Of a stretch of DNA of 64,000 nucleotides, positions 1 through 64,000 are shown one piece after another (within the stretch, counting starts at the first letter, position 1; every line of letters starts with the position of its first letter). The translations under genes were made by a program, and so were the position numbers. The stretch covers positions 868,001-932,000 of the forward strand of contig NZ_FNUS01000001.1 of the NCBI RefSeq assembly GCF_900108025.1, in the 5' to 3' direction. The notes beneath the pieces are model-generated. The model saw nothing but the letters and a program-made list of their open reading frames with translations. It was not told where the DNA came from and did no database searches. This stretch comes from Halpernia humi. Its GTDB lineage: Bacteria > Bacteroidota > Bacteroidia > Flavobacteriales > Weeksellaceae.

Positions 1-274
1 TCCATATAAAATCTTCACAGGAGATTCGCCAACGAACTCTATCTTTTTCCATGAATTAAATCCTTTTTCACTCGGACAACTCATTGCACTTTATGAGCAC
101 AAAATTTTTGTTCAAGGCGTGATTTGGAATATTTTCAGTTTTGACCAATTTGGGGTTGAACTCGGTAAAGTTTTAGCCAAAAATATACTTCCAAAACTAA
201 TTGATGACGAACATGTAAACTCTCATGACTCTTCTACAAATGCGCTAATCAATTACTATAAAAAAAATAAGTAA
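1..274 (+). CDS. pgi: Glucose-6-phosphate isomerase, C-terminal part
   Basis: This is the last 90 codons of a gene cut by the window edge; the frame begins at base 2 and stops at 272-274. The enzyme interconverts glucose 6-phosphate and fructose 6-phosphate in the cytoplasm. The segment holds the second phosphoglucose isomerase signature ([18 protein letters not shown]), followed by the usual short C-terminal tail with the pattern LINYYKK. folD starts only 6 bases after the stop codon, so the two genes are probably co-transcribed. Identification rests on the signature and is firm; nothing can be said about the N-terminal part. Confidence 0.93.
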
Positions 275-280
275 AAAAAT

Positions 281-1165
281 ATGGCAAAAATATTAGATGG
301 CTTAAAAGTTTCAAAAGAAATAAAAAGCGAAATTAAAGCCGAAGTAGAAAAAATAATAAAAAGTAAAAAGCGAGCACCTCATCTCGTTGCAATATTGGTA
401 GGCAATAATGGCGCAAGTAAAACTTATGTGAACAGTAAAGTAAAAGATTGCCAAGAAGTCGGCTTTACTTCTTCTTTATTAAAATTTCCGGCAACCGTAT
501 CCGAAGCAGAACTTTTAGAAAAAATTAATGAACTGAATCACAGTAAAGCCGTAGATGGTTTTATTGTGCAACTACCTCTTCCCAAACAAATCGATCAAGA
601 AAAAATAATTATGGCGATTGATCCGCGGAAAGATGTGGATGGTTTTCACCCAGAAAATTTCGGAAAAATGGCACTCGAAATGGACACATTTCTACCAGCC
701 ACGCCCTTTGGAATCCTCACATTACTAGAACGCTACAACATTGAAACAAAAGGAAAACATTGTGTAATTATTGGCAGAAGTAGAATTGTAGGAAAACCAA
801 TGAGTATTTTAATGGGCAGAAAAGATTTCCCAGGAAATTCTACAGTAACCCTCACGCACAGTTATACACCACACATTGAGAAATTTACACAAAGTGCAGA
901 TATAGTAATCACCGCCTTGGGAGACCCCCACTTTTTGAAAAGTGAAATGATTAAAAAAGGCGCAATAATAGTAGATGTGGGAATTACGCGGGTTGATGAC
1001 GATTCCAAAAAAGGATATCATTTAACAGGAGATGTGGACTTCGAAAGTTGTGCAGAAAAAGCAGCGTGGATAACACCAGTTCCAGGAGGCGTAGGCCCAA
1101 TGACGAGAGCGATGCTCTTGAAAAACACACTTTTAGCTTACAAAACATCAGTGTACAACGATTAA
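281..1165 (+). CDS. folD: Bifunctional methylenetetrahydrofolate dehydrogenase/cyclohydrolase
   Basis: FolD oxidises 5,10-methylene-THF to methenyl-THF with NADP and hydrolyses it to 10-formyl-THF, supplying one-carbon units for purines and formyl-Met-tRNA. The 294-residue length is normal. Tyr49 and Lys53 (YVNSKVK) are the catalytic pair, VDGFHPENFGK lies in the substrate-binding part, VIIGRSRIVGKP is the dinucleotide-binding loop, and TPVPGGVGPMT is the C-terminal signature. The ATG at 281 follows the pgi stop by 6 bases, so it is probably downstream in one transcript. A dispersed repeat with a strong AT-rich hairpin follows at 1171-1301. Confidence 0.97.
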   Translation: MAKILDGLKVSKEIKSEIKAEVEKIIKSKKRAPHLVAILVGNNGASKTYVNSKVKDCQEVGFTSSLLKFPATVSEAELLEKINELNHSKAVDGFIVQLPLPKQIDQEKIIMAIDPRKDVDGFHPENFGKMALEMDTFLPATPFGILTLLERYNIETKGKHCVIIGRSRIVGKPMSILMGRKDFPGNSTVTLTHSYTPHIEKFTQSADIVITALGDPHFLKSEMIKKGAIIVDVGITRVDDDSKKGYHLTGDVDFESCAEKAAWITPVPGGVGPMTRAMLLKNTLLAYKTSVYND

Positions 1166-1170
1166 TTTTT

Positions 1171-1301
1171 GGGCGTGCCTGCTTTTTTTAAAACAATTGT
1201 TGCGCATAAAAAAAAGCAGTCGGTATCCGGCTCCCACTTTTTTTCTAATTTTTTTTAACAAAAAAAAATTAGAAAAAAGAGTTCCGCCTACTCCCTCACG
1301 C
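1171..1301. repeat. Intergenic element with GGGCGTG/CACGC ends and 18-bp hairpin
   Basis: This is the whole interval between folD and queE apart from short margins. It opens with GGGCGTGCC and closes with CTCCCTCACGC, so the outer GCGTG and CACGC are complementary. Inside, 1239-1256 pairs perfectly with 1261-1278 (18 bp, 4-nt AACA loop); the arms are almost pure A/T. Flavobacterial genomes carry many related intergenic elements that start GGGCGT and end in CCC(T)AACGC-like sequence; assignment to that class is from memory. The hairpin may also act as the folD terminator. Confidence 0.55.
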
Positions 1302-1339
1302 ATATTCACTCAAGATAAGACGGTAGATTTTTAAAACAA

Positions 1340-1969
1340 ATGACAGATTCAGAAAAGATAGAACTAGAAAAAGGAATTTCACTTCCTGTGATGGAACATT
1401 TTTATACCATCCAAGGCGAAGGTGCACACACAGGAAAAGCTGCTTATTTTATAAGATTGGGCGGTTGCGATGTCGGCTGCCACTGGTGCGACGTGAAAGA
1501 AAGTTGGGATCCCAATCTTCACCCTTTAATGAAAACCGAAAAAATTGCAGAAATTGCCGCATCAAATTGCAAAACAATTGTGCTAACTGGCGGCGAACCC
1601 CTGATGTGGAACTTGGACCCTTTAACGAAAAAACTAAAAGATTTAGGATGCACCATCCATATTGAAACCTCTGGCGCATACAAAATGAGTGGCATTCTAG
1701 ATTGGATAACACTTTCGCCGAAAAAAACAGGTCTCCCAAAGCCAGAAATTTACAAAAAGGCGCAAGAATTAAAAGTAATTATTTTTAATAACAATGATTT
1801 CAAATTTGCAGAAGAACAGGCAGAAAAAGTAGAAGATGGCTGCAAACTCTATCTGCAAAGCGAATGGAGCAAACGTGCGGAAATGTACCCTAAAATGACG
1901 GATTTTGTGATGAAAAATCCAAAATGGCAAGTTTCTGTGCAAACGCATAAATATCTAAATATTCCGTAA
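1340..1969 (+). CDS. queE: 7-carboxy-7-deazaguanine synthase (radical SAM)
   Basis: QueE converts 6-carboxytetrahydropterin to 7-carboxy-7-deazaguanine in the preQ0/queuosine pathway. The protein has the radical-SAM cluster motif as Cys43-x3-Cys47-x2-Cys50, preceded by FYTIQGEG (residues 21-28) and followed by TGGEP, both typical of QueE. The length of 209 residues fits the family. The Cx3Cx2C spacing is the standard radical-SAM form. Other queuosine genes are not in the window. It lies 174 bp after folD across a repeat and 27 bp before the sugar transferase gene; no strong terminator separates queE from that gene. Confidence 0.95.
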   Translation: MTDSEKIELEKGISLPVMEHFYTIQGEGAHTGKAAYFIRLGGCDVGCHWCDVKESWDPNLHPLMKTEKIAEIAASNCKTIVLTGGEPLMWNLDPLTKKLKDLGCTIHIETSGAYKMSGILDWITLSPKKTGLPKPEIYKKAQELKVIIFNNNDFKFAEEQAEKVEDGCKLYLQSEWSKRAEMYPKMTDFVMKNPKWQVSVQTHKYLNIP

Positions 1970-1996
1970 ATTTATTTTTTTAATAAAACCTTTTAG

Positions 1997-3364
1997 ATGC
2001 AAAGACTTCGGTATTCCCGATATTTTAAGATTGTATTTATCCTGCTAGACATTTTCGTGATATCAGGTGTTTTCGCATTCGCCTATCTAAGAAAACACGA
2101 TTATCATTATTTAAAAGGCTTAACTGAACTAAATACGATATCTTTACTCTTACTTATTTCATTTTGGATTTTATTGAGCGGTAGAACAAAATTATACTCC
2201 ATTCCCCGAAATTTAACGTTTACAATTTATCTAGAAAGGCTTGTAACGCACATTTTCCTATTTATTGTGGGTGTTATTTTATTAGCAAAAATTAGTAATA
2301 ATCCTTTTCTAAAAGAAGACCGATTTTTAATAGGTTTAGCACTATTTGTATGTCTATTTTTTGTGAAATCTTTTTCATTTTTTGCTTTAAAATACATTAG
2401 AACTTTTGGCCTAAACCACAGAAATATTATGTTTCTTTCCGAAAATGAATCTACTATTCTTTTAAAAAACATTTTGGAGCAAAGAAAGGACTATGGCTTT
2501 AAATTTTTCAAGTACGAAGGTCCAAATAACATAGAAGATTTGGTAAAATTTTGGAAAGAAAATGGCATACACACACTTTACTTGCCTTCGGAAAACACTT
2601 CCTTTGATAAAGATTTTGAGAGTGAAGTTTTTCACCAAGCAGAAATCAATAAAGTTCTCATATCTCTTGTGCCCAATATTATACAAAACAATTTTTTGCG
2701 CTATAATCTGGAATATGTAGAGATGCAACCCATTCTCACACAATCAAAATTTCCCCTAGATTATTTCTCTAATTTTTTAATAAAAAGAACTTTCGATATC
2801 GTATTTTCTCTGCTTTTTTTAATATTAATTGGATCTTGGCTTTTCCCACTCATCGCAATAGGAATAAAATTTAGTAGCAAAGGCCCCGTTTTTTTTAAGC
2901 AAAAAAGATATGGCTATCACGAACAAGTTTTTAACTGTTTGAAATTTCGCTCCATGGTTTTAAATGGAAGTAGCAGCACCAAAACAACCGCCGAAAACGA
3001 TAAAAGAATTACGCCATTTGGCAGATTTTTAAGAAGAACGAGTTTAGACGAAACGCCTCAATTCATCAATGTTTTGAAGGGCGAAATGTCCATCATTGGC
3101 CCAAGACCGCACATGCTTTTGGTAGATGATTATTATAAGGATAAAATTGGTAGATATTCGTTACGAAATTTTGTAAAACCAGGTATTTCTGGTTTAGCAC
3201 AGGTAAATGGTTTGCGCGGAGATGCTGGTAATATTGAAATAGAAATGCAAAAAAGAATTTTGGCAGATTCTTTTTATGTAAAAAATTGGACCATCAGTTT
3301 AGATTTTATCATCATACTAAAAACCATATTTTTGTTGATTAATGGAGATAAAAAGGCGCGCTAA
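1997..3364 (+). CDS. Polyprenyl-phosphate sugar phosphotransferase (WcaJ/PssY type)
   Basis: This inner-membrane enzyme probably transfers a sugar 1-phosphate to undecaprenyl phosphate, the first step of an exopolysaccharide or O-antigen unit. The N-terminal half has several hydrophobic segments (about residues 10-135) and a soluble middle. The C-terminal bacterial sugar transferase domain starts near residue 260 with a membrane-reentrant segment, then GPVFFKQKRYG, FNCLKFRSM, RRTSLDETPQF, MSIIGPRPH and PGISGLAQVNGLRG, all family hallmarks. At 455 residues it is full length for the class with an N-terminal membrane region. The sugar cannot be predicted from sequence. No other polysaccharide genes adjoin it. 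Confidence 0.9.
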   Translation: MQRLRYSRYFKIVFILLDIFVISGVFAFAYLRKHDYHYLKGLTELNTISLLLLISFWILLSGRTKLYSIPRNLTFTIYLERLVTHIFLFIVGVILLAKISNNPFLKEDRFLIGLALFVCLFFVKSFSFFALKYIRTFGLNHRNIMFLSENESTILLKNILEQRKDYGFKFFKYEGPNNIEDLVKFWKENGIHTLYLPSENTSFDKDFESEVFHQAEINKVLISLVPNIIQNNFLRYNLEYVEMQPILTQSKFPLDYFSNFLIKRTFDIVFSLLFLILIGSWLFPLIAIGIKFSSKGPVFFKQKRYGYHEQVFNCLKFRSMVLNGSSSTKTTAENDKRITPFGRFLRRTSLDETPQFINVLKGEMSIIGPRPHMLLVDDYYKDKIGRYSLRNFVKPGISGLAQVNGLRGDAGNIEIEMQKRILADSFYVKNWTISLDFIIILKTIFLLINGDKKAR

Positions 3365-3403
3365 TTATCATTAAATAAAAATAAAAAACACTAATTTAGC
3401 GCA

Positions 3404-4156
3404 ATGTTAAAAAGATTATTAACTTCAATTGGTGAATATTTCCTACTTCTAGGAAAAGCGATAAAAAGACCACAGAAATCTTCTGTTTTTGTTAAACTTT
3501 TTTTTCGAGAAATTGCAGATTTGGGCGTCAATTCATTTGGATTGGTTTTGTTTACTTCTACTTTCGTAGGTGCTGTTGTAGCGATACAAATGTTTAATAA
3601 TTTTACGGCTTCTAGTTTTCCAATTCCTTTGAGTTTTATTGGCTATGCCACTAAGGTCGTTTTAATATTAGAATTTGCACCCACAATTATTTCTGTAATT
3701 TTAGCAGGTAAAGTAGGATCTTACATTGCTTCTAGTATTGGTACGATGCGTGTTACAGAGCAAATTGATGCGCTTGATATTATGGGCGTCAATTCACCTA
3801 ATTTTTTAATCTTGCCAAAAATTTTGGCAAGTATAATTTTTAACCCACTTTTAATAGCTATCAGTATTGTTTTTGGTATTTATGGTGGCTATTTAGCCGG
3901 AATTGCAACTGGCAGTTGGAGCAAAGCAGATTACATAACTGGCGTGCAAATGTATATGCCTACTCATTTTATTTGGTATGCCTTTTTAAAAACTGCGGTA
4001 TTTGCATTTATCATTGCAACTGTACCTTCCTACTTCGGTTATAATGTTAAAGGCGGCTCCCTAGAGGTTGGGCGTGCAAGCACACAAGCGGTGGTTTGGA
4101 CTATTGTGTCTATAATTATTATGAATCTTATACTCACCCAAATGTTTTTAAGCTAA
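3404..4156 (+). CDS. MlaE/YrbE-family ABC transporter permease
   Basis: This is a 250-residue inner-membrane permease of the MlaE (DUF140) family, which moves lipids between membranes with an ATPase and an MCE protein. Hydrophobic segments occupy about residues 45-65, 85-110, 145-170, 195-215 and 225-248. The MlaE signature is seen in EFAPTIISVILAGKVG and GTMRVTEQIDALDIMGVN. Its stop codon TAA shares its last A with the ATG of the ATPase gene, so the two are translationally coupled. No MCE-domain (MlaD) gene is adjacent; it may be elsewhere. Confidence 0.9.
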   Translation: MLKRLLTSIGEYFLLLGKAIKRPQKSSVFVKLFFREIADLGVNSFGLVLFTSTFVGAVVAIQMFNNFTASSFPIPLSFIGYATKVVLILEFAPTIISVILAGKVGSYIASSIGTMRVTEQIDALDIMGVNSPNFLILPKILASIIFNPLLIAISIVFGIYGGYLAGIATGSWSKADYITGVQMYMPTHFIWYAFLKTAVFAFIIATVPSYFGYNVKGGSLEVGRASTQAVVWTIVSIIIMNLILTQMFLS

Positions 4157-4974
4157 TGATTGAAATAAAAAATTTAAAAAAAAGTTTCGGGAATGTTGAG
4201 GTTTTAAAAGGCATATCAACCACTTTGGAGACAGGTAAAGTTAATTTAATAATCGGGCAAAGCGGTTCTGGTAAAACAGTTTTTCTTAAAAGTTTACTAA
4301 ATGTTTACCAACCTTCGTCTGGTGAAATATTGTTTGACGGAAGAGATATCAATAAAATGTCTCGAGATGAAAAACAAAGTTTACGTTCCGAAATCGGTAC
4401 AGTTTTCCAAGGAAGCGCACTTTTTGATTCTATGACAGTTGATGAAAATATCATGTTTCCTTTAAATATGTTTACCAATTTAACTTACCGTGAGAAAAAA
4501 AGACGCGTAATGGATGTAATTGGAAAGGTACACTTAGGAAAAGCAAACCGAAAATTTCCTTCTGAAATATCCGGTGGGATGCAAAAAAGAGTTGCAATTG
4601 CCCGTGCTATTGTCAATAATCCTAAGTATCTATTTTGCGACGAACCAAATTCTGGTTTAGATCCCTATACTTCAAATATTATAGATGATTTATTACTAGA
4701 AATAACAAAAGAGTACAATACCACAACCATCATCAATTCTCACGACATGAATTCTGTGATGACAATTGGTGAAAAAATAGTTTATCTTCGCTCTGGGATT
4801 AAAGAATGGGAGGGCAATAAAGATATACTCATTAATGCAAATAATAAAAACCTTATAGATTTCGTTTATTCATCAGAGTTATTTAAAGAATTAAGAGAAT
4901 ATTTTTTAAAAACGCACAAGACTTCTATTGAAAATATAATAACAAAACCACCAGAAAATGAAGAAGATTTTTAG
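4156..4974 (+). CDS. MlaF-type ABC transporter ATP-binding protein
   Basis: This 272-residue ATPase powers the adjacent MlaE-like permease. Walker A is GQSGSGKT at residues 34-41, the ABC signature is ISGGMQKR, and Walker B is YLFCDEPNSGLDP. The ATG at 4156 overlaps the permease stop codon; a longer reading from 4096 would lie inside the permease gene and adds no ATPase homology, so 4156 is preferred. The 3' end overlaps the next gene by 17 bases. The pair looks like a phospholipid or hydrophobic-compound trafficking transporter without its periplasmic component nearby. Confidence 0.93.
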   Translation: MIEIKNLKKSFGNVEVLKGISTTLETGKVNLIIGQSGSGKTVFLKSLLNVYQPSSGEILFDGRDINKMSRDEKQSLRSEIGTVFQGSALFDSMTVDENIMFPLNMFTNLTYREKKRRVMDVIGKVHLGKANRKFPSEISGGMQKRVAIARAIVNNPKYLFCDEPNSGLDPYTSNIIDDLLLEITKEYNTTTIINSHDMNSVMTIGEKIVYLRSGIKEWEGNKDILINANNKNLIDFVYSSELFKELREYFLKTHKTSIENIITKPPENEEDF

Positions 4975-5581
4975 TTTAGCGATACTCACTTTATCTAGTT
5001 TGGCTTTTGCACAGGTTAAATTGGCCGTAAAAGCAAATGCAATTTTCCCAACAAGTTCGTCTTCTTGGAAAGACGTTTCAGGCACCATCACAGATGCCTA
5101 CAACAAACAAGGGAAAAACATGACGGGCTTTAACATTGGGCTTTCTGCAAAAATAAATTTGCCAACCTCTTTATTTGTGATGCCAGAAATTTATTATACG
5201 ACCTTTAAAAATGAATTTACAGATCCAAATACGAATGTCGCTTTAGAAGCAAAATACAATCGTGTAGATGTTCCTGTTCTTTTAGGATACAAAGTTTTAG
5301 GTGATACTTTTGGGCTTTTTATTGGTCCTGTTGCGAGTTATAATTTATCTAAAGACAACCAGTACAAGGATTTCCAGGAAAATGCAACCAAAGAATTTAC
5401 GGTTGGTTACCAATTTGGCGCACAAGTTCAGATTTCTAAACTAATCTTAAATGCTCGCTACGAAGGTGCTTTTTCACAAGACCAAAGAAAATATGTCAGC
5501 AGCGCTGTTGGCTCAAATACTGAAGTTCGGTATGACAACCGACCAAGTTTTGTTTCAATTGGCTTGGGATATCAATTTTAA
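4958..5581 (+). CDS. Secreted outer-membrane beta-barrel protein (PorT/OprF-like)
   Basis: This 207-residue protein has a clear signal peptide ending SLAFAQ near residue 19. The mature part is built of alternating amphipathic strands and ends in a phenylalanine (GLGYQF), the typical outer-membrane barrel terminus. It resembles the small outer-membrane beta-barrel family of Bacteroidetes (about 8 strands). The start lies inside the ATPase gene, so it is translationally coupled to the Mla-type transporter. A role as the outer-membrane partner of that transporter is an inference from position only; no specific function is known. Confidence 0.8.
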   Translation: MKKIFSLAILTLSSLAFAQVKLAVKANAIFPTSSSSWKDVSGTITDAYNKQGKNMTGFNIGLSAKINLPTSLFVMPEIYYTTFKNEFTDPNTNVALEAKYNRVDVPVLLGYKVLGDTFGLFIGPVASYNLSKDNQYKDFQENATKEFTVGYQFGAQVQISKLILNARYEGAFSQDQRKYVSSAVGSNTEVRYDNRPSFVSIGLGYQF

Positions 5582-5607
5582 AAATAAATTTAAATTATTA
5601 TAAGAAA

Positions 5608-5633
5608 AGGCTGAATTAGAATTGATTCGGCCT
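5608..5633 (+). terminator. Hairpin terminator after barrel gene
   Basis: A 9-bp stem (AGGCTGAAT pairing with ATTCGGCCT with one G-T wobble, arms 5608-5616 and 5625-5633) is followed by a T-run. It sits between the convergent barrel gene and the minus-strand gene ending at 5616. Confidence 0.65.
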
Positions 5634-5942
5634 ATTTTTTTCATCGATTTCTTTATCTGCTAAAGTCTGATTTTTCGCCAATTCTGCAGCCTGAATTTCT
5701 AGCGCTTCTTTCTCCTTTTGTAATTGCACATATTTTTTACGTTGGTTTTCTTTGCGAATAGAACTGCCTTTGCTCACATAACCAACCAAACCACCGATTA
5801 TTAATCCAATACCAATTCCTGCTAAAATACCCATCAAATTAATAGGTTCAAAAAGTTTTATAAAAGAAAATTGAGGCATTAGATAATAAAGCAAAAAGGC
5901 TAAAGCTAGCAATATTATACCAATTAATGTGAGATTTTTCAT
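5616..5942 (-). CDS. Small membrane protein with C-terminal coiled coil, unknown function
   Basis: This 108-residue protein has two hydrophobic segments (about 5-22 and 36-60, the second glycine-rich with GILAGIGIGLIIGGLVGY), then a basic, Glu/Lys/Gln-rich helix (residues 64-105) likely to form a cytoplasmic coiled coil. It does not match a family I can name. The coding direction is supported by the membrane segments and by a terminator overlapping its end. It lies downstream of the M48 protease gene on the same strand (82-bp gap) and may share its transcript. Confidence 0.65.
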   Translation of the reverse strand: MKNLTLIGIILLALAFLLYYLMPQFSFIKLFEPINLMGILAGIGIGLIIGGLVGYVSKGSSIRKENQRKKYVQLQKEKEALEIQAAELAKNQTLADKEIDEKNRPNQF

Positions 5943-6024
5943 TTGTTTAATGTTAAGTTTAAAAAGAAAACCTTTCCAAATTTAATTAAAAATAAGGAAA
6001 GGTTTCTACATTTTTCTGAAAATT

Positions 6025-6831
6025 TTATTTACCGCCCGCTGCTCTGTAATATTCTAAAGCTTTTGGCATATCATTTAATAAATCCGCTCTTCTATTTTCT
6101 GGTGCTGGGTGCGTCGAAAGAAACTCTGGCGGTCTTTGTCCGTTGCCAGCAGCACTTTCCATTCTTTCCCAAAAAACTGGTGCTTGTCTTGGGTCATATC
6201 CCGCCATTGCCATAAGATACAAGCCCATTTCATCTGCTTCTAATTCTTGTTTTCTACCATAAGCTAATAAGCCAACTTGGGCTCCAATAGGATACGCTTT
6301 TGCAAAAATTGATGCTAATTGTTGGTTAGATATAGCACCTCCTAAAATTTGACCACCATATTGCGCAACCATTGCTTGAGACATTCTTTCGTTTCCATGC
6401 CCTGCAAGTGCGTGCGAAATTTCGTGTCCTAAAACTACTGCAAGACCAGTTGCATCTTTAGTTACAGGCAGAATCCCGGAGTAAACGGCTACTTTTCCGC
6501 CCGGCATACACCAAGCATTTAATTGTGGGTCTTGTAGCAAATTAAACTCCCATTGGTAATCAGCAATATCTGCTTCTCTACCGATACTTGTGTAATATTT
6601 TATGGCGGCATCTTTAATTCTATTTCCAACTGTTTTCACCATTGTTGCAGAAGAAGTTCCGTTGATTACCTTGCCAGTTTGCAATGTTTTTTGGTATTCT
6701 TGCAGCGCCATTGTATTTATTTGTTGATCATTTGCCAGATGCAGAGAAGATCTCCCAGTGATTGGGTTCGTGGTACAAGCAAATAATGCTAAAGAAACCA
6801 AGCCAATTCCCAAAATATTTTTCATTTTCAT
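6025..6831 (-). CDS. M48-family metalloprotease lipoprotein
   Basis: This is a 268-residue zinc peptidase of the M48 (LoiP/YcaL, Oma1-like) family. The signal peptide ends in a lipobox LALFAC with Cys19, so the protein is lipid-anchored in the periplasm or at the outer membrane. The zinc site is HEISH (His136, Glu137, His140) with the third ligand Glu198 in ELEADEMG. The family degrades misfolded envelope proteins. The first ATG (6831) is used; an ATG two codons later is equally possible. No neighbour suggests a specific substrate. Confidence 0.92.
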   Translation of the reverse strand: MKMKNILGIGLVSLALFACTTNPITGRSSLHLANDQQINTMALQEYQKTLQTGKVINGTSSATMVKTVGNRIKDAAIKYYTSIGREADIADYQWEFNLLQDPQLNAWCMPGGKVAVYSGILPVTKDATGLAVVLGHEISHALAGHGNERMSQAMVAQYGGQILGGAISNQQLASIFAKAYPIGAQVGLLAYGRKQELEADEMGLYLMAMAGYDPRQAPVFWERMESAAGNGQRPPEFLSTHPAPENRRADLLNDMPKALEYYRAAGGK

Positions 6832-6967
6832 ATGTATTTATTTTATGTTTGTTAAAGTAATATGTAATCGCCTTACTTCATTAGCGTTTGATTAAAAATT
6901 TATTGATAGCGATTTTATATCAAAATTTTTGATGAATTTACAACTTTTATTCCAAAAATAAATTTAT

Positions 6968-6998
6968 TGAAAAAAAGTAATTTTAGCACTAAATTTGA
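6968..6998 (+). promoter_or_regulatory. Bacteroidetes-type promoter for DUF4251 lipoprotein gene
   Basis: TTG at 6968-6970, a 20-base spacer and TAAATTTG at 6991-6998 match the TTG-N17-23-TAnnTTTG consensus. The -7 box ends 13 bases before the ATG at 7012. Confidence 0.6.
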
Positions 6999-7011
6999 TA
7001 GTATTTAGAAA

Positions 7012-7551
7012 ATGTTCAAAATGAAAAATTACTTTTATATCAGCCTTTTGCTTCTCGCGTTTAGTTTAAGCAGTTGTTCAAAAAGAATATATGCTACACC
7101 AGAGGCGATATCGCAAATTACAAATAGCGGCAATTTCACCTTTACCGCAGAACGCGCAAACCCAACAAATATGGATGTTGTGAATGTTTTGAGCAGCCTA
7201 CCAAATGGAAATTCACAAAATATTTTAAATTTAGATCAAGGTTATGTTCTGACTATAAAAGATAAAAAATTGACTGTGGATTTACCTTATTTTGGTCGGC
7301 TTTTTACACCAAGTATGGATCCCTCTAAAAACAGTTTTAATTTTAATACGGAGGATTTTACTATAAAAAAATCTCAAAATAAAAAAGGAAATTGGCAATA
7401 TCAAATTGTTGCGAACAATCAAACCCACACCGTTACTTTTAACCTCGAAATTTTCGGAAATGGAAAAGCCTATTTATCGGCGAGTTCTCCGGACAGACAA
7501 CCGATTTCTTACGACGGATACGTGAAGAATCCCGTAACAGAGAAAAAATAA
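7012..7551 (+). CDS. DUF4251 lipoprotein
   Basis: This 179-residue protein has a signal peptide and lipobox (LSSC near residue 23), then a beta-rich domain that matches what I recall of DUF4251: FTFTAERANP near the start, a central YVLTIKDKKLTVDLPYFGR block and a C-terminal YDGYV. Function is unknown; members are envelope lipoproteins of Bacteroidetes. The second Met (7021) could also be the start. The stop codon directly abuts the stop of the convergent meaB gene, with no space for a separate terminator. Confidence 0.82.
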   Translation: MFKMKNYFYISLLLLAFSLSSCSKRIYATPEAISQITNSGNFTFTAERANPTNMDVVNVLSSLPNGNSQNILNLDQGYVLTIKDKKLTVDLPYFGRLFTPSMDPSKNSFNFNTEDFTIKKSQNKKGNWQYQIVANNQTHTVTFNLEIFGNGKAYLSASSPDRQPISYDGYVKNPVTEKK

Positions 7552-8535
7552 TTAGCGGCTTTTAAAAATTTCATCTACCCACAATCTTGCTTCCGAACTT
7601 GGATTAACTTTCATTTCGGAAGCATTTTTTTTATGCTCCAAATAGCGGTCGGCAGATTGTTTATCACTTTTTATTTTTTCTAAAATATATTCTTGCACCC
7701 AATAATCAAATCGTTTTTCTGCTTGCGTTTGACGGGTTTCTAAGAAATTTTTGTTTTTAATTTTTAAATCAATGAAATTCTGCAAAGCGGTAAAAACTTC
7801 CACTAAACCTTCATTCTTCAAAGCACTTCCGAAAAGCACGGGAATTTGCCAATTTTCTTCTTTTGAAGGCATAAAATGCATCGCGCGTTTCAATTCTATC
7901 TTTTCGTTTTTTGCGGCTTGCAAATTATTTTCGTTTATTTTATTGATGAAAACCACATCTATCATTTCCATTATGCCACGTTTGATTCCTTGCAATTCAT
8001 CACCGCCGCCAATAATTTTAATAAATAAAAAAACGTCTGTAATATCTGAAACCAAAACTTCACTTTGCCCTACTCCAACCGTTTCTATTAAAATATAATC
8101 ATAACCTGCCGCTTCACACAGCAACATGGTTTCAAAAGTCGCATTTGCAACGCCGCCCAAAAAACCAGAACTTGGACTTGGCCGGATAAACGCATTTTCT
8201 TCGCGCGACAATTCTTCCATTCGGGTTTTATCGCCCAAAATACTTCCTTTATTTATGGCCGAACTTGGATCAATTGCAAGGACCGCTACTTTTTTACCCT
8301 TTTCTAAAAGTAATTTTCCGAAATTTTCGATAAATGTGGATTTTCCTGCACCTGGCACACCAGTTATTCCCACACGAACGGAATTTCCAGTAAATGGTAA
8401 AATTTCTTTTAAAAGCAAATCGGCCTGAATTCTATGTTCTGGTTTTTTACTTTCCACCAAAGTAATGGCTTTTCCGAGCAATCTTTTATCGCCGGATTTT
8501 ATGCCTTTTACTAAAGTTTCTGTGGAAATTTGCAT
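7552..8535 (-). CDS. meaB: Methylmalonyl-CoA mutase-associated GTPase MeaB
   Basis: MeaB is a G3E-family GTPase that chaperones adenosylcobalamin delivery to and protection of methylmalonyl-CoA mutase. The P-loop is GVPGAGKST, with the downstream motifs VLAIDPSS, GDKTRM and LIETVGVGQSE typical of MeaB/ArgK. The length of 327 residues is normal. It follows the mutase gene on the same strand after 5 bases, a spacing that signals an operon. Identification is firm. Confidence 0.96.
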   Translation of the reverse strand: MQISTETLVKGIKSGDKRLLGKAITLVESKKPEHRIQADLLLKEILPFTGNSVRVGITGVPGAGKSTFIENFGKLLLEKGKKVAVLAIDPSSAINKGSILGDKTRMEELSREENAFIRPSPSSGFLGGVANATFETMLLCEAAGYDYILIETVGVGQSEVLVSDITDVFLFIKIIGGGDELQGIKRGIMEMIDVVFINKINENNLQAAKNEKIELKRAMHFMPSKEENWQIPVLFGSALKNEGLVEVFTALQNFIDLKIKNKNFLETRQTQAEKRFDYWVQEYILEKIKSDKQSADRYLEHKKNASEMKVNPSSEARLWVDEIFKSR

Positions 8536-8540
8536 TGAAA

Positions 8541-10658
8541 TTATTTCAACATTTTTTCTAAAATCTCGCAGGCAGATTTTGGTAAATTCGTTCCTGGTCC
8601 GAAAATAAATTGTGCGCCATTTTGCGTTAAAAACTCATAATCTTGCGCCGGAATTACGCCGCCCACAACAATTATAATATCTTCTGCCCCCATTTTTTTT
8701 AATTCTTGCACCACTTCTGGTACCAAAGTTTTGTGACCTGCCGCCAAAGAAGAAATCCCCAAAATATGGATGTCATTTTCTACCGCTTGCTTCGCCACTT
8801 CTTGCGGCGTTTGAAAAAGCGGCGCCACATCTACATCAAAACCCATATCTGCAAATGCGGTTGCTACGACTTTTGCGCCACGATCGTGACCATCTTGTCC
8901 CATTTTTGCGACCATAATTCGTGGTCTTCTACCTTCTTGTTCTTCAAATTTTGACGCAAGATTTACGGCTTCACCAAAATATTTATTTTTTTCTGCATTC
9001 ATAGCATAAACGCCTTGTATAGTTTTAATATTTGCTTTGTATCTGCCAAAACTTTCTTCCATCGCATCACAAATTTCGCCTAAAGTCGCACGATTTCGGG
9101 CTGCATCAATGGAAAGTGCCAAAAGATTTCCAGAATTATTTTTGGCAGCCGTTTTTATTTTATTTAAACTTTCTTCTACTAAAAGCGAATTTCTGTTCTT
9201 TTTTATAAGATTTAATCGCTCAATTTGTGAGCGCCGAACTTCTGTATTATCGATATCTAAAATTTCTAATTCCATTTGCTTTTGGATAGATTTAAAAGAA
9301 TTTACACCGATGATAAACTCTTCGCCACTATCAATTTTTGCCTGTTTTTTTGCCGCCGCTTCTTCAATTCTCATCTTTGGAATTCCGGCTTCGATGGCTT
9401 TTGTCATCCCACCTTGTTTTTCTACTTCATCTAAAAATTTTGTGGCTTCTTCTACCATTTTCTCTGTTAAAGTTTCAATTAAAACAGAACCGCCGAATGG
9501 ATCTACCACATTACAAATGCCACTTTCTTGCTGCAAAATCAACTGCGTATTTCGGGCAATTTTGGCTGAATAATCTGTGGGCAAAGCAATGGCTTCATCC
9601 AAAGCGTTTGTGTGCAAAGATTGCGTGCCACCAAGAACTGCGGCTAAAGCTTCGATTGTAGTTCGGGTAATATTATTAAAAGGTTCTTGCTCCGTTAAAG
9701 ACCAACCAGAAGTTTGCGAATGTGTTCTTAAGGCTAAAGATTTTTCGTTTTGTGGATTAAATTTTGAAATTAGATTTGCCCAAAGTAATCTTGCAGCACG
9801 AAGTTTGGCAATTTCCATAAAATGATTCATCCCAATTCCCCAAAAAAACGAGAGGCGAGGTGCGAATTCATCAATTTTTAAACCTGCTTCAATACCCGTT
9901 TTCACATATTCTAAACCATCAGCTAAAGTATATGCCATTTCTAAAACCGGTGTTGCACCTGCTTCTTGCATGTGATAACCTGAAATGGAAATCGAATTAA
10001 ATTTTGGAATATTTTCGGCGGTATATTTAAAAATATCAGAAATAATTTTCATTGAAGGTTTTGGCGGATAAATGTAGGTGTTGCGCACCATAAATTCCTT
10101 CAAAATATCGTTTTGAATAGTTCCGGAAAGTTTTTCTTGAGAAACGCCTTGTTCTTCTGCTGCCACAATATAAAAGGCTAAAATTGGCAAAACGGCGCCA
10201 TTCATCGTCATAGAAACTGAAATTTCATTTAAAGGAATTTCATTAAATAAAAGTTTCATATCCTCCACAGAATCTATTGCAACGCCTGCCTTTCCCACGT
10301 CGCCTGTAACTCTCGGATGATCGGAATCGTAGCCACGATGTGTGGCTAAATCAAAAGCCACGGAAAGCCCTTTCTGACCTGCAGCAAGATTTTTTTTATA
10401 AAATAAATTGGATTCTTCTGCGGTAGAAAAACCTGCATATTGCCGAATTGTCCATGGTTTTTTAACGTACATTGTGGAATATGGGCCGCGTAGAAAAGGT
10501 GCGATCCCAGCAGAATGATTTTCTTTTTTAAAATTTTCTAAATCTGAATATGAATAAGAAGACTTTAGTTCTAGTCCATCTTTTTCAAAAAAATAGGGTA
10601 ATTTTTCTGGCAAATCAATTGAAAAATCGGGATTTCGGTTTTGGATTTTTTGGCGCAT
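8541..10658 (-). CDS. scpA: Methylmalonyl-CoA mutase, large (catalytic) subunit
   Basis: This enzyme isomerises methylmalonyl-CoA and succinyl-CoA using adenosylcobalamin. At 705 residues it has the N-terminal substrate barrel (for example [14 protein letters not shown] and [15 protein letters not shown]) and the C-terminal B12 domain with [10 protein letters not shown], whose His is the lower cobalt ligand. The length is close to E. coli Sbm (about 714). Many Bacteroidetes carry a small-subunit gene mutA directly upstream; here there is none, only a palindromic repeat. A homodimer, as in Sbm, is therefore plausible. meaB follows after 5 bases. Confidence 0.96.
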
Positions 10659-10798
10659 CTTCTTGTACTTTGTTTAAGTGTAAAGTTAAGAAATATTAGA
10701 AAGTTTAAATAATATTGTTGGAATAACTTATTGTTGATTTTAAATATTCTATTATCATAAAACTATCTTTTAACCTGAAATCGAATAATAATTTTTTG

Positions 10799-10947
10799 AA
10801 AAACATCAATAGGAAGGGGCTTTAGCCCGTTTTATAAGGTTTTAAATAAGAATTGGCTTTAGCCAAAACGTGTATTAGGTTTTGGCTAAAGCCAAATGAC
10901 GTATTACATCTTTCATCGGGCTAAAGCCCGGCGTAATTGATGTTTTT
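10799..10947. repeat. Nested inverted-repeat element (GGGCTTTAGCCC family)
   Basis: Three nested pairs form one large hairpin. The outer ends, 10799-10810 and 10936-10947, are 12-bp perfect complements. Next, GGGCTTTAGCCCG at 10817-10829 pairs with 10917-10929. The inner pair is 10853-10869 with 10879-10895 (17 bp, core TTGGCTTTAGCCAA). Each GGCTTTAGCC or GGCTAAAGCC core is also nearly palindromic by itself. The element lies upstream of the mutase gene and downstream of the LEA-like lipoprotein gene. Similar GGGCTAAAGCCC motifs recur in Bacteroidetes genomes as dispersed repeats; mobility is not shown here. Confidence 0.75.
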
Positions 10948-11047
10948 AAGTTATTGATAATTAATACTTTGAAAATTGAATAATAATCGAACTCAGGTTT
11001 TTATGCATTAATAGCAAAAAAAAATCAGAAGAATCAATTTGAAATGA

Positions 11048-11076
11048 AAAAACACTTGCTAATTGCAAGTGTTTTT
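11048..11076 (-). terminator. Terminator of the LEA-like lipoprotein gene
   Basis: A 12-bp perfect stem (AAAAACACTTGC at 11048-11059 with 11065-11076, 5-nt loop) lies 22 bases past the stop of the minus-strand gene ending at 11098, with T's following on that strand. Confidence 0.8.
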
Positions 11077-11097
11077 AATTTTTTAAAAAAGTTACGT

Positions 11098-11577
11098 TTA
11101 TTTCTTAAATGCATTTTTTACGTCATTTACATCTTTCTTTACAGAAGAACTTACTTCTTTCGCTTTATCATTCGCGTCATTGGCAGTTTGTTTTACGGCA
11201 TTTTTTGCATCTGTTACCGTCTTGGTTGCAGCATTTTTGGTATCTACAACTTTTTGCGCGGTATTATTTACGGTATTTACGGCGCTTGAAACAACTCCGT
11301 CTGATGTTTTTTTAACGCCTTCTTTTGCTTCATTTAAGCCATGTTCTACTTCTTCGCTTCCTTCTTTTTTACTTTTTTCACCATTTTCATTGTGATCTTC
11401 ACCTTTCATTTCATCATTATCGACGGAAGAAGCATTATTTTTTTCAGAAGAAAGTGACGAAGAGTCGGCAGAAACTTCTGTATTAGAAACTTCCGAATCT
11501 GTGGTATTTTTTTCTTTTGAACAAGAAACGACTGTAAGTGCTAGAAGTGCGCTTAGCATTAAAATTGATTTTTTCAT
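11098..11577 (-). CDS. LEA/apolipophorin-like repeat lipoprotein
   Basis: This 159-residue protein starts with a signal peptide and lipobox (LTVVSC, Cys near 19). Residues 25-75 are low-complexity and rich in Ser, Glu, Asp and Asn. Residues 78-159 are a long amphipathic helix of 11-residue-like repeats rich in Ala, Lys, Asp, Thr and Val (for example TDAKNAVKQTAND, NDKAKEVSSSV), as in group 3 LEA proteins and YtxH/apolipoprotein-like proteins. It probably is an envelope stress or spacer protein; that is inference. It is followed by a good terminator, so it is a single-gene unit. Confidence 0.75.
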   Translation of the reverse strand: MKKSILMLSALLALTVVSCSKEKNTTDSEVSNTEVSADSSSLSSEKNNASSVDNDEMKGEDHNENGEKSKKEGSEEVEHGLNEAKEGVKKTSDGVVSSAVNTVNNTAQKVVDTKNAATKTVTDAKNAVKQTANDANDKAKEVSSSVKKDVNDVKNAFKK

Positions 11578-11697
11578 TGTGTTTTTTAATTAGTTAGCAA
11601 ATTTAATAAATTTTTCATGTTAAAGTTTATTTATTTAATTTAAAAGCCAAACAATCCTAAAATAGAAAAAATCATACATTTTTCTGAAGAAATATTC

Positions 11698-12783
11698 TTA
11701 ATAATTCTCTTCTTCAGCACTCATTTTTTCTGCATTTTCTGCCATAATTACGGCATCTATCATTTCTTGTAAATCGCCGTTCATGTAAGCGTCTAAATTA
11801 TACATAGATTTATTTACGCGGTGATCCGTCACTCTACCTTGCGGATAATTGTAGGTTTTTATTTTTGCAGAACGGTCGCCTGTAGAAACCATTGTTTTGC
11901 GTTGCGCAGCGATATCGCCGACCGATTTTTGAACTTCTATGTCGTATAATTTTGTACGCAACATTTCCATTGCGAGCTCTCTATTTGCCAATTGAGAGCG
12001 CGCTTGTTGGCAAACGACTACCATTCCGGAAGGTTTATGGGTTAACTGAACTTTTGTTTCTACTTTATTTACATTTTGCCCGCCTGCTCCACCGGAACGT
12101 GAGGTTTGCATTTCAATATCGGCAGGGTTTAGTTCAAAATCAATTTCTTCTGCTTCTGGAAGAACGGCAACTGTGATTGCTGATGTGTGAACTCTTCCTT
12201 GAGATTCGGTTTCTGGGACACGCTGAACGCGGTGCACGCCAGATTCGAATTTCATAATACCGTAAACGCCGTCGCCTTCAATTCTTAAAATAAGTTCTTT
12301 GTAGCCTTTTGAGGCTTCACTAGAATCTGTGATTTCGTGCTTCCAACCTTTGGTTTTAAAATACATTGCATAAGCTCTGTAAACGTCTTCCACAAAAATT
12401 GCAGCTTCATCGCCACCAGTCCCGGCGCGCAGTTCTACAATTACATTTTTGTCATCTGCGGGATCTTTTGGAATGAGTAATACTTTTAATTCTTCTTCTA
12501 AAGTTGGAATTTTTTCTAAAGCCTCATTTTTTTCAATTTTGGCTAATTCTATAAAATCTTTATCTGATCCGTCAGCAATGATTTCATCTGCTTCTTCAAT
12601 AGCTTTTAAGGCAGATTGATAGTCATCAAAAACTTTTACGATTTTTCCTAAATCACTGTATTCTTTATTTAAAGTAGAATATTTTTTTTGATCTGAAATA
12701 ATATCGGGCTGTATAATGAGGTCTGCAACTTCGCTATAGCGTTGCTTGATGGCTTGCAGTTTGGGAATAAGAGATTTCGACAT
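11698..12783 (-). CDS. prfA: Peptide chain release factor 1
   Basis: RF1 reads UAA and UAG and triggers peptidyl-tRNA hydrolysis. The 361-residue protein has the catalytic GGQ at residues 234-236 in GAGGQNVNK. The stop-codon anticodon-mimic is of the RF1 type (PxT, here PET, in [10 protein letters not shown]), rather than the RF2 [16 protein letters not shown] is also typical of RF1. A TATCTTTG box just before the start (12801-12808 on the minus strand) suggests its own promoter with a short leader. Confidence 0.97.
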
Positions 12784-12800
12784 AAATTTTACTTGAGGTG

Positions 12801-12808
12801 CAAAGATA
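12801..12808 (-). promoter_or_regulatory. -7 promoter element for prfA
   Basis: On the minus strand this reads TATCTTTG, matching TAnnTTTG, and ends 17 bases before the prfA ATG. I do not see a clear TTG box at the expected distance. Confidence 0.45.
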
Positions 12809-12860
12809 CGATTTGAAAAGGCAATTTAAAAATGCCGAGTATTGAATTTCTTTAGCAAAA

Positions 12861-12890
12861 AAAATGCCCAACTTTTCAGTTGGGCATTTT
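12861..12890 (-). terminator. Terminator of the TPR gene
   Basis: A 13-bp perfect stem (12861-12873 with 12878-12890, loop TTTC) with GCCCAACT core lies just past the minus-strand stop at 12906 and is followed by a run of T on that strand. Confidence 0.88.
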
Positions 12891-12905
12891 ATATCAATTA
12901 AAAAA

Positions 12906-14630
12906 TTAATTAGATGTTGAAGTGCTATCAGTAACTTTTTTTTGAATTTCTTGGTTCATGGTATTATCTGATGCGGGCTGCATTGATGTACTATTTAATT
13001 CTTTGTTAAGTTTAGCAGCATCTTCATAAGTTGGATTTAATTCAACCGCTTTAGCAGCGTATTCTTTTGCTTTAGCAAGATCAGAGTCTTTTTTTAGATA
13101 AGCGATTGCAAAATAGGCGTAAGATAAAGTTTGTTTGTTGGCGTCTACATCTGCAGGTTTCACTTTATCAATGTATTTTTGATATGAATTTGCGGCCATA
13201 TCATTATTTCCACCTTGCTGGTATGCCAAACCTTGGCTGTAATAGGCTGGTGCCCAATCTGGTAAAAGATTAATCATTTTTTGCCAAGTTAAAACTGCAC
13301 CATTCCAATTTTGTGCTGTTTGGTAAGCATTTGCTAATTTGAATAGAAGATTAGTGTCTTTAGGATTGGCTTGAACTTGGACTTTCAAGTTCTCAATTTC
13401 AGGATTTGTTGGTCCGTCTTCTGCAGAACCAATTGCGCCACCATTAATTTTGGCTAATTCAAAATCCCAATCTAAAGTTGCATCTTTTTTTGCTTTTGCC
13501 AATGCTATATTTGCATTTGAGCTTGCAATTAAAGCGGCTTTTTTAGCAGGATCTGTTTCTGTTTTTGCTAAACCTGCTTGTATTAGTCCTTTCAGTCCTT
13601 TGTCTGCATCCAAAATTCTATTTTTTTCTGCTTTTTGCATAAACATATCCAAGTCTTGGTTAGCCATGGCATAGTTTCCATCTTGAAAGAGTAAATAGGC
13701 TCTTAATTTATATTTAATTGGATCTTCAACTTTATCAAAAATTTTATCTAAAGTCAACTTAGAATTTGCGTAATCATCTATTGTAAAATATAATTTTGCA
13801 ATTTCTAATTGTGTAGATGGATCTTCATCTGCATATTTGGCATAATTAATTAAATCATTTTTAGCTTTTGCATTTTGTTGGTAGAAAATATCATAATTTG
13901 CAAGTGCTCTATAAGCGGGAGCGTAAGTTGGATCAATTGCAATTGCTGCATCAATTTTCTCTTTAGCCAATTTCCATTGTTTTGCTGCCATCCACAAGGT
14001 TCCCATCCTGGTAAAAACAGAGGCCTTATTTTGTGCAACTGCTGACGCTTTATCATATGCATTCATAGCATCACCAGGCATTTTCTTGATTCTGTAAGCA
14101 TCTCCCAAGGTATAGTAGTAATACGCTGGAACGCCTTTTCTACCTGCGCGTTCAATTGCTTTATTCAAATAATCTATCGCTAAATCTGGTGAACTTGTCT
14201 CGTCAAACATCGTTAACGCTTCCGCTGCTCTGTAAAGAACATCTGCATCTTTCTCACGTGAGTCTTTCACGATTTCTTGAATATCTGCGATTCCAGATTT
14301 ATCGCCTTTTCCTAATTTAATGGTTGCTAAACCAATTTTGTTTAAATATGCTTTTTTATCTAAAGCAATTCCTTTATTGAAATATTCCGCAGCTTTATCG
14401 AAATTTGGTTCAAATTGCGTTAGATATGTATCTCCTAAATAAAAATAATTTTCGGCTTCATCCGGAGATTTCGTAATCATTTGATTATAAATGTCTCTCG
14501 CTTTTGCATATTTTTGGCTATCAACACTTTGTATTCCTTCTTCTAAAGTTTGTGCAAAAGCAATATTAGCCGAAAACACGGAGGCAATTACTATTACCGA
14601 TTTTCTAGTTACATTCATTATATATTTCAT
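12906..14630 (-). CDS. Secreted tetratricopeptide-repeat protein of the Ton locus
   Basis: This protein of about 574 residues has a signal peptide ending ANIAFA followed by many TPR-like helical hairpins (for example AENYFYLGDTYLTQ, APAYRALANYDIFY and WAPAYYSQGLAYQQ). A periplasmic or outer-membrane scaffold role is likely. Three in-frame starts are possible (14657, 14630 and 14618); the two inner ones put a basic stretch directly before the hydrophobic core, so 14630 is chosen. It is the last gene of the ExbB-ExbD-ExbD-TonB-PstS-like series on this strand and ends in a strong terminator. Confidence 0.83.
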   Translation of the reverse strand: MKYIMNVTRKSVIVIASVFSANIAFAQTLEEGIQSVDSQKYAKARDIYNQMITKSPDEAENYFYLGDTYLTQFEPNFDKAAEYFNKGIALDKKAYLNKIGLATIKLGKGDKSGIADIQEIVKDSREKDADVLYRAAEALTMFDETSSPDLAIDYLNKAIERAGRKGVPAYYYYTLGDAYRIKKMPGDAMNAYDKASAVAQNKASVFTRMGTLWMAAKQWKLAKEKIDAAIAIDPTYAPAYRALANYDIFYQQNAKAKNDLINYAKYADEDPSTQLEIAKLYFTIDDYANSKLTLDKIFDKVEDPIKYKLRAYLLFQDGNYAMANQDLDMFMQKAEKNRILDADKGLKGLIQAGLAKTETDPAKKAALIASSNANIALAKAKKDATLDWDFELAKINGGAIGSAEDGPTNPEIENLKVQVQANPKDTNLLFKLANAYQTAQNWNGAVLTWQKMINLLPDWAPAYYSQGLAYQQGGNNDMAANSYQKYIDKVKPADVDANKQTLSYAYFAIAYLKKDSDLAKAKEYAAKAVELNPTYEDAAKLNKELNSTSMQPASDNTMNQEIQKKVTDSTSTSN

Positions 14631-14726
14631 TTTAAAATTATTTGTGATTAAAATCATGATTTTAAAATCAACATTCAGACCAAATTAATTTGTCATTTAG
14701 TTCTAAAATAATTTGATTTTAATTTT

Positions 14727-15605
14727 TTAACGCATTTGCACTTCTCGCTTATAGGTATTATAAGGTTGTAATCCTTCTTTTTCTACAACAAGTTGCCCGA
14801 GTTGTGTACAAGAAAATCTAATAAAACCATTGCCTAAACCATAATAAGGCTCATTGGTTAAAAAATATAGAATTCTTGTAAAAGGGTACTCCATGTCTTT
14901 AATATTATTTAGAGAAGGATTGTATGATTTTCCATCTTTCACAACAGGCAAAACTTTTATTAAAGCTCTCAACTTCTCCGCATCACTACCATAAGGACGA
15001 CTAATTGCATTTAAACTAATTGCACCGATTTTATCAGGATATTTTTCTAATTGATGCACCAGATTAGTAGTTCCAGAAATAATAGAAAATTTCAAATCTG
15101 CTGGTTTTTTGCTAAATTTTTGTGCAACAAAATTCAAATTACTACTATTTGTACCGTCAAAAACAATGTTTTTATCTTCTGAATCCAATTCTTTCCGAAT
15201 TTCTTGATAAGAAATCGATGTTCTGGAAGATGATTTCGGAACTACAAAAATTACTGCATCACCTGCAAACTTCGCAGGTTCCCATTTCAGACCTACTTGG
15301 CTATCATACGCTGCTCGTTCTTCTTTAGATAATTCTCTAGACATTACAACAACTCTAGCTTTATTCTTTAATAAGTCTAAAAAACATAAATCTTCCTTTT
15401 TAGTTACAAAATCTATCGTTGTTTTTGGGTTTAGATTCATATAACTTTCTTGTAATGCTGATACTACACTTTTAAAGGAAGGATCTGCTTCAATTAAAAT
15501 ATGACCTAATTGTGGATTATCTATGACTTTATCTGATTTTTTACTACAGTTCATATTTAGCAAAAGCACGAAAAGAAATAAAAAATTATACTTCATCTTT
15601 GTCAC
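14727..15605 (-). CDS. PstS-like phosphate-binding lipoprotein of the Ton locus
   Basis: This 292-residue protein has a signal peptide with lipobox (LLNMNC) and a PstS/PBP2-like substrate-binding fold: ILIEADPSFKSV near the start, AKFAGDAVIFVVPKSS, IVFDGTNSSNL and FSIISGTTNLVHQ are the segments seen in PstS-type domains. The residues that hold phosphate in classic PstS cannot be confirmed by eye. No PstCAB genes follow, so it is not part of a normal phosphate ABC transporter. It overlaps the upstream small membrane-protein gene by 20 bases, which implies coupled translation. Confidence 0.82.
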   Translation of the reverse strand: MTKMKYNFLFLFVLLLNMNCSKKSDKVIDNPQLGHILIEADPSFKSVVSALQESYMNLNPKTTIDFVTKKEDLCFLDLLKNKARVVVMSRELSKEERAAYDSQVGLKWEPAKFAGDAVIFVVPKSSSRTSISYQEIRKELDSEDKNIVFDGTNSSNLNFVAQKFSKKPADLKFSIISGTTNLVHQLEKYPDKIGAISLNAISRPYGSDAEKLRALIKVLPVVKDGKSYNPSLNNIKDMEYPFTRILYFLTNEPYYGLGNGFIRFSCTQLGQLVVEKEGLQPYNTYKREVQMR

Positions 15606-15783
15606 TTTTTAATTTAATTATTACTCTTACAATACGAAATATTCCATACGCAATGAGTAATCCGCCTAAGGGATAGGCGATATTAGGTTCTAAATGTACG
15701 ATAAAGAATTTATACACGATTACTACTATACCTAAAACGATATAGAAAAATCCCGTGATTAGTGAAAGCCAATTGAACATCAT
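15586..15783 (-). CDS. Small two-segment membrane protein, unknown function
   Basis: This 65-residue protein has two hydrophobic segments (about 8-28 and 35-57) and a charged C-terminal tail (KLKSDKDEV). No family is recognised. It lies after a hairpin terminator that ends the TonB transcript and overlaps the start of the PstS-like gene by 20 bases. Position and overlap support a real gene in the Ton locus. Confidence 0.65.
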   Translation of the reverse strand: MMFNWLSLITGFFYIVLGIVVIVYKFFIVHLEPNIAYPLGGLLIAYGIFRIVRVIIKLKSDKDEV

Positions 15784-15803
15784 ATTATGACAAAAATATA
15801 AAA

Positions 15804-15830
15804 AAAAAGAGAAGCAATGCTTCTCTTTTT
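15804..15830 (-). terminator. Terminator after tonB
   Basis: A 12-bp perfect stem (15804-15815 with 15819-15830, core GAGAAGC/GCTTCTC, loop AAT) lies 17 bases past the tonB stop on the minus strand. It may only attenuate read-through into the next gene, whose start is 21 bases further on. Confidence 0.75.
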
Positions 15831-15846
15831 ACAAATTTATGAAATT

Positions 15847-16689
15847 TTAATATGCAAATTGCATTGTTAAAGGTAATCTGTATCTAGATCGAACAGGTTG
15901 GCCATTAATTTTTGCTGGGGTCCACTTATTTCTAATGCCTTTTATAGTTCGTACTGCTTCACTATTAAAGTCTGAATTTGGACCGCTTGCTCTTACATCA
16001 GTAATACTTCCATCACGCTCAACTACAAAAGTTACTTCCGTTTTTACTGTTCCCTCATCACCACTCATCACAGAAGTATCAAAATTACCAGACACTTTTT
16101 GTCTAAAGGCATTAATACCACCTGGGAATTCAGATTGTTGATCTACGGCATCATAAATTTCAGTATCGCTCACTTTTGGTTTAACTTCCACTGTAGCTGT
16201 CTTACCTGTAGATGGTGGAGGCGGTGGTGGCGTGTAAGTCGGCGTTTTGATACCTTCTTGATTTTGTAAACCTGTTGTTGTCTCCAATTGTTTTGTAATT
16301 GGTGGCGGCGGCGTTTCAAGTTTTGGTGCTCTTTTCGGTTCAGGCACCACATTTTGAATCACCTCTTGCTTAGGTTGCTCTTTCGGCGGTGGAGGCGGTG
16401 GAGGTGGTTCCTTTTCTTTCGGGATTTCTATTATTTTATCTTCCTTCAAAACGTTCATCAGATTAGAATCTACTTCTACCTTTGCTTTAGCATTCATTTG
16501 CTGAATTTTCATATAAACGAAAGGTGCTATCACTAATACTGCGAACAATAAAGTTCCAACTATGAAAGATTTCGTGAGGATTTGTGGATATCGAGTTCTT
16601 AAATCGTAAGCGCCATATTCCTTATTCCTGTTTTGAAATACAATTTCATCTAAAGAAGGATTATCATTATATATCGTTTCGTCTGCCAT
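15847..16689 (-). CDS. tonB: TonB energy-transducing protein
   Basis: TonB carries proton-motive energy from the ExbBD motor to outer-membrane receptors. The 280-residue protein has a cytoplasmic N-terminus, one transmembrane segment (about 41-61) and a Pro-rich linker with several runs of 6-8 prolines (about 95-170). It ends in a TonB C-terminal domain (about 190-280) with FPGG, VTFVVERDGSITDV and NGQPVRSRYRLPLTM. It is the fourth gene of an ExbB-ExbD-ExbD-TonB operon and starts 18 bases after the upstream exbD stop. Confidence 0.95.
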   Translation of the reverse strand: MADETIYNDNPSLDEIVFQNRNKEYGAYDLRTRYPQILTKSFIVGTLLFAVLVIAPFVYMKIQQMNAKAKVEVDSNLMNVLKEDKIIEIPKEKEPPPPPPPPKEQPKQEVIQNVVPEPKRAPKLETPPPPITKQLETTTGLQNQEGIKTPTYTPPPPPPSTGKTATVEVKPKVSDTEIYDAVDQQSEFPGGINAFRQKVSGNFDTSVMSGDEGTVKTEVTFVVERDGSITDVRASGPNSDFNSEAVRTIKGIRNKWTPAKINGQPVRSRYRLPLTMQFAY

Positions 16690-16707
16690 CTTTATAAATT
16701 TTTAAAA

Positions 16708-17280
16708 TTATTTAGCAGGAGTTGTGCCCGCTGGTGCCGGAGATTCTCCTACTTTCTTTTCATAGATTGCCTTCTCCCAGGGTTTTAGCTCTGTCACACC
16801 ATACATCTCGTTCTTGGTAATAGCCATCTCATCTAAAACATCTACAAAGTTTTTATAAACCGCATCATCTGTGGGTTTAATAATGACCGTAAATATTTTC
16901 GGATTTTCAGCGCGAGCTTTTGCTTGCTCTACAATTTTTCTAATCCCTTCTCTATCAAAATTTGTTTCGTTTAAATTTTCATCTGTAAGGGAGGTGTTGT
17001 CTTGCTGATGCCAAAAAATTCTATTGTCTTTCCCCAAAATTAAAGTAATTGAGTTACTTAATTTAATTTCAGTATCAGGTGCTTTTTGCTCTTTTTTTGG
17101 TTTGGCGGGCAGTCCTAAATCCATCACATTAGGTTTACTAAAAGTTGTAGTAAACATAAAGAAAGTGATAAGCAAAAATCCTAAATCCACCATCGGTGTC
17201 ATATCTACTCTACTATTCTGCTTCTTGGAGCGAACCTTGCCGCCCTTTCCGCTATCTTCTTTTACTTGTACTTCTGCCAT
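16708..17280 (-). CDS. exbD: ExbD biopolymer transport protein, second copy in operon
   Basis: This is a 190-residue ExbD with one transmembrane segment (residues 30-48) carrying the essential proton-carrying Asp32 in DMTPMVDLGFLLITFF. The remainder is a periplasmic domain. It lies 3 bases after the first exbD and 18 bases before tonB. A close paralog is found alone at 38286-38804, sharing the membrane segment, VMDLGLPAK and TVIIKPTDDA motifs; the two likely arose by duplication. Confidence 0.94.
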   Translation of the reverse strand: MAEVQVKEDSGKGGKVRSKKQNSRVDMTPMVDLGFLLITFFMFTTTFSKPNVMDLGLPAKPKKEQKAPDTEIKLSNSITLILGKDNRIFWHQQDNTSLTDENLNETNFDREGIRKIVEQAKARAENPKIFTVIIKPTDDAVYKNFVDVLDEMAITKNEMYGVTELKPWEKAIYEKKVGESPAPAGTTPAK

Positions 17281-17283
17281 TTC

Positions 17284-17889
17284 TTATTGTTCTTTACCTT
17301 CTTGTGAAGTGATTAGCCAAAATTTAAGAAAATCAATATCTCTTAAACCTTCAAATAAATTTTTTACTTTTGGATATTTAGTACTTACGTCTCCTTTTAT
17401 AGCTAATTTATAACCAGGATTTACACTTAAACTCTGTTGTACCCAATCTATCAATTGCTTATTTGTACTATCCAAAGGTATTCCAGGAGATTTTTTTATC
17501 GCTTTTCTTTCTGCATCTGGCAATTCCAAGTAACTTTTAAGTTGTGTCATCGGCACACCAATAGACTGAACCTTTGTGAAAGCCACTTTGTCAGCATTAG
17601 AAAATTTAAGGCCATATTTTTCTCCCATTTTATCTAATAGTGCAATTCTTTCTGAACCATTATCTACTGGCTGGAAATAAAAAGTGCCTTCAGGAGTTAT
17701 ATTTATTGTCATCAAACTTGCATCTGGTAGCAATTTTTCTGAAATTGACGATGGCGGTTTTATCTGCTCCACATCTGGTTTTTTGAACTGTGTGGTTAAG
17801 ATAAAGAAGGTAAGAAGCAGGAAAGCCACGTCACACATCGCCGTCATATCTGTTACTACGCCATGTCTTTTCGGTTTTATTCTCGCCAT
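17284..17889 (-). CDS. exbD: ExbD biopolymer transport protein, first copy in operon
   Basis: This is a 201-residue ExbD-family protein with the transmembrane Asp20 in MTAMCDVAFLLLTFF. The periplasmic part has QFKKPDVEQIKPPSS and a C-terminal YPKVKNLFEGLRD. It differs from the second ExbD in the extended C-terminal half. Two different ExbD subunits in one operon are normal in Bacteroidetes and probably build a heteromeric ExbBD motor; that assembly is inferred. Confidence 0.93.
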   Translation of the reverse strand: MARIKPKRHGVVTDMTAMCDVAFLLLTFFILTTQFKKPDVEQIKPPSSISEKLLPDASLMTINITPEGTFYFQPVDNGSERIALLDKMGEKYGLKFSNADKVAFTKVQSIGVPMTQLKSYLELPDAERKAIKKSPGIPLDSTNKQLIDWVQQSLSVNPGYKLAIKGDVSTKYPKVKNLFEGLRDIDFLKFWLITSQEGKEQ

Positions 17890-17960
17890 TATACTTATTA
17901 TTTTAATTAAAATTTTACTACTTACATCTTAACTATTAGATGCAATTTCTTTGCCGAATT

Positions 17961-18827
17961 TTAGTGAAATTCTGCAAAAGATTGTTGGATACTCATAGCG
18001 ATTTCATCAATCTTATAAGTTAAGCCATCAATTTTAGAAGTAAAAAAGTTATAAAGTATAATTGCAATTGCAGAAGTACCAATACCTAAAGCAGTATTAA
18101 TTAAGGCTTCAGAAATACCAATAGATAATGCAGCAGCATCTGGAGTACCTCCTCCTGAACCTAAAGCGAAGAATGCTTTAATCATCCCGATTACTGTTCC
18201 AAGTAAAGCAATTAAGGTAGAAACCGTTCCTAATGTAGATAGAATCATCATATTTTTCTCTAACATCGGCATTTCTAAAGTTGTAGCTTCTTCAATTGCC
18301 TTATTTAAAGCGACCATTTTTTGTTCCTTATTTAAGGAAGTATCATTTGCTAATGCTTTGTAAGTTGTAAGCCCTTCTTTTACAACATTACCCACAGAGC
18401 CTTCTTGTCTGTCGCATTCTTCTAAAGCTTCATCCACTTTATTTTGATTTAGTAAATTTCTTACATTCACTACAAAACTATCTAAATCTCCAGATCCAGA
18501 TGCTTTTTTCAAAACAAAGAAACGTTCAAAAGAGAAGACTATTACCGTAATCATAAAAGTAATAAGAATTGGAACAATTGGACCTCCCATGTAAATAATT
18601 CCCATAAAAGATTCAGGATGTAACTCCTTTGCATCTAAACTTGCCGTGGCAACTGATAAATGACCTGCAGTACGTGCATCTTCGTGAAAATTACTCGGAC
18701 TTCCCAGAACGAATAAAAATATTGCAACACCTACTACAAATAAGATAGGAATAATAACAGCAGGGTTTAGACCGCCTTTCTTTTTAGCAACTACTTGCTC
18801 CTCGTTGTTTGAAACATTCATTTCCAT
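17961..18827 (-). CDS. exbB: MotA/TolQ/ExbB proton channel protein
   Basis: This 288-residue inner-membrane protein forms the proton channel of the Ton motor. It has an extra N-terminal hydrophobic segment (about 22-44), one at about 76-96, and the paired C-terminal segments (about 193-215 and 240-262) with STLGTVSTLIALLGTVIGMIKAF and GISEALINTALGIG, family hallmarks. It is the first gene of the operon exbB-exbD-exbD-tonB. A possible -7 element lies 71 bases upstream. Confidence 0.94.
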   Translation of the reverse strand: MEMNVSNNEEQVVAKKKGGLNPAVIIPILFVVGVAIFLFVLGSPSNFHEDARTAGHLSVATASLDAKELHPESFMGIIYMGGPIVPILITFMITVIVFSFERFFVLKKASGSGDLDSFVVNVRNLLNQNKVDEALEECDRQEGSVGNVVKEGLTTYKALANDTSLNKEQKMVALNKAIEEATTLEMPMLEKNMMILSTLGTVSTLIALLGTVIGMIKAFFALGSGGGTPDAAALSIGISEALINTALGIGTSAIAIILYNFFTSKIDGLTYKIDEIAMSIQQSFAEFH

Positions 18828-18897
18828 ACTAAACTAAATTATAATTGTTATTTTATTTGTTTGAAGTTGTAAATTAAAGTTAAAAATTTTTAAAATG

Positions 18898-18905
18898 CAA
18901 ATGTA
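18898..18905 (-). promoter_or_regulatory. -7 promoter element for the exbB operon
   Basis: On the minus strand this reads TACATTTG (TAnnTTTG). It predicts a leader of about 65 bases before exbB. The nearest TTG-like box is 27 bases away, longer than the usual spacing, so this is tentative. Confidence 0.38.
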
Positions 18906-19103
18906 ATTTTAGCATATTTCTTATTTTTTTTACAACCAACACTCTTGTTCTTTATTGATATAATAAATATCCGTCCAAATATTAAATATAGTGGGCTATT
19001 TAACATCAAACCTTAAAATATCAAAAATAAAAGCACTATTTTTTTTTTGATTATTAAATATTTTACTCGTTTCAATTTTTTGAAATTTTAAGAAAAATTA
19101 TAA

Positions 19104-22100
19104 TTAAAAAACAATATTTATTATTTTTTTAGGAACTATAATTACTTTTTTGGGTGCATTTCCATCGAGATATTCTCCCGTTTTGGCTTCCTCAAAAACA
19201 CTTTTCTCTATTTCTTCTTTAGAAAATGTAGTAGGTAGCGATAATTTAAACCTCATCTTGCCATTAAAACTCACCGGATAATCAAAATTATCTTCAATTA
19301 AGTACTTTTCTTCAAAGATAGGAAACGCTTCAAATTCTATACTTTTCTCATTTCCTAATTTTTGCCACAATTCTTCTGCAATGTGCGGCGCATACGGCGA
19401 AATTAAAATCGCCAAAGGTTCTAAAATCTTTCTTTTATTGGTTTTTAATTTCTGAAATTCATTCACCGCAATCATAAAAGAAGACACCGAAGTATTGAAA
19501 GAAAACTGCTCCAAATCAGAATTTAATTTTTTAATTAAAGTATGAAGCGTTTTATACTCCTCTTTTGTTGGTTCTTCGTCAGAAATATTTAATTCGTCTT
19601 CATTAAAATAAAGATTGTAAAAACGTTTTAAAAATCCGTAAACGCCCGTTAAACCTTGCGTATTCCAGGGTTTACTTTGTTCTAGAGGACCGAGAAACAT
19701 TTCGTACATTCTCAAACAGTCTGCTCCAAATTCTTCACAAATTTCATCTGGATTTACCACATTGTATTTTGATTTGGACATTTTTTCGACTTCCCTTTCA
19801 ACATCAAAATCTTGAATATTATTTTCATTAATTAAGTGAAATTCTCCATCAAAATAAATTTCTATTTCACCATAACCATATTGATCTAACCACGAATTTA
19901 GATAGTAAGGATTAATCTTATTGGAATTATCTACTAACTTTACATCAATATGAACTTTTCTAATTTCTTTTATTGAATTTTCAAAATCTATATTAGAATA
20001 AAAATCTGAAAACAGAACTTCAGAATTTTGTTTTAAATAATTATTTAATTTTTCAATATTTAAATCTTCAATTCGATCCTTGTGAACTAAAATCTGAATA
20101 GGATTTATTTCTCTCCAATGAGATTCACTTGTAATTTTATTGGTCGAACGCAATGTTAAAATATTTACAAACGCACTCATTCCCAAAATCATTCCTTGAT
20201 TGATCAGTTTCTTAAAAGGTTCTTCCTGCGCAATAAAACCGCGGTCTTTTAAAAATTTATTCCAAAAACGAGAATATAATAAATGTCCTGTTGCATGTTC
20301 GCTTCCGCCAATATATAAATCAACTTGTCCCCAATAATCTGCTTTTTCCTTGCTTACAAAACCGTTTTCATTATTTGGATCCATGTAACGCAAGAAATAC
20401 CAAGAACTTCCCGCCCAACCGGGCATTGTAGAAAGTTCCAAAGGAAAAATATTTTTGTTATTAATTAAATCTGTGGCAACAATTTTTTCATTTTCTTCAT
20501 CCCAGGCAAATTCATTTGCATTTCCCAAAGGTGGATCGCCGTCTTCTGTCGGTAAGTATTTTTCAACTTCTGGTAATTCTAAAGGCAAGGCAGAAACGGG
20601 CAAAGTAAAAGGCATTCCTTCTTTATAATAAACAGGAACCGGTTCGCCCCAAAATCTTTGCCGGGAAAAAATCGCGTCGCGCTGTCTATAATTAATCGTT
20701 CCGTGTCCGATATTTCTTTTTTCTAATTCTTCTATAATTTTGGCTTTGGCGTCTTTGTAATTTAAACCATTTAGAAAATCAGAATTCACACATACAGAAT
20801 CTTTAGAATCGAAAGATTCTTCTTGAACATCTACATCGCTTTCTACCACTTTTAAAATTTCTAAACCAAATTTTTTCGCAAAACGATGGTCGCGTTCGTC
20901 GTGCGCCGGAACTGCCATTACAGCGCCGGTTCCGTAACCCATCAATACGTAATCTGAAATATAAATGGGAATATTTTTTCCGCTAAAAGGATTTACCGCA
21001 AAACTTCCCGTGAAAGCACCCGAAACAGATTTTACATCTGCCATTCGATCTCTTTCCGTTTTTTTCGAAGTTTCCTGGATGTAATTTTCAACTTCAGTTT
21101 TTTGATCTTCTGTTTTTAATTTTTCAACCAAAGGATTTTCTGGTGCCAAAACCATAAAAGTCGCACCAAAAATAGTGTCGGGACGCGTGGTGAAAACTTC
21201 GATTTGGTTGTCGGTTGTCGGTTGTTGGTTGTCAGAAATCTCGGTTCTTGAATCTTGAATCTTGAATCTAACGAGTGCGCCTTGCGACTTCCCAATCCAA
21301 TATTCCTGAGAATCTTTTAACGGTTGTGGCCAATCTAAAGTTTTTAAACCCTGTAAAAGTCTTTCGGAATAAGCAGAAATCCGCATGCTCCACTGCATCA
21401 TTTTCTTTTGAAAAACCGGAAATCCACCACGTTCAGATTTTCCGTCTTTTACTTCGTCATTCGCTAGAACGGTGCCTAAACCTGGACACCAATTCACCGT
21501 GGTTTCCGCTCTGTAAGCCAATCTGTAATTTAGAAGTAAGTCTTGCTTTTCGTTTTCATCAGCATTTTTCCATTCTTCCGCAGTGAAATTTAATTTTTCA
21601 TTTTGCGCGGCGTTTAGATTTTCTGTTCCGTGATTTTCAAAATGATTTATTAAAGTAGAAATTGGTTCTGCTTTATCCGTATCGTTATTATACCAGGAAT
21701 GAAATAATTCAATGAAAATCCATTGTGTCCATTTATAATAATTGGGTTCTGAGGTTCTTACTTCCCGACTCCAATCGAATGAAAAACCAATTTTTCGTAA
21801 TTGCTCTTCGTATCTCGTGATATTTTCTTGAGTTGTAATTGCGGGATGTTGACCGGTTTGTATCGCGTATTGTTCCGCCGGAAGTCCGAATGAATCGTAA
21901 CCAATTGGATGCAGAACATTAAAACCTTCGTGTCTTTTGTATCTTGCATAAATGTCTGAAGCGATATAACCCAATGGATGACCAACGTGCAAACCTGCAC
22001 CAGAAGGATATGGAAACATATCTAAAACATAATATTTTGGTAGATCTGTGCTGTCTGAAGTTTTGAAAGTTTGATTTTCTTGCCAGAATTTTTGCCACTT

Positions 22101-22130
22101 TTTCTCGATGGCTTGATGGTCGTAGAACAT
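19104..22130 (-). CDS. leuS: Leucyl-tRNA synthetase with two expansions
   Basis: LeuRS charges tRNA-Leu. The 1008-residue protein has HVGH at 48-51, the CP1 editing domain with TTRPDTIFGATF, and KMSKS at 783-787. Bacterial LeuRS is usually 860-950 residues, and two stretches account for the excess. One is a loop at about 288-310 encoded by heptamer repeats in the editing domain. The other is a long insert of about 140 residues between LINQGMILG (near 640) and KMSKS, where E. coli has about 55. Both are in frame, so the enzyme is probably active. Confidence 0.95.
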   Translation of the reverse strand: MFYDHQAIEKKWQKFWQENQTFKTSDSTDLPKYYVLDMFPYPSGAGLHVGHPLGYIASDIYARYKRHEGFNVLHPIGYDSFGLPAEQYAIQTGQHPAITTQENITRYEEQLRKIGFSFDWSREVRTSEPNYYKWTQWIFIELFHSWYNNDTDKAEPISTLINHFENHGTENLNAAQNEKLNFTAEEWKNADENEKQDLLLNYRLAYRAETTVNWCPGLGTVLANDEVKDGKSERGGFPVFQKKMMQWSMRISAYSERLLQGLKTLDWPQPLKDSQEYWIGKSQGALVRFKIQDSRTEISDNQQPTTDNQIEVFTTRPDTIFGATFMVLAPENPLVEKLKTEDQKTEVENYIQETSKKTERDRMADVKSVSGAFTGSFAVNPFSGKNIPIYISDYVLMGYGTGAVMAVPAHDERDHRFAKKFGLEILKVVESDVDVQEESFDSKDSVCVNSDFLNGLNYKDAKAKIIEELEKRNIGHGTINYRQRDAIFSRQRFWGEPVPVYYKEGMPFTLPVSALPLELPEVEKYLPTEDGDPPLGNANEFAWDEENEKIVATDLINNKNIFPLELSTMPGWAGSSWYFLRYMDPNNENGFVSKEKADYWGQVDLYIGGSEHATGHLLYSRFWNKFLKDRGFIAQEEPFKKLINQGMILGMSAFVNILTLRSTNKITSESHWREINPIQILVHKDRIEDLNIEKLNNYLKQNSEVLFSDFYSNIDFENSIKEIRKVHIDVKLVDNSNKINPYYLNSWLDQYGYGEIEIYFDGEFHLINENNIQDFDVEREVEKMSKSKYNVVNPDEICEEFGADCLRMYEMFLGPLEQSKPWNTQGLTGVYGFLKRFYNLYFNEDELNISDEEPTKEEYKTLHTLIKKLNSDLEQFSFNTSVSSFMIAVNEFQKLKTNKRKILEPLAILISPYAPHIAEELWQKLGNEKSIEFEAFPIFEEKYLIEDNFDYPVSFNGKMRFKLSLPTTFSKEEIEKSVFEEAKTGEYLDGNAPKKVIIVPKKIINIVF
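21204..21268. repeat. Heptanucleotide tandem repeats inside leuS
   Basis: Four units of the TTGGTTG/TCGGTTG heptamer (21204-21231) are followed after 16 bases by three perfect TTGAATC units (21248-21268). They encode the loop around residues 288-310 of LeuRS. Because the unit is 7 bases, gain or loss of one copy shifts the frame, while a change of three copies (21 bases) does not. Confidence 0.85.
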
Positions 22131-22322
22131 TCTTTAATTTGATTTTAAATTATGGATTATAGATTTTAAATTATAATCTGCGGCACAAATTTAAGATTTT
22201 GAAATGAAAAAAATTTAAATTAATAAAATTCTAAATAATTAATGTAAATAAATTTTTTTGAATGTCCGCTTTCAACCGTAAAAAATATTTATGATGAATG
22301 ACGGACATACAGTTAAATTTTT
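22131..22322. other. AT-rich leader region of leuS
   Basis: No gene is seen in this stretch between leuS and a repeat at 22323. It holds a minus-strand TAAATTTG -7 box at 22186-22193, which fits a leuS promoter, and imperfect GATTTTAAATTAT repeats at 22141-22177. Confidence 0.45.
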
Positions 22323-22390
22323 CTCGCAGATTTTTTTGATTTGGCAGATTTGTATGCATTAAAATCTGTGGAATCTGTTAAATCTGCGAG
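22323..22390. repeat. Inverted repeat with CTCGCAGATT arms
   Basis: CTCGCAGATTT at 22323-22333 is complementary to AAATCTGCGAG at 22380-22390, with a Gly-free A/T-rich loop. The same AATCTGCG core makes the inverted repeat at 25023-25088, so they look like copies of one family. Confidence 0.6.
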
Positions 22391-22463
22391 GGTTTTTAAA
22401 AAATAAAAATTAGAAATCCTAACGAAAACTCGTCCCTTCAAAATAAAAAATAATCTAAATTTT

Positions 22464-22522
22464 TAGCTCCGGGTGAAGCGGCATCCCCCGCTTGAAAAGC
22501 GGGGATATAGCGGAACACGGGA
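22464..22522. repeat. Structured intergenic element, copy A
   Basis: The element reads TAGCTCCG, GAAGCGGCAT, an 8-bp stem CCCCGCTT/AAGCGGGG with a GAA loop (22486-22493 with 22497-22504), then GATATAGCGGAAC and ACGGGA. A second copy lies at 50222-50275 on the opposite strand. Between the two copies, GC in both side arms becomes AT, and the outer CCG/CGG pairing becomes CTG/CAG. These paired changes support a conserved folded structure. It sits before the acyltransferase gene. I cannot name an Rfam family. Confidence 0.6.
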
Positions 22523-22633
22523 CGACGCGACTAAAGAAACAATACCTTGTTGCTCTAAATAAAAATGAAAATTTAGTTTTAAATTGCTCTGCGCAGAAAA
22601 TTTATTTAAAAACCCTATTTTTGTCAAAAAAAA

Positions 22634-23611
22634 GTGCAGGAAATAACAAAAAATAATTTTGATTTCATTCGGGTTTTATTAGCCTTTATTGTTTTTGTTG
22701 GGCATTTGGGAATTTTGAGCGCATCACCGCAACTGGCTTTTCTGCAACACAGCCCTATAGAAATTGCTGTTTTTGCCTTTTTTATTGTGAGTGGTTTTCT
22801 TATCGCGCGAAGCTATGAACGCACGAGAACACTAAAAAGTTACATTAAAAAGCGGATTAATAGAATTTTTCCGGGTTATTATTTAGTTATTTTTCTCTTT
22901 GCCATTTTGCTTTCTTTAGTGAGTGTTTATTCATTTACAGATTATTTCAGCAGTCCGCAGCTTTACAAATATCTTTTTTGGAATTCTATTTTTCTGAATT
23001 ATGAAGCGCCCAATTTGCCAGGAGTTTTTCATAACGGCGCTGTAAATGGCGCACTTTGGACGATTAAAATTGAACTTTCTTTTTATGTGGCGGTTCCTAT
23101 TTTATTTCTTTTTTTTGGGAAAGATAATAAATATCGAAATGCAAGTTTGGTCGTATTTTACTTTCTATCCATCGCATATTTAAACTATTTTGCATACATC
23201 GGAAAAGGCGAAATTTCACGACAAATTCCTGGCGCGCTTTGTTATTTTATCGGCGGAATGTTGATCTATTTTAATTTTGAAAAATTCATTAAATATAAAC
23301 ATCTTCTTTTCGCAATTGCTATTGCAACAGTTTGGGTTGATTTAATTTTCAATATCAGGTTATTTTCACCTATGATGTTGAGCATCATAGTTTTATACAT
23401 CACCTACTCTTTTAAATTTCTGAATAATTTCGGGAAATATGGCGATTTCACTTATGGCATTTACATTTTTCATTTTCCGATTATTAGAGTTTTTGCGACT
23501 TTAGGACTTTTCGCCAATTATAATCCGTTTCTTATTGGTTTTCTTTGTATGCTTTTGGTGGTAGCAATCGGCATTATGTCTTGGCATTTCTATGAAAAAA
23601 AATTCTTGTAA
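22634..23611 (+). CDS. Acyltransferase-3 family membrane protein (OafA/YrhL-like)
   Basis: This 325-residue integral membrane protein probably O-acetylates a cell-surface sugar. It has about ten hydrophobic segments, an N-terminal catalytic-type motif FVGHLGI (His20) and a following segment with SGFLIARSYERT, typical of the acyltransferase-3 family. The start is GTG (22634); no ATG is available in frame at a suitable place. It is followed 27 bases later by a glycosyltransferase gene, so a cell-surface polysaccharide role is likely. Confidence 0.85.
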   Translation: MQEITKNNFDFIRVLLAFIVFVGHLGILSASPQLAFLQHSPIEIAVFAFFIVSGFLIARSYERTRTLKSYIKKRINRIFPGYYLVIFLFAILLSLVSVYSFTDYFSSPQLYKYLFWNSIFLNYEAPNLPGVFHNGAVNGALWTIKIELSFYVAVPILFLFFGKDNKYRNASLVVFYFLSIAYLNYFAYIGKGEISRQIPGALCYFIGGMLIYFNFEKFIKYKHLLFAIAIATVWVDLIFNIRLFSPMMLSIIVLYITYSFKFLNNFGKYGDFTYGIYIFHFPIIRVFATLGLFANYNPFLIGFLCMLLVVAIGIMSWHFYEKKFL

Positions 23612-23637
23612 ATTTCCATTAATTATTAAAATTTTAG

Positions 23638-24393
23638 ATGAAAGAACTTGTCTCCATCATAACACCCAGTTATAATTCGGCCAAATATATGGAGGAAACG
23701 ATACAATCTGTTTTGAACCAAAAATACCAAAACTGGGAATGGCTGATCACAGATGATGGCTCGTCCGACGATACCATAGAAATAATTAATAAATATAAAG
23801 ATGCTCGTATAAAATTAGAAATTTTACCGAAAAATGGCGGTGCAGGAAATGCCAGAAATAAAAGTTTAGAAAGAGCCAAAGGAAGATATATTGCGTTTTT
23901 AGATTCCGATGATTATTGGTTACCAGAGTATTTAGAAGCAATGATTCACTTTTCGCAAGAACATAATTTCGAATTGGTTTATAGCAATTATTCCAGATGT
24001 AATGAGCAATTAGAACCTGTTATAAAAGATTTTTCAGCCAATAAAGTTGTTACTTTTTCTACTTTATTGAAAACTTGCACTTTAGCACCAGTTTCTACAA
24101 TTTATGATTCTAAAAGAGTTGGTATAGAATATTTCCCCATAAAAAGCAAGCGTGAAGACCACGTCATGTGGCTAAATTTATTGAAAAAAATCCCAAAAGC
24201 GCAGCCTCTTACTCGAACTTTAGCAAAATATAGAATGGTAGAAAATAGTGTTTCTCGTAAAAAAACCAATATTATGTACGATCAATATTTGGTTTATAAA
24301 GATTTTATGAATTTTTCTACTATAAAATCACTCTATTACACGGCAAATTGGGCAATGAATGGCTTTTTAAAATATTCTAAATTTTTTAATTAA
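23638..24393 (+). CDS. Family 2 glycosyltransferase
   Basis: This 251-residue GT-A fold enzyme has the N-terminal SIITPSYNSAKYMEET block, the nucleotide-binding TDDGSSDDT and the DSDDYW motif with the metal-binding Asp pair. Donor and acceptor sugars cannot be told. The stop codon overlaps the ATG of the next gene by one base. It lies downstream of an acyltransferase gene and probably helps build the same surface glycan. Confidence 0.9.
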   Translation: MKELVSIITPSYNSAKYMEETIQSVLNQKYQNWEWLITDDGSSDDTIEIINKYKDARIKLEILPKNGGAGNARNKSLERAKGRYIAFLDSDDYWLPEYLEAMIHFSQEHNFELVYSNYSRCNEQLEPVIKDFSANKVVTFSTLLKTCTLAPVSTIYDSKRVGIEYFPIKSKREDHVMWLNLLKKIPKAQPLTRTLAKYRMVENSVSRKKTNIMYDQYLVYKDFMNFSTIKSLYYTANWAMNGFLKYSKFFN

Positions 24394-25022
24394 TGGAATA
24401 CAGCAAAGAATTTAAAGAAGCATTGAGTAATTTTTCGCCAAAAGAAAAAGACAAGCTCATTTTTCGTTTGCTGAAAAAAGATAAAATACTCTCGCAAAAG
24501 CTTTATTTTGAGTTGATTGAGACGCTAACTGTAGATGAAAAACGGCAAATTTTAGAAGAAGAAATTTCTGAAAAAATGCTTTATTACGCAGAAAATGTAA
24601 GCAATTTGAAATATTTTTTGATGTTGGTTCGCAAATTAAGCGGCGAAATCACTTTACACGTAAAAGTGACTTCGGATAAATTTGGCGAGGTTTATTTGCA
24701 ATTATTTTTGGTTAATGAAATTTTGCATTTGTACAAAAACCGTTTGAGCAAAGCCAGTTTTGAGCAATCTTACAAATTGTATATTTATTTAATAAATAAG
24801 ATTTTCCGTGCCTTAATTTTAACTTTAAAATTAGATCGGGATTATGATCTGGAAATTGATGAAATTTTAATGAAAACTTTACTGGAAATAAAAGACAACC
24901 AGAAAATGCAGGATTTGTGTTTTAATAATGAATTGAATTTCAGTTATTTCCAAACAGAAAACATTCCGGAAAATATCGCGGAAATTGTTAAGGATTTAAA
25001 AGCAGAAGGATTTTTAAAATAA
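24393..25022 (+). CDS. Helical protein of unknown function coupled to glycosyltransferase
   Basis: This 209-residue protein is rich in Glu, Lys and Leu and looks helical throughout, with no signal peptide or membrane segment. I recognise no domain. Its ATG shares a base with the stop of the family 2 glycosyltransferase gene, which implies coupled translation. It is followed by an inverted repeat that probably terminates this transcript. It may be a cytoplasmic regulator or assembly factor, but nothing in the sequence proves that. Confidence 0.72.
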   Translation: MEYSKEFKEALSNFSPKEKDKLIFRLLKKDKILSQKLYFELIETLTVDEKRQILEEEISEKMLYYAENVSNLKYFLMLVRKLSGEITLHVKVTSDKFGEVYLQLFLVNEILHLYKNRLSKASFEQSYKLYIYLINKIFRALILTLKLDRDYDLEIDEILMKTLLEIKDNQKMQDLCFNNELNFSYFQTENIPENIAEIVKDLKAEGFLK

Positions 25023-25088
25023 AATCTGCGTCATCTACAAAATTTGCGCTATAAAACATTCTCTCAGATTTTGCGGAAGACGCAGATT
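25023..25088. repeat. Inverted repeat between convergent genes (AATCTGCG family)
   Basis: AATCTGCGTC at 25023-25032 is complementary to GACGCAGATT at 25079-25088, so the 66-bp spacer can fold. It lies between the convergent genes ending at 25022 and 25105 and may terminate both. It shares its core with 22323-22390. Confidence 0.6.
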
Positions 25089-25104
25089 GAATACTTTTAA
25101 ATTA

Positions 25105-26349
25105 TTAGATTTCTTCTAATATTTTCTCTATAATTAATTGCGTCGCATTGGGTTGTAAATGGATAAATTCTTTTGAATTTTCTCCCATTTTTGCCAGAGT
25201 TTCGCTTGGATTTTCCTCTAAAATTTTAATTAAAAAGTCTGCCGCTTCATATTCGTTAGCGAAAGATTTTGCACCATTATTTTTAATTAAATCATCGGCT
25301 TCAGGATTTTTCTTGTAATGGTTTCCGAAGAAAACAGGAATTCCAAAAGTGGCGGCTTCTAAAATATTGTGCAATCCGGCGCTGTGAAAACCACCACCAA
25401 CGACCGCTAAATCTGCATAAGAATAAATTTTTGAAAGCAAACCGATGGAATCTATAATTAAGATTCGAGATTTGAGATTTGAGATTTGAGATACTTTTAG
25501 GTCGCTATATAAATTGGCTTGTGGAAATTGATTTTGAATTTCAGGAATTCTTTTTAAATCGTGTGGTGCTAAAATAATCTTCACATTTTCAGTCTTTTTT
25601 AGAATAATTTCCACTATTTTTTCTTCTTTTTCCCAAGAACTTCCGAAAACTATAAGTTTATTTTCACTTTTAAATTCTTCAATATTTGCCACAAAATTAT
25701 CGCGTTCTGCGATTTCTTTTACGCGATCATATCTTGTATCGCCCGTTGTTACAGAATTTTCTAAACCAATACTTTTCGCCAGCGCCGTAGAATGATAAGT
25801 TTGATGAAAAAAGAAATCAATATTTTTCTTTAATTCTTTAGCAAACCATTTTCCATAAGGTTTAAAAAAAACTTGTGTTTCGTAAAAAAGCGCAGAAATA
25901 ACATAAGTTTTCGCGCCTTGAAGTTTTAATTCTTCCAATAAATTATACCAATAATCATATTTTACGGTAAAAAATATTTTGGTTTTAAAATTTGAAGTGA
26001 AATCTTTGACCCATTTTTTTTTATCAAAAGGTAGATAAACAATGGCATCGGCAATATTTTTCTTGTTGATGACATTTTCATATCCGCTCGGTGAAAAAAA
26101 TGAAACCAAAATTTTATACTCGGGAAATTCTTTCTTTAGAAGTTCTAAAACTGGCAAACCTTGTTCATATTCACCGAGACTTGCAGCATGCATCCAGATA
26201 ACTTCATCGGTTTTTTTAAAGGCTTTTTCTACAATAGTGCAACTTTGTTTTCTTCCAAGAATTCCTTTTTTTGCCTTTTCATTAAACCACGAAAAAACTT
26301 CCATGCTGGTTATTAAGAATTCGATAAAAATAAAGTATAGAAATCTCAT
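25105..26349 (-). CDS. waaA: 3-deoxy-D-manno-octulosonic acid (Kdo) transferase
   Basis: WaaA adds Kdo to the lipid A precursor. The 414-residue protein has an N-terminal hydrophobic anchor (residues 1-17) and a GT-B fold with WMHAASLGEYEQGLP, FFTVKYDYWYNLL, IVFGSSWEKEE and VVGGGFHSAGLHNILEAATFG, typical of WaaA. Residues 287-296 are encoded by four heptamers and lie in a loop between domains. A decayed copy of its first 23 codons is found at 26871-26939. The cupin gene ends 5 bases upstream, so the two are probably co-transcribed. Confidence 0.95.
   Translation of the reverse strand: MRFLYFIFIEFLITSMEVFSWFNEKAKKGILGRKQSCTIVEKAFKKTDEVIWMHAASLGEYEQGLPVLELLKKEFPEYKILVSFFSPSGYENVINKKNIADAIVYLPFDKKKWVKDFTSNFKTKIFFTVKYDYWYNLLEELKLQGAKTYVISALFYETQVFFKPYGKWFAKELKKNIDFFFHQTYHSTALAKSIGLENSVTTGDTRYDRVKEIAERDNFVANIEEFKSENKLIVFGSSWEKEEKIVEIILKKTENVKIILAPHDLKRIPEIQNQFPQANLYSDLKVSQISNLKSRILIIDSIGLLSKIYSYADLAVVGGGFHSAGLHNILEAATFGIPVFFGNHYKKNPEADDLIKNNGAKSFANEYEAADFLIKILEENPSETLAKMGENSKEFIHLQPNATQLIIEKILEEI
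25463..25490. repeat. Heptanucleotide tandem repeat inside waaA
   Basis: Four units of ATTTGAG (first unit ATTCGAG) occur at 25463-25490. They encode part of SQISNLKSRI at residues 287-296 of WaaA. The 7-base unit shifts the frame if one copy changes. Confidence 0.8.
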
Positions 26350-26353
26350 ATTT

Positions 26354-26692
26354 TTAAACTAAAATTCTATCATTATTTGTATTCGGATTAGAAATCACCA
26401 AAAATTCTAAATCTTCTGATGTTTCATTAGAAATAAAATATTTTTGCAAAGGTTTAATAGAAATACCATTTTTCTCCGGAACTTCAATCTTTTCTTCGTC
26501 AATATAAAAAGTGGCTTTTCCTTTTAAAACATAAAAAAATTGCTGTGCGTTCTTGTGAAAATGTAATGTTTCAGAAGTGTTTGAAGGCATTTTTTCTTGT
26601 TTTATAGAAAGATTTTCGCCGTCTTGCAAAACCCAAGAATCGCAATTTTCACCCCAAATATAATGTTCAGAATTTTCTTTAGATTTTACCAT
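26354..26692 (-). CDS. Cupin-domain protein
   Basis: This is a single-domain cupin of 112 residues. The first cupin block is TLHFHKNAQQFFYVLKGK, with the two His of the HxH metal site and Gln in place of the usual Glu region; the second block is KNGISIKPLQKYFI and lacks the usual His. Metal binding is therefore doubtful. The substrate is unknown. It lies 4 bases before waaA on the same strand, and beyond it is a decayed piece of waaA, so it may have been inserted into an older operon. Confidence 0.85.
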   Translation of the reverse strand: MVKSKENSEHYIWGENCDSWVLQDGENLSIKQEKMPSNTSETLHFHKNAQQFFYVLKGKATFYIDEEKIEVPEKNGISIKPLQKYFISNETSEDLEFLVISNPNTNNDRILV

Positions 26693-26870
26693 CTTTTTGC
26701 TGATTTTATGAATGCCTTTTATTTATATTTTCTCGCTGATTTTGCTGATGAAGCAGATTTTCCACTAGTTACTATCTGCACGATTTGCTTTAATATGTGA
26801 GAATATAATTAAATTTACTTTTTTAATTTTTGCTAATTTTTCAATCTTCTAGCCTATTTACAACCCAATC

Positions 26871-26939
26871 ATTAAACCACGAAAAAACTTACTTGCTTGA
26901 AATTAAAAGTTCGATAAATAAATAGTAGAGATATTTCAA
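26871..26939 (-). pseudogene. Decayed duplicate of the waaA 5' end
   Basis: Read on the minus strand from 26939, the sequence aligns codon by codon with the first 23 codons of waaA at 26281-26349. By hand count 55 of 69 bases match, and the last 20 bases are identical. It encodes LKYLYYLFIELLISSK, a stop codon, then VFSWFN. The start codon is TTG and homology ends after WFN. Its start lies 20 bases after the stop of the DUF1648 gene, the normal distance for an operon partner. Confidence 0.8.
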
Positions 26940-26959
26940 GGTTTTATTTTAATGATAAA

Positions 26960-27430
26960 TTAAGAGATGTTTAATTTTCCAATTTTTTTTGAAAATATGT
27001 TTATTAAAATAATTATTAACAATAAAGCGCCAAGCAAATATAAAATATTACCACTTAATTCTGTTCTTTTCGACATTGCAACTAAATAACTTTCATAAAA
27101 AAGATCCGCAAAAATAAGTGAGAACACACAATTTATGACAGATAAAACCAAAAAGGTCGCAAGTTTGTTCTCTTTGATATCTTTTGGTAGATTCAAAAAT
27201 GGTGATTCAGGATTTTTTGATGTAAAGAAAAGCGTTAAAAATATCATAAAACCTATCGGCATCAAAAAAAAGATAAAATTTTTATTTGAAAAACTATCTG
27301 GTTTTCCTGATAAATTAAAGTGAGTTGGAATTATGTCTGGTAAAGAATTAAAATTTAAAATAATAAATGCCGTGATTCCAACTAAAATTAAAAAGGCGAC
27401 TGAGTGAAAAAAATAGCCTAGATTTTTCAT
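26960..27430 (-). CDS. DUF1648-domain membrane protein
   Basis: This 156-residue protein has four hydrophobic segments (about 8-30, 52-70, 92-112 and 128-148) and the DUF1648 motif DIIPTHFNLSGKPDSF after the first. In Firmicutes this domain occurs in SdpI-type immunity proteins; here it is a short stand-alone version with no known role. It starts 1 base after the NlpC/P60 gene stop on the same strand, so the two form an operon. Its original downstream gene seems to have been waaA. Confidence 0.85.
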   Translation of the reverse strand: MKNLGYFFHSVAFLILVGITAFIILNFNSLPDIIPTHFNLSGKPDSFSNKNFIFFLMPIGFMIFLTLFFTSKNPESPFLNLPKDIKENKLATFLVLSVINCVFSLIFADLFYESYLVAMSKRTELSGNILYLLGALLLIIILINIFSKKIGKLNIS

Positions 27431-27431
27431 T

Positions 27432-28148
27432 TTAAAGTAAATTTTTTACAAACCTCAATTTATGCGTGTGCGTATTTTTTTCTTTATTAAAAATTCCCGT
27501 AGAATCTAGTTCATCAATGCGAACTTTTCCATGTGCGTGAATGATTTGATGAGAATTTAGCATAATTCCGACGTGAATAATTCTGCCTTCAGAGTTTTCA
27601 AAAAACGCCAAATCACCGGCTTGACTTTCTTCTACAAAATCTAAAACTTGCCCTAAATCGCCCTGCTGATATGTATCGCGCGGAATTTTTTTTCCGTTAA
27701 CTTTATAAACCAATTGCGTGAAACCGCTGCAATCTATCCCAAAAAAACTTTTACCGCCCCACAAATAAGGCACGTTTAGAAATTCTTTTGCGGTGGCAAT
27801 TATATTTTGTCTTAAATCTTCACTTTTTTGTGTAGAAATGGTTTCAAAATCAACTTCAGATCCGATGGATAAAAGGATTTTGCCATCTTTTAAAATATGG
27901 GACTGAAAATTTTCAGTGATTAGATTGACTCTTCTATTTTGTAAATATTCTTCAGAAACTACAGAATATTGCTTGGTATCCATCCAACCTTCATAGCCGT
28001 CGTAGTCCATTTTTATTTTGGTCCAGTTAGAATTCACTTCCAAGACAGAAATACTTTCACCAAATAAAAGTTGGGTAACGATTTCCGCTTTATCGGAAGA
28101 TTCTGCACGAACTGGTGCGACTGAAACGTTGCAAATGGCTTTTTCCAT
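27432..28148 (-). CDS. NlpC/P60 (C40) cell-wall hydrolase with SH3 domain
   Basis: This 238-residue protein has an N-terminal bacterial SH3-like region (residues 5-70) and a C-terminal NlpC/P60 peptidase. The catalytic Cys is in YLWGGKSFFGIDCSGFTQLV, the His in IIHVGIML, and the third residue in IIHAHG. It probably cuts peptidoglycan stem peptides. No signal peptide is evident; a cytoplasmic recycling role is possible. Three heptamer units lie directly before the start codon. Confidence 0.9.
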   Translation of the reverse strand: MEKAICNVSVAPVRAESSDKAEIVTQLLFGESISVLEVNSNWTKIKMDYDGYEGWMDTKQYSVVSEEYLQNRRVNLITENFQSHILKDGKILLSIGSEVDFETISTQKSEDLRQNIIATAKEFLNVPYLWGGKSFFGIDCSGFTQLVYKVNGKKIPRDTYQQGDLGQVLDFVEESQAGDLAFFENSEGRIIHVGIMLNSHQIIHAHGKVRIDELDSTGIFNKEKNTHTHKLRFVKNLL

Positions 28149-28153
28149 AAAGA

Positions 28154-28174
28154 GATTTTAGATTTTAGATTTTA
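28154..28174. repeat. Heptanucleotide repeat before the NlpC/P60 start
   Basis: Three perfect GATTTTA units at 28154-28174 begin 5 bases upstream of the minus-strand ATG at 28148. Variation would change the leader length next to the ribosome-binding region. Confidence 0.75.
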
Positions 28175-28230
28175 GAAAATTAATGCTTCTAAATTTCTTA
28201 ATCGTTTTTAATTTTAAATTATTTCAATTT

Positions 28231-28878
28231 CTAAATTTTCCTGGCGAGTTGAATGCCGTCTCGCAAAGGTAAAATAAGATTTTCAAAATCTTGGTCTTGC
28301 GCGATTAATTCATTTAATTCTTTGATAATTTTGGTAGATTCTAGTTTCGGATTATCTTCTAAAACCTTTCCGTACCATAAAATATTATCAATTAATAGAA
28401 TACTTCCGCTTTTCATTTTCGGCTTAATTAGATTAAAATATTGAACATAATTTTCCTTGTCGGCATCTATAAAAACCAAGTCCCAATCGATATTTAATTT
28501 TGAAATTTCTTGCAGAGCGTCGCCTTTTATGAAATTTATTTGGGAAGCAAATTCACTTTCGGCAAAATATTTTTCTGGCAAATACGCCAATTCTTCATTT
28601 TTATCAATCGTGTAAATTGTTCCATCTTTTGCTAAACCTTCGGCTAAAGAAAGCGTGGCGTAACCCGTAAAAGTGCCGATTTCTAAAATACTCTTGGGCG
28701 AAATCATCTTCGAGATGATACTTAATAATCTCCCTTGTTGATATCCAGAAATCATGTGTGGTTGCGTCGTTTTCTGATACGTTTCGCGCCGCAATTTTTT
28801 TAAAATTTCTGGCTCTGCGGAAGCGTGATTTTCTAAATAGCGGTCTATTTCTGGGCAATTTTCTTCAAAAAAACTCAT
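28231..28878 (-). CDS. SAM-dependent O-methyltransferase (class I, CCoAOMT-like)
   Basis: This 215-residue methyltransferase has the SAM motif ILEIGTFTGYATLSLAEGL, then YTIDKNEE, FIKGDALQEI and LVFIDADKENY, and ends in DGIQLARKI, as in family 3 O-methyltransferases. The substrate is unknown. I use the ATG at 28878 because a CAAAAATA box (minus-strand TATTTTTG, 28894-28901) lies between it and an upstream in-frame ATG at 28941, so the longer start would precede the promoter. Confidence 0.9.
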   Translation of the reverse strand: MSFFEENCPEIDRYLENHASAEPEILKKLRRETYQKTTQPHMISGYQQGRLLSIISKMISPKSILEIGTFTGYATLSLAEGLAKDGTIYTIDKNEELAYLPEKYFAESEFASQINFIKGDALQEISKLNIDWDLVFIDADKENYVQYFNLIKPKMKSGSILLIDNILWYGKVLEDNPKLESTKIIKELNELIAQDQDFENLILPLRDGIQLARKI

Positions 28879-28893
28879 ACATTTTTGTTTGTT

Positions 28894-28901
28894 CAAAAAT
28901 A
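28894..28901 (-). promoter_or_regulatory. -7 promoter element deciding the O-methyltransferase start
   Basis: On the minus strand this reads TATTTTTG, matching TAnnTTTG, 15 bases before the ATG at 28878. It favours that start over the ATG at 28941. Confidence 0.45.
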
Positions 28902-28953
28902 CTAAATTTTGTTGACTGTTTTTTTTATCTTTGATGGACAAATATATTTTATA

Positions 28954-29193
28954 ATGGATATTAATGCAGAAAAAATAGAATTAGCGCAAGAGATTTTAAA
29001 AATTCAGGACGTTGAAATTATTTCTAAACTAAAGAAATCTTTGAAAAATTTCATTAAACAAGAAAAAATAAAACCGATGAGTTTGGAGCAATTTTATGCT
29101 GAAATTGACGAATCTTTGAGAGATAGCGAAAACGACAACGTTTTTACTACTTCTGAGGTAAAAGACAAGATAAAAGAATGGACTTCGAGGTAG
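28954..29193 (+). CDS. Antitoxin of a type II toxin-antitoxin pair
   Basis: This 79-residue protein is a helical, Glu/Lys-rich antitoxin-like protein (for example PMSLEQFYAEIDESLRDSEN) with the DNA-binding end not classifiable by eye. It directly overlaps a RelE/ParE-type toxin gene, whose ATG (29178) lies inside its last codons (16-base overlap). The pair and overlap are typical of type II systems. The ATG at 28954 is used; an upstream extension to 28909 includes a hydrophobic leader unlikely in an antitoxin. The toxin is frameshifted, so this may be an orphan antitoxin. Confidence 0.75.
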   Translation: MDINAEKIELAQEILKIQDVEIISKLKKSLKNFIKQEKIKPMSLEQFYAEIDESLRDSENDNVFTTSEVKDKIKEWTSR

Positions 29194-29494
29194 TTTGGAC
29201 GAGATTTGCTCTAAAAAAACTATTCAAAATTTTTGAATTTTATAAGTTAAAGCAAGTATAAGAGTTGCTGAAAATATTACAACTGGCATAGAAAATGCAA
29301 CTGAAATTTTAAAACATTTCCCATTAAAAGGAGAAAAAGAAGAACTTCTGATTAATCATAAAAAAGAATTTAGACACCTTATTTATAAAAATTATAAAAT
29401 AATTTATTGGCAAAACGAAAAGAAAAATAGAATAGAAATTGTAAATGTTTTCGATACTAGACAAAATCCAACAAAAATTAAAAAATTAAAATAA
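29178..29494 (+). pseudogene. RelE/ParE-family toxin, frameshifted
   Basis: From ATG 29178 the frame reads MDFEVVWTRFALKKLFKIFE and FYKLKQ, then stops at 29259-29261. A second frame from 29252 continues with ASIRVAENITTGIENAT, FPLKGEKEELLINHKK, RHLIYKNYKIIYWQNEKK and VNVFDTRQNP, the normal C-terminal part of RelE/ParE toxins, stopping at 29492-29494. Loss of one A near 29249-29251 explains the shift. Whether it is a true mutation or a sequencing or assembly error cannot be told here. Rejoined, it would give about 105 residues. Confidence 0.82.
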
Positions 29495-29495
29495 A

Positions 29496-29523
29496 AATTC
29501 CCGAAAATTGCTTTTCGGGAATT
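29496..29523. terminator. Bidirectional terminator between toxin and OmpA-like gene
   Basis: A 12-bp perfect stem, AATTCCCGAAAA (29496-29507) with 29512-29523, loop TTGC, sits between the convergent genes. Confidence 0.75.
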
Positions 29524-29548
29524 ATTTATATTTGAGATTAAAATTTAT

Positions 29549-30382
29549 TTATTTAACTGGCGCACTGTCCATTAATTTCATAAATTCATCTAGTTTTGGC
29601 ATGATGATAATTTCTGTTCTTCTGTTTTCTGCTCTTCCAGAAACCGACATATTCGTGGTTTTCGGTTGGTATTCAGAATTTCCTCCGGCCGTCATTCTCG
29701 ATGGATCTACACCAAATTGATTTTGCAAAATTCTCGCTACAGAAGTCGCTCTCAAAGCACTTAAATCCCAATTATCTTTCGGAACTGATGCGCTTTTCAA
29801 AGGCACATTATCTGTATTCCCTTGTATTAGTACAGAATATTTATCATAATCGTTAATCACTTTTGCCACTTTTCCTAAAACTTCTTGCGCTGCAGGCATT
29901 ACATCAAAACTTCCTGTGTTATAAAGCATTTTATCTGAAAGGGAAATCATTACAACACCTTTTAAAACTTTCACTTGAACATCGCTATCTGCAATATTAT
30001 CAAGAGAACGTTTTAATTTATTAGACAGTGCTAAATTCAAACTATCGTTTTTCGCGTTGGTAGAAATTAAGCGTTTGATGTATGCGTTTGATGAATTTAT
30101 TTCACCAATCAATTTATCGATGTTTGCAGAACCTTTTCCGGTATTTGCTAAACAAGCATCTAAAGATGATTTTAATGAATTATTTTGGTCTTTCAACAAA
30201 CCATTTTCACTCGTTAATCCGGCATTGGCGCTTTTCAAATCTTGAATGGTTCTCTGGTTGGCCGCGGCTCCATCAAGACATTGCTTATAATTAATGTTTA
30301 GTGCTTCAAATTGCTTTTTACTAACGCAAGATGTAAGCGAAATCGCCACTGCTCCAATTGCGATCATTTTTAAAATTTTCAT
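29549..30382 (-). CDS. OmpA/MotB-domain lipoprotein
   Basis: This 277-residue outer-membrane lipoprotein (signal peptide, SLTSC lipobox) has a coiled coil at about residues 40-100 and a C-terminal OmpA domain that binds peptidoglycan: IQGNTDNVPLK, LSALRATSVARIL and RMTAGGNSEYQP, ending RAENRRTEIIIMPK. It probably anchors the outer membrane to the cell wall. Its minus-strand leader holds a hairpin at 30431-30450. Confidence 0.93.
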   Translation of the reverse strand: MKILKMIAIGAVAISLTSCVSKKQFEALNINYKQCLDGAAANQRTIQDLKSANAGLTSENGLLKDQNNSLKSSLDACLANTGKGSANIDKLIGEINSSNAYIKRLISTNAKNDSLNLALSNKLKRSLDNIADSDVQVKVLKGVVMISLSDKMLYNTGSFDVMPAAQEVLGKVAKVINDYDKYSVLIQGNTDNVPLKSASVPKDNWDLSALRATSVARILQNQFGVDPSRMTAGGNSEYQPKTTNMSVSGRAENRRTEIIIMPKLDEFMKLMDSAPVK

Positions 30383-30430
30383 AAAAATTTATTTTAATTG
30401 TTTGATTTTATTGGTTCATCAATTTATATA

Positions 30431-30450
30431 CCGCAATTATTTTTGTGCGG
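30431..30450. other. Hairpin in the ompA-like/tilS promoter region
   Basis: CCGCAATTATTTTTGTGCGG forms a 5-bp CCGCA/TGCGG stem followed by T's on the plus strand. The minus-strand TAAATTTG box at 30465-30472 lies upstream of it, so on that strand the hairpin would be in the leader of the OmpA-like gene. It lacks an upstream plus-strand gene to terminate. Confidence 0.4.
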
Positions 30451-30496
30451 TTTTTTATTTAATCCAAATTTACGAAATCATTTTAATAAGAAGAAT

Positions 30497-30504
30497 TATC
30501 TTTG
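30497..30504 (+). promoter_or_regulatory. -7 promoter element for tilS
   Basis: TATCTTTG ends 5 bases before the tilS ATG at 30509, so transcription would begin at or just before the start codon and the message may be leaderless. I do not see a good TTG box. Confidence 0.45.
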
Positions 30505-30508
30505 TTAA

Positions 30509-31789
30509 ATGTATCTTAATAAACAAAACTTTCAAACTCAAATTTTAAAATTAATTCCAAATTTTAAAGACCAAAAATTTCTTTTGGCTGTGAGTGGCGG
30601 CGCAGATTCTATGGTTTTAGCAAATCTGTTTTTAAGTTCAAATTTAAACTTTCAAGTTGCGCATATCAATTATAAACTTCGTGGTGAAGATTCTGATTTG
30701 GACGAAAAAATCGTTCAAAGTTTTTGTAAAAAAAACGGCATAAAACTACATTTATATAAAGTATCTGAAGTTGATAAAAAGCCAGAAAATTCTATTCAAC
30801 TTTGGGCGAGAAATTTACGCTATGATTTTTTTAATAAAATTAAAACTGAAGAAAACCTAGATTTTATCGCCACTGCGCATCATTTGAATGACGAACTCGA
30901 AACTTTCATCATCAATCTCTCCCGCGCTTCTGGCTTAAAAGGTTTGAGTGGAATTCCGAAAAACGAAAACAGCATTTTAAGACCTTTGTTGAAATTCAGC
31001 AAAGACGAAATTTACCAATTTGCCGAAGAAAATAAGATTGAATTTCGGGAAGATAAAAGCAATGCAAAAACTGATTATTTAAGAAATTTTATTCGACACG
31101 AAATTGCACCTAAACTTCTACAAACAAACGAAAATTTCTTAGAAAATTTTAGCAAAACTTTAACTTATTTAAAGGAAGCAAATGATTTTATTGACGTAGA
31201 AATTGAAAACAAACGTAAAAATATAAGTAAAGAAAAAAATTCTAAAATAATTTTTAACAAAGAGAAATTTAAAAATGAGTCAGATTTAGTCAAATTCAAA
31301 CTTCTTAAGATTTATAATTTTAAAGATAGTAAAGAGATTGCAAAAATATTGATGGCTAAAACCGGGGGTTCGTTTTTTTCAAAATCACATTCTTTAAAAG
31401 TATCATCTAATGAATTGATTATTAAACCATTGGATTATTCTCATGAAGAAAATTCGCCTATCGTTATTCGCAAAACCTCAGAAATCCATGTTTCAAAATT
31501 TATCGAAAACTATAAGATGCAGCAGAAAATATGGGAAGTAGATTCCTCAAAAATTAAATGGCCAGTTATTATCAGAAAACCTTTACCTAAAGATGTTTTT
31601 CAGCCGGCCGGAATGCGGGGGAAAAAGAAGGTTTCAAAGTTTATAAGAGAACTAAAAATTTCCGATTTAGACTTTCAACCTTTGGTTTTAGTAGATTCTG
31701 GCGACACAATTTTGGGGATTATTCCACAACGTCAAAATGAGATTATGATTTCAAAAAATTCAACCGAAATCTTAACCATATTTTTATGA
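30509..31789 (+). CDS. tilS: tRNA(Ile)-lysidine synthetase
   Basis: TilS modifies C34 of the CAU-anticodon tRNA-Ile to lysidine so that it reads AUA. The 426-residue protein has the PP-loop SGGADSM (residues 29-35), followed by VAHINYKLRGEDSDLDE, FIATAHHLNDELET and SGLKGLSGIP, and a C-terminal TilS domain with KWPVIIRKPLPKDVFQPAGMRGKKKVS. The ATG at 30509 is close to a TATCTTTG box, which supports this start. The gene stands apart between divergent and intergenic regions. Confidence 0.96.
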   Translation: MYLNKQNFQTQILKLIPNFKDQKFLLAVSGGADSMVLANLFLSSNLNFQVAHINYKLRGEDSDLDEKIVQSFCKKNGIKLHLYKVSEVDKKPENSIQLWARNLRYDFFNKIKTEENLDFIATAHHLNDELETFIINLSRASGLKGLSGIPKNENSILRPLLKFSKDEIYQFAEENKIEFREDKSNAKTDYLRNFIRHEIAPKLLQTNENFLENFSKTLTYLKEANDFIDVEIENKRKNISKEKNSKIIFNKEKFKNESDLVKFKLLKIYNFKDSKEIAKILMAKTGGSFFSKSHSLKVSSNELIIKPLDYSHEENSPIVIRKTSEIHVSKFIENYKMQQKIWEVDSSKIKWPVIIRKPLPKDVFQPAGMRGKKKVSKFIRELKISDLDFQPLVLVDSGDTILGIIPQRQNEIMISKNSTEILTIFL

Positions 31790-31850
31790 AAATTTGTTTT
31801 GTCGATAGTCCTTATTCATGTTTATTAGCCTCAGTTTGATTTGGTTTAAA

Positions 31851-31858
31851 TATATTTG
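31851..31858 (+). promoter_or_regulatory. -7 promoter element for the DsbD-type gene
   Basis: TATATTTG matches TAnnTTTG and ends 21 bases before the ATG at 31880. Confidence 0.42.
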
Positions 31859-31879
31859 CAACTTAATTTTAAAATAAAA

Positions 31880-33949
31880 ATGAAAAAGTTCCTTCTCTTT
31901 ATAATTCTCGTCTTTTCACAGATTATTTCGGCTCAAATAAAAGATCCCGTAAAATTCAAATACGATATAAAAGATCTTGGAAACAACCAATATGAAGCGG
32001 TTCTCACGGCCTCTATTGAAAAAGGATGGCATATTTATTCTAAAGATTTACCAGAAGATTCTGGGATTCCGACGGAAATGAATTTAACATCTACTGAAGG
32101 AATAGATTTAATCGGAAAAGTAACCGAAGTTGGTAAAAAACACGATGAATTTTCTGAGGCTTTCGGGGCGAGAATTGTGTTTTACTCGAATCAGGTTTTA
32201 TTTAAGCAAAAATTTAAGTTAAAAAATCCTGCAAACGCGGCCAATGTTTCCGCGGAAATTACTTATCAAACTTGTAATGACCGCATTTGTCTCGCGCCAA
32301 ATACTTTAGAATTTCAGAAAAAAATAGCGGCTTCGGTTGCAACAGAAACGACGGATTCAACAGACGAAAATAAAGTTGAAAATTCCGCTACTGTTTCGCC
32401 AGTTTTAAAAGATTCTACGGTTGAACCAAAAACGCAAACTCAAGTAGTTTCAACAAAAACTTCTGATCCAAACAACATAAAAGTTTCGAGTTTAGATTTT
32501 CAACATCCATTGACGAATTGTGGCGTTGTTCAAGAAAAAGCATCTGAAAATTATTGGATGTATTTGCTTCTCGGTTTCATCGGCGGATTGGTTGCTTTGC
32601 TTACGCCGTGCGTTTTTCCGATGATTCCTTTAACGGTTTCCTTCTTCACAAAAGGCATGAAAGATAAAGCGAAAGGCAAAAGAGATGCGTTTATTTATGG
32701 CTTTTTTATCCTTTTAATTTTTGTTTTATTGAGCGTTCCTTTTCATATTATTGATGGAATTGCAGGAAATATTTTTAACCAAATTGCTACAAGTGTTTGG
32801 TTAAACATCGCATTTTTCATTATTTTTCTATTTTTTGCTGGAAGTTTCTTCGGTTATTATGATATTACTTTGCCAAGTTCCATTGCTAATAAATCTTCAA
32901 AAGCCGAAGATGCAGGCGGAATTGTCGGCATATTTTTTATGGCTTTAACTTTAGTCATTGTTTCATTTTCCTGTACAGGACCAATTTTAGGAAGTTTGCT
33001 CGGAAGCGCAGTTACAGGTTCATCAAATGTTCCGATGCTATTAACTTTTGCTTTGGCTGGTTTTGGTTTGGCTTGGGCGATAATTTTTGGACTTTTGGCC
33101 TTATTTCCTCAAGCATTACAATCTTTGCCAAAATCTGGCGGTTGGATGAATACGGTGAAAGTAGTTTTAGGTTTCATTGAACTCGGCTTTGCACTAAAAT
33201 TTTTATCAAAAGCAGATTTGGTGTCAAAAACTTTCTTATTAAAAAGAGAATTATTTGTGGCGATTTGGATTGTTTTAACAATCGCTTTGGCTCTATATTT
33301 ATTTGGTTTAATTAAATTTCCACACGATGATAAAAAACCAAAAATATCTTTAGGAAGAAAACTATTTGGTGTCGCCGGAATTGCTTTTGTAATTTATTTG
33401 GTTCAAGGTTTAATACCTGCAGAAAGACCAAAACTTCAACTTTTAAGCGGAATTTTGCCGCCTTTAAATGTGAGTTATTTCCATGATGAAAAAGACGGAA
33501 TTCTCGGCATGCATCCGGAACATGATTATTTTAAAGCCATCGAACTGGCAAAAAAAGAAAACAAACCTATTCTGATAGATTTTACAGGTTATGGTTGCGA
33601 AAACTGCCGTAAAATGGAAGAATTCGTGTGGTCGCAAGATGATGTTTTACCGATTTTGCAAAACGATGTGATTCTTGCGTCGCTTTACGTGGACGATAAA
33701 GAAGAATTGCCTTTAAACCAACAAACGAAAATTGATATGGGAAATGGCCAGTTGAAAAAAGTAAAAACCATCGGCGATAAATGGAGTTTGTTTCAGCAGG
33801 TTAATTTTAATAACAATTCCCAGCCGCATTACGTTTTGGTAACGCCAGACGGAAAAGTGATCAACCCGCCAGTTTCAGGTTATATGTCAAAAGAGGATTT
33901 TAAAAAGTTTTTGACTTGCGGGATTGGGTATTTTGAGAAGAATAAATAA
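31880..33949 (+). CDS. Thiol:disulfide interchange protein (DsbD-type, thioredoxin domain)
   Basis: This 689-residue envelope protein passes reducing power from the cytoplasm to the periplasm. The order is a signal peptide (ending IISA), an N-terminal DsbD-alpha-like domain (about 25-150), a low-complexity linker, eight hydrophobic segments (about 220-510; first with LLTPCVFPMIPLTVSFF, fourth with FSCTGPILGSLLG, each with a conserved Cys), and a thioredoxin domain with Cys573-x2-Cys576 (GCENC). I use the ATG at 31880; an upstream TTG is less likely. Target proteins are unknown. Confidence 0.93.
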   Translation: MKKFLLFIILVFSQIISAQIKDPVKFKYDIKDLGNNQYEAVLTASIEKGWHIYSKDLPEDSGIPTEMNLTSTEGIDLIGKVTEVGKKHDEFSEAFGARIVFYSNQVLFKQKFKLKNPANAANVSAEITYQTCNDRICLAPNTLEFQKKIAASVATETTDSTDENKVENSATVSPVLKDSTVEPKTQTQVVSTKTSDPNNIKVSSLDFQHPLTNCGVVQEKASENYWMYLLLGFIGGLVALLTPCVFPMIPLTVSFFTKGMKDKAKGKRDAFIYGFFILLIFVLLSVPFHIIDGIAGNIFNQIATSVWLNIAFFIIFLFFAGSFFGYYDITLPSSIANKSSKAEDAGGIVGIFFMALTLVIVSFSCTGPILGSLLGSAVTGSSNVPMLLTFALAGFGLAWAIIFGLLALFPQALQSLPKSGGWMNTVKVVLGFIELGFALKFLSKADLVSKTFLLKRELFVAIWIVLTIALALYLFGLIKFPHDDKKPKISLGRKLFGVAGIAFVIYLVQGLIPAERPKLQLLSGILPPLNVSYFHDEKDGILGMHPEHDYFKAIELAKKENKPILIDFTGYGCENCRKMEEFVWSQDDVLPILQNDVILASLYVDDKEELPLNQQTKIDMGNGQLKKVKTIGDKWSLFQQVNFNNNSQPHYVLVTPDGKVINPPVSGYMSKEDFKKFLTCGIGYFEKNK

Positions 33950-33970
33950 ATTTTTACATTTATAGAGTTG

Positions 33971-33996
33971 AACCTTGGTAAGAAATTATCAAGGTT
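33971..33996 (+). terminator. Terminator of the DsbD-type gene
   Basis: AACCTTGGTAA pairs with TTATCAAGGTT (one G-T wobble) around a GAAA loop, followed by seven T's. Part of it recurs as the direct repeat at 38126-38154. Confidence 0.82.
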
Positions 33997-34004
33997 TTTT
34001 TATG
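33975..34004. repeat. Direct repeat, left copy (flanks peptide/GLPGLI module)
   Basis: A 30-base segment starting TTGGTAAGAAAT and ending T7-ATG matches 38126-38154 except for one T/C substitution and one extra T. Between them lie the barrel, GLPGLI and peptide genes. This copy is also part of the DsbD-type gene terminator. Confidence 0.65.
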
Positions 34005-34024
34005 TTTTGTTTTATAAATATCTA

Positions 34025-36706
34025 TCACAAACTCAAATCTACACCGATAAGAAAAACCCTATTCAGTAGTTCCGTCTTTCTATACGAAACCGAATAATCC
34101 AATACAGATTTCGTATAGTTATATTTTACATTTAAAATATTATTCAATGCTAGAGAATACTTGAAACTACTATTCTTTGGTCCATAGTTGAAGTTAAAAT
34201 TTAAAAATAAAAAATCTGTATTCTGCTGGAAATCTGGTTTATAATATTCGTTGGTGAGTTTAAATACAAAAACATTACTTTGAAAACTATATAGAAGTTC
34301 GTTTTTTAAACTTAAGGAATTAATTTTAATTTTGGTACGGATTTCTGACTGATTTACTGCTGAGGTAAAATCTAGGGTATTTTTGATTTTTAAAGGAATA
34401 TTAAACGCAAACTGCTGAATTAAATTAATTTGAAAAATTTTAGAATTTATCTTATTTAATTCATTTTCATTAATTGAACTGTAATAATCAAATATATAGT
34501 AATTGGCTTTAAGATTAAATCTGCTGGAAATAAAAGGAACAAATTTCTCAACATTCAGACTTATATTATAGGTTTCATTGGGCTTCGGACTCCGAAAACT
34601 TACTGTATAATCAAAATTAGAATCCACTAAATATTTGCCAATAAAACCGTTCCTGCTTTTTGTGTAACCTACGGAAGCAATAACTTTAAATTGATTTGTA
34701 TAAGAATCATTATAAGTAAAACCAATGTTATAGTTTTCTTGCGTTTGATAATCTAATGAATATTTATTACTAATAATGCTTCTGTTAGATACCAATATAT
34801 AATCATCGAACAGATAATTTTCGGAGATCGGAATTGTAGAAATATCGGCACTAACGAAAGTGGCAGTTTTCGAAAATATATTTCTGAAAACAGAAAGTGA
34901 AGTTTTATTTAAAAATAAATTTTTAGAGTTTATGAAACCATCAATTAAATTTTGTTTTAAAATTTGTGAATTCTGGGTAAAATTGATATTCCAATCTGTG
35001 GTTTTTAGATAATATTCTAAGTTCAAAAAGGCAGAATTAGTTTTATAGGAGATATTATTCTTAAAGTTAGCAAAAGTTGCCGAATCGTCTGAACGCGTGG
35101 TTGAGCGAAGCATATAATTTTCATTTGCAAAACCAACTGTGACTTTTATTTTATGATCTTCCGTAAATAAATGGTGCAGTATAAAATCCACACCCAGATG
35201 CTGTTTACTGGCTTCTACCGCTTGTAAATTGATAGGCGATGAGCCATTATTTGGAAAAATTAATAAAGATGGTGTAATAAATAAATCTTGTGGTTTATTG
35301 TCATACGTATACAGTGCTCTTATTTGCAGAGCATTTTTTTTCTTTAATTTTAAGGTATAGATCAGTTCGTTTTTAGAAAATAGATTTTTAAATGTTTTTC
35401 TTGTCGAATAAAGACGATCTGAGTTCGAAATTAAATTATTCGTAACGTTCTCATTTAAAGCACTTACACTACTTAATATTTCAAAATATTCTTTCTCAGA
35501 TTTATGCCATCTAAACTCTAGGTTTCCGGTTATATAAAGCGGTTTTTTTACGATTGCATTGTCATCTTTGGTGTAAATATTCTCATTATTCAGGTTGTAA
35601 AAATTTTCTGAAATATTATTAAGAAGTATTTTATCTTTTACAAAACTGCCAATAATTTTCAGGTTTGCTCTACTGCCTATTTTAAGTAGCGAATTACTGC
35701 TTGTAAACCATTGTTGGTTTCTATATGCCTTTTCTGAACCAAATCTTGAATCTATAGAATTTTTCTCAATAAGGAAAGGCGCCTGATACTTCGTATTTTG
35801 ATAATCTTCAAAACTCAAAGAATTGGTACTTAAATCTAAAGGTGATTTATTTACGCCGACATTATTGTAATTTGAGGTGGCAAAAGTTTTTACTAATTTG
35901 TTTACTACTAAACCGTATGCACCCAGATTATATCTCTTATAAAAATCTGTTTCTGCCTTTAAACTAGATGAAAAACTCGTTTTATCTTTTTTTAATTTTA
36001 GATTAAGGGCTACTTTATTTTCGCCTCCGATGCTTTTTAATACAGGATTATCAGACCAGTTATCAATTGCCTGAACTTGATCAATAATATTAGGATTAAT
36101 ACTACGGGTACCAATCATGTAATTAGAATTAAATAAATCGCCCCCGTCAAGCATCACGGCAGTTACAGTTTTCCCTTTAAACTCAAGGGAGCCACTTTCA
36201 TTTACTTTTATTCCAGGAAGTTTTTTTAATAAATCTTCTACAGTTTTTTCTGAACCGTCAATAAAATTTTCCGGATTATAAACAACGGTGTCCTTTTTTA
36301 TCTCAATTGATTTTCGTTTACCTTCAATCTTAATTTCTTCAATGGAAACTGAAGATTTAGTCAACTCGAAATTTGTGGAATAAGATTCTTTATTATCAAC
36401 TAGAGAAATAGAGATGCTATCACTTTTTAAGCCTGTGGAACTTGCTATTAGCAAGGCCGTATTTCCTAAACGATTTTCATATTTTATTTGATAGAAACCT
36501 TTTGCATCTGTAAATGTATATCTTGTTTCATTATCTGATTTCAAAAAAACGCGCGCTCTATTGAGCGGCGTTTTATTTTCATCGGTAACAAATCCTCTAA
36601 AATAAATTTGAGCACTAGCTTTAAGAATTATTAAGAGGAAAAAAACTATAAAACATTTGTTAAATTTCAAATTAAATTTTTTATGGATAACAAAAACAGA
36701 AGTCAA
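34025..36706 (-). CDS. TonB-dependent-receptor-like outer-membrane barrel with regulatory domain
   Basis: This 893-residue outer-membrane protein has a signal peptide (ends LKASA near residue 32), a carboxypeptidase-regulatory-like domain (about 34-125), a plug-like domain (about 130-250, with DLLKKLPGIKVNESGSLEFKG and LDGGDLFNS), and a large beta-barrel to the end (VFLIGVDLSL). No classic TonB box is visible by eye. Its start lies inside the last 26 bases of the GLPGLI gene, so translation is coupled. The usual partner of GLPGLI proteins in these bacteria is such a barrel; its cargo is unknown. Confidence 0.85.
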   Translation of the reverse strand: MTSVFVIHKKFNLKFNKCFIVFFLLIILKASAQIYFRGFVTDENKTPLNRARVFLKSDNETRYTFTDAKGFYQIKYENRLGNTALLIASSTGLKSDSISISLVDNKESYSTNFELTKSSVSIEEIKIEGKRKSIEIKKDTVVYNPENFIDGSEKTVEDLLKKLPGIKVNESGSLEFKGKTVTAVMLDGGDLFNSNYMIGTRSINPNIIDQVQAIDNWSDNPVLKSIGGENKVALNLKLKKDKTSFSSSLKAETDFYKRYNLGAYGLVVNKLVKTFATSNYNNVGVNKSPLDLSTNSLSFEDYQNTKYQAPFLIEKNSIDSRFGSEKAYRNQQWFTSSNSLLKIGSRANLKIIGSFVKDKILLNNISENFYNLNNENIYTKDDNAIVKKPLYITGNLEFRWHKSEKEYFEILSSVSALNENVTNNLISNSDRLYSTRKTFKNLFSKNELIYTLKLKKKNALQIRALYTYDNKPQDLFITPSLLIFPNNGSSPINLQAVEASKQHLGVDFILHHLFTEDHKIKVTVGFANENYMLRSTTRSDDSATFANFKNNISYKTNSAFLNLEYYLKTTDWNINFTQNSQILKQNLIDGFINSKNLFLNKTSLSVFRNIFSKTATFVSADISTIPISENYLFDDYILVSNRSIISNKYSLDYQTQENYNIGFTYNDSYTNQFKVIASVGYTKSRNGFIGKYLVDSNFDYTVSFRSPKPNETYNISLNVEKFVPFISSRFNLKANYYIFDYYSSINENELNKINSKIFQINLIQQFAFNIPLKIKNTLDFTSAVNQSEIRTKIKINSLSLKNELLYSFQSNVFVFKLTNEYYKPDFQQNTDFLFLNFNFNYGPKNSSFKYSLALNNILNVKYNYTKSVLDYSVSYRKTELLNRVFLIGVDLSL

Positions 36707-37460
36707 ATGTAGTACTTGAAGAACAGGATTTTCCTGTTATGACATCATTACTTACGTCTGATTCTTTACTACGCAAGTAATTGTTTTTCAAATTGTTTAG
36801 AGTACTTTTTGATATATCTGCATAAAATGTTGCATAATCAATCAACTTAAACTCTGGATTAACAAATGGATAAAAAATATATTTCTTTAATGAATCCTTT
36901 CTAAAATTGACATCTATTAAATTAAAATTATAAATTATGTTACTACAAGATTTTGCCTTAGCCGCCAAAATGAGACCAGGCAAACCATTCAGTTTGTAAG
37001 GACCTTCTGATATAGGTATATCCTCATCATACCACGCTTCCCAGTCGAAATCCCGCCAATGCGTGGTTGCCAATTTACAACTTCTTCCACCAATTATTCT
37101 TATTGAATCCTGTAATTTCCACTCAATATTATTTAGGGAATCTTTTATAACATAACCATCATTTTTGTAACCGATTGCTCTGCCATACATTTCATTTTTA
37201 TTAAAATCTTTATAAACAGAAACGTGATTTGGATAAAACTGCCCAGGATATAACTTTTCCGCTTTTTCAAAATACATATCAAATTTAGAAACACCGTCCT
37301 GAACATAAAGATAACAATCAACTTTAGGTAAAGTTGTTACCTGATCAGTACTGTTAAAGTTTACTTCCATTTGATATGCAACTCGTAAATTCAGACGTTC
37401 TTGTGCAATAAAAAAAGTTACCGTGATTAATAATATGAAAACAAAGACTTTCTTAAACAT
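36681..37460 (-). CDS. GLPGLI-family secreted protein
   Basis: This 259-residue protein has a signal peptide (ends FFIAQ near residue 20) and the family signature GLPGLI in YKLNGLPGLILAAK. It has conserved WEAWYDEDIPISEGP before it. The family is known only from Bacteroidetes, usually beside a TonB-receptor-like gene, and has no assigned function. The C-terminus, KSCSSSTTFDFCFCYP, is unusually cysteine-rich. It lies 25 bases downstream of the small-peptide gene and overlaps the barrel gene by 26 bases, which makes a three-gene operon. Confidence 0.9.
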   Translation of the reverse strand: MFKKVFVFILLITVTFFIAQERLNLRVAYQMEVNFNSTDQVTTLPKVDCYLYVQDGVSKFDMYFEKAEKLYPGQFYPNHVSVYKDFNKNEMYGRAIGYKNDGYVIKDSLNNIEWKLQDSIRIIGGRSCKLATTHWRDFDWEAWYDEDIPISEGPYKLNGLPGLILAAKAKSCSNIIYNFNLIDVNFRKDSLKKYIFYPFVNPEFKLIDYATFYADISKSTLNNLKNNYLRSKESDVSNDVITGKSCSSSTTFDFCFCYP

Positions 37461-37485
37461 AAAAAATTATTTAATTTTACACTAA

Positions 37486-37764
37486 TTAAGGTTGGTCTGG
37501 CGGTGTTGCTTCCATCAATTTTGTAATAGTGGCTCTTACGCAATTGTTACCCCACTGTTGTTGAGCAACTATAGATGCAGCATTACAATCCCCAGATGGA
37601 GAGGTAGCAGAACCTGTTTCTATTGTGCCAGAACCAGAGCAATTTTTAGTGACTGTAACCGTGCAAGGATCTGGCTTTAATAACTTTTCTGCTTTCACAT
37701 TAGTAGATGCATATGAAACTGCATAAGTGCCAACCAATGCAATTGCCAAAATAAATTTTTTCAT
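37486..37764 (-). CDS. Small secreted four-cysteine peptide
   Basis: This 92-residue precursor has a signal peptide ending SYA near residue 19. The mature part has four cysteines (34, 42, 60, 75), a Ser/Gly/Thr-rich centre and an acidic, Pro-rich tail (EATPPDQP). Two disulfides are possible. I recognise no family for certain; a distant relation to short Bacteroidetes NVEALA-type peptides is possible. It is the first gene of the operon with GLPGLI and the barrel, which makes it a candidate cargo or ligand. Confidence 0.7.
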   Translation of the reverse strand: MKKFILAIALVGTYAVSYASTNVKAEKLLKPDPCTVTVTKNCSGSGTIETGSATSPSGDCNAASIVAQQQWGNNCVRATITKLMEATPPDQP

Positions 37765-38125
37765 AATAGTAAATTATTTGATTTTTCAGAAAACACTTTG
37801 TTTACATTTTAAAAAAGTTAGCATTAAAAATGCAAATTACTATTCAAAAAAAACTCATGCATTAGTTGCTTTGATAGTAATCATGGGCTAAAATTAAAAT
37901 TAAAATTGTGCAAACTTATTTTAACATTTTTTTCAATTTACCAAAAATTCAATATTTATAGCATAGCGTATTATTTATTTTATGTACAATAACCTACGTT
38001 AATAAATGAAGATGTATAAGTAAAACAGTCCTTTGATCTCTTTAAACCTTAAAATCAAAATAGTTGTAAAGAAATTTGTTATAAATCTAAAGAAGGACAA
38101 TATTTCTTTAATTGAAACAGAAAGA
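37765..38125. other. Gene-free region upstream of the peptide operon
   Basis: I see no gene here. A minus-strand promoter candidate is TAAGTTTG at 37911-37918 with a TTG box at 37942-37944 (23-base spacer). That would give the peptide gene a leader of about 140 bases. The rest is AT-rich sequence. Confidence 0.4.
37911..37944 (-). promoter_or_regulatory. Candidate promoter of the peptide/GLPGLI/barrel operon
   Basis: On the minus strand, TTG (37942-37944), 23 bases, and TAAGTTTG (37911-37918) match TTG-N17-23-TAnnTTTG. The spacing is at the long end. Confidence 0.4.
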
Positions 38126-38154
38126 TTGGTAAGAAATCATCAAGGTTTTTTATG
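38126..38154. repeat. Direct repeat, right copy
   Basis: This 29-base copy of 33975-34004 (TTGGTAAGAAAT to ATG) has no GC-rich left arm, so it cannot form the hairpin of the left copy. It lies beyond the promoter side of the peptide operon. Confidence 0.65.
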
Positions 38155-38285
38155 CACCAAATATTACTTTTAAGAATAATTTAATTAAATCGATTTTTTG
38201 GTATAACACTTGTAAATATTTTTTTAATTAATTACAATTAATTAATCAATTTAAAAAAATCTTTACACATTTAAAATCAAAAATT

Positions 38286-38804
38286 ATGGAAAATCTAAAT
38301 GAACCCAAAAGCACAGGTAAAAAATCTTTAAGTAAAAAATTAATCCGCGTGGATATGACGCCGCTGGTCGATCTAGGATTTTTATTAATTACATTTTTTA
38401 TGTTTACAACCAATTTCTCCAAACCTAATGTGATGGATTTGGGTTTGCCAGCAAAAGGGCCAATTACAGAAACTCCAGTTATTGATTTTAAAAATCAAGT
38501 GACTTTTATTATTGGAAAAGATAACCGCGTTTTTTACTACCAAAGTGAATTGGGCGATTTGAATTCAAATATTTTAAAAGAAACCTCTTTTGACGGCATC
38601 AAAATTTCAAATATTATTTCAAATTACAAAAAAGCAGCACCAAAACCAGAGTTTTTCACCGTTATCATCAAACCAACAGATGATGCGAATTACAAAAACT
38701 TCGTTGATATGCTAGATAATATGGCGATTACAAAAAGCGACCGATATGGAATCGCTGAAATAAAACCTTTAGAGAAAAAAATTTACGAAGAGAAAGTAAA
38801 TTAA
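38286..38804 (+). CDS. Orphan ExbD-family protein
   Basis: This 172-residue ExbD has the transmembrane Asp29 in DMTPLVDLGFLLITFF and closely resembles the second ExbD of the Ton operon (16708-17280): both share VMDLGLPAK, IIGKDNR/ILGKDNR and FTVIIKPTDDA. No exbB or tonB gene is adjacent. It lies 521 bp after the start of the peptide gene, beyond the right direct repeat, and has its own terminator. It could be an alternative ExbD subunit for the main motor. Confidence 0.92.
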   Translation: MENLNEPKSTGKKSLSKKLIRVDMTPLVDLGFLLITFFMFTTNFSKPNVMDLGLPAKGPITETPVIDFKNQVTFIIGKDNRVFYYQSELGDLNSNILKETSFDGIKISNIISNYKKAAPKPEFFTVIIKPTDDANYKNFVDMLDNMAITKSDRYGIAEIKPLEKKIYEEKVN

Positions 38805-38813
38805 GACATCAAA

Positions 38814-38841
38814 AAAAGCAGCCAAAAGTTTGGCTGCTTTT
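38814..38841 (+). terminator. Terminator of the orphan exbD
   Basis: A 12-bp stem (38814-38825 with 38830-38841, core AGCAGCCAA/TTGGCTGCT, loop AAGT) ends in T's and is followed by the convergent rhodanese gene. Confidence 0.85.
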
Positions 38842-38863
38842 AAAAATAATGAAACTCGAATTT

Positions 38864-39235
38864 TTATTTCTCGGCTTCTAATTTTTTGAGATTTTCTACG
38901 CCAATTCCGCTGGTAACATCTGTAATGCCGTTTTCCTTTAAAATTTTAATGGCTTCACCACTCCGTCTTCCTGTTACACAAAAAGTAACGATGTTTTTTT
39001 TGCCTTTAAATTCAGAAATTCGATTTGGAATTTCATCCAAAGGGATATTTACCGCGCCATTTATACTTCCTTTCGCAAATTCTTCTGGCGTTCTTACATC
39101 CACCAAAAAAGGATTTTCTTTTAATTTTTGCTTTAAAATTTTAGTAGCATTTACAGACTCGATTTCGCTAGATTTTGTGGAAGGATTGCAATTAATTAAA
39201 AAAGCAAGAAGTAAAATTGCCAATATATTTTTCAT
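38864..39235 (-). CDS. Rhodanese-like domain lipoprotein
   Basis: This 123-residue protein has a signal peptide with lipobox (LLAFLINC) and one rhodanese domain. The active-site loop is CVTGRRS with a catalytic Cys in FCVTGRRSGEA, and FLVDVRTPEEFAKG is the usual start. It is exported and single-domain, as in PspE-like sulfurtransferases. The substrate is unknown. No linked operon partner is seen. Confidence 0.92.
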   Translation of the reverse strand: MKNILAILLLAFLINCNPSTKSSEIESVNATKILKQKLKENPFLVDVRTPEEFAKGSINGAVNIPLDEIPNRISEFKGKKNIVTFCVTGRRSGEAIKILKENGITDVTSGIGVENLKKLEAEK

Positions 39236-39551
39236 ATGTAGATATTTTTTATTGTTTTTAAGGATATTTGTTACCGTCCATTCTTCATCAGTTTATATCT
39301 CTCAATTATTTTATTTAGATTGAAATCGATGAATTTTCAATTGTTTGCAAACTTATTAATGGCGATTTCCTAATATTTTATATTTTAAAAGTTAGACTGC
39401 AATTTACCACAATAAAAATTGTTCTAAAAAAAATGGGTGATATTTCTTTAAACCATTCTTATTTTTTAAATTTAGACAAATCTTGCTTTGCGCCTTAAAA
39501 TATTTTTATGAACATTAATAAAATTGCGCCTTTGCGTTAAAACAAAACAAT
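39236..39551. other. Gene-free stretch between rhodanese and hydrolase genes
   Basis: I see no gene. It contains phrases TTTGCGCCTTAAAA and GCGCCTTTGCGTTAAAA close to 39490-39541, which are repeat-like, just before the hydrolase ATG. A minus-strand TAAGTTTG is found at 39348-39355, far from the rhodanese gene. Confidence 0.35.
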
Positions 39552-40334
39552 ATGTTACACCACGAAATTTCTGGAAAAGGGGAAGAAAATTTAGTTTTAC
39601 TACATGGTTTTATGGAAAATTCTGAAATCTGGAAATTTCTTGAACCTCATCTTTCAAAAAAATTTAAAATCATTAAAATAGATTTACCAGGGCATGGAAA
39701 ATCTAAAAATTTCGCGGAAATTCATTCGATGGAAATGATGGCGAAAGAAGTTGAAAGAGTCATTTCTTTTTTAAATTTAGAAAAAACACATCTACTTGGG
39801 CATTCTATGGGTGGTTATGTTTCGCTTGCTTTTGCTGAATTATTTCCTGAAAAATTAAAAAGTTTAACTTTATTTTTCTCCACTTTTTTTGCTGATGATG
39901 AAGATAAAAAAGAGCAACGCCGAAAAAGTTTTAGAGTGATAAAAGATGCTTTTGTGCATTACGTAAATGTGGGAATTCCGAATTTATTTAATCCGAATGA
40001 CAAAGATTTTTTAGAAGGAAAAATAAATTTTGCGAAAGACATTGCTTTATCTACAGACAATTCTGGAGTTTTAGCCGCCGTAAAAGGCATGATTGAAAGA
40101 ACCGATAAATTAGAAATTTTAAAGAATCTGGATGCAAAAATTTTAGTTCTCTGCGGTAAACACGATTCTGCTGTGAAAACTGAAAAAACAATAAAAAATC
40201 TTCCAGATAAAACGAACCTCAAATCTTATGTTTTAGATTGCGGGCACATGGGGCAATTAGAAAAACCGGAAATTTGTGCTGCAATTATAAACACAGAATT
40301 ATTGCATCATTTGCCGAAACATTTTATTTTTTAA
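39552..40334 (+). CDS. Alpha/beta hydrolase
   Basis: This 260-residue cytoplasmic hydrolase has the oxyanion-hole motif LHGFMENSEIW, the nucleophile elbow GHSMGGYVSLA with catalytic Ser, an Asp in LCGKHD and a His in DCGHMGQLEKP. The sequence fits the MenH/BioH-like branch of the family; the substrate is unknown. It is a single-gene unit ending in a hairpin at 40389-40419. Confidence 0.92.
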   Translation: MLHHEISGKGEENLVLLHGFMENSEIWKFLEPHLSKKFKIIKIDLPGHGKSKNFAEIHSMEMMAKEVERVISFLNLEKTHLLGHSMGGYVSLAFAELFPEKLKSLTLFFSTFFADDEDKKEQRRKSFRVIKDAFVHYVNVGIPNLFNPNDKDFLEGKINFAKDIALSTDNSGVLAAVKGMIERTDKLEILKNLDAKILVLCGKHDSAVKTEKTIKNLPDKTNLKSYVLDCGHMGQLEKPEICAAIINTELLHHLPKHFIF

Positions 40335-40388
40335 ATCTTTCCGAACTTGCTTCAGGCAAAAGAATTTTACACAAAATCATTAAAATTT

Positions 40389-40419
40389 AATCACAGAAAA
40401 TTATAGTATTTCTGTGATT
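40389..40419 (+). terminator. Terminator after the alpha/beta hydrolase gene
   Basis: AATCACAGAAA (40389-40399) pairs perfectly with 40409-40419, 9-nt loop. Confidence 0.6.
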
Positions 40420-40867
40420 TAGTATTTGTGTATTTAACCAAAATAAATGAGATTAAATTTAAAAGCGAAATACTTACAATTTCAAAAATGTCACTACTTT
40501 TTTTAGAAGTTGTGTGTTTTAGTCAAATTTACCATGAATTCTGCATTATTATTACTACATTTGTATAAATACTTACTTTAAAAACTGGTCTTTTTCAAGT
40601 TATTGGTCTTTATTAATATTTCATTTTGGATTAATACCATAATAGTGCAAACCGATTTGTCTTCTTAAACCAAACAGGTTTGATCAAAGCAAAAAATAAA
40701 CTTCAGACAAATTTAAGTTTGCTCCTTTTTTAGATTTATTTGCAAAATTTATTTTATGGTTTTGGTGTTCTTCTAAATAGAATGCATCGATTATATTGTT
40801 TCAATTTGATTATCAAAAATTAAAATTTACACAACTAAAATTATAATAACTAAAAAAACAATTAACC
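40420..40867. other. Gene-free stretch upstream of the collar-protein group
   Basis: I see no gene or strong promoter. It is AT-rich with no long open frame and no recognisable repeat. Confidence 0.4.
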
Positions 40868-41227
40868 ATGTACAATCTCACAATTAAAAACGATTACATT
40901 TATGATTTAGGAACCTCTACAGGTGTAACTATTTCAAAAGGCAAGAGTTTTACACTGAACGACAGAGGTTCCCTTGTGTTAACCATTCCTGGAATGAGCA
41001 ATATGAACTTTATAGATTTAGGAGACAAAAAACTAGAAGGTTTTCCATTTCCTAAAGAAACTTGGGGCACGTTGGTGCGCTATAGCACTATTGAAGCGTA
41101 TTATAGGTACGAAGGACAAGGCGAATTAACCGTAGTTGTTGATTCTCTTGGAATGTGTACCATTTCTACTACCAATGGATCAATGATACGAATTTCGATA
41201 CCGGAATTTGTTATTCAACAACATTAA
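40868..41227 (+). CDS. Beta-rich protein of unknown function next to the collar gene
   Basis: This 119-residue protein has no signal peptide and no membrane segment. Its pattern (YNLTIKNDYIYDL, SKGKSFTLNDRGSLVLTIPG, GELTVVVDSLG) suggests a beta-sandwich-like fold. I recognise no family. It lies 29 bases before the tail-collar gene on the same strand, so they are probably co-transcribed. A structural or accessory role to that protein is an inference from position. Confidence 0.7.
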   Translation: MYNLTIKNDYIYDLGTSTGVTISKGKSFTLNDRGSLVLTIPGMSNMNFIDLGDKKLEGFPFPKETWGTLVRYSTIEAYYRYEGQGELTVVVDSLGMCTISTTNGSMIRISIPEFVIQQH

Positions 41228-41256
41228 AACTAACTAACCAAAAAACAAAAAAAATT

Positions 41257-41796
41257 ATGGAACCATTTCTCGGACAAATTATGATGTTTGCAGGAAATTT
41301 CGAACCAAAGGGTTGGGCGTTTTGCAACGGTCAATTACTTTCAATTTCGCAATATTCATCGTTATTTTCAATTTTAGGAACAACTTATGGTGGCAATGGC
41401 ATAAATTCTTTTGCTTTACCAGATTTACAGGGTAGAAGTCCAATTCATGCTGGTCATGGTGCAGGACTTTCGGACATCAAATTAGGACAAAAAGGCGGCG
41501 CAGAAACGCATACTCTAACTGTGGGGCAAATGCCAAATCATAGTCATGATGGAAGCCCATTAAACATAGGTTGCAATGAAGAAGACGGAGATAGCGATGA
41601 AGCAAAAGGTGGAAACTTTGGAATTGCAAATTCAGGAACATCTTATAATTCCAATGCAAACGATAGTACGATGGCAAGTAAAATTACTGGAAATACAGGA
41701 GCAGCCGGAGGAGGACAAGCCTATAATACGCGAAACCCCTATTTAGGTATAAACTATATAATTGCTTTGGAAGGAATCTTCCCTGCTAGAAACTAA
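41257..41796 (+). CDS. Phage tail collar-domain (MdpB/microcystin-dependent-like) protein
   Basis: This 179-residue protein has the tail-collar domain start FLGQIMMFAGNFEPKGWAFCNGQLL (residues 3-27), the central GGNGINSFALPDLQGRSPIH block and an ending NPYLGINYIIALEGIFP. These are the signatures of the collar family that includes the so-called microcystin-dependent proteins. They occur widely in bacteria outside prophages. I see no other phage gene nearby. The start at 41257 gives the family's usual N-terminus; an upstream start would lie within the preceding gene. Confidence 0.92.
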   Translation: MEPFLGQIMMFAGNFEPKGWAFCNGQLLSISQYSSLFSILGTTYGGNGINSFALPDLQGRSPIHAGHGAGLSDIKLGQKGGAETHTLTVGQMPNHSHDGSPLNIGCNEEDGDSDEAKGGNFGIANSGTSYNSNANDSTMASKITGNTGAAGGGQAYNTRNPYLGINYIIALEGIFPARN

Positions 41797-41944
41797 GTTT
41801 AAATAAAACCAAAAATCATAAAATTTCAATTAAAACATTTAGAAAAACATGTTTTAATTATAAAAAATAGCACTAAAAATTATAAAATTTCTTAACCTAA
41901 CATTTTTAACTTTAATAAAATATAACCTTTAAACCTATTTAATT

Positions 41945-42970
41945 ATGAAACAAAAACATTTATTATTTTTATTTTTTTGCATTGCTTTTTCTGTGTGCAA
42001 TACATTAAAAGCACAAACCGCTTTGGCTCCCGGAGATATTGCAGTTTTTAATAATCAAGCAGATACTCCGGACAAATTTTCATTTGTGACATTTGTAGAT
42101 TTAGCGGCTGGAACAGCGATTTATTTTTCAGATTGCGGGGTTGTTCCCTCTGGAACATTTGATCCCGGAGGCTGCAGTGAAGGTGCAGTTAAATACACTG
42201 TCCCTTCAGGTGGATTAGCTAAAGGAACAATTGTGACTTGGACAAGTGGCGCGACTAATTTTTCTAATTATTCTGACCCTCTTATTACGGGATCGATTGC
42301 GCTTTCAACTGGTGGAGATCAAGTTTTAGTTTTTCAAGATGCATCAAATCCTGGAGGTTCTACATTCGCGTCAGCAAATCCAAAATTTATTTTTATTATA
42401 AATAATGCTTCCACTTTATTTACGGGCGACGATTCTGCTTCTTCTACACAAACTGGTCTTCCAACCGGTTTATCAGATACAGGATTACCTAGAACCGCAT
42501 TAGGCGTTGGCTCAGGCTCAGGACCTTCGGATGAATATGATAATACTGTTTACATAGGCACATATACATTTGCAAATGTAGCGGATGCAAAAAAAGCCTT
42601 AACAAATCCCGCAAATTATTATGGCTCCGATATAAATCCCCCTGGTGATGCCGCTTATGATTCATATGTAAGTGCGATACCTGCCAAGCTTACTTTAAGC
42701 ACGTTATCTGCGTTAGATATGAATCTAAAAAATAACGTAAACATTTTTCCAAACCCATCAAACGGTAAATTCACTATTCAAAATTCTGCTAAAACCTTAC
42801 AATCTGCAAAAATTTATGATGCTAATGGTAGAATTGTTAGAAAAGTAAATTTAAATGGAACTACCAGAGATATACAAATAAATCTTGCTGGCAAACTTTC
42901 TTCTGGTGTATATTACTTAGAATTACAATCTGAAGAAGGATCAATACTAAAAAAACTAATCATTAAATAA
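41945..42970 (+). CDS. T9SS type A sorting-domain cargo protein
   Basis: This 341-residue exported protein has a signal peptide (ends LKAQ near residue 23), an N-terminal region seen in Bacteroidetes surface proteins (GDIAVFNNQADTPDKFSFV, AGTAIYFSDCG), and a type A C-terminal domain for type IX secretion: FPNPSNGKFTIQ, SAKIYDANGRIV, LSSGVYYLELQSEEG and a KKLIIK ending. It should be exported and cut at the surface. The cargo domain's function is unknown. It follows the collar gene on the same strand. Confidence 0.9.
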   Translation: MKQKHLLFLFFCIAFSVCNTLKAQTALAPGDIAVFNNQADTPDKFSFVTFVDLAAGTAIYFSDCGVVPSGTFDPGGCSEGAVKYTVPSGGLAKGTIVTWTSGATNFSNYSDPLITGSIALSTGGDQVLVFQDASNPGGSTFASANPKFIFIINNASTLFTGDDSASSTQTGLPTGLSDTGLPRTALGVGSGSGPSDEYDNTVYIGTYTFANVADAKKALTNPANYYGSDINPPGDAAYDSYVSAIPAKLTLSTLSALDMNLKNNVNIFPNPSNGKFTIQNSAKTLQSAKIYDANGRIVRKVNLNGTTRDIQINLAGKLSSGVYYLELQSEEGSILKKLIIK

Positions 42971-42991
42971 AATCATTTTTAAATTAAAAAG

Positions 42992-43022
42992 AAGGCTGTC
43001 TCACAACTTGTGAAACAGCCTT
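42992..43022 (+). terminator. Terminator of the T9SS cargo gene
   Basis: AAGGCTGT (42992-42999) pairs with 43015-43022, extended by TCACAA/TTGTGA across one mismatch, and six T's follow. Confidence 0.85.
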
Positions 43023-43260
43023 TTTTGGTGGAATTTTGATTGACTTATTTTTCCTAAAGAATCTCAGATCTATATTTTGGAACTGAAAAGATACTTTTAC
43101 ATAATTTGGTATTTTTTTTAATATCGTGAACACAGAGCGCTTTTAACAAATTACAGAAATTAAATATTATAAAAAAATTCGTGAAAACGAACCTACAAAT
43201 TCACGAAATTATAAACAATTGACGCATGAATTCACATCGAAAAATAGTTTTTCTAAAAAT

Positions 43261-44784
43261 TTATTTCGACATTACCTTATAACTCGGATCTTCTAAAATA
43301 TTGACTTCTATTAAAGCTTCTGCATTTTGAAGTAAATCGCGGCAATCTCTGCTTAGGTGCTTAAGATGAACGGTTTTTCCTGCTTTCTTGTAGCGTTCTG
43401 TAATTTTATTTAAGGCTTCAATAGCCGACATATCTGCCACTCGGCTTTCTTGGAAATCTATAACCACATCTTGAGGATCATTTTGCACATCAAATTTTTC
43501 TGAAAAAGCCTGCGTAGAACCGAAAAATAAAGGGCCATAAATATCGTAATGTTTCACGCCATTTTCATCAAAATACTTCCTTGCACGAATTCTTTTGGCA
43601 TTATCCCAAGCAAAAACCAAGGCAGAAATTATCACACCTATAATCACGGCAAGCGCTAAATTATGAAGAAAAACAGTAACTAAAGTTACCACTATCATTA
43701 CAAAAATATCAGATTTTGGCATCTTGGTAAAGACTTTAAAACTCGCCCATTCAAAGGTTCCGATGGCAACCATAATCATCAATCCCGTTAAAGCAGCGAC
43801 GGGAACTTTTTCTATCAAAGAACTTCCAAACATTATAAAAACCAAGAGCATCACACTTGCAACAATCCCAGAAAGTCTTGCTCTAGCGCCATTTGAAATA
43901 TTAATTAAACTTTGGCCAATCATCGCACAACCACCCATTCCCGAGAAAAACCCCGAAAAAATATTGGCCGCTCCTTGCGCCACGGCTTCTCGGTTACTAT
44001 TGCCTGTAGATTCTGTAAGTTCATCAACGATATTTAAGGTTAATAAACTTTCTATTAATCCCACACCCGCAACAATGGCTGCATATGGAAAAATAATTTT
44101 TAAACTCTCAAGATTAAAAGGAATTTGCGGAATATGAAAAGGAGGAAAACCACCTTTGATGGAAGCCAAATCTCCAACTGTTTTTGTATTTATATTAAAG
44201 AAAAAAACCAGCGCAAAAACTACCAAAATAGCCGTTAAACTTGCTGGAATCACTTTGGTATATTTCGGCATTTGCCAGATAATCAACATTGTAAGAATTA
44301 CCAATCCCAAAATACTATACAGCGGAATACCTGTAAGCCAATAGCCCGAAACATCTTTAAATGAAACCAATTGCGACATAAAAATGACGATTGCCAAGCC
44401 ATTCACAAAACCATAAATTACCGATTGTGGTACCAATCGAATTAGTTTTCCGAGTTTTAAAAACCCTGCTGCCATTTGAATAATTCCAGCGAGAATTACC
44501 GTTGCGAAAATATATTCTATACCTTCGGTTTTTGCCAAAGCCACGATAACGATGGCAACTGCGCCCGTTGCACCAGAAATCATCCCAGGTCTTCCGCCGA
44601 AAATGGAGGTTACAAATCCCATCACGAAAGCGGCATAAAGTCCTGTCAATGGAGAAAGCCCAGCAATAAAAGCAAAAGCAACGGCTTCTGGGATTAATGC
44701 CAAAGCCACTGTAAGACCTGAAAGAACCTCTGTTTTATAATCTACTTTTTGTTTAAAATCAAATAAATGTATCAGTTTCTGCAT
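43261..44784 (-). CDS. SulP-family anion transporter
   Basis: This 507-residue inner-membrane protein belongs to SLC26/SulP. It has about 11-13 hydrophobic segments; the N-terminal block reads LTVALALIPEAVAFAFIAG and GLYAAFVMGFVTSIFGGRPG. A C-terminal STAS domain begins near residue 400 (FDVQNDPQDVVIDFQ, then MSAIEALNKI). Anion specificity (sulfate, bicarbonate or other) cannot be decided. Its start is 48 bases downstream of the DHH phosphoesterase stop, separated by a hairpin. Confidence 0.92.
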   Translation of the reverse strand: MQKLIHLFDFKQKVDYKTEVLSGLTVALALIPEAVAFAFIAGLSPLTGLYAAFVMGFVTSIFGGRPGMISGATGAVAIVIVALAKTEGIEYIFATVILAGIIQMAAGFLKLGKLIRLVPQSVIYGFVNGLAIVIFMSQLVSFKDVSGYWLTGIPLYSILGLVILTMLIIWQMPKYTKVIPASLTAILVVFALVFFFNINTKTVGDLASIKGGFPPFHIPQIPFNLESLKIIFPYAAIVAGVGLIESLLTLNIVDELTESTGNSNREAVAQGAANIFSGFFSGMGGCAMIGQSLINISNGARARLSGIVASVMLLVFIMFGSSLIEKVPVAALTGLMIMVAIGTFEWASFKVFTKMPKSDIFVMIVVTLVTVFLHNLALAVIIGVIISALVFAWDNAKRIRARKYFDENGVKHYDIYGPLFFGSTQAFSEKFDVQNDPQDVVIDFQESRVADMSAIEALNKITERYKKAGKTVHLKHLSRDCRDLLQNAEALIEVNILEDPSYKVMSK

Positions 44785-44803
44785 AAATTTTTCTAAAAAA
44801 TAA

Positions 44804-44824
44804 ATCCACTTTTTAAAGGTGGAT
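44804..44824 (-). terminator. Hairpin after the DHH phosphoesterase gene
   Basis: ATCCAC (44804-44809) pairs with GTGGAT (44819-44824); on the minus strand it is followed by T-rich sequence and lies between the phosphoesterase and SulP genes. Confidence 0.6.
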
Positions 44825-44831
44825 GTTGTAA

Positions 44832-45836
44832 TTAAATATTTTCTTTTTCAATTATTTCCTTAAATTCTGAAATGGTCTCTTCTAAAGATTTATCGCATCT
44901 TCCACCTGCTGCATTAATGTGGCCGCCACCGTTGAAATATTTCCTCGAAAATTGGTTTACATCTGTATCATCTTTACTTCGGAAAGAAATTTTTATAAAA
45001 TCTTCATACAAATCCTCCATAAAAAACGCGGAAACTTTGGTGCCTTTAATGCTTAAGCCATAATTTACAAAACCTTCTGTATCTCCTTTTTGGAAGCCAA
45101 GTCTTTGCAATTCTTCTCTTTTTAGCCACAAAATGGCAACTTCACCATCTTTTACCGTTTCAATTCTACCTAAAACCAAGGCCAATAAATGCAACCGAGA
45201 AACGCTGTTTGTATCCCAAGTGTTTGAGGAAATTAAAGCAGGATCTGCACCTTTATCAATTAAAACCCCAGTAATTTTATGTGTTGTAGAACTTGTAGAA
45301 CGAAATCTAAAACCGCCTGTATCTGTCATAATACCTGTATACAAACATTCTGCTACATCTTTATCTATTAAATTTTCTTCACCCAATGCTTCTATAAAAT
45401 GGTAAATCATTTGGCAAGTTGCAGGAACTGTGGTATCAGAATAAACAAAATCAAAATTATCTGGCTGCTGATGGTGGTCTATTAATATTTTTTTTGCCCA
45501 AGATTTTGTAAGCCAATCGCCTAAATTTCCTATTCTTGCAGCAGTATTAAAATCTAAACAAAAAATAACATCTGCATTATAAATGGCTTCACCCGCTTTT
45601 TTTCTTTTATAATCGGCAATTACGATTTCTTTCGCATTTGGCAGCCATTTCAAAAATTTGGGGAAATCATTCGGAACTAAAACCGTCGCCTCAATACCCA
45701 TGTTTTTTAAAAAATTTTTAAGTGCTAAAGATGAACCTATCGCGTCTCCATCAGGATTATGATGCGTAATGATAACGATATTTTTTTCTGGAATAAGTAA
45801 TTTTTTGATTTCTGAAATCTCCTGATTGCTAAACAT
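44832..45836 (-). CDS. DHH-family phosphoesterase (NrnA/oligoribonuclease-like)
   Basis: This 334-residue cytoplasmic phosphoesterase has the metal-binding motifs HHNPDGDAIGS and ILIDHHQQPDNFDF in the DHH domain and the DHHA1 motif GGGHINAAGGR at the C-terminus. NrnA-type members hydrolyse nano-RNA and 3'-phosphoadenosine 5'-phosphate; c-di-AMP-degrading relatives share the same core, so the exact substrate is unproven. The minus-strand TATCTTTG at 45858-45865 lies 22 bases before the ATG. Confidence 0.93.
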   Translation of the reverse strand: MFSNQEISEIKKLLIPEKNIVIITHHNPDGDAIGSSLALKNFLKNMGIEATVLVPNDFPKFLKWLPNAKEIVIADYKRKKAGEAIYNADVIFCLDFNTAARIGNLGDWLTKSWAKKILIDHHQQPDNFDFVYSDTTVPATCQMIYHFIEALGEENLIDKDVAECLYTGIMTDTGGFRFRSTSSTTHKITGVLIDKGADPALISSNTWDTNSVSRLHLLALVLGRIETVKDGEVAILWLKREELQRLGFQKGDTEGFVNYGLSIKGTKVSAFFMEDLYEDFIKISFRSKDDTDVNQFSRKYFNGGGHINAAGGRCDKSLEETISEFKEIIEKENI

Positions 45837-46137
45837 TTTCTAAAATTTATATGAATGCAAAGATAGATTTTCTAAAAAGAAAAGTTGCTAGGACTTATAG
45901 CAAAATATTTAACACTCTGAAATTCAATCCTTTGTTTTGAATAAAATTTAAAAAAAACTGAGTTTCAATAAATTAAAACAACTTAATGGTGCAGACTAAC
46001 TTTTGCGATTCCAAATTTAAAAATAGGAATAAGCGCTGTGCAAAAATGTCGAACCAAAAAAAAATAGATATCCAATGCACTAAAATATTTACCAAAAAAA
46101 GCAATTGAAATTTTAAAATAAAAAAGTGATAATTGAC
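45837..46137. other. Intergenic stretch before rpmH
   Basis: I see no gene. It contains the minus-strand TATCTTTG box for the DHH phosphoesterase gene (45858-45865) and otherwise AT-rich sequence up to the rpmH promoter. Confidence 0.4.
45858..45865 (-). promoter_or_regulatory. -7 promoter element for the DHH phosphoesterase gene
   Basis: On the minus strand this reads TATCTTTG, ending 22 bases before the ATG at 45836. Confidence 0.45.
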
Positions 46138-46167
46138 TTGTACATTTTAAAAATATTTATATCTTTG
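46138..46167 (+). promoter_or_regulatory. Promoter of rpmH
   Basis: TTG (46138-46140), a 19-base spacer and TATCTTTG (46160-46167) fit the Bacteroidetes consensus fully. It lies 43 bases before the rpmH start. Confidence 0.8.
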
Positions 46168-46210
46168 CAATCTGAATTTTAAGAATAATAAAGGCTAAAT
46201 ATATAAAGCG

Positions 46211-46369
46211 ATGAGCAAAAGAACCTTCCAACCATCAGAGAGAAAAAAAAGAAACAAACACGGTTTTCGCGAGAGAATGTCTACACCAAACGGTAGAAGA
46301 GTTTTGGCGGCTAGAAGAGCAAAAGGTAGAAAAAGCCTAAGCGTTTCTTCTGCACGTGCAAAAAGATAA
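46211..46369 (+). CDS. rpmH: Ribosomal protein L34
   Basis: This 52-codon frame encodes bL34: it begins [19 protein letters not shown] and continues [21 protein letters not shown], the whole family pattern, ending in a Lys/Arg-rich tail. L34 is a small, basic protein of the large ribosomal subunit. It has a strong consensus promoter at 46138-46167 and a terminator at 46392-46420, so it is a single-gene unit. dnaA and rnpA, common neighbours in other phyla, are not here. Confidence 0.97.
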
Positions 46370-46391
46370 TTCTTTTTTAAAAAAATATTTT

Positions 46392-46420
46392 AAAATGCTT
46401 GAAACTTTTTCAGGCATTTT
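46392..46420 (+). terminator. Terminator of rpmH
   Basis: A 13-bp stem (AAAATGCTTGAAA with TTTCAGGCATTTT, one G-T wobble, arms 46392-46404 and 46408-46420) is followed by T's. Confidence 0.82.
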
Positions 46421-46715
46421 TTGTTGTTAAAATTTGCCAAAATTTAGGCTTTGCACTGCTTTTTATTTATTTTTGTGTGGTAAATTGCAGAAAATCAAAA
46501 AGCAAATCAATAACCGCAAAAGAGGCGAAAGTTTACTTCAAAAAAGTTTGAAAATCAACAGAATGCAAATCCAAAATCATTTTTTATTTTCATTTTTTTT
46601 AACTTTTGAAATACTTTAAATATCATATTTTCTTTTGTTACTTTTGAGATAAAATTTTTTGTTTTGTACAAAATTACTTCTGATAAATATTATTCTAAAT
46701 ACCAAAAAAATAATT
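46421..46715. other. Gene-free stretch before ftsE
   Basis: A short open frame at 46434-46619 has no recognisable features and is probably not a gene. TACTTTTG at 46639-46646 fits a -7 element for ftsE, giving a leader of about 65 bases. Confidence 0.4.
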
Positions 46716-47426
46716 ATGCCACATAGAAATGAAGCCGGAGATAATATCATAACACTGAACAATGCCAAAATTGTTCAAAAAAATTTTATGGTTTTAGACA
46801 ATGTAAACCTGCACATACAACGCGGTCGTTTTTGCTATCTTATCGGGAAAACAGGTTCTGGCAAAAGTTCTTTATTAAAAGTGCTTTATGGCCATCTTCC
46901 TTTGAAAAACGGCACAGGTAATGTGGCTGGCTTTAAATTAGAAACGCTTCGGGCAGGCGATATCCCAAATCTTCGCAGAAAATTAGGCATTGTTTTTCAA
47001 GATTTTCAGTTATTAACGGACAGAGACATTGAAAAAAATTTAAAATTTGTACTTCAAGCGACTGGTTGGGACGATAAAATAAAAATGAATGATCGCATCA
47101 ATGAAGTTCTTTCTAGCGTTGGTATGAAAACCAAAAAACACAAAATGCCACACCAACTTTCTGGTGGCGAACAGCAAAGAATTGCAATTGCAAGAGCACT
47201 TTTAAATCATCCAGAATTAATTTTAGCCGATGAGCCTACTGGTAATTTAGACCCCGAAACTTCTAACGATATTATGACATTGCTGAAGCAAGTAGCGCAA
47301 GAAAATAATTGTGCTGTTGTAATGGCAACGCACGACTATCACATGATTCAGAATTTCCCAGGAGAAGCCATAAAATGCGAAGACGGTGTGGTTTCTATGA
47401 TGGATACAGCAGAATTGTTTGAGTAA
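46716..47426 (+). CDS. ftsE: FtsE-type cell-division ABC ATPase
   Basis: FtsE, with FtsX, couples ATP hydrolysis to peptidoglycan hydrolase activation at the division site. This 236-residue ATPase has Walker A GKTGSGKS (44-51), Q-loop VFQDFQLLTDRD, signature LSGGEQQR and Walker B LILADEPTGNLDP, the FtsE/LolD type. I use the ATG at 46716 because the short N-terminus fits the family and the -7 box is upstream of it. ftsX is not adjacent. LolD or a MacB-type ATPase is possible; the TGNLDPETSNDI pattern favours FtsE. Confidence 0.85.
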   Translation: MPHRNEAGDNIITLNNAKIVQKNFMVLDNVNLHIQRGRFCYLIGKTGSGKSSLLKVLYGHLPLKNGTGNVAGFKLETLRAGDIPNLRRKLGIVFQDFQLLTDRDIEKNLKFVLQATGWDDKIKMNDRINEVLSSVGMKTKKHKMPHQLSGGEQQRIAIARALLNHPELILADEPTGNLDPETSNDIMTLLKQVAQENNCAVVMATHDYHMIQNFPGEAIKCEDGVVSMMDTAELFE

Positions 47427-47430
47427 AAAT

Positions 47431-48126
47431 CTATTTAAAAACATGGAAGTCTTTGGTGATTTCTAAATAAGCGTCCGAGAATTTTCTCGGACTTTTTTCT
47501 ATTATAAATTCAGAAATTTCTGGTGAAGTTTTCTCTTTTGTAAATTCTAAAATCACTCTTTTTGGTTTTAAATTTTCCCTGCCAAAAATGATGATTTTTC
47601 TATCTAAATAAAGTGAAAAATCTTTTGCTAATTTTTCAAAATCTTCTCCACTTTCTACGGGAATTATGACTGAAAATAATCCCTTTTCTTCTAAATGAAA
47701 TGCTGCGTTAGAAATTAATTCGGAAAAATTGAGGTGAATTTTTTGCCGAGCAACTGCATCTTTCTCGCTTTGTGTATTAACTTCAAAATAAGGCGGATTG
47801 CAGATAATTAAATCAAATTTATTTGAAGCAGAAAGTGCTTTAAAATCAATATTTTTTGCAGAAATTTTTGCTGAAAATGGAGAATTTTCAAAATTAAATT
47901 GGGATAATCGTGCTGCATTTTCATCAATATCAATCGCCAAAATGCTTGCAGATTTATTTCTTTGCGCAAGCATTAAAGAAATAATTCCGCTGCCACTTCC
48001 AACTTCTAAAATTCTTTTTGATTTTTCTACAGATGAAAGTGCGCCCAGCAAAACGGCATCCGTGCCTACGCGGAACACGTCTTCATTTTGCGCTACAGAA
48101 AACTCTTTGAAGTGAAAATCTTTCAC
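47431..48126 (-). CDS. tRNA1(Val) (adenine(37)-N6)-methyltransferase (YfiC-like)
   Basis: This 231-residue methyltransferase has the SAM motif ILEVGSGSGIISLMLAQ and the N6-adenine catalytic motif NPPYF. The start KEFSVAQNEDVFRVGTDAVLLGAL is typical of the YfiC (TrmN6) family, which methylates A37 of tRNA-Val. It lies 5 bases after the convergent ftsE stop and 6 bases from the histidine-kinase stop on its own strand, so it is probably the last gene of a kinase transcript. Confidence 0.92.
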   Translation of the reverse strand: MKDFHFKEFSVAQNEDVFRVGTDAVLLGALSSVEKSKRILEVGSGSGIISLMLAQRNKSASILAIDIDENAARLSQFNFENSPFSAKISAKNIDFKALSASNKFDLIICNPPYFEVNTQSEKDAVARQKIHLNFSELISNAAFHLEEKGLFSVIIPVESGEDFEKLAKDFSLYLDRKIIIFGRENLKPKRVILEFTKEKTSPEISEFIIEKSPRKFSDAYLEITKDFHVFK

Positions 48127-48132
48127 GAACTT

Positions 48133-49587
48133 CTAAATATTATTTGGAAAAGAAAGTGTAAATCTCGTTCCCTTTCCCTCTTCAGATTTCACAATAATTT
48201 CTCCATCATAATCCAAAATCATTTTTTTCACCATCGTTAGGCCAAGTCCCATCCCACTATTTTTAGAGGTAAAATTAGGCTCGAAAATTTGTTCTTGCAT
48301 TTTCTCAGGAATTCCGGTGCCATTATCTTCTACAGAAATATTAATTTTTTTATTGATGGCTTCTAAATCTACATTAATGATGGATTTTCTGCCTTCTTCT
48401 TTTGCTTGGATGGCGTTATTCACCAAATTTGTAATCATTCTGGTGAGATAAATTTTATCCATATTAACGATTATTGCCGAATGACTTGCGTGCAAATGCA
48501 CATTTTCATCATTAAAAATATATAGAATTTGCTTTATCTCTACATTTAGATTAAGCAGTTCATTATGTTTTTCGGGTAACTTCGCAAACTGCGAAAATGC
48601 CGATGCAACATTGGCTACCAAATCTATTTGGTGAATCATTGATTTGCTTAAATTTTTTACTTTTTCGCCAATTTCTGGGTCATTAGAGTCAAATTTTCTT
48701 TCAAAATTTTGCATTGTCATCTTCATGGGCGTCAAGGGATTTTTCACCTCATGTGCCACTTGTTTTGCCATAAGTTGCCATGCTTTTTCTTTTTCAGTAA
48801 AACTTAATTGCTCTTTCTGATCTTGAATTTGCAAAATCATTTTATTGTAAGATTTTACCAGAGAACCCAATTCATCATTGTGCAAATATTTTATGGGTTT
48901 TAAATCTTTTTCAAAAAGTGTAATTCTGGTGATCATATCAGAAAATTTAGTAATGGTTTTAGTTAAATTATTAGAAATAACCCAACTCAACCAAATGCTA
49001 AAAGCGATGATGAACAAATTTAAAATGACTAGATATTTCAAATATTTATTAAAAACAGCAATATAGCCACTGTCATTATGATAAAAGGGCAAATATACAA
49101 TGGCAATTGGCTCTAACATATTATTTTTTAAAATTAAATAAGAAGAGGTAACGGTTGCATTTATTTTCTTATCAAAATTCTGAAAATCTACACGGCTATC
49201 TTTTTTCAAAACTTCATGTAAAATTTTTGAGGGCAAGGTTTTCTGCGAAATGAGATTTCTATCTTTATTAGAGAGCAGAAAATTCCCGTGCAAATCATAC
49301 AAAATCACATCATGCTTATTTATATCTGCAATTTCATAAATTTGGTTTTCTAAAACTTTTGGTAAATCTTTGGTTTCCACTTGTGTGTGGCTCACGGCAT
49401 AATCTAAATACGCCATCAAGGCTTCAGATTTATTTTGCAATTGCGTGCGGCTTTGCTCTATAGAATTGCTTTTTAAAATAAAATAACTCAAAAAACTAGT
49501 ACCCATTATGCTCAACAAGCAAATGGTAAGAAATCCCCAAAACACGCGGTTTCTCAGGCTATAACCTTTATATTTTGTAAGCGGCAT
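48133..49587 (-). CDS. Membrane sensor histidine kinase with HAMP domain
   Basis: This 484-residue kinase has two hydrophobic segments (about 14-34 and 180-202) with a periplasmic sensor between them, then a HAMP region (about 203-255). The kinase core has the phosphoacceptor His279 in VAHEVKNPL, N-box NLVNNAIQAKEEG, G1 VEDNGTGIP and G2 GMGLGLTMVKKM. No response-regulator gene adjoins it. The signal is unknown. It overlaps the ribE 3' end by 20 bases. Confidence 0.92.
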   Translation of the reverse strand: MPLTKYKGYSLRNRVFWGFLTICLLSIMGTSFLSYFILKSNSIEQSRTQLQNKSEALMAYLDYAVSHTQVETKDLPKVLENQIYEIADINKHDVILYDLHGNFLLSNKDRNLISQKTLPSKILHEVLKKDSRVDFQNFDKKINATVTSSYLILKNNMLEPIAIVYLPFYHNDSGYIAVFNKYLKYLVILNLFIIAFSIWLSWVISNNLTKTITKFSDMITRITLFEKDLKPIKYLHNDELGSLVKSYNKMILQIQDQKEQLSFTEKEKAWQLMAKQVAHEVKNPLTPMKMTMQNFERKFDSNDPEIGEKVKNLSKSMIHQIDLVANVASAFSQFAKLPEKHNELLNLNVEIKQILYIFNDENVHLHASHSAIIVNMDKIYLTRMITNLVNNAIQAKEEGRKSIINVDLEAINKKINISVEDNGTGIPEKMQEQIFEPNFTSKNSGMGLGLTMVKKMILDYDGEIIVKSEEGKGTRFTLSFPNNI

Positions 49588-50173
49588 TCCCTTTGTTTAC
49601 TAATTTTGCAATATATTTCCCAATAATATCGAATTCCAAATTTACCTCATCACCTACTTTCAAATGTTTCATGTTGGTAAAATCCCAAGTATAAGGAATA
49701 ATGGCCACAGAAAAGGCTTCATCTAAACTTTCGGCAACCGTTAAACTGATGCCATTCACTGTTATCGAACCCTGTGGAACAGTTAAAAAATCTGAATTTT
49801 CTTTCATTTTAAAAGAAATAAAATAACTGCCATCACGGTTTTTAATCTCGGTAACTAAAGCAGTTTCATCCACGTGGCCTTGCACAATATGCCCGTCTAA
49901 ACGCCCATCAAATCTCAAACAGCGTTCCAAATTCACTTCAGTGCCATTTTGCCAGTGTTTCAAACTTGTTTTCTCTAAAGTTTCATCGATCGCCGTCACT
50001 TTATATTGGTTCCCGTTGATTTCTACAACCGTCAAACAGCAACCGTTATGCGCCAAACTTTGGTCGATTTTCAACTCATTGGCAAAATCACAACTCAACG
50101 TAAAATCAATATTAGAACCATTTTTTTCGATTTTTTGAACTGTTCCTGTTCCTTCAATAATTCCTGTAAACAT
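49568..50173 (-). CDS. ribE: Riboflavin synthase, alpha subunit
   Basis: RibE makes riboflavin from two 6,7-dimethyl-8-ribityllumazine molecules. The 201-residue protein starts MFTGIIEGTGTV, the family start, with two lumazine-binding repeats (about 1-95 and 96-195), the second with DGHIVQGHVDETALV. An upstream in-frame ATG (50200) adds a non-homologous basic stretch and is rejected. It overlaps the histidine-kinase gene by 20 bases. Confidence 0.96.
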   Translation of the reverse strand: MFTGIIEGTGTVQKIEKNGSNIDFTLSCDFANELKIDQSLAHNGCCLTVVEINGNQYKVTAIDETLEKTSLKHWQNGTEVNLERCLRFDGRLDGHIVQGHVDETALVTEIKNRDGSYFISFKMKENSDFLTVPQGSITVNGISLTVAESLDEAFSVAIIPYTWDFTNMKHLKVGDEVNLEFDIIGKYIAKLVNKGNAAYKI

Positions 50174-50221
50174 TTTTTTATTTTTTTTGGAGCAACACAA
50201 TCTCGCATTTTCGAATATTAT

Positions 50222-50275
50222 ACCTGCTCTCCATTATATCCCGCCGCGGCGGGGATGCCATTTCGATCAGGGCTA
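50222..50275. repeat. Structured intergenic element, copy B
   Basis: On the minus strand this reads TAGCCCTG, GAAATGGCAT, a GC-rich stem ATCCCCGCCG/CGGCGGGAT, then ATATAATGGA and CAGGT. It aligns with copy A at 22464-22522. GC in the two side arms of copy A is AT here, and the outer CCG/CGG is CTG/CAG. It lies between divergent ribE and pdxA. Confidence 0.6.
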
Positions 50276-50378
50276 AAAAGTTAGAGATTTTCTCTTTCCA
50301 CCCGAAATGCAAATCGCAAAATGCTAAATTTATTTTGCTAAATTTGTAAACTTTAATTACAACCTCAAAGATAGATAA

Positions 50379-51452
50379 ATGAGTTCTAAACAACATAAAA
50401 TACGCGTAGGAATTTCAGTGGGAGATTTTAATGGCATTGGGCCAGAAATCATCATGAAATCTTTGAAAGACAAAAGTATTACCGATTTTTTCACACCAAT
50501 TATTTTTGCATCAGGAAAACTATTTAGTTATCAGAAAAACGTGTTCAAACTTCAGATGAATTTTCATTATGTGGATGACGTGAAAGATGTGGTAAATGGC
50601 AAAATAAATATGGTAAATCTTTGGAAAGACAACGTTAACGTCAATTTTGGAACACCAACTGAAGAATCCACAAAAATGGCAATTGAATCTTTAGAAGCAG
50701 CCACAGAAGCGCTTTTAAATAAAGATATTGATGTTTTAGTAACAGCACCCATCAACAAAGATGAAATGCTAAAATTGGGCTTCAAACACGCGGGACACAC
50801 TGGCTATTTAGAAGAAAAAATGGACAAAAAAGGCGTGATGTTTTTAGTAACAGAAGATTTGAAAGTGGCTGTTTCCACACATCACATTCCAGTTTCTGAA
50901 GTCGCACAAAATATTTCTAAAGAAAAAATTAAAAAACAAATCAAAATTCTAAATCAAACTTTAATTGAAGATTTCTGCGTAGAAAAGCCGAAAATTGCAG
51001 TTTTAGGTTTAAATCCACACGCTGGAGATGGCGGCGCTATTGGCACAGAAGAAATAGAAATTATCACACCGGCAATAAAAGAACTTTTTGAAAATGGCAT
51101 TTTCACGTTTGGCCCATACCCTGCAGATAGTTTTTTTCAGCCATCTAATTATAAAAAATTTGATGCTGTTTTGGCAATGTACCACGATCAAGGTTTAGCC
51201 CCCTTCAAAACAATTTCTTATGAGGACGGTGTAAATTATACCGCAGGCTTGCCATTCATTAGAACTTCCCCAGATCACGGCGTGGCCTATGATATTGCAG
51301 GAAAAAATCTCGCAGATGAGCATTCTTTTTCAGAAGCTATCTTTACAGGAATCAAAATTTTTAAAAACCGTTTAGAATATAACGATTTAAGGGAAAACCG
51401 ACTTGTGGTGCGAAAATCATCATCTGAAAATAGATGGCAAGAAGATCAATAA
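50379..51452 (+). CDS. pdxA: 4-hydroxythreonine-4-phosphate dehydrogenase
   Basis: PdxA oxidises 4-phosphohydroxy-L-threonine in pyridoxal phosphate synthesis. This 357-residue enzyme has GISVGDFNGIGPEIIMKSL, LVTAPINKDEM (residues about 126-136), FKHAGHTGYLE, with a metal-site His, and MYHDQGLAPFKTISYE with the second. The ending FIRTSPDHGVAYDIAGK is a family marker. TAAATTTG at 50339-50346 is a possible -7 element. Confidence 0.96.
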   Translation: MSSKQHKIRVGISVGDFNGIGPEIIMKSLKDKSITDFFTPIIFASGKLFSYQKNVFKLQMNFHYVDDVKDVVNGKINMVNLWKDNVNVNFGTPTEESTKMAIESLEAATEALLNKDIDVLVTAPINKDEMLKLGFKHAGHTGYLEEKMDKKGVMFLVTEDLKVAVSTHHIPVSEVAQNISKEKIKKQIKILNQTLIEDFCVEKPKIAVLGLNPHAGDGGAIGTEEIEIITPAIKELFENGIFTFGPYPADSFFQPSNYKKFDAVLAMYHDQGLAPFKTISYEDGVNYTAGLPFIRTSPDHGVAYDIAGKNLADEHSFSEAIFTGIKIFKNRLEYNDLRENRLVVRKSSSENRWQEDQ

Positions 51453-51506
51453 TGACCTTTAAAAAATAAAATCTTCAAGACTAAGTTTTAAAAGTTGAAA
51501 AACATT

Positions 51507-51536
51507 TTGTTATATTAAAAAATTAATTTATTTTTG
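51507..51536 (+). promoter_or_regulatory. Promoter of the yceD-rpmF transcript
   Basis: TTG (51507-51509), 19 bases, and TATTTTTG (51529-51536) match the Bacteroidetes consensus, 13 bases before the ATG at 51549. Confidence 0.72.
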
Positions 51537-51548
51537 CAAACCGATTTT

Positions 51549-52070
51549 ATGGACAAATTTAGAAACTACGACATTGCATTTTCTGGTTTAAAAGACGGAA
51601 AGCATGACTTTAGATTTGAAGTAAATCAGGCGTTCTTTAATTTATTTGAGACTGAACAAGAGTTTTCTAACCCCAAGATTATAGCAGATGTTTTTTTAGA
51701 TAAACATTCTACTTTTTTGGAATTTGAAATCAACGTAAAAGGAAGCATACAGTTGGTTTGCGATATTACTCTAAAAGACTTTGATTATCCGATTGAAAAT
51801 CAGATTAAAGTTTTGGTGAAATTTGGTGAAGTTTATGATGATAGTGATGTAGATATTATCACAATCCCGCATAAAGAAAACGCCTTCAATATTGCGCAAC
51901 TGCTATATGAAGATATCGTTTTGACGGTACCGATGAAAAAAGTATCACCGGATTTATCACAAGAAGATATTGCACTATTAGAAAAATTTAGTCCTCAAGA
52001 AGATGAAATTGAAGAGCAAGAAGATGAAATAGATCCACGCTGGAATGCGTTGAAAAATTTAAAAAAATAA
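51549..52070 (+). CDS. YceD-family (DUF177) protein
   Basis: This 173-residue protein matches the YceD/DUF177 family in length and position before rpmF. It has the core LVCDITLKDFDYPIENQIKVLVKFG near the middle and an acidic C-terminus (EDEIEEQEDEIDP). In plants and bacteria the family assists 23S rRNA maturation. The order yceD-rpmF is conserved across bacteria. The ATG at 51549 is chosen; it lies just downstream of a good promoter. Confidence 0.88.
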   Translation: MDKFRNYDIAFSGLKDGKHDFRFEVNQAFFNLFETEQEFSNPKIIADVFLDKHSTFLEFEINVKGSIQLVCDITLKDFDYPIENQIKVLVKFGEVYDDSDVDIITIPHKENAFNIAQLLYEDIVLTVPMKKVSPDLSQEDIALLEKFSPQEDEIEEQEDEIDPRWNALKNLKK

Positions 52071-52121
52071 AAATTAAACAATATAATTTTAAGCTAAGAT
52101 TTAAAATTTAAAATTTACAAA

Positions 52122-52325
52122 ATGGCACATCCTAAAAGAAGACAATCCACCACGAGAAGAGATAAAAGAAGAACGCATTACAAAGCGGTTGTTCCTCAAT
52201 TGGCAAAAGACGCCACTTCTGGAGAAATGCATCTTTACCACAGAGCACACTGGCACGAAGGTAAATTATATTACAGAGGAAAAGTTGTAATGGAAAAAGA
52301 AGTTGAGCAAACTGAAGAAAACTAA
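52122..52325 (+). CDS. rpmF: Ribosomal protein L32
   Basis: bL32 is a small basic protein of the large ribosomal subunit. The 67-residue sequence begins [19 protein letters not shown], the standard family start, with a mid part [18 protein letters not shown]. It lacks the zinc-binding Cys pairs of some L32 forms. It follows yceD by 51 bases in the conserved order and is terminated by a strong hairpin. Confidence 0.97.
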
Positions 52326-52353
52326 ATCTTTAGAAAAACTGTGTTTTATATAC

Positions 52354-52388
52354 AAAACCACTCAAATTTTAATAATTTGAGTGGTTTT
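52354..52388 (+). terminator. Terminator of yceD-rpmF
   Basis: A 15-bp perfect stem (52354-52368 with 52374-52388, core CCACTCAAATT/AATTTGAGTGG, loop TTAAT) is followed by T's. Confidence 0.9.
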
Positions 52389-52402
52389 TTATTGTTTTTT
52401 AG

Positions 52403-52410
52403 TATCTTTG
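52403..52410 (+). promoter_or_regulatory. -7 promoter element for accBC
   Basis: TATCTTTG ends 22 bases before the accB ATG and lies after the rpmF terminator, so accBC has its own promoter. The -33 box would overlap the terminator stem and no clear TTG is seen. Confidence 0.55.
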
Positions 52411-52432
52411 GCATATAAATAATATACACTTT

Positions 52433-52912
52433 ATGGACATAAAAGACATCCAAAATCTAATTAGATTTGTAGCAAAAGCAGGCGTTTCTGAAGTAAAATA
52501 CAAAACAAAAGATTTTGAAATCAACATCAAAACTCCACTTGCAGGTGGTGAAACGGTAAGTTATATGCCGCAACCACAAGTCTATCAGCAATCGGTGGCA
52601 CCGCAAGTAAATACTGAGCCTCAAACCTCAGCAAAATCTGCAACAGATAATTCCGCGGAAGATGAAAGTAAATATATTACTATAAAATCTCCGATGATTG
52701 GCACTTTTTACAGAAGGTCTGCTCCAGATAAAGATGTTTTTGTGAATGTTGGCGATGCGATTACAGCAGACAAAGTAGTTTGTGTAATAGAAGCAATGAA
52801 ATTATTCAACCAAATTGAAGCTGAAGTAAGCGGTAAAATTGTGAAAATTTTGGTTGAAGATTCTTCACCTGTAGAATACGATCAGCCATTGTTTTTAGTC
52901 GATCCATCTTAA
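52433..52912 (+). CDS. accB: Biotin carboxyl carrier protein of acetyl-CoA carboxylase
   Basis: AccB carries biotin between AccC and AccAD in malonyl-CoA synthesis. The 159-residue protein has the biotinylation motif EAMKLFN with Lys123, an N-terminal IKDIQNLIRFVAKAGVSEVKYK and a Pro/Gln/Ala-rich linker between. It is followed by accC after 80 bases in the normal order. accA is at 61730-62686; accD is not in the window. Confidence 0.96.
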   Translation: MDIKDIQNLIRFVAKAGVSEVKYKTKDFEINIKTPLAGGETVSYMPQPQVYQQSVAPQVNTEPQTSAKSATDNSAEDESKYITIKSPMIGTFYRRSAPDKDVFVNVGDAITADKVVCVIEAMKLFNQIEAEVSGKIVKILVEDSSPVEYDQPLFLVDPS

Positions 52913-52992
52913 TTATATATGATAATTGATAAATGATCATTAATATCGTTTATCAAATTTTTCAAATTGTTTAATTTTCAAATTAATTTAAG

Positions 52993-54348
52993 ATGTTCAA
53001 AAAAATATTAATAGCCAACCGTGGTGAAATTGCAATGCGTATTTTACGCTCTTGTAAAGAAATGGGCATAAAAACGGTTGCCGTATATTCTACTGCTGAT
53101 AAAGACAGTTTACACGTAAGATTTGCAGATGAAGCAGTTTGTATAGGTCCTGCAGCAAGTAAAGATTCTTATCTAAAAATACCAAATATTATCTCTGCAG
53201 CGGAAATTACCAATGCAGATGCAATCCATCCAGGTTATGGTTTCTTATCAGAAAATGCAAATTTTTCTAGAATTTGTGCAAAAAACGGTATTAAATTTAT
53301 CGGTGCATCACCTGAGCAAATAGAAAAAATGGGCGACAAAGCCACTGCAAAAAAAACCATGAAAGAAGCGGGAATTCCATGTGTTCCAGGTTCTGATGGT
53401 TTGATAGATTCTTACGAAGACGCCGTGAAAATTGCTGAAAAAACAGGGTATCCTGTGATGATAAAAGCAACCGCAGGCGGCGGCGGAAAAGGGATGCGCG
53501 CTGTTTGGAAACCAGAAGATTTAAAAGAAATGTGGGATTCTGCCATTCAAGAGGCAGTTGCTGCCTTTGGAAATGGAGGCATGTACATGGAAAAATTAAT
53601 CGAAGAACCACGTCATATTGAAATTCAAATCGCTGGTGATCAATACGGTAAAGCGTGTCATCTTTCCGAAAGAGACTGCTCCATCCAAAGAAGAAATCAG
53701 AAATTAACTGAAGAAACACCGTCACCATTTATGACGGACGAACTTCGTAAAAGAATGGGTGATGCAGCTGTAAAAGCAGCAGAATATATTGCTTACGAAG
53801 GTGTTGGAACCATAGAATTTTTAGTCGATAAAAACCGTGATTTCTACTTTATGGAAATGAATACAAGAATCCAAGTAGAACATCCAATCACAGAGCAAGT
53901 AATTGATTATGACCTAATTAGAGAACAAATTATGCTTGCTTCTGGGTCGCCAATTAGCGGCGTAAATCATTTCCCAAAACTGCATTCTATCGAATGTAGA
54001 ATAAATGCGGAAGATCCTTACAATGATTTTCGACCATCGCCAGGAAAAATTACAGAACTCAATATTCCTGGAGGCCATGGAATTCGCGTAGACACACATG
54101 TTTATTCAGGTTACACAATTCCATCAAATTACGATTCAATGATAGCAAAATTGATTGCAACCGCTCAAACGCGAGACGAAGCAATTGCAAAAATGCGCCG
54201 TGCTTTGGATGAGTTTTATGTAGAAGGCATTAAAACAACCATTCCATTTCACCGTCAATTAATGGACAATAAAGATTATTTGGCCGGAAATTACACCACA
54301 AAATTTATGGAAGATTTCGTGATAGATAAAAATTTTGACAATAATTAA
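52993..54348 (+). CDS. accC: Biotin carboxylase subunit of acetyl-CoA carboxylase
   Basis: AccC carboxylates biotin on AccB with ATP and bicarbonate. The 451-residue enzyme begins [20 protein letters not shown] and has the ATP-grasp glycine loop [24 protein letters not shown], and [11 protein letters not shown](I)TE; residues from the start through the C-terminal lid are complete. It ends before a terminator at 54361-54380 with a TTCG loop. Confidence 0.97.
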
Positions 54349-54360
54349 TTAAAATTTCTA

Positions 54361-54380
54361 AAGTTATCTTCGGATAACTT
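54361..54380 (+). terminator. Terminator of accBC
   Basis: AAGTTATC pairs with GATAACTT around a stable TTCG tetraloop (54361-54368 with 54373-54380), followed by T's. Confidence 0.88.
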
Positions 54381-54398
54381 TTTTTAAATACCCACTTT

Positions 54399-55673
54399 AT
54401 GGAAACTGTACTAAAAGACTCACAATATTACATTGAACTAGAAAATAAACACGGCGCACACAATTATCATCCGCTTCCTGTGGTTTTAGAAAAAGGCGAA
54501 GGCGTTTTTGTTTGGGATGTAGAAGGTAAAAAATATTATGATTTTCTTTCCTCCTATTCCGCTGTAAATCAAGGGCATTCTCACCCAAAAATTGTGCAGG
54601 CATTAGTAGATCAAGCGCAAACTTTAGCTTTAACTTCCCGTGCTTTTTATAACAACGCACTCGGTCCGTATGAAAAATATGTTACCAACTATTTCGGTCT
54701 AGATAAGGTTTTACCAATGAATACTGGTGCAGAAGCAGTTGAGACAGCTATTAAATTATGCCGAAAATGGGCGTATGAAAAAAATGGAATTGAAGAAAAC
54801 CAAGCAGTAATTGTCGTTTGCAAAGGAAATTTCCATGGAAGAACGACTACCATTATTTCTTTTTCTGATGATGACAACGCTCGAGATAATTTCGGCCCTT
54901 ACACTGGTGGCTTTGTAAGCATTCCTTACAATGACATTGATGCGTTGAAAAAAGTGGCAAAAGACAAAAATGTAATTGGGTTTTTGGTAGAACCAATTCA
55001 AGGCGAAGCGGGAGTTTACACGCCAGATGAAGATTTTATCGCGAATGCACAAGCGGTTTGTCATGCCAATGGAATGTTATTTATTGCTGATGAAGTTCAA
55101 ACAGGAATTGCACGTACCGGAAGTCTTTTAGCGGTATGTGGAAATTGTACTTGTGAAAATAAATGCGAAAAGCAAGCGACTTATACTAAACCAGATATTT
55201 TAATTTTAGGCAAAGCACTTTCAGGCGGTGCTTATCCAGTTTCTGCGGTTTTGGCAGATAATGAAATTATGGAAGTCATAAAACCAGGCCAACACGGCTC
55301 TACATTTGGTGGAAATCCTATCGCTGCAAAAGTAGCAATCGCTGCCTTAGAAGTAGTTAATGATGAAAATTTAATTCAAAATGCACGAAAATTAGGCCAT
55401 CTTTTTAGAAAAGAAATGAACCGAATAATTGCAAAAACCGACTTAATTGTAAAAGTGCGAGGAAAAGGTTTACTAAACGCAATCATCATCAATGATTCAC
55501 CAGAAAGTGATACGGCATGGAATCTTTGCGTAGCCATGAAAAACAACGGACTTCTTGCAAAACCAACACACGGCAATATCATCCGCTTTGCACCACCTTT
55601 GGTGATTACCGAAGAGCAACTTTTGGATTGCGTTGCCATTATTGAGAAAACGGTTTTAGAATTTGAAAAATAA
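54399..55673 (+). CDS. rocD: Ornithine aminotransferase with four-Cys insertion
   Basis: RocD converts ornithine and 2-oxoglutarate to glutamate semialdehyde and glutamate. The 424-residue class III aminotransferase has [42 protein letters not shown] and the PLP Lys272 in LGKALSGG. Between the last two lies a short insertion with Cys247-x2-Cys250-x-Cys252-x3-Cys256. Most ornithine aminotransferases have no such cluster there. The insertion does not break the frame, so the enzyme may bind a metal or be oxidation-sensitive. Confidence 0.93.
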
Positions 55674-55714
55674 TCTCGAAACATTAAAGTTTTAATCTTC
55701 AAAATTTTAGTTTG

Positions 55715-56482
55715 ATGAATAACACTATTGCTAAAATTAGTGGTTTGATGATTACTTATAACGAAGAAAAAAACATCCACGAAGTTTTGAAATGCTTTCA
55801 TTTTTGCGATGAAATCATTATTGTTGACTCGTTTAGCACCGATAAAACCGTAAAAATCGTGCAGAAATTTCCAAAAGTAAAAATCATTGAAAATAAATTT
55901 GAAGATTTTACCAAACAACGAAATTTAGCATTAGAAAATGCAGCAAATGATTGGGTTTTATTTCTAGACGGTGATGAAAGAATTACACCTGAATTAGAGA
56001 AAGAAATAATTACTGAACTTGCAAAACCGAACAAGAAAAACGCCTACTATTTTTATCGGCAATTCTTTTTTGCAGGGAAAGCGCTCAATTATTCTGGCAC
56101 TCAAAATGACAAAAATTTCAGACTTTTTAGAAAATCGCAATGCCATTATATTGCAGATAAGAAAGTACACGAAACGCTTGCAGTAAATGGTGAAATTGGA
56201 GTTTTAAAAAATAAACTTCTTCATTATTCCGTTAATAATTATAAATCTTATCGCGAAAAAATGTTGCATTACGGAGAATTAAAAGGGCAAGAATTATTTT
56301 CAAAAGGAAAACGCTTTAGTCTATTGGCGCAATATTTGAAAACAACCTTCAAATTTTTTAAATCTTATATTTTAAAATTTGGCATTTTAGATGGAAAAGA
56401 AGGCTATCAATTATCTTATCTGCAAAGTTTAAGCGTTTTTGAAACCTATGAATCCTTAAAAAGAGTAGAAAATAAATCTTAA
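55715..56482 (+). CDS. Family 2 glycosyltransferase (WaaE/KdtX-like)
   Basis: This 255-residue GT-A enzyme has the start GLMITYNEEKNI, the motif IIVDSFSTDKT (nucleotide binding) and FLDGDERI (metal binding), and KVHETLAVNG, as in lipopolysaccharide-core WaaE-type transferases. The ATG at 55715 is used instead of an upstream TTG. It is the first of four glycosyltransferase genes on this strand. The acceptor is unknown, though WaaE relatives add heptose or glucose to core sugars. Confidence 0.9.
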   Translation: MNNTIAKISGLMITYNEEKNIHEVLKCFHFCDEIIIVDSFSTDKTVKIVQKFPKVKIIENKFEDFTKQRNLALENAANDWVLFLDGDERITPELEKEIITELAKPNKKNAYYFYRQFFFAGKALNYSGTQNDKNFRLFRKSQCHYIADKKVHETLAVNGEIGVLKNKLLHYSVNNYKSYREKMLHYGELKGQELFSKGKRFSLLAQYLKTTFKFFKSYILKFGILDGKEGYQLSYLQSLSVFETYESLKRVENKS

Positions 56483-56509
56483 CTTGCCATTCAGAGAAAT
56501 AAAATCTTA

Positions 56510-57481
56510 ATGAAAATTTGTATCATAAGTTTTGATTTTTGGAATTACGACGAACACATTGCAGCGGCTTTACGCAGCAAGGGTGTAGAGGCATATCATA
56601 TCAATATTGGTGCGTATAAGCACAAAGATTTTTCTGCAAAAATCACCAACACTTTTTCTAAAGTTTTTTTGAAAAAAAATATCAAAAATGAAAAAAGACA
56701 AAATTTCATTCTAGAGCAATTAGAAGCGCTTGGGCATCAAGATCAGATTTTGATTATTAACCCAGAATTGATTGAAGAAAAATTTCACCTAGAAATAAAA
56801 AAATTCACATCCCGCTACATCGCCTATTTATACGATAGCCTTGCGCGTTGCCCAGCAGAAAGTATTTTGCATTTGTTTGATGATATTTATTCTTTTGACG
56901 CGCAAGATGTTGCACAATATGGCTTTACAAAAATCAACAATTACAACTATTTAGAAAAAGTAGAGATAGAAAAAAATCCGGAGTTTGATCTGGTTTATTT
57001 GGCTTCTTATGACGAACGTCTAAAAATGCTCTATAAAATTACCGATCAATTAGAGAAAATGGGCATGACGTATCGATACATTATCGTTGGAAAAAAAACA
57101 TGGAAGAAGAACCTCTTGAAACTCGTAAGTTTCACAGGAAAAGACAAATCAAAAAAATACCAAAGCCGAAGAGTTAACCAAAAAAATATTCCGCAATTTT
57201 ATACGCAAGGTAAAGTTTTGCTAGATTTGGTGCGAGAAAACCAAAGCGGTTTGAGTTTTAGAATTTTTGAAGCGATGGCTTTAGGCAAAAAAATAATTAG
57301 TGATAATCAATCGCTCAAAAATTACGATTTTTATAATCCTGAAAATATATTAATTTTGAAAGATGATGCAAGTAATCTAAACAAAGCCTTTTTCGAAACA
57401 CCATACGAACCTTTGCCAGAAGAAATTTATAGAAAATACACTTTAGAGACTTGGGTGGAAACGGTTTTTGAATTGAAATAG
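56510..57481 (+). CDS. Glycosyltransferase-like protein (GT-B, CgeB-like)
   Basis: This 323-residue protein lacks a signal peptide. A C-terminal half with PQFYTQGKVLLDLVRENQSG, FRIFEAMALGKKIISDNQSL and YDFYNPENILIL resembles GT-B sugar transferases of the CgeB/LPS-core type. The N-terminal half (MKICIISFDFW, ILIINPELI, YIAYLYDSLARCP) fits the N-domain of the same fold. It is 27 bases after the WaaE-like gene and 3 bases before the next transferase, so these form an operon. Confidence 0.8.
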   Translation: MKICIISFDFWNYDEHIAAALRSKGVEAYHINIGAYKHKDFSAKITNTFSKVFLKKNIKNEKRQNFILEQLEALGHQDQILIINPELIEEKFHLEIKKFTSRYIAYLYDSLARCPAESILHLFDDIYSFDAQDVAQYGFTKINNYNYLEKVEIEKNPEFDLVYLASYDERLKMLYKITDQLEKMGMTYRYIIVGKKTWKKNLLKLVSFTGKDKSKKYQSRRVNQKNIPQFYTQGKVLLDLVRENQSGLSFRIFEAMALGKKIISDNQSLKNYDFYNPENILILKDDASNLNKAFFETPYEPLPEEIYRKYTLETWVETVFELK

Positions 57482-57484
57482 AAA

Positions 57485-58417
57485 ATGACAACTTCCGTAG
57501 CACTTTGCACCTACAATGGTGAAAAATTTTTAAAACAGCAGATTGATTCTATTTTAAATCAAACTGTTTGTGTTGATGAAATTACTATTTGTGACGATTG
57601 TTCTACAGATAAAACCGTTGAAATATTAAATGATTACAAAATAAAATTTCCAGATTTATTTCAGATTTTCATTAATGAAAAAAATCTTCGTAGTGTAAAA
57701 AATTTCGAAAAAGCCATTTCACTTTGCACAAAAGATATAATTTTTTTATGCGATCAGGATGATGTTTGGAAGATTGAAAAAGTAAATTTGTTTTTAAAGA
57801 AATTTGCCGAAAATTCAAATTATAAAGTTATTTGCAGCAATGCGGAACTTATAAATGAAGAAGGAAATTCCATAAATAAAAATACGATTTGGGATGTACC
57901 GTTCTATTTTAAAAAAAATAGAAAAAAAATAGATTATTTTAAAAGTTTTTGCCTCATAGGTAATTTTGCAACTGGAGCAAATATGGCTTTTGATCGAGAT
58001 TTTATTTCAACTATACTTCCTTTTCCAGAAAAAAACTTTCATCATGATGAATGGCTTGCAATAGTTTCAAGTGCAGAAAATAAATTTCTTTTTTTTGATG
58101 AAAAAACTGCCTATTATAGAATTCATCAAAATCAGCAAGTTGGAGGTGTTTTTTTTGAAAATAAAAAAAATATAGAAAGCCAATTGTTTAAGCGCTTTAA
58201 TCTTGAAAATCAAAATATTTCTTTCAGAATTTTAAAACGCCGAATTTTAAATTTAAAAAAGAAAAAAGAAAAAATATTATCAATATCTGGAAATCAAAAA
58301 AGCGCAATCAAAACTAGGTTATTGCAAACAATTGATAATTACTTATTAAATTTGAAGTTTCAACTAAAAAAAGAAAATAGCCTCAAGTATTACTTTTTTG
58401 AATTATTTTATTTTTAA
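57485..58417 (+). CDS. Family 2 glycosyltransferase (rhamnosyl-like)
   Basis: This 310-residue GT-A enzyme begins SVALCTYNGEKFLKQQIDSI, then ICDDCSTDKTVEIL and IIFLCDQDDVW, which carry the nucleotide and metal-binding Asp residues. HHDEWLAIVSS lies in the catalytic region. It is typical of the WbbL-like family for LPS or capsule sugars, but donor and acceptor are unknown. It starts 3 bases after the upstream gene and ends 9 bases before the next. Confidence 0.9.
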   Translation: MTTSVALCTYNGEKFLKQQIDSILNQTVCVDEITICDDCSTDKTVEILNDYKIKFPDLFQIFINEKNLRSVKNFEKAISLCTKDIIFLCDQDDVWKIEKVNLFLKKFAENSNYKVICSNAELINEEGNSINKNTIWDVPFYFKKNRKKIDYFKSFCLIGNFATGANMAFDRDFISTILPFPEKNFHHDEWLAIVSSAENKFLFFDEKTAYYRIHQNQQVGGVFFENKKNIESQLFKRFNLENQNISFRILKRRILNLKKKKEKILSISGNQKSAIKTRLLQTIDNYLLNLKFQLKKENSLKYYFFELFYF

Positions 58418-58426
58418 TCATTACCA

Positions 58427-59719
58427 ATGGCAAACAGCAAATTTGGCGTCAATATTTCAGGATACATAAACAAGCAATTCGGTTTAGGTGCGGGCGTTCG
58501 AGCGAATATAAATTCTATAAAAACCACTTCTATTCCATTTGCAATTAATGATTTTAATATTAAGATTTCTGAACATATAAAAGAAGATTTTAAAAGTGCC
58601 ATTGAAGTTTCAGAAAAAAATCCATATAATATTAATTTAGTTCAAATTAATATAGATAGACTGCATTCTGTAGTACAAGATGTGGATAATTCTTATTTTA
58701 AAAATAAGTATAATATTGCATTTTGGGCGTGGGAATTAGAAAATTTCCCAGAGGAATCTAAAATATTTTTCACCTTATTTAATGAAATTTGGGTGCCAAG
58801 TAATTTCTGTACAGAAGCGATTTCTAAAGTTTCGCCAGTTCCTGTTATAAAAATAATGCATGCGATAGATATTGAAAAGCCTAGGTTTAATAGAGTGGAT
58901 TTTGGCTTGCCAGAAGAAAAATTTATTTTCCTGACTATGTTTGATTATTACAGTTCAATGACTCGTAAAAACCCTTTAGGAAGTATTGATGCTTATGAAA
59001 AAACTTTCGGTATAAATAATAAAGATGTTTTATTGGTGATAAAATCTTCTTTAAGTAAAGAATTTCCAAAAGAAAAAAAAGAATTAACAGATAGAATTGG
59101 CGACAATAGAAGCATAATAATTATTGAAGAAATTTTAGAGGAAAATAAATTATTTAGTTTAATTAATTGCTGTGATTGCTTTGTTTCACTTCATAGATCT
59201 GAAGGATTTGGACTCACAATGGCGGAAGCGATGTTTCTGGGTAAGCCCGTGATTGGAACCGCTTATTCTGCAAATATTGAGTTTATGACGATCAATAATA
59301 GTTTTTTAGTTAAGTATGATTTAATTGACACAGGAAATAATTATTTATTTGTTGGTGGGAAAAGCGTTTGGGCAGATCCAGATATTTCTCATGCTGCAGA
59401 ATTAATGAAATTTGTGGTTGAAAATCCTGAGGAAGCAATTAAAATCGCGAAAAAAGGGCAATATTTTGTGAAGCAGAATTTAAATCCAAAAAAAATTGGT
59501 GAAAAAATTGAAGCCCGTTTAAATTTTATAAATCAAGAATTCTGTAATAACATTAACGTTGAAAACTCTAAAGCGGAAGAATATTTAAGATTTGAAAACC
59601 AATTACTTCAGCAAAAAATTGATAAAATGAAAACGCTTTTTGGCGTTCAAATAAAATTAAAATTTAAAAATTTACAAAACAAAATAAGAGGGCGAAATAG
59701 AAAATATTTCTGGGAATAA
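58427..59719 (+). CDS. Family 1 (GT4-like) glycosyltransferase
   Basis: This 430-residue GT-B enzyme has an N-terminal GYINKQFGLGAGVRANI, IAFWAWELENFPE and EIWVPSNFC, then LHRSEGFGLTMAEAMFLGKPVIGT with the donor-binding Glu pair of group 1 transferases. The C-terminal region (about 390-430) is a basic coiled coil. It is the last of the four-gene glycosyltransferase operon and is convergent with the mannose-phosphate isomerase-like gene. The sugar is unknown. Confidence 0.9.
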   Translation: MANSKFGVNISGYINKQFGLGAGVRANINSIKTTSIPFAINDFNIKISEHIKEDFKSAIEVSEKNPYNINLVQINIDRLHSVVQDVDNSYFKNKYNIAFWAWELENFPEESKIFFTLFNEIWVPSNFCTEAISKVSPVPVIKIMHAIDIEKPRFNRVDFGLPEEKFIFLTMFDYYSSMTRKNPLGSIDAYEKTFGINNKDVLLVIKSSLSKEFPKEKKELTDRIGDNRSIIIIEEILEENKLFSLINCCDCFVSLHRSEGFGLTMAEAMFLGKPVIGTAYSANIEFMTINNSFLVKYDLIDTGNNYLFVGGKSVWADPDISHAAELMKFVVENPEEAIKIAKKGQYFVKQNLNPKKIGEKIEARLNFINQEFCNNINVENSKAEEYLRFENQLLQQKIDKMKTLFGVQIKLKFKNLQNKIRGRNRKYFWE

Positions 59720-59735
59720 ATTATCTAAAACTTTT

Positions 59736-60080
59736 TTATGCTCTCGAATACTCATCATCCAACCTCACAATATCATCTTCCCCGAAATAAGTTCCGGTTT
59801 GCACTTCTATAAAAATAACAGGTTTTTCTGTTAAATTCATAATGCGGTGTTTTGCACCCAACGGAATAAAAATACTTTCGCCATAGGATAATTTTATTTC
59901 TTCGTCATCTAAAATTATTGTTGCATCACCTTCTATAATCGTCCATTGTTCCTGCCTTTTATGATGGTATTGATAAGATAATTTCTGACCAGGATTCACA
60001 ATAATTCTTTTTAATTTATAGTGCGGCTCATCTGCCAAAACAAAATATTTTCCCCAAGGTCTTTCGCCAATTTCTAACAT
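59736..60080 (-). CDS. Mannose-6-phosphate isomerase-like cupin
   Basis: This 114-residue protein is the stand-alone type II phosphomannose isomerase cupin: ERPWGKYFVLADEPHYKLKR, KLSYQYHHKRQEQWTIIEG with the metal-site His, and SIFIPLGAKHRIMN with the next His. It has no nucleotidyltransferase domain; in dual-function ManC/AlgA the domain lies behind one. It probably helps to make GDP-mannose for nearby glycosyltransferases. It is on the minus strand, 16 bases from the last transferase. Confidence 0.9.
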   Translation of the reverse strand: MLEIGERPWGKYFVLADEPHYKLKRIIVNPGQKLSYQYHHKRQEQWTIIEGDATIILDDEEIKLSYGESIFIPLGAKHRIMNLTEKPVIFIEVQTGTYFGEDDIVRLDDEYSRA

Positions 60081-60140
60081 AAAAATTATTATTTTACAAA
60101 ACTAAATAATTTAAACGAAACTATACATACTATATTTTCT

Positions 60141-60148
60141 TAAATTTG
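60141..60148 (+). promoter_or_regulatory. -7 promoter element for gltX
   Basis: TAAATTTG matches TAnnTTTG and ends 17 bases before the gltX ATG. No clear TTG box is seen. Confidence 0.45.
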
Positions 60149-60165
60149 CAGCCTAATAATTAAAA

Positions 60166-61677
60166 ATGAGCAACGTAAGAGTGCGCTTTGCACCAAGCCC
60201 AACTGGGCCATTACATTTAGGAGGCGTTAGAACCGCTTTATACGATTATCTTTTCGCTAAAAATACGGGCGGAAAATTTATTTTAAGAATTGAAGACACA
60301 GATACCGCAAGATTTGTGGAAGGTGCCGAAGAATATATTTTAGAAGCCTTGGATTGGTGCGGCATCACACCAGACGAAAGCCCAAAACATGGCGGCAATT
60401 TTGGCCCATACAGACAATCCGAAAGACGCAATATTTATGACAAATACATAGCAGAAATCTTAAAAACAGACTATGCTTATTTGGCTTTTGATACGCCCGA
60501 AGAACTTGACGAAATCCGGAAGGAATATGAAGAGAAAGGCGAAGTTTTTTCTTACAATTACATCAGCAGAAACCGTTTAAAAAACTCTTTTTCTCTATCT
60601 AAAGCAGAAGTGCAAAACCTTTTAGATCAAAAAACGCCTTATGTCATTCGTTTTAAAATGCCCGTTGATCGCACTTTAATTTTAGAAGACATCATCCGCG
60701 GAACATCACATGTAAATACCAACTCTTTGGATGATAAAGTTTTAGTAAAACACGACGGAATGCCAACTTATCATTTCGCAAACGTTATAGATGATCACGA
60801 AATGGAAATTTCACACGTCATTCGCGGCGAAGAATGGCTGCCCTCACTTGGCTTGCATAATTTATTGTACGAAGCTTTTGGCTGGGAAAAACCTCAGTTT
60901 GCACATTTGTCTTTAATTTTAAAACCGGAAGGCAAAGGAAAACTAAGCAAACGCGATGGTGACAAATTTGGTTTCCCCGTTTTTCCATTAAATTTTAAAG
61001 ACCCAGAAACTGGCAATATTTCTAAAGGTTACAGAGAAGAAGGCTACTTGCCCGAAGCGTTTATTAATATGGTTGCACTTCTCGGTTGGTCGCCTTCAGA
61101 TGATAAAGAAATCATTTCTTTAGTTGAAATGGTGCAAGAATTTGATTTGAATAAAGTGCATAAAGCAGGCGCAAGATTTAGTAAAGAAAAAGCGGAATGG
61201 TTTAACCATCAATATTTGCAACAGAAAAGTGACGCAGAAATTTTAAATAATTTAAAAAATATTTCTGAAGTATCTGAAAGTAATATTTCAGACGAAAAAT
61301 TATTAAAAATCATTGGCTTAATGAAAGAGCGTGCTAGTTTTGTGAAAGAGATTTACGCTGAAGGCATTTTCTTTTTTAATGCACCAAAAACTTTTGATGA
61401 AAAAGCATCTAAAAAAGCTTGGAATGAGAAGACGGCAGAAATTTTAAAAAAATTATTCGATAAATTATCCCAAACATCTTTTCAAGCGGAAGAAATTTCT
61501 ATTGAAATTCATGCTTTTGCTGAGGATGAATCTTTGGGTTTTGGCAAAATTATGATGCCGCTTCGTTTGGCTTTGGTAGGCGAATTAAAAGGCCCTGATG
61601 TACCAGATTTATTAGAGATTTTAGGAAAAAACGAAAGCGAACAAAGAATAAAATTTGCGATTGAAGCATTAAAATAA
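60166..61677 (+). CDS. gltX: Glutamyl-tRNA synthetase
   Basis: GltX charges tRNA-Glu. The 503-residue enzyme has the class I signature RFAPSPTGPLHLGG (HLGG at 17-20) and KLSKRDG as the KMSKS-type loop. The middle part includes GEEWLPSLGLHNLLYEAFGW. It is followed 52 bases later by accA. The full length is normal, so a discriminating type is assumed; whether a separate GlnRS exists is not known here. Confidence 0.97.
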   Translation: MSNVRVRFAPSPTGPLHLGGVRTALYDYLFAKNTGGKFILRIEDTDTARFVEGAEEYILEALDWCGITPDESPKHGGNFGPYRQSERRNIYDKYIAEILKTDYAYLAFDTPEELDEIRKEYEEKGEVFSYNYISRNRLKNSFSLSKAEVQNLLDQKTPYVIRFKMPVDRTLILEDIIRGTSHVNTNSLDDKVLVKHDGMPTYHFANVIDDHEMEISHVIRGEEWLPSLGLHNLLYEAFGWEKPQFAHLSLILKPEGKGKLSKRDGDKFGFPVFPLNFKDPETGNISKGYREEGYLPEAFINMVALLGWSPSDDKEIISLVEMVQEFDLNKVHKAGARFSKEKAEWFNHQYLQQKSDAEILNNLKNISEVSESNISDEKLLKIIGLMKERASFVKEIYAEGIFFFNAPKTFDEKASKKAWNEKTAEILKKLFDKLSQTSFQAEEISIEIHAFAEDESLGFGKIMMPLRLALVGELKGPDVPDLLEILGKNESEQRIKFAIEALK

Positions 61678-61729
61678 GTAGATTGCAAAAATATTTAATT
61701 AAATTTGATTTATAATTCTAACGTAAAAT

Positions 61730-62686
61730 ATGGAGTATTTAGATTTTGAGCAACCCGTGAAAGACTTGATGGATCAGTACGAAACTTGTAGTCTTGTAGG
61801 TGATGAAAGCGGCGTTGACGTAAAATTGGCCTGCAGCCAGATCGAAGATAAAATCTTAGAAACCAAGAAAAAAATCTACGGAAATCTCACACCTTGGCAA
61901 AGAGTTCAACTTTCTAGGCATCCTAATCGGCCTTATACGCTTGATTTTATAAATGGAATAGTAGATGCGAATAGCTTCCTCGAACTCCATGGCGATAGAA
62001 ATTTTGCAGATGATCCCGCAATGATTGGCGGCCTTGCGAAAATAGATGGCCAAAGTGTAATGCTTATCGGAACGCAAAAAGGTAGAACGACCAAAGAAAG
62101 ACAATTTCGCAGATTCGGAATGAGCAATCCGGAAGGCTATAGAAAAGCACTGCGATTGATGAAATTAGCGGAAAAATTTAAAATACCTGTGGTAACTTTA
62201 ATAGATACACCGGGCGCATATCCTGGTTTAGAAGCAGAAGAACGCGGGCAAGGAGAAGCAATAGCGAGAAATATTATTGAAATGACGACTTTGAAAACAC
62301 CAATCATCACTATCATTATTGGTGAAGGTGCGAGTGGCGGCGCTTTAGGAATTGGTGTTGGAAACAAGGTTTACATGCTCGAAAACACTTGGTATTCTGT
62401 AATCGCACCCGAAAGTTGCTCCTCAATTTTATGGCGAAATTGGGATCATAAAGAAGATGCTGCCAATGCATTAAAATTAACGCCGAAAGATATGTTGCAC
62501 GAAAAATTTATTGATGGCATTATAGAAGAACCGCTTGGTGGCGCACATTATGACCCAGAAACAACCTTTAAAAATGTTAAAAAAACCATCCTTACAAATA
62601 TAAACGCATTCAGAAAGTTTTCCGAAAAAGAATTGGTAACACAAAGACAAGACAAGTTTATTGAAATGGGGAAATTTAAAGGCTAA
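61730..62686 (+). CDS. accA: Acetyl-CoA carboxylase carboxyltransferase, alpha subunit
   Basis: AccA, with AccD, transfers the carboxyl group from biotin to acetyl-CoA. The 318-residue protein has the biotin/CoA-binding core [46 protein letters not shown] and the oxyanion segment [18 protein letters not shown]. Length is normal. It is 9 kb from accB and accC, and follows gltX on the same strand. A terminator follows at 62704-62741. Confidence 0.97.
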
Positions 62687-62703
62687 AACCTTATTAATAA
62701 TAC

Positions 62704-62741
62704 AAAAAATCCGTGGAAAATTATTTTTCTGCGGATTTTTT
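62704..62741 (+). terminator. Terminator of accA
   Basis: AAAAATCCG pairs with CGGATTTTT across a loop that itself pairs AAAA/TTTT with wobbles, followed by T's. Confidence 0.75.
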
Positions 62742-62768
62742 TTGTGTATAAAAAGCTTTACATTTATC

Positions 62769-63341
62769 TTATTTTTTAATGTATTTTGGGTTATTCAATG
62801 TTATCACAATATCTCTAGTAACACTTTTTACAGAAGAATATTTAGCATCGCAAACCGAAGAACTTAAGGCGTATGTGCCCTTCTCAACCATTATAAAATT
62901 ATTATTTCTTGCCGGAATTGTTAAATTATAATACTTTTTACCACTAATTTTCATAATTAAATTGCAGGAAGAATTATTCACAATTTGGATGTAGGCATTT
63001 TTATCGCTAGGATCATTATTAAAAAGATGTGTTAAAACCGCCGCCGTTTTTTTATTTCGATCGTTAGAGCCGTCCTTCAAATCGCGCCGCACCTCCTTTT
63101 CTAACTTTCTTTTGGTAAGGTTTGTTACTTTAGGTTGCGCCGCAGTAGAGCCTTTACCCGCAATTAATGAATAAAGTTTTCTTTTAAATTCTGGCGTCTT
63201 CGGATTGTTCGGATTATATTTCACAAAATTTGCAATTACCTGAGGATCATTGCTTTTTTCGACTTGAGCCTCCGTATATTTCGATTGTGATAAAACGAAA
63301 ATTGAACATAATAGACTAGAAATAAATAGAAATTTTTTCAT
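62769..63341 (-). CDS. Secreted DUF6759-like protein
   Basis: This 190-residue protein has a signal peptide (ends FVLSQ near residue 19), a basic middle (residues 75-105), and a C-terminal domain with YIQIVNNSSCNLIMKISGKKYY and LSSSVCDAKYSSVKS, where the Cys pair may form a disulfide. This is what I recall of the DUF6759 family of Chryseobacterium, so the name is tentative. Function is unknown. It separates accA from tsf on the opposite strand. Confidence 0.65.
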   Translation of the reverse strand: MKKFLFISSLLCSIFVLSQSKYTEAQVEKSNDPQVIANFVKYNPNNPKTPEFKRKLYSLIAGKGSTAAQPKVTNLTKRKLEKEVRRDLKDGSNDRNKKTAAVLTHLFNNDPSDKNAYIQIVNNSSCNLIMKISGKKYYNLTIPARNNNFIMVEKGTYALSSSVCDAKYSSVKSVTRDIVITLNNPKYIKK

Positions 63342-63415
63342 TTTTAAGGGTATGATTTTTATATATAACTTTATTTAAACGTTAAATACATCTTTTTAGT
63401 TTGCATTAAATTTAT

Positions 63416-63423
63416 TATCTTTG
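63416..63423 (+). promoter_or_regulatory. -7 promoter element for tsf
   Basis: TATCTTTG matches TAnnTTTG and lies 52 bases before the tsf ATG. A TTG at 63401-63403 is only 12 bases away, so the -33 box is uncertain. Confidence 0.5.
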
Positions 63424-63475
63424 CAGCGCTGAAAAAACAGCAATAATTTACACTAAATTTAATAAAATATTTGAT

Positions 63476-64000
63476 ATGTATACACCCGCAGCAGCAGACG
63501 TAGCAAAATTAAGAAGTACTACAGGCGCAGGAATGATGGATTGCAAAAAAGCTTTGGTAGAATCTGAAGGAGATTTCGAAAAAGCAATTGAAATTCTAAG
63601 AAAAAAAGGCCAAAAAGTTGCCGCTAACAGAGCAGATAGAGAATCCACAGAAGGTGCTGTAATTGCAAAGGTAAACGAAGACAACACAATGGGCGCAATC
63701 ATAGCACTAAATTGTGAAACAGATTTTGTTGCAAAAAATGCAGATTTTGTTCTTTTGGCTAATGAATTGGCAGAACAAGCAATTTTCTATTCTAATAAAG
63801 ATGAATTTTTAGCATCAGATTTCCACGGACAATCGGTTGCTGATAAATTAATAGAGCAAACTGGGTTAATTGGTGAGAAAATTGAAATCGGTGCTTTCGA
63901 AAGAATTGAAGGGCCATTTCTTGGTGCATACATCCACGCTGGAAATAAAATTGCAGCAATCAGCGCACTTTCTGGGAAAGTAGATGGCGGAAGTGAAGCC
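63476..64000 (+). CDS. tsf: Translation elongation factor Ts, 5' part
   Basis: EF-Ts exchanges GDP for GTP on EF-Tu. The visible 175 codons include the UBA-type N-terminus (VAKLRSTTGAGMMDCKKAL, with GAGMMDCK diagnostic) and the start of the core domain (IALNCETDFVAKN). The rest is beyond the window. In most bacteria tsf follows rpsB; here the gene upstream is a minus-strand secreted protein, so rpsB is elsewhere or separate. Confidence 0.96.
   Translation, partial: MYTPAAADVAKLRSTTGAGMMDCKKALVESEGDFEKAIEILRKKGQKVAANRADRESTEGAVIAKVNEDNTMGAIIALNCETDFVAKNADFVLLANELAEQAIFYSNKDEFLASDFHGQSVADKLIEQTGLIGEKIEIGAFERIEGPFLGAYIHAGNKIAAISALSGKVDGGSEA

What the first reader, a model, noticed from the sequence alone, without database searches (positions are those of the whole stretch)
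34025..37764. Secreted four-Cys peptide, GLPGLI protein and TonB-receptor-like barrel in one operon
The peptide, GLPGLI and barrel genes are in one minus-strand series (25-base gap, then 26-base overlap). GLPGLI proteins often occur with a TonB-receptor-like barrel but have no known function. Here the first gene makes a small exported peptide with four cysteines. This fits a peptide maturation, export or uptake unit in which GLPGLI handles the peptide and the barrel passes it. That role is inference.
Basis: partly seen in the sequence, partly recalled or inferred. Interest (0 to 1): 0.68.

Follow-up and report, generated by a model that had tools for sequence, protein, structure and literature searches.

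The report
Swappable secreted peptide-and-carrier gene cassette
Next to an outer-membrane channel gene, this bacterium carries a small exported cysteine peptide and a matching carrier-like partner, and relatives swap that pair as one unit while keeping the channel, which suggests an undescribed peptide-export, perhaps weapon-like, system.

Summary
In detail: a 92-residue secreted four-Cys peptide, a GLPGLI protein and a TonB-receptor-like barrel lie in series (the 26-base overlap is probably a start-codon artefact). Relatives show a modular cassette, [peptide-GLPGLI]n-barrel. Of 51 related barrel loci in the family, 40 have a peptide by rule and 5 more by eye. GLPGLI genes have such a frame upstream in 52 of 150 cases, other genes in 15 of 777. 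Peptides share a Cys framework but little other core sequence. Peptide core and GLPGLI are exchanged together between a constant leader/signal-peptide region and a constant barrel; peptide likeness follows GLPGLI likeness beyond the barrel, modestly. A Tn3 transposon carries just these three genes as cargo. Predicted folds: GLPGLI LolA-like, peptide a hairpin plus helix. Best reading: GLPGLI is the cognate periplasmic carrier and the Oar-type barrel exports the peptide, probably for competition; carrier role, export and effect are inferred. Main rival: GLPGLI is the immunity protein of a toxic peptide.

The parts
37486..37764 (-). secreted peptide gene, 92 aa, cysteines at 34, 42, 60 and 75: signal peptide, short linker, Cys domain
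   Evidence: ORF; cysteine positions; homologous peptide at the same place in G002/L155; Cys framework shared by relatives
37702..37764 (-). signal-peptide coding segment (first 63 nt); in related cassettes alleles stay alike up to about here
   Evidence: similarity between alleles ends at median nt 62 of the peptide frame (38 measurable pairs); not tested on alleles of this very locus
37507..37665 (-). peptide core, residues 34-86: predicted beta hairpin plus helix
   Evidence: AF2 model, block means of pLDDT 90 or more for residues 31-80, 85 for 81-90, pTM 0.56; core variable between alleles of relatives
36681..37460 (-). GLPGLI protein, 259 aa, signal peptide, predicted LolA-like bowl, C-terminal helix and Cys-rich tail (FCFCYP)
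   Evidence: TIGR01200 108.2 bits; model pLDDT 79.1, pTM 0.77, tail under 50; tail conserved in G002
34025..36670 (-). outer-membrane barrel, TonB-receptor-like, 881 aa from the in-frame TTG at 36670 (893 aa, 34025..36706, in the longest reading)
   Evidence: barrel not modelled
36362..36598 (-). N-terminal extension of the barrel, CarboxypepD_reg domain (PF13620)
   Evidence: 33.1 bits, cut-off 32.3
36326..36343 (-). TonB-box-like motif IEEIKI (IKEVVI or IEEVVI in relatives) between extension and plug
   Evidence: that this is a TonB box is recalled, not tested
36071..36289 (-). plug-like region
   Evidence: PF07715 16.4 bits, below cut-off 23.9
37911..37936 (-). promoter-like sequence of Bacteroidota type (TTG...TAAGTTTG), weak
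   Evidence: pattern match only, no chance estimate; consensus recalled
33971..34001 (.). terminator-like hairpin between the dsbD-like gene and the barrel (convergent)
38125..38151 (.). degenerate second copy of that sequence, same orientation, on the far side of the operon

Best explanation
The operon is one allele of a modular, mobile peptide-export cassette. Shown on relatives: peptide core and GLPGLI form one exchangeable module between a constant leader/signal-peptide region and a constant barrel. Predicted: GLPGLI has a LolA-like bowl fold, and the peptide core is a hairpin plus helix in which cysteines can pair. Inferred: the peptide crosses the inner membrane by Sec, is oxidised in the periplasm, is held by its cognate GLPGLI as LolA holds a lipoprotein, and is handed to the Oar-type TonB-dependent barrel, which exports it. 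Variability, arrays, broken copies and transposon carriage suggest that the released peptide acts on other cells, most likely in competition among related bacteria.
For: Unit: 40 of 51 related barrel loci have a peptide by rule, 5 more by eye; a 7.8-kb Tn3 element at three places, 99.8-99.9% identical, with about 50-bp terminal inverted repeats, carries only these three genes besides transposase and resolvase. Pairing: peptide-core likeness tracks GLPGLI likeness (Mantel r 0.20, p 0.0005, 46 pairs; 0.113, p 0.024 given the barrel, 40 pairs; of the 20 most alike peptide pairs 16 are in the top 5% of GLPGLI pairs, 7 in the top 5% of barrel pairs). Exchange: L097 and L103 align at 94.6% over 6,151 nt up to nt 63 of the peptide frame, then only one 84-nt piece (74%) through core and GLPGLI, then again from 12 nt before the barrel at 87.8% over 3,654 nt; similar borders in other pairs. 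Carrier fold: LolA chain E 2.2e-7, Z about 11. Export precedent: Oar of Myxococcus has a PF13620 extension, a plug and a TonB box, and is required for secretion of PopC (PMC6434023, passages).
Against: No experiment. TM-scores to LolA are moderate (0.44 by query, 0.61 by target for the best chain). LolA-like folds also serve as sensors (RseB/MucB) and in an enzyme (VioE), and the best matches are accessory domains of PNGases of unknown role. The partial correlation is modest, and 4 of the 20 top peptide pairs do not follow GLPGLI. GLPGLI itself tracks the barrel strongly (r 0.535). By rule 24 of 31 GLPGLI genes directly before a barrel outside this family have no linked peptide, so the barrel must have another cargo there or the peptide lies elsewhere. 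The plug match is below cut-off and the barrel was not modelled. In the two G084 transposon copies the peptide frame has no start codon at the expected place. Nothing shows direction of transport or activity against cells.
Confidence: 0.45

Rival explanations
1. Toxin and immunity: the peptide is a secreted antibacterial toxin and GLPGLI is its cognate periplasmic immunity protein; the barrel exports the peptide or is its receptor. Unlinked GLPGLI genes would then be a store of orphan immunity genes.
For: Core and partner are exchanged together while the delivery parts stay constant, as in polymorphic toxin systems; a row of GLPGLI genes with only peptide remnants (L104); many GLPGLI copies per genome (19 in the window's own; up to 28 among 40 genomes); transposon carriage.
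Against: GLPGLI-barrel pairs without a linked peptide occur elsewhere in Bacteroidota (24 of 31 by rule; more seen), which fits a working partner of the barrel better than immunity. The predicted fold is a carrier fold. No toxicity is shown; no toxin, immunity or defence family reached a cut-off in Pfam, NCBIfam or PADLOC (no other library scanned).
Confidence: 0.27
2. Uptake or recognition: the peptide is a ligand carrier (for example of metal or haem); the barrel takes up the loaded peptide, and GLPGLI receives it in the periplasm.
For: Most characterised TonB-dependent barrels import (established knowledge); a TonB-box-like motif is present in 47 of 127 barrel frames by a loose pattern.
Against: Wholesale swapping of peptide core and GLPGLI between alleles is not expected for a nutrient carrier; the barrel stays constant while cores are replaced, so it would have to recognise unlike cores (this also weighs against export, less so if GLPGLI presents the cargo).
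Confidence: 0.13
3. The peptide is a subunit of the barrel or of the cell surface and is not released; variation reflects escape from phages or predators.
For: Variable surface parts also swap under such pressure; one barrel is preceded by several peptides in arrays.
Against: Barrels stay 75-87% identical between alleles whose GLPGLI and peptide core differ (pairs of L095-L098, L101, L103), although the barrel would be the natural phage target.
Confidence: 0.1
4. Chance neighbourhood: a small secreted gene that happens to precede GLPGLI.
For: By the rule used, 15 of 777 other genes also have such a frame upstream; the sample is related and mostly drawn by barrel likeness, and an independent-pairs test had no power.
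Against: 52 of 150 GLPGLI genes against 15 of 777; by my tally a peptide is clear in 13 of the 14 genera with this barrel and doubtful in one, g33; the cassette moves alone on a transposon; dN/dS below 0.5 in five pairs.
Confidence: 0.03

Closest known systems
Oar-PopC secretion in Myxococcus xanthus (PMC6434023)
   Same: Barrel with PF13620 N-terminal extension, plug and TonB-box-like motif; a protein cargo made by the same cell (passages read).
   Different: PopC is a protease; no linked LolA-like partner or swappable peptide module was seen in the passages read. Here direction of transport is untested and the plug match is below cut-off.
Lol pathway (LolA, LolB) and LolA paralogues of Bacteroidota (PMC11885536)
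   Same: Predicted LolA-like fold and a Sec-type signal peptide by heuristic (passages of the paper read).
   Different: No Pfam LolA match; the cargo here would be a soluble Cys peptide, not a lipoprotein, with GLPGLI following the peptide subtype.
Polymorphic toxin cassettes such as SitA/SitI of myxobacteria (PMC5562445, PMC8546572; starts of abstracts in listings) or CdiA-CT/CdiI (recalled)
   Same: Constant delivery part, variable effector and cognate partner exchanged together (recalled for those systems; here).
   Different: No toxic domain or immunity function shown; the partner has a predicted carrier fold; a dedicated barrel follows.
N-terminal bowl-like domain of PNGase F-II type enzymes (PDB 4r4x, 4r4z, 7zgn)
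   Same: Nearest solved relative of GLPGLI by sequence profile (E 3.6e-10) and fold (Z 14.0-14.5); the 7zgn molecule is named 'Glpgli family protein'.
   Different: There it is joined to a catalytic domain; its function is given as unknown (PMC9522356 and PMC12381499, passages).
Bacteroidetocins and other double-glycine leader bacteriocins (recalled, no call)
   Same: Small secreted peptides of Bacteroidota.
   Different: Here a Sec-type signal peptide by heuristic, a linked LolA-like protein and a barrel.

Membership tests
GLPGLI family (TIGR01200 / PF09697) | profile score above curated cut-off | tested here: met
   108.2 bits, cut-off 50; PF09697 35.7 bits, cut-off 25
LolA superfamily | match to a LolA sequence profile | tested here: not met
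   no LolA family in Pfam scans at E up to 1 of the window GLPGLI and the L031 GLPGLI; claim limited to 'folds like'
LolA superfamily | LolA-like fold | tested here: met
   predicted model only: Foldseek E 2.2e-7 to 2w7q_B, TM 0.44 by query and 0.61 by target; VIA Z 10.5-11.0 to the four best LolA chains, 142-152 residues, rmsd 3.5-4.6
LolA superfamily | carries lipoproteins from the inner to the outer membrane | not testable with these tools
   needs biochemistry
TonB-dependent transporter, Oar subclass | PF13620 N-terminal extension | tested here: met
   33.1 bits, cut-off 32.3
TonB-dependent transporter, Oar subclass | plug domain PF07715 | tested here: inconclusive
   16.4 bits, cut-off 23.9; 20.1 in the G002 homologue, none listed for the L031 one
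TonB-dependent transporter, Oar subclass | transmembrane barrel profile or solved relative | tested here: inconclusive
   no barrel family in Pfam at E up to 1 for three barrels; no PDB sequence match at E up to 0.01; not modelled
TonB-dependent transporter, Oar subclass | TonB box | tested here: inconclusive
   similar motif by eye, and by loose pattern in 47 of 127 barrel frames, 106 of which had the anchor used
Polymorphic toxin system | variable effector and cognate partner exchanged as a module beside a constant delivery part | tested here: met
   exchange and covariation; that the peptide is an effector is not shown
Polymorphic toxin system | toxic effector and immunity | not testable with these tools
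   no family at cut-off for nine peptides in Pfam and NCBIfam; toxicity needs experiment
RiPP or double-glycine bacteriocin | leader with modification or ABC-export genes alongside | tested here: inconclusive
   Sec-type signal by heuristic; no such gene recognised by eye in the gene lists read; neighbours not scanned by profile

The most novel reading that the evidence does not exclude
GLPGLI proteins, present in up to 28 copies per genome among those searched and without a known function, are the recognition partners of a large and mostly unlinked repertoire of secreted Cys mini-proteins. With Oar-type barrels they form a Bacteroidota-wide polymorphic peptide-release system for conflict between relatives, in which a LolA-like fold serves as carrier and as protection at once.
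Probability: 0.25. Interest if true: 0.92.

Novelty: new variant of a known kind. Interest (0 to 1): 0.77.

Why it matters
GLPGLI is a frequent protein family of Bacteroidota with no assigned role; in the library searched three papers use the word and none the accession TIGR01200. Pairing with an exchangeable peptide, plus a predicted carrier fold, gives part of that family a first testable role and names the partner to test in some tens of alleles. If the barrel exports the peptide, TonB-dependent secretion would have a further case beside Oar-PopC. If the peptides kill relatives, this is a new weapon class with many natural variants.

Tried and rejected
Peptide search by sequence in the family: 66 of 320 genomes had a match at E up to 0.1, but only the window and G002 (E 1.1e-9) looked real. 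Of the 30 loci given, one search printed plus-strand frames only; the matched frame was printed in ten besides G002, all one lipoprotein-like family, and the others were not judged frame by frame. The matches without loci were not opened. Sequence search misses the peptide family; context found it.

Matches of the window peptide to AimP and Phr models cover only the signal peptide and lie far below cut-off; so does DUF6520 for other peptides. No structural relative of the peptide was found in the PDB (best E 2.3; profile best E 0.25). PADLOC gave nothing for the three window proteins.

Plasmid collection: no match to the Tn3-borne cassette DNA or, at E up to 1e-30, to the window barrel. No 5-bp target-site duplication was seen at the three Tn3 copies.

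Independent-pairs test of barrel against peptide on the GLPGLI tree: no power (6 pairs on starred branches, median p 1; one gene, L094, entered twice). Peptide presence needs 24 changes on that tree, barrel presence 9. The enrichment therefore counts related genes. Genes with under 500 bases upstream, cut at the 5' end or repeated in sequence were left out of it.

The peptide rule (50-140 aa, heuristic signal peptide, at least 2 Cys) misses true cases (L094, L117, L118 and others) and admits doubtful or false ones (L104, L136, L151, L211; for L172 a better frame lies beside the one chosen). For the Mantel tests I dropped L172, L211, L151 and L104, then near-duplicates (49 to 46 pairs), then pairs without a downstream barrel (40). 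For one search I dropped L172, L211 and L120.

Positive selection as the cause of variation: not supported within alleles (dN/dS 0.12-0.44 for five peptide pairs); the variation looks like replacement.

Full report
WHAT IS THERE. The window lies in a 3.1-Mb genome of 12 contigs, in a family of which 320 genomes were searched. On the minus strand are a peptide gene (37486..37764, 92 aa), a GLPGLI gene (36681..37460, 259 aa) and a barrel gene (34025..36706, 893 aa in the longest reading). The GLPGLI assignment is firm (TIGR01200, 108.2 bits, cut-off 50). The barrel has a CarboxypepD_reg extension just above cut-off and a plug match below it. The reported 26-base overlap rests on the far upstream TTG; the TTG at 36670 gives a signal peptide and a 10-base gap. 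The peptide reads as signal peptide, short linker and Cys domain (cysteines 34, 42, 60, 75) and reaches no Pfam or NCBIfam cut-off.

THE OPERON RECURS. In the same genome a second peptide (103 aa, 4 Cys), GLPGLI (254 aa) and barrel (881 aa) stand in the same order on contig C10 (L031). In G002, which by its contig length is Amniculibacterium aquaticum KYPW7, a homologous operon lies beside the same dsbD-like gene; its peptide has no ATG at the expected start. The sister species G001 has the dsbD-like and exbD-like genes next to each other, 187 bases apart, without the operon, and in G003 and G004 the gene after dsbD is another one, also without it. So the operon is an accessory element at a site used in two genera. 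A terminator-like hairpin sequence stands on both sides of it in the window. Gene names of neighbours (dsbD, exbD, ATP synthase) are given by eye.

SURVEY. A profile of three barrels found 52 matches at E up to 1e-60 in 44 of 316 family genomes, 14 of 33 genera (at most two candidates per genome were scored). Two matches are pieces of one gene, which leaves 51 loci; I fetched the DNA around those not yet held. The usual order is peptide, GLPGLI, barrel, at times with several peptide-GLPGLI pairs before one barrel. Of the 51 loci, 40 have a peptide by a fixed rule (within -60 to 350 bases of a GLPGLI or barrel start), among them the doubtful L104 and L136; five more have it by eye (L094, L099, L102, L117, L118), of which L099 and L102 lack a start codon at the expected place; six have none (L119, L120, L121, L122, L127, L128). 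With a tighter rule (-60 to 250) over all loci, 52 of 150 GLPGLI genes, 3 of 130 barrels and 15 of 777 other genes have such a frame (odds ratio 27, but genes are related and loci were mostly drawn by barrel likeness). Within the family 30 of 40 GLPGLI genes directly before a barrel have it, 10 of 20 of those up to 5 kb before one, 5 of 39 without a barrel, and 0 of 6 that follow a barrel. In the named loci from elsewhere (best 79 of at least 424 relatives) it is 7 of 31 directly before a barrel, one of these (L211) spurious, 0 of 5 further before one and 0 of 9 without. GLPGLI-barrel pairs without a linked peptide are seen in many other Bacteroidota (one search printed plus-strand frames only). 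In the class, 29 of 395 genomes had a barrel match at E up to 1e-40. Peptide-GLPGLI pairs also stand without a barrel near ribosomal protein genes (L020, L145).

THE PEPTIDES LOOK LIKE ONE LOOSE FAMILY. Cores share little sequence. Of 23 peptides with four cysteines after the signal peptide, 16 keep spacings of 8-12, 16-18 and 15-28 residues; of 19 with two, 15 keep a spacing of 25-32, near the first-to-third spacing (26-30) of those 16 (tallied by me from its list of 49 pairs). The rest, such as L116, L134, L139, L141, L142, L165 and L170, do not fit. The window peptide is predicted as a hairpin (34-42, 47-55) and a helix (60-86), pLDDT 90 or more by block from 31 to 80, pTM 0.56 (from a 14-row alignment of low identity). 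No solved relative was found. Related peptides show dN/dS of 0.12-0.44 in five pairs; for the window peptide the test is saturated.

CORE AND GLPGLI ARE EXCHANGED TOGETHER. In 15 pairs of operons with barrels 70-80% identical, signal peptides are 69% identical, GLPGLI 34% and peptide cores 24%; pairs with barrels 20-30% identical give 38, 30 and 25%, and the seven pairs at 80-95% give 81, 52 and 53%. The clearest case is L097 against L103, two genomes of one genus: 94.6% identity over 6,151 nt down to nt 63 of the peptide frame, then one 84-nt piece at 74% in GLPGLI, then 87.8% from 12 nt before the barrel. The signal-peptide part itself matches at 51 of the first 60 nt, so the border may lie in it or just before it. 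Among 88 pairs with barrels at least 55% and GLPGLI under 50% identical, similarity ended at a median of nt 62 of the peptide frame (38 measurable) and resumed at a median of 11 nt before the barrel (55 measurable). Some tandem copies share leader and signal-peptide DNA at 86-98% but not cores (L114, L145, L095, L020); others are less alike (L106, L123, L125). Peptide likeness follows GLPGLI likeness (Mantel r 0.20, p 0.0005, 46 pairs) and still does given the barrel (0.113, p 0.024, 40 pairs), whereas peptide and barrel are not related given GLPGLI (p 0.18); the signal peptide follows the barrel given GLPGLI (0.28, p 0.0004); GLPGLI and barrel are themselves strongly related (0.535). Of the 20 most alike peptide pairs 16 are in the top 5% of GLPGLI pairs and 7 in the top 5% of barrel pairs. 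The effect is modest outside the top pairs.

MOBILITY. In the L100 copy it encodes a Tn3 transposase (PF01526, 516 bits), a resolvase (PF00239) and the three cassette genes, and no other frame of 60 aa or more after pruning. In the two G084 copies the peptide frame lacks a start codon at the expected place. The three genes thus travel as a unit. Several other copies lie next to genes that read as ATP synthase genes. Broken copies occur: barrels with stops or split (L107, L115, L120), a split GLPGLI (L108).

GLPGLI FOLD. With an alignment of 53 GLPGLI proteins the window protein is modelled at pLDDT 79.1, pTM 0.77, with the Cys-rich tail unsure. The nearest solved folds are the bowl-like domains of PNGase F-II enzymes (E 1.7e-8, Z 14.0-14.5) and then LolA (E 2.2e-7, Z about 11), VioE and RseB/MucB. 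By sequence profile only the PNGase chains match; the domain's function is given as unknown (PMC9522356, passages). GLPGLI is thus predicted to fold like a LolA-type carrier but is not a LolA by sequence.

MECHANISM. The barrel's make-up (PF13620 extension, plug-like region, TonB-box-like motif) resembles that of Oar, which is required for secretion of protease PopC in Myxococcus xanthus (PMC6434023, passages read). Put together: Sec export of the peptide, disulfide formation, capture by its own GLPGLI, hand-over to the barrel, export. The signal peptide is read from sequence, the pairing rests on exchange and covariation in relatives, the carrier role on a predicted fold, and direction and effect are inferred. 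The leading rival, GLPGLI as immunity protein of a toxic peptide, explains the exchange equally well; GLPGLI-barrel pairs without a peptide argue for a working role with the barrel. Both could be true at once.

NOVELTY. In the library searched, three papers use the word GLPGLI (passages of one read) and none TIGR01200. Searches on bacteriocin/Chryseobacterium/disulfide/TonB, on TonB-dependent export of small secreted proteins in flavobacteria, and on polymorphic toxins with TonB-dependent terms listed nothing on this system by title and start of abstract. Preprints and most subscription papers are not held. The parts belong to known families or folds; the combination and its modular exchange appear undescribed there.

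Noticed in passing
L099, L100, L102: A 7.8-kb Tn3-family transposon whose only cargo is peptide, GLPGLI and barrel, at three places in two genomes.
   Followed up: yes
L020 7878-11753 and L145 6402-8872: Peptide-GLPGLI pairs without a barrel next to ribosomal protein genes, with near-identical signal peptides and unlike cores.
   Followed up: partly
L029 6553-8506 (contig end): Beside the ATP synthase beta-like gene of the window's own genome, a 74-aa Cys frame and two GLPGLI genes end near a contig edge; in relatives this is a cassette site.
   Followed up: no
window 36681..36740: The window GLPGLI and its G002 relative end in a conserved Cys-rich tail (SC...FDFCFCYP), and both operons lie beside a dsbD-like gene; a link to disulfide exchange is possible but untested.
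   Followed up: no
window 33971..34001 and 38125..38151: A terminator-like hairpin sequence stands in the same orientation on both sides of the operon, perhaps a trace of its insertion.
   Followed up: partly
window 38286..38804: An exbD-like gene lies next to the operon, but it is also there in the sister species without the operon.
   Followed up: partly
PDB 7zgn, 4r4x, 4r4z: The bowl-like domain of PNGase F-II enzymes is a GLPGLI relative by sequence profile; its unknown role may be informed by this family.
   Followed up: no
L104 1629-7311: A row of about six GLPGLI genes before one barrel, with only remnants of peptide genes.
   Followed up: no
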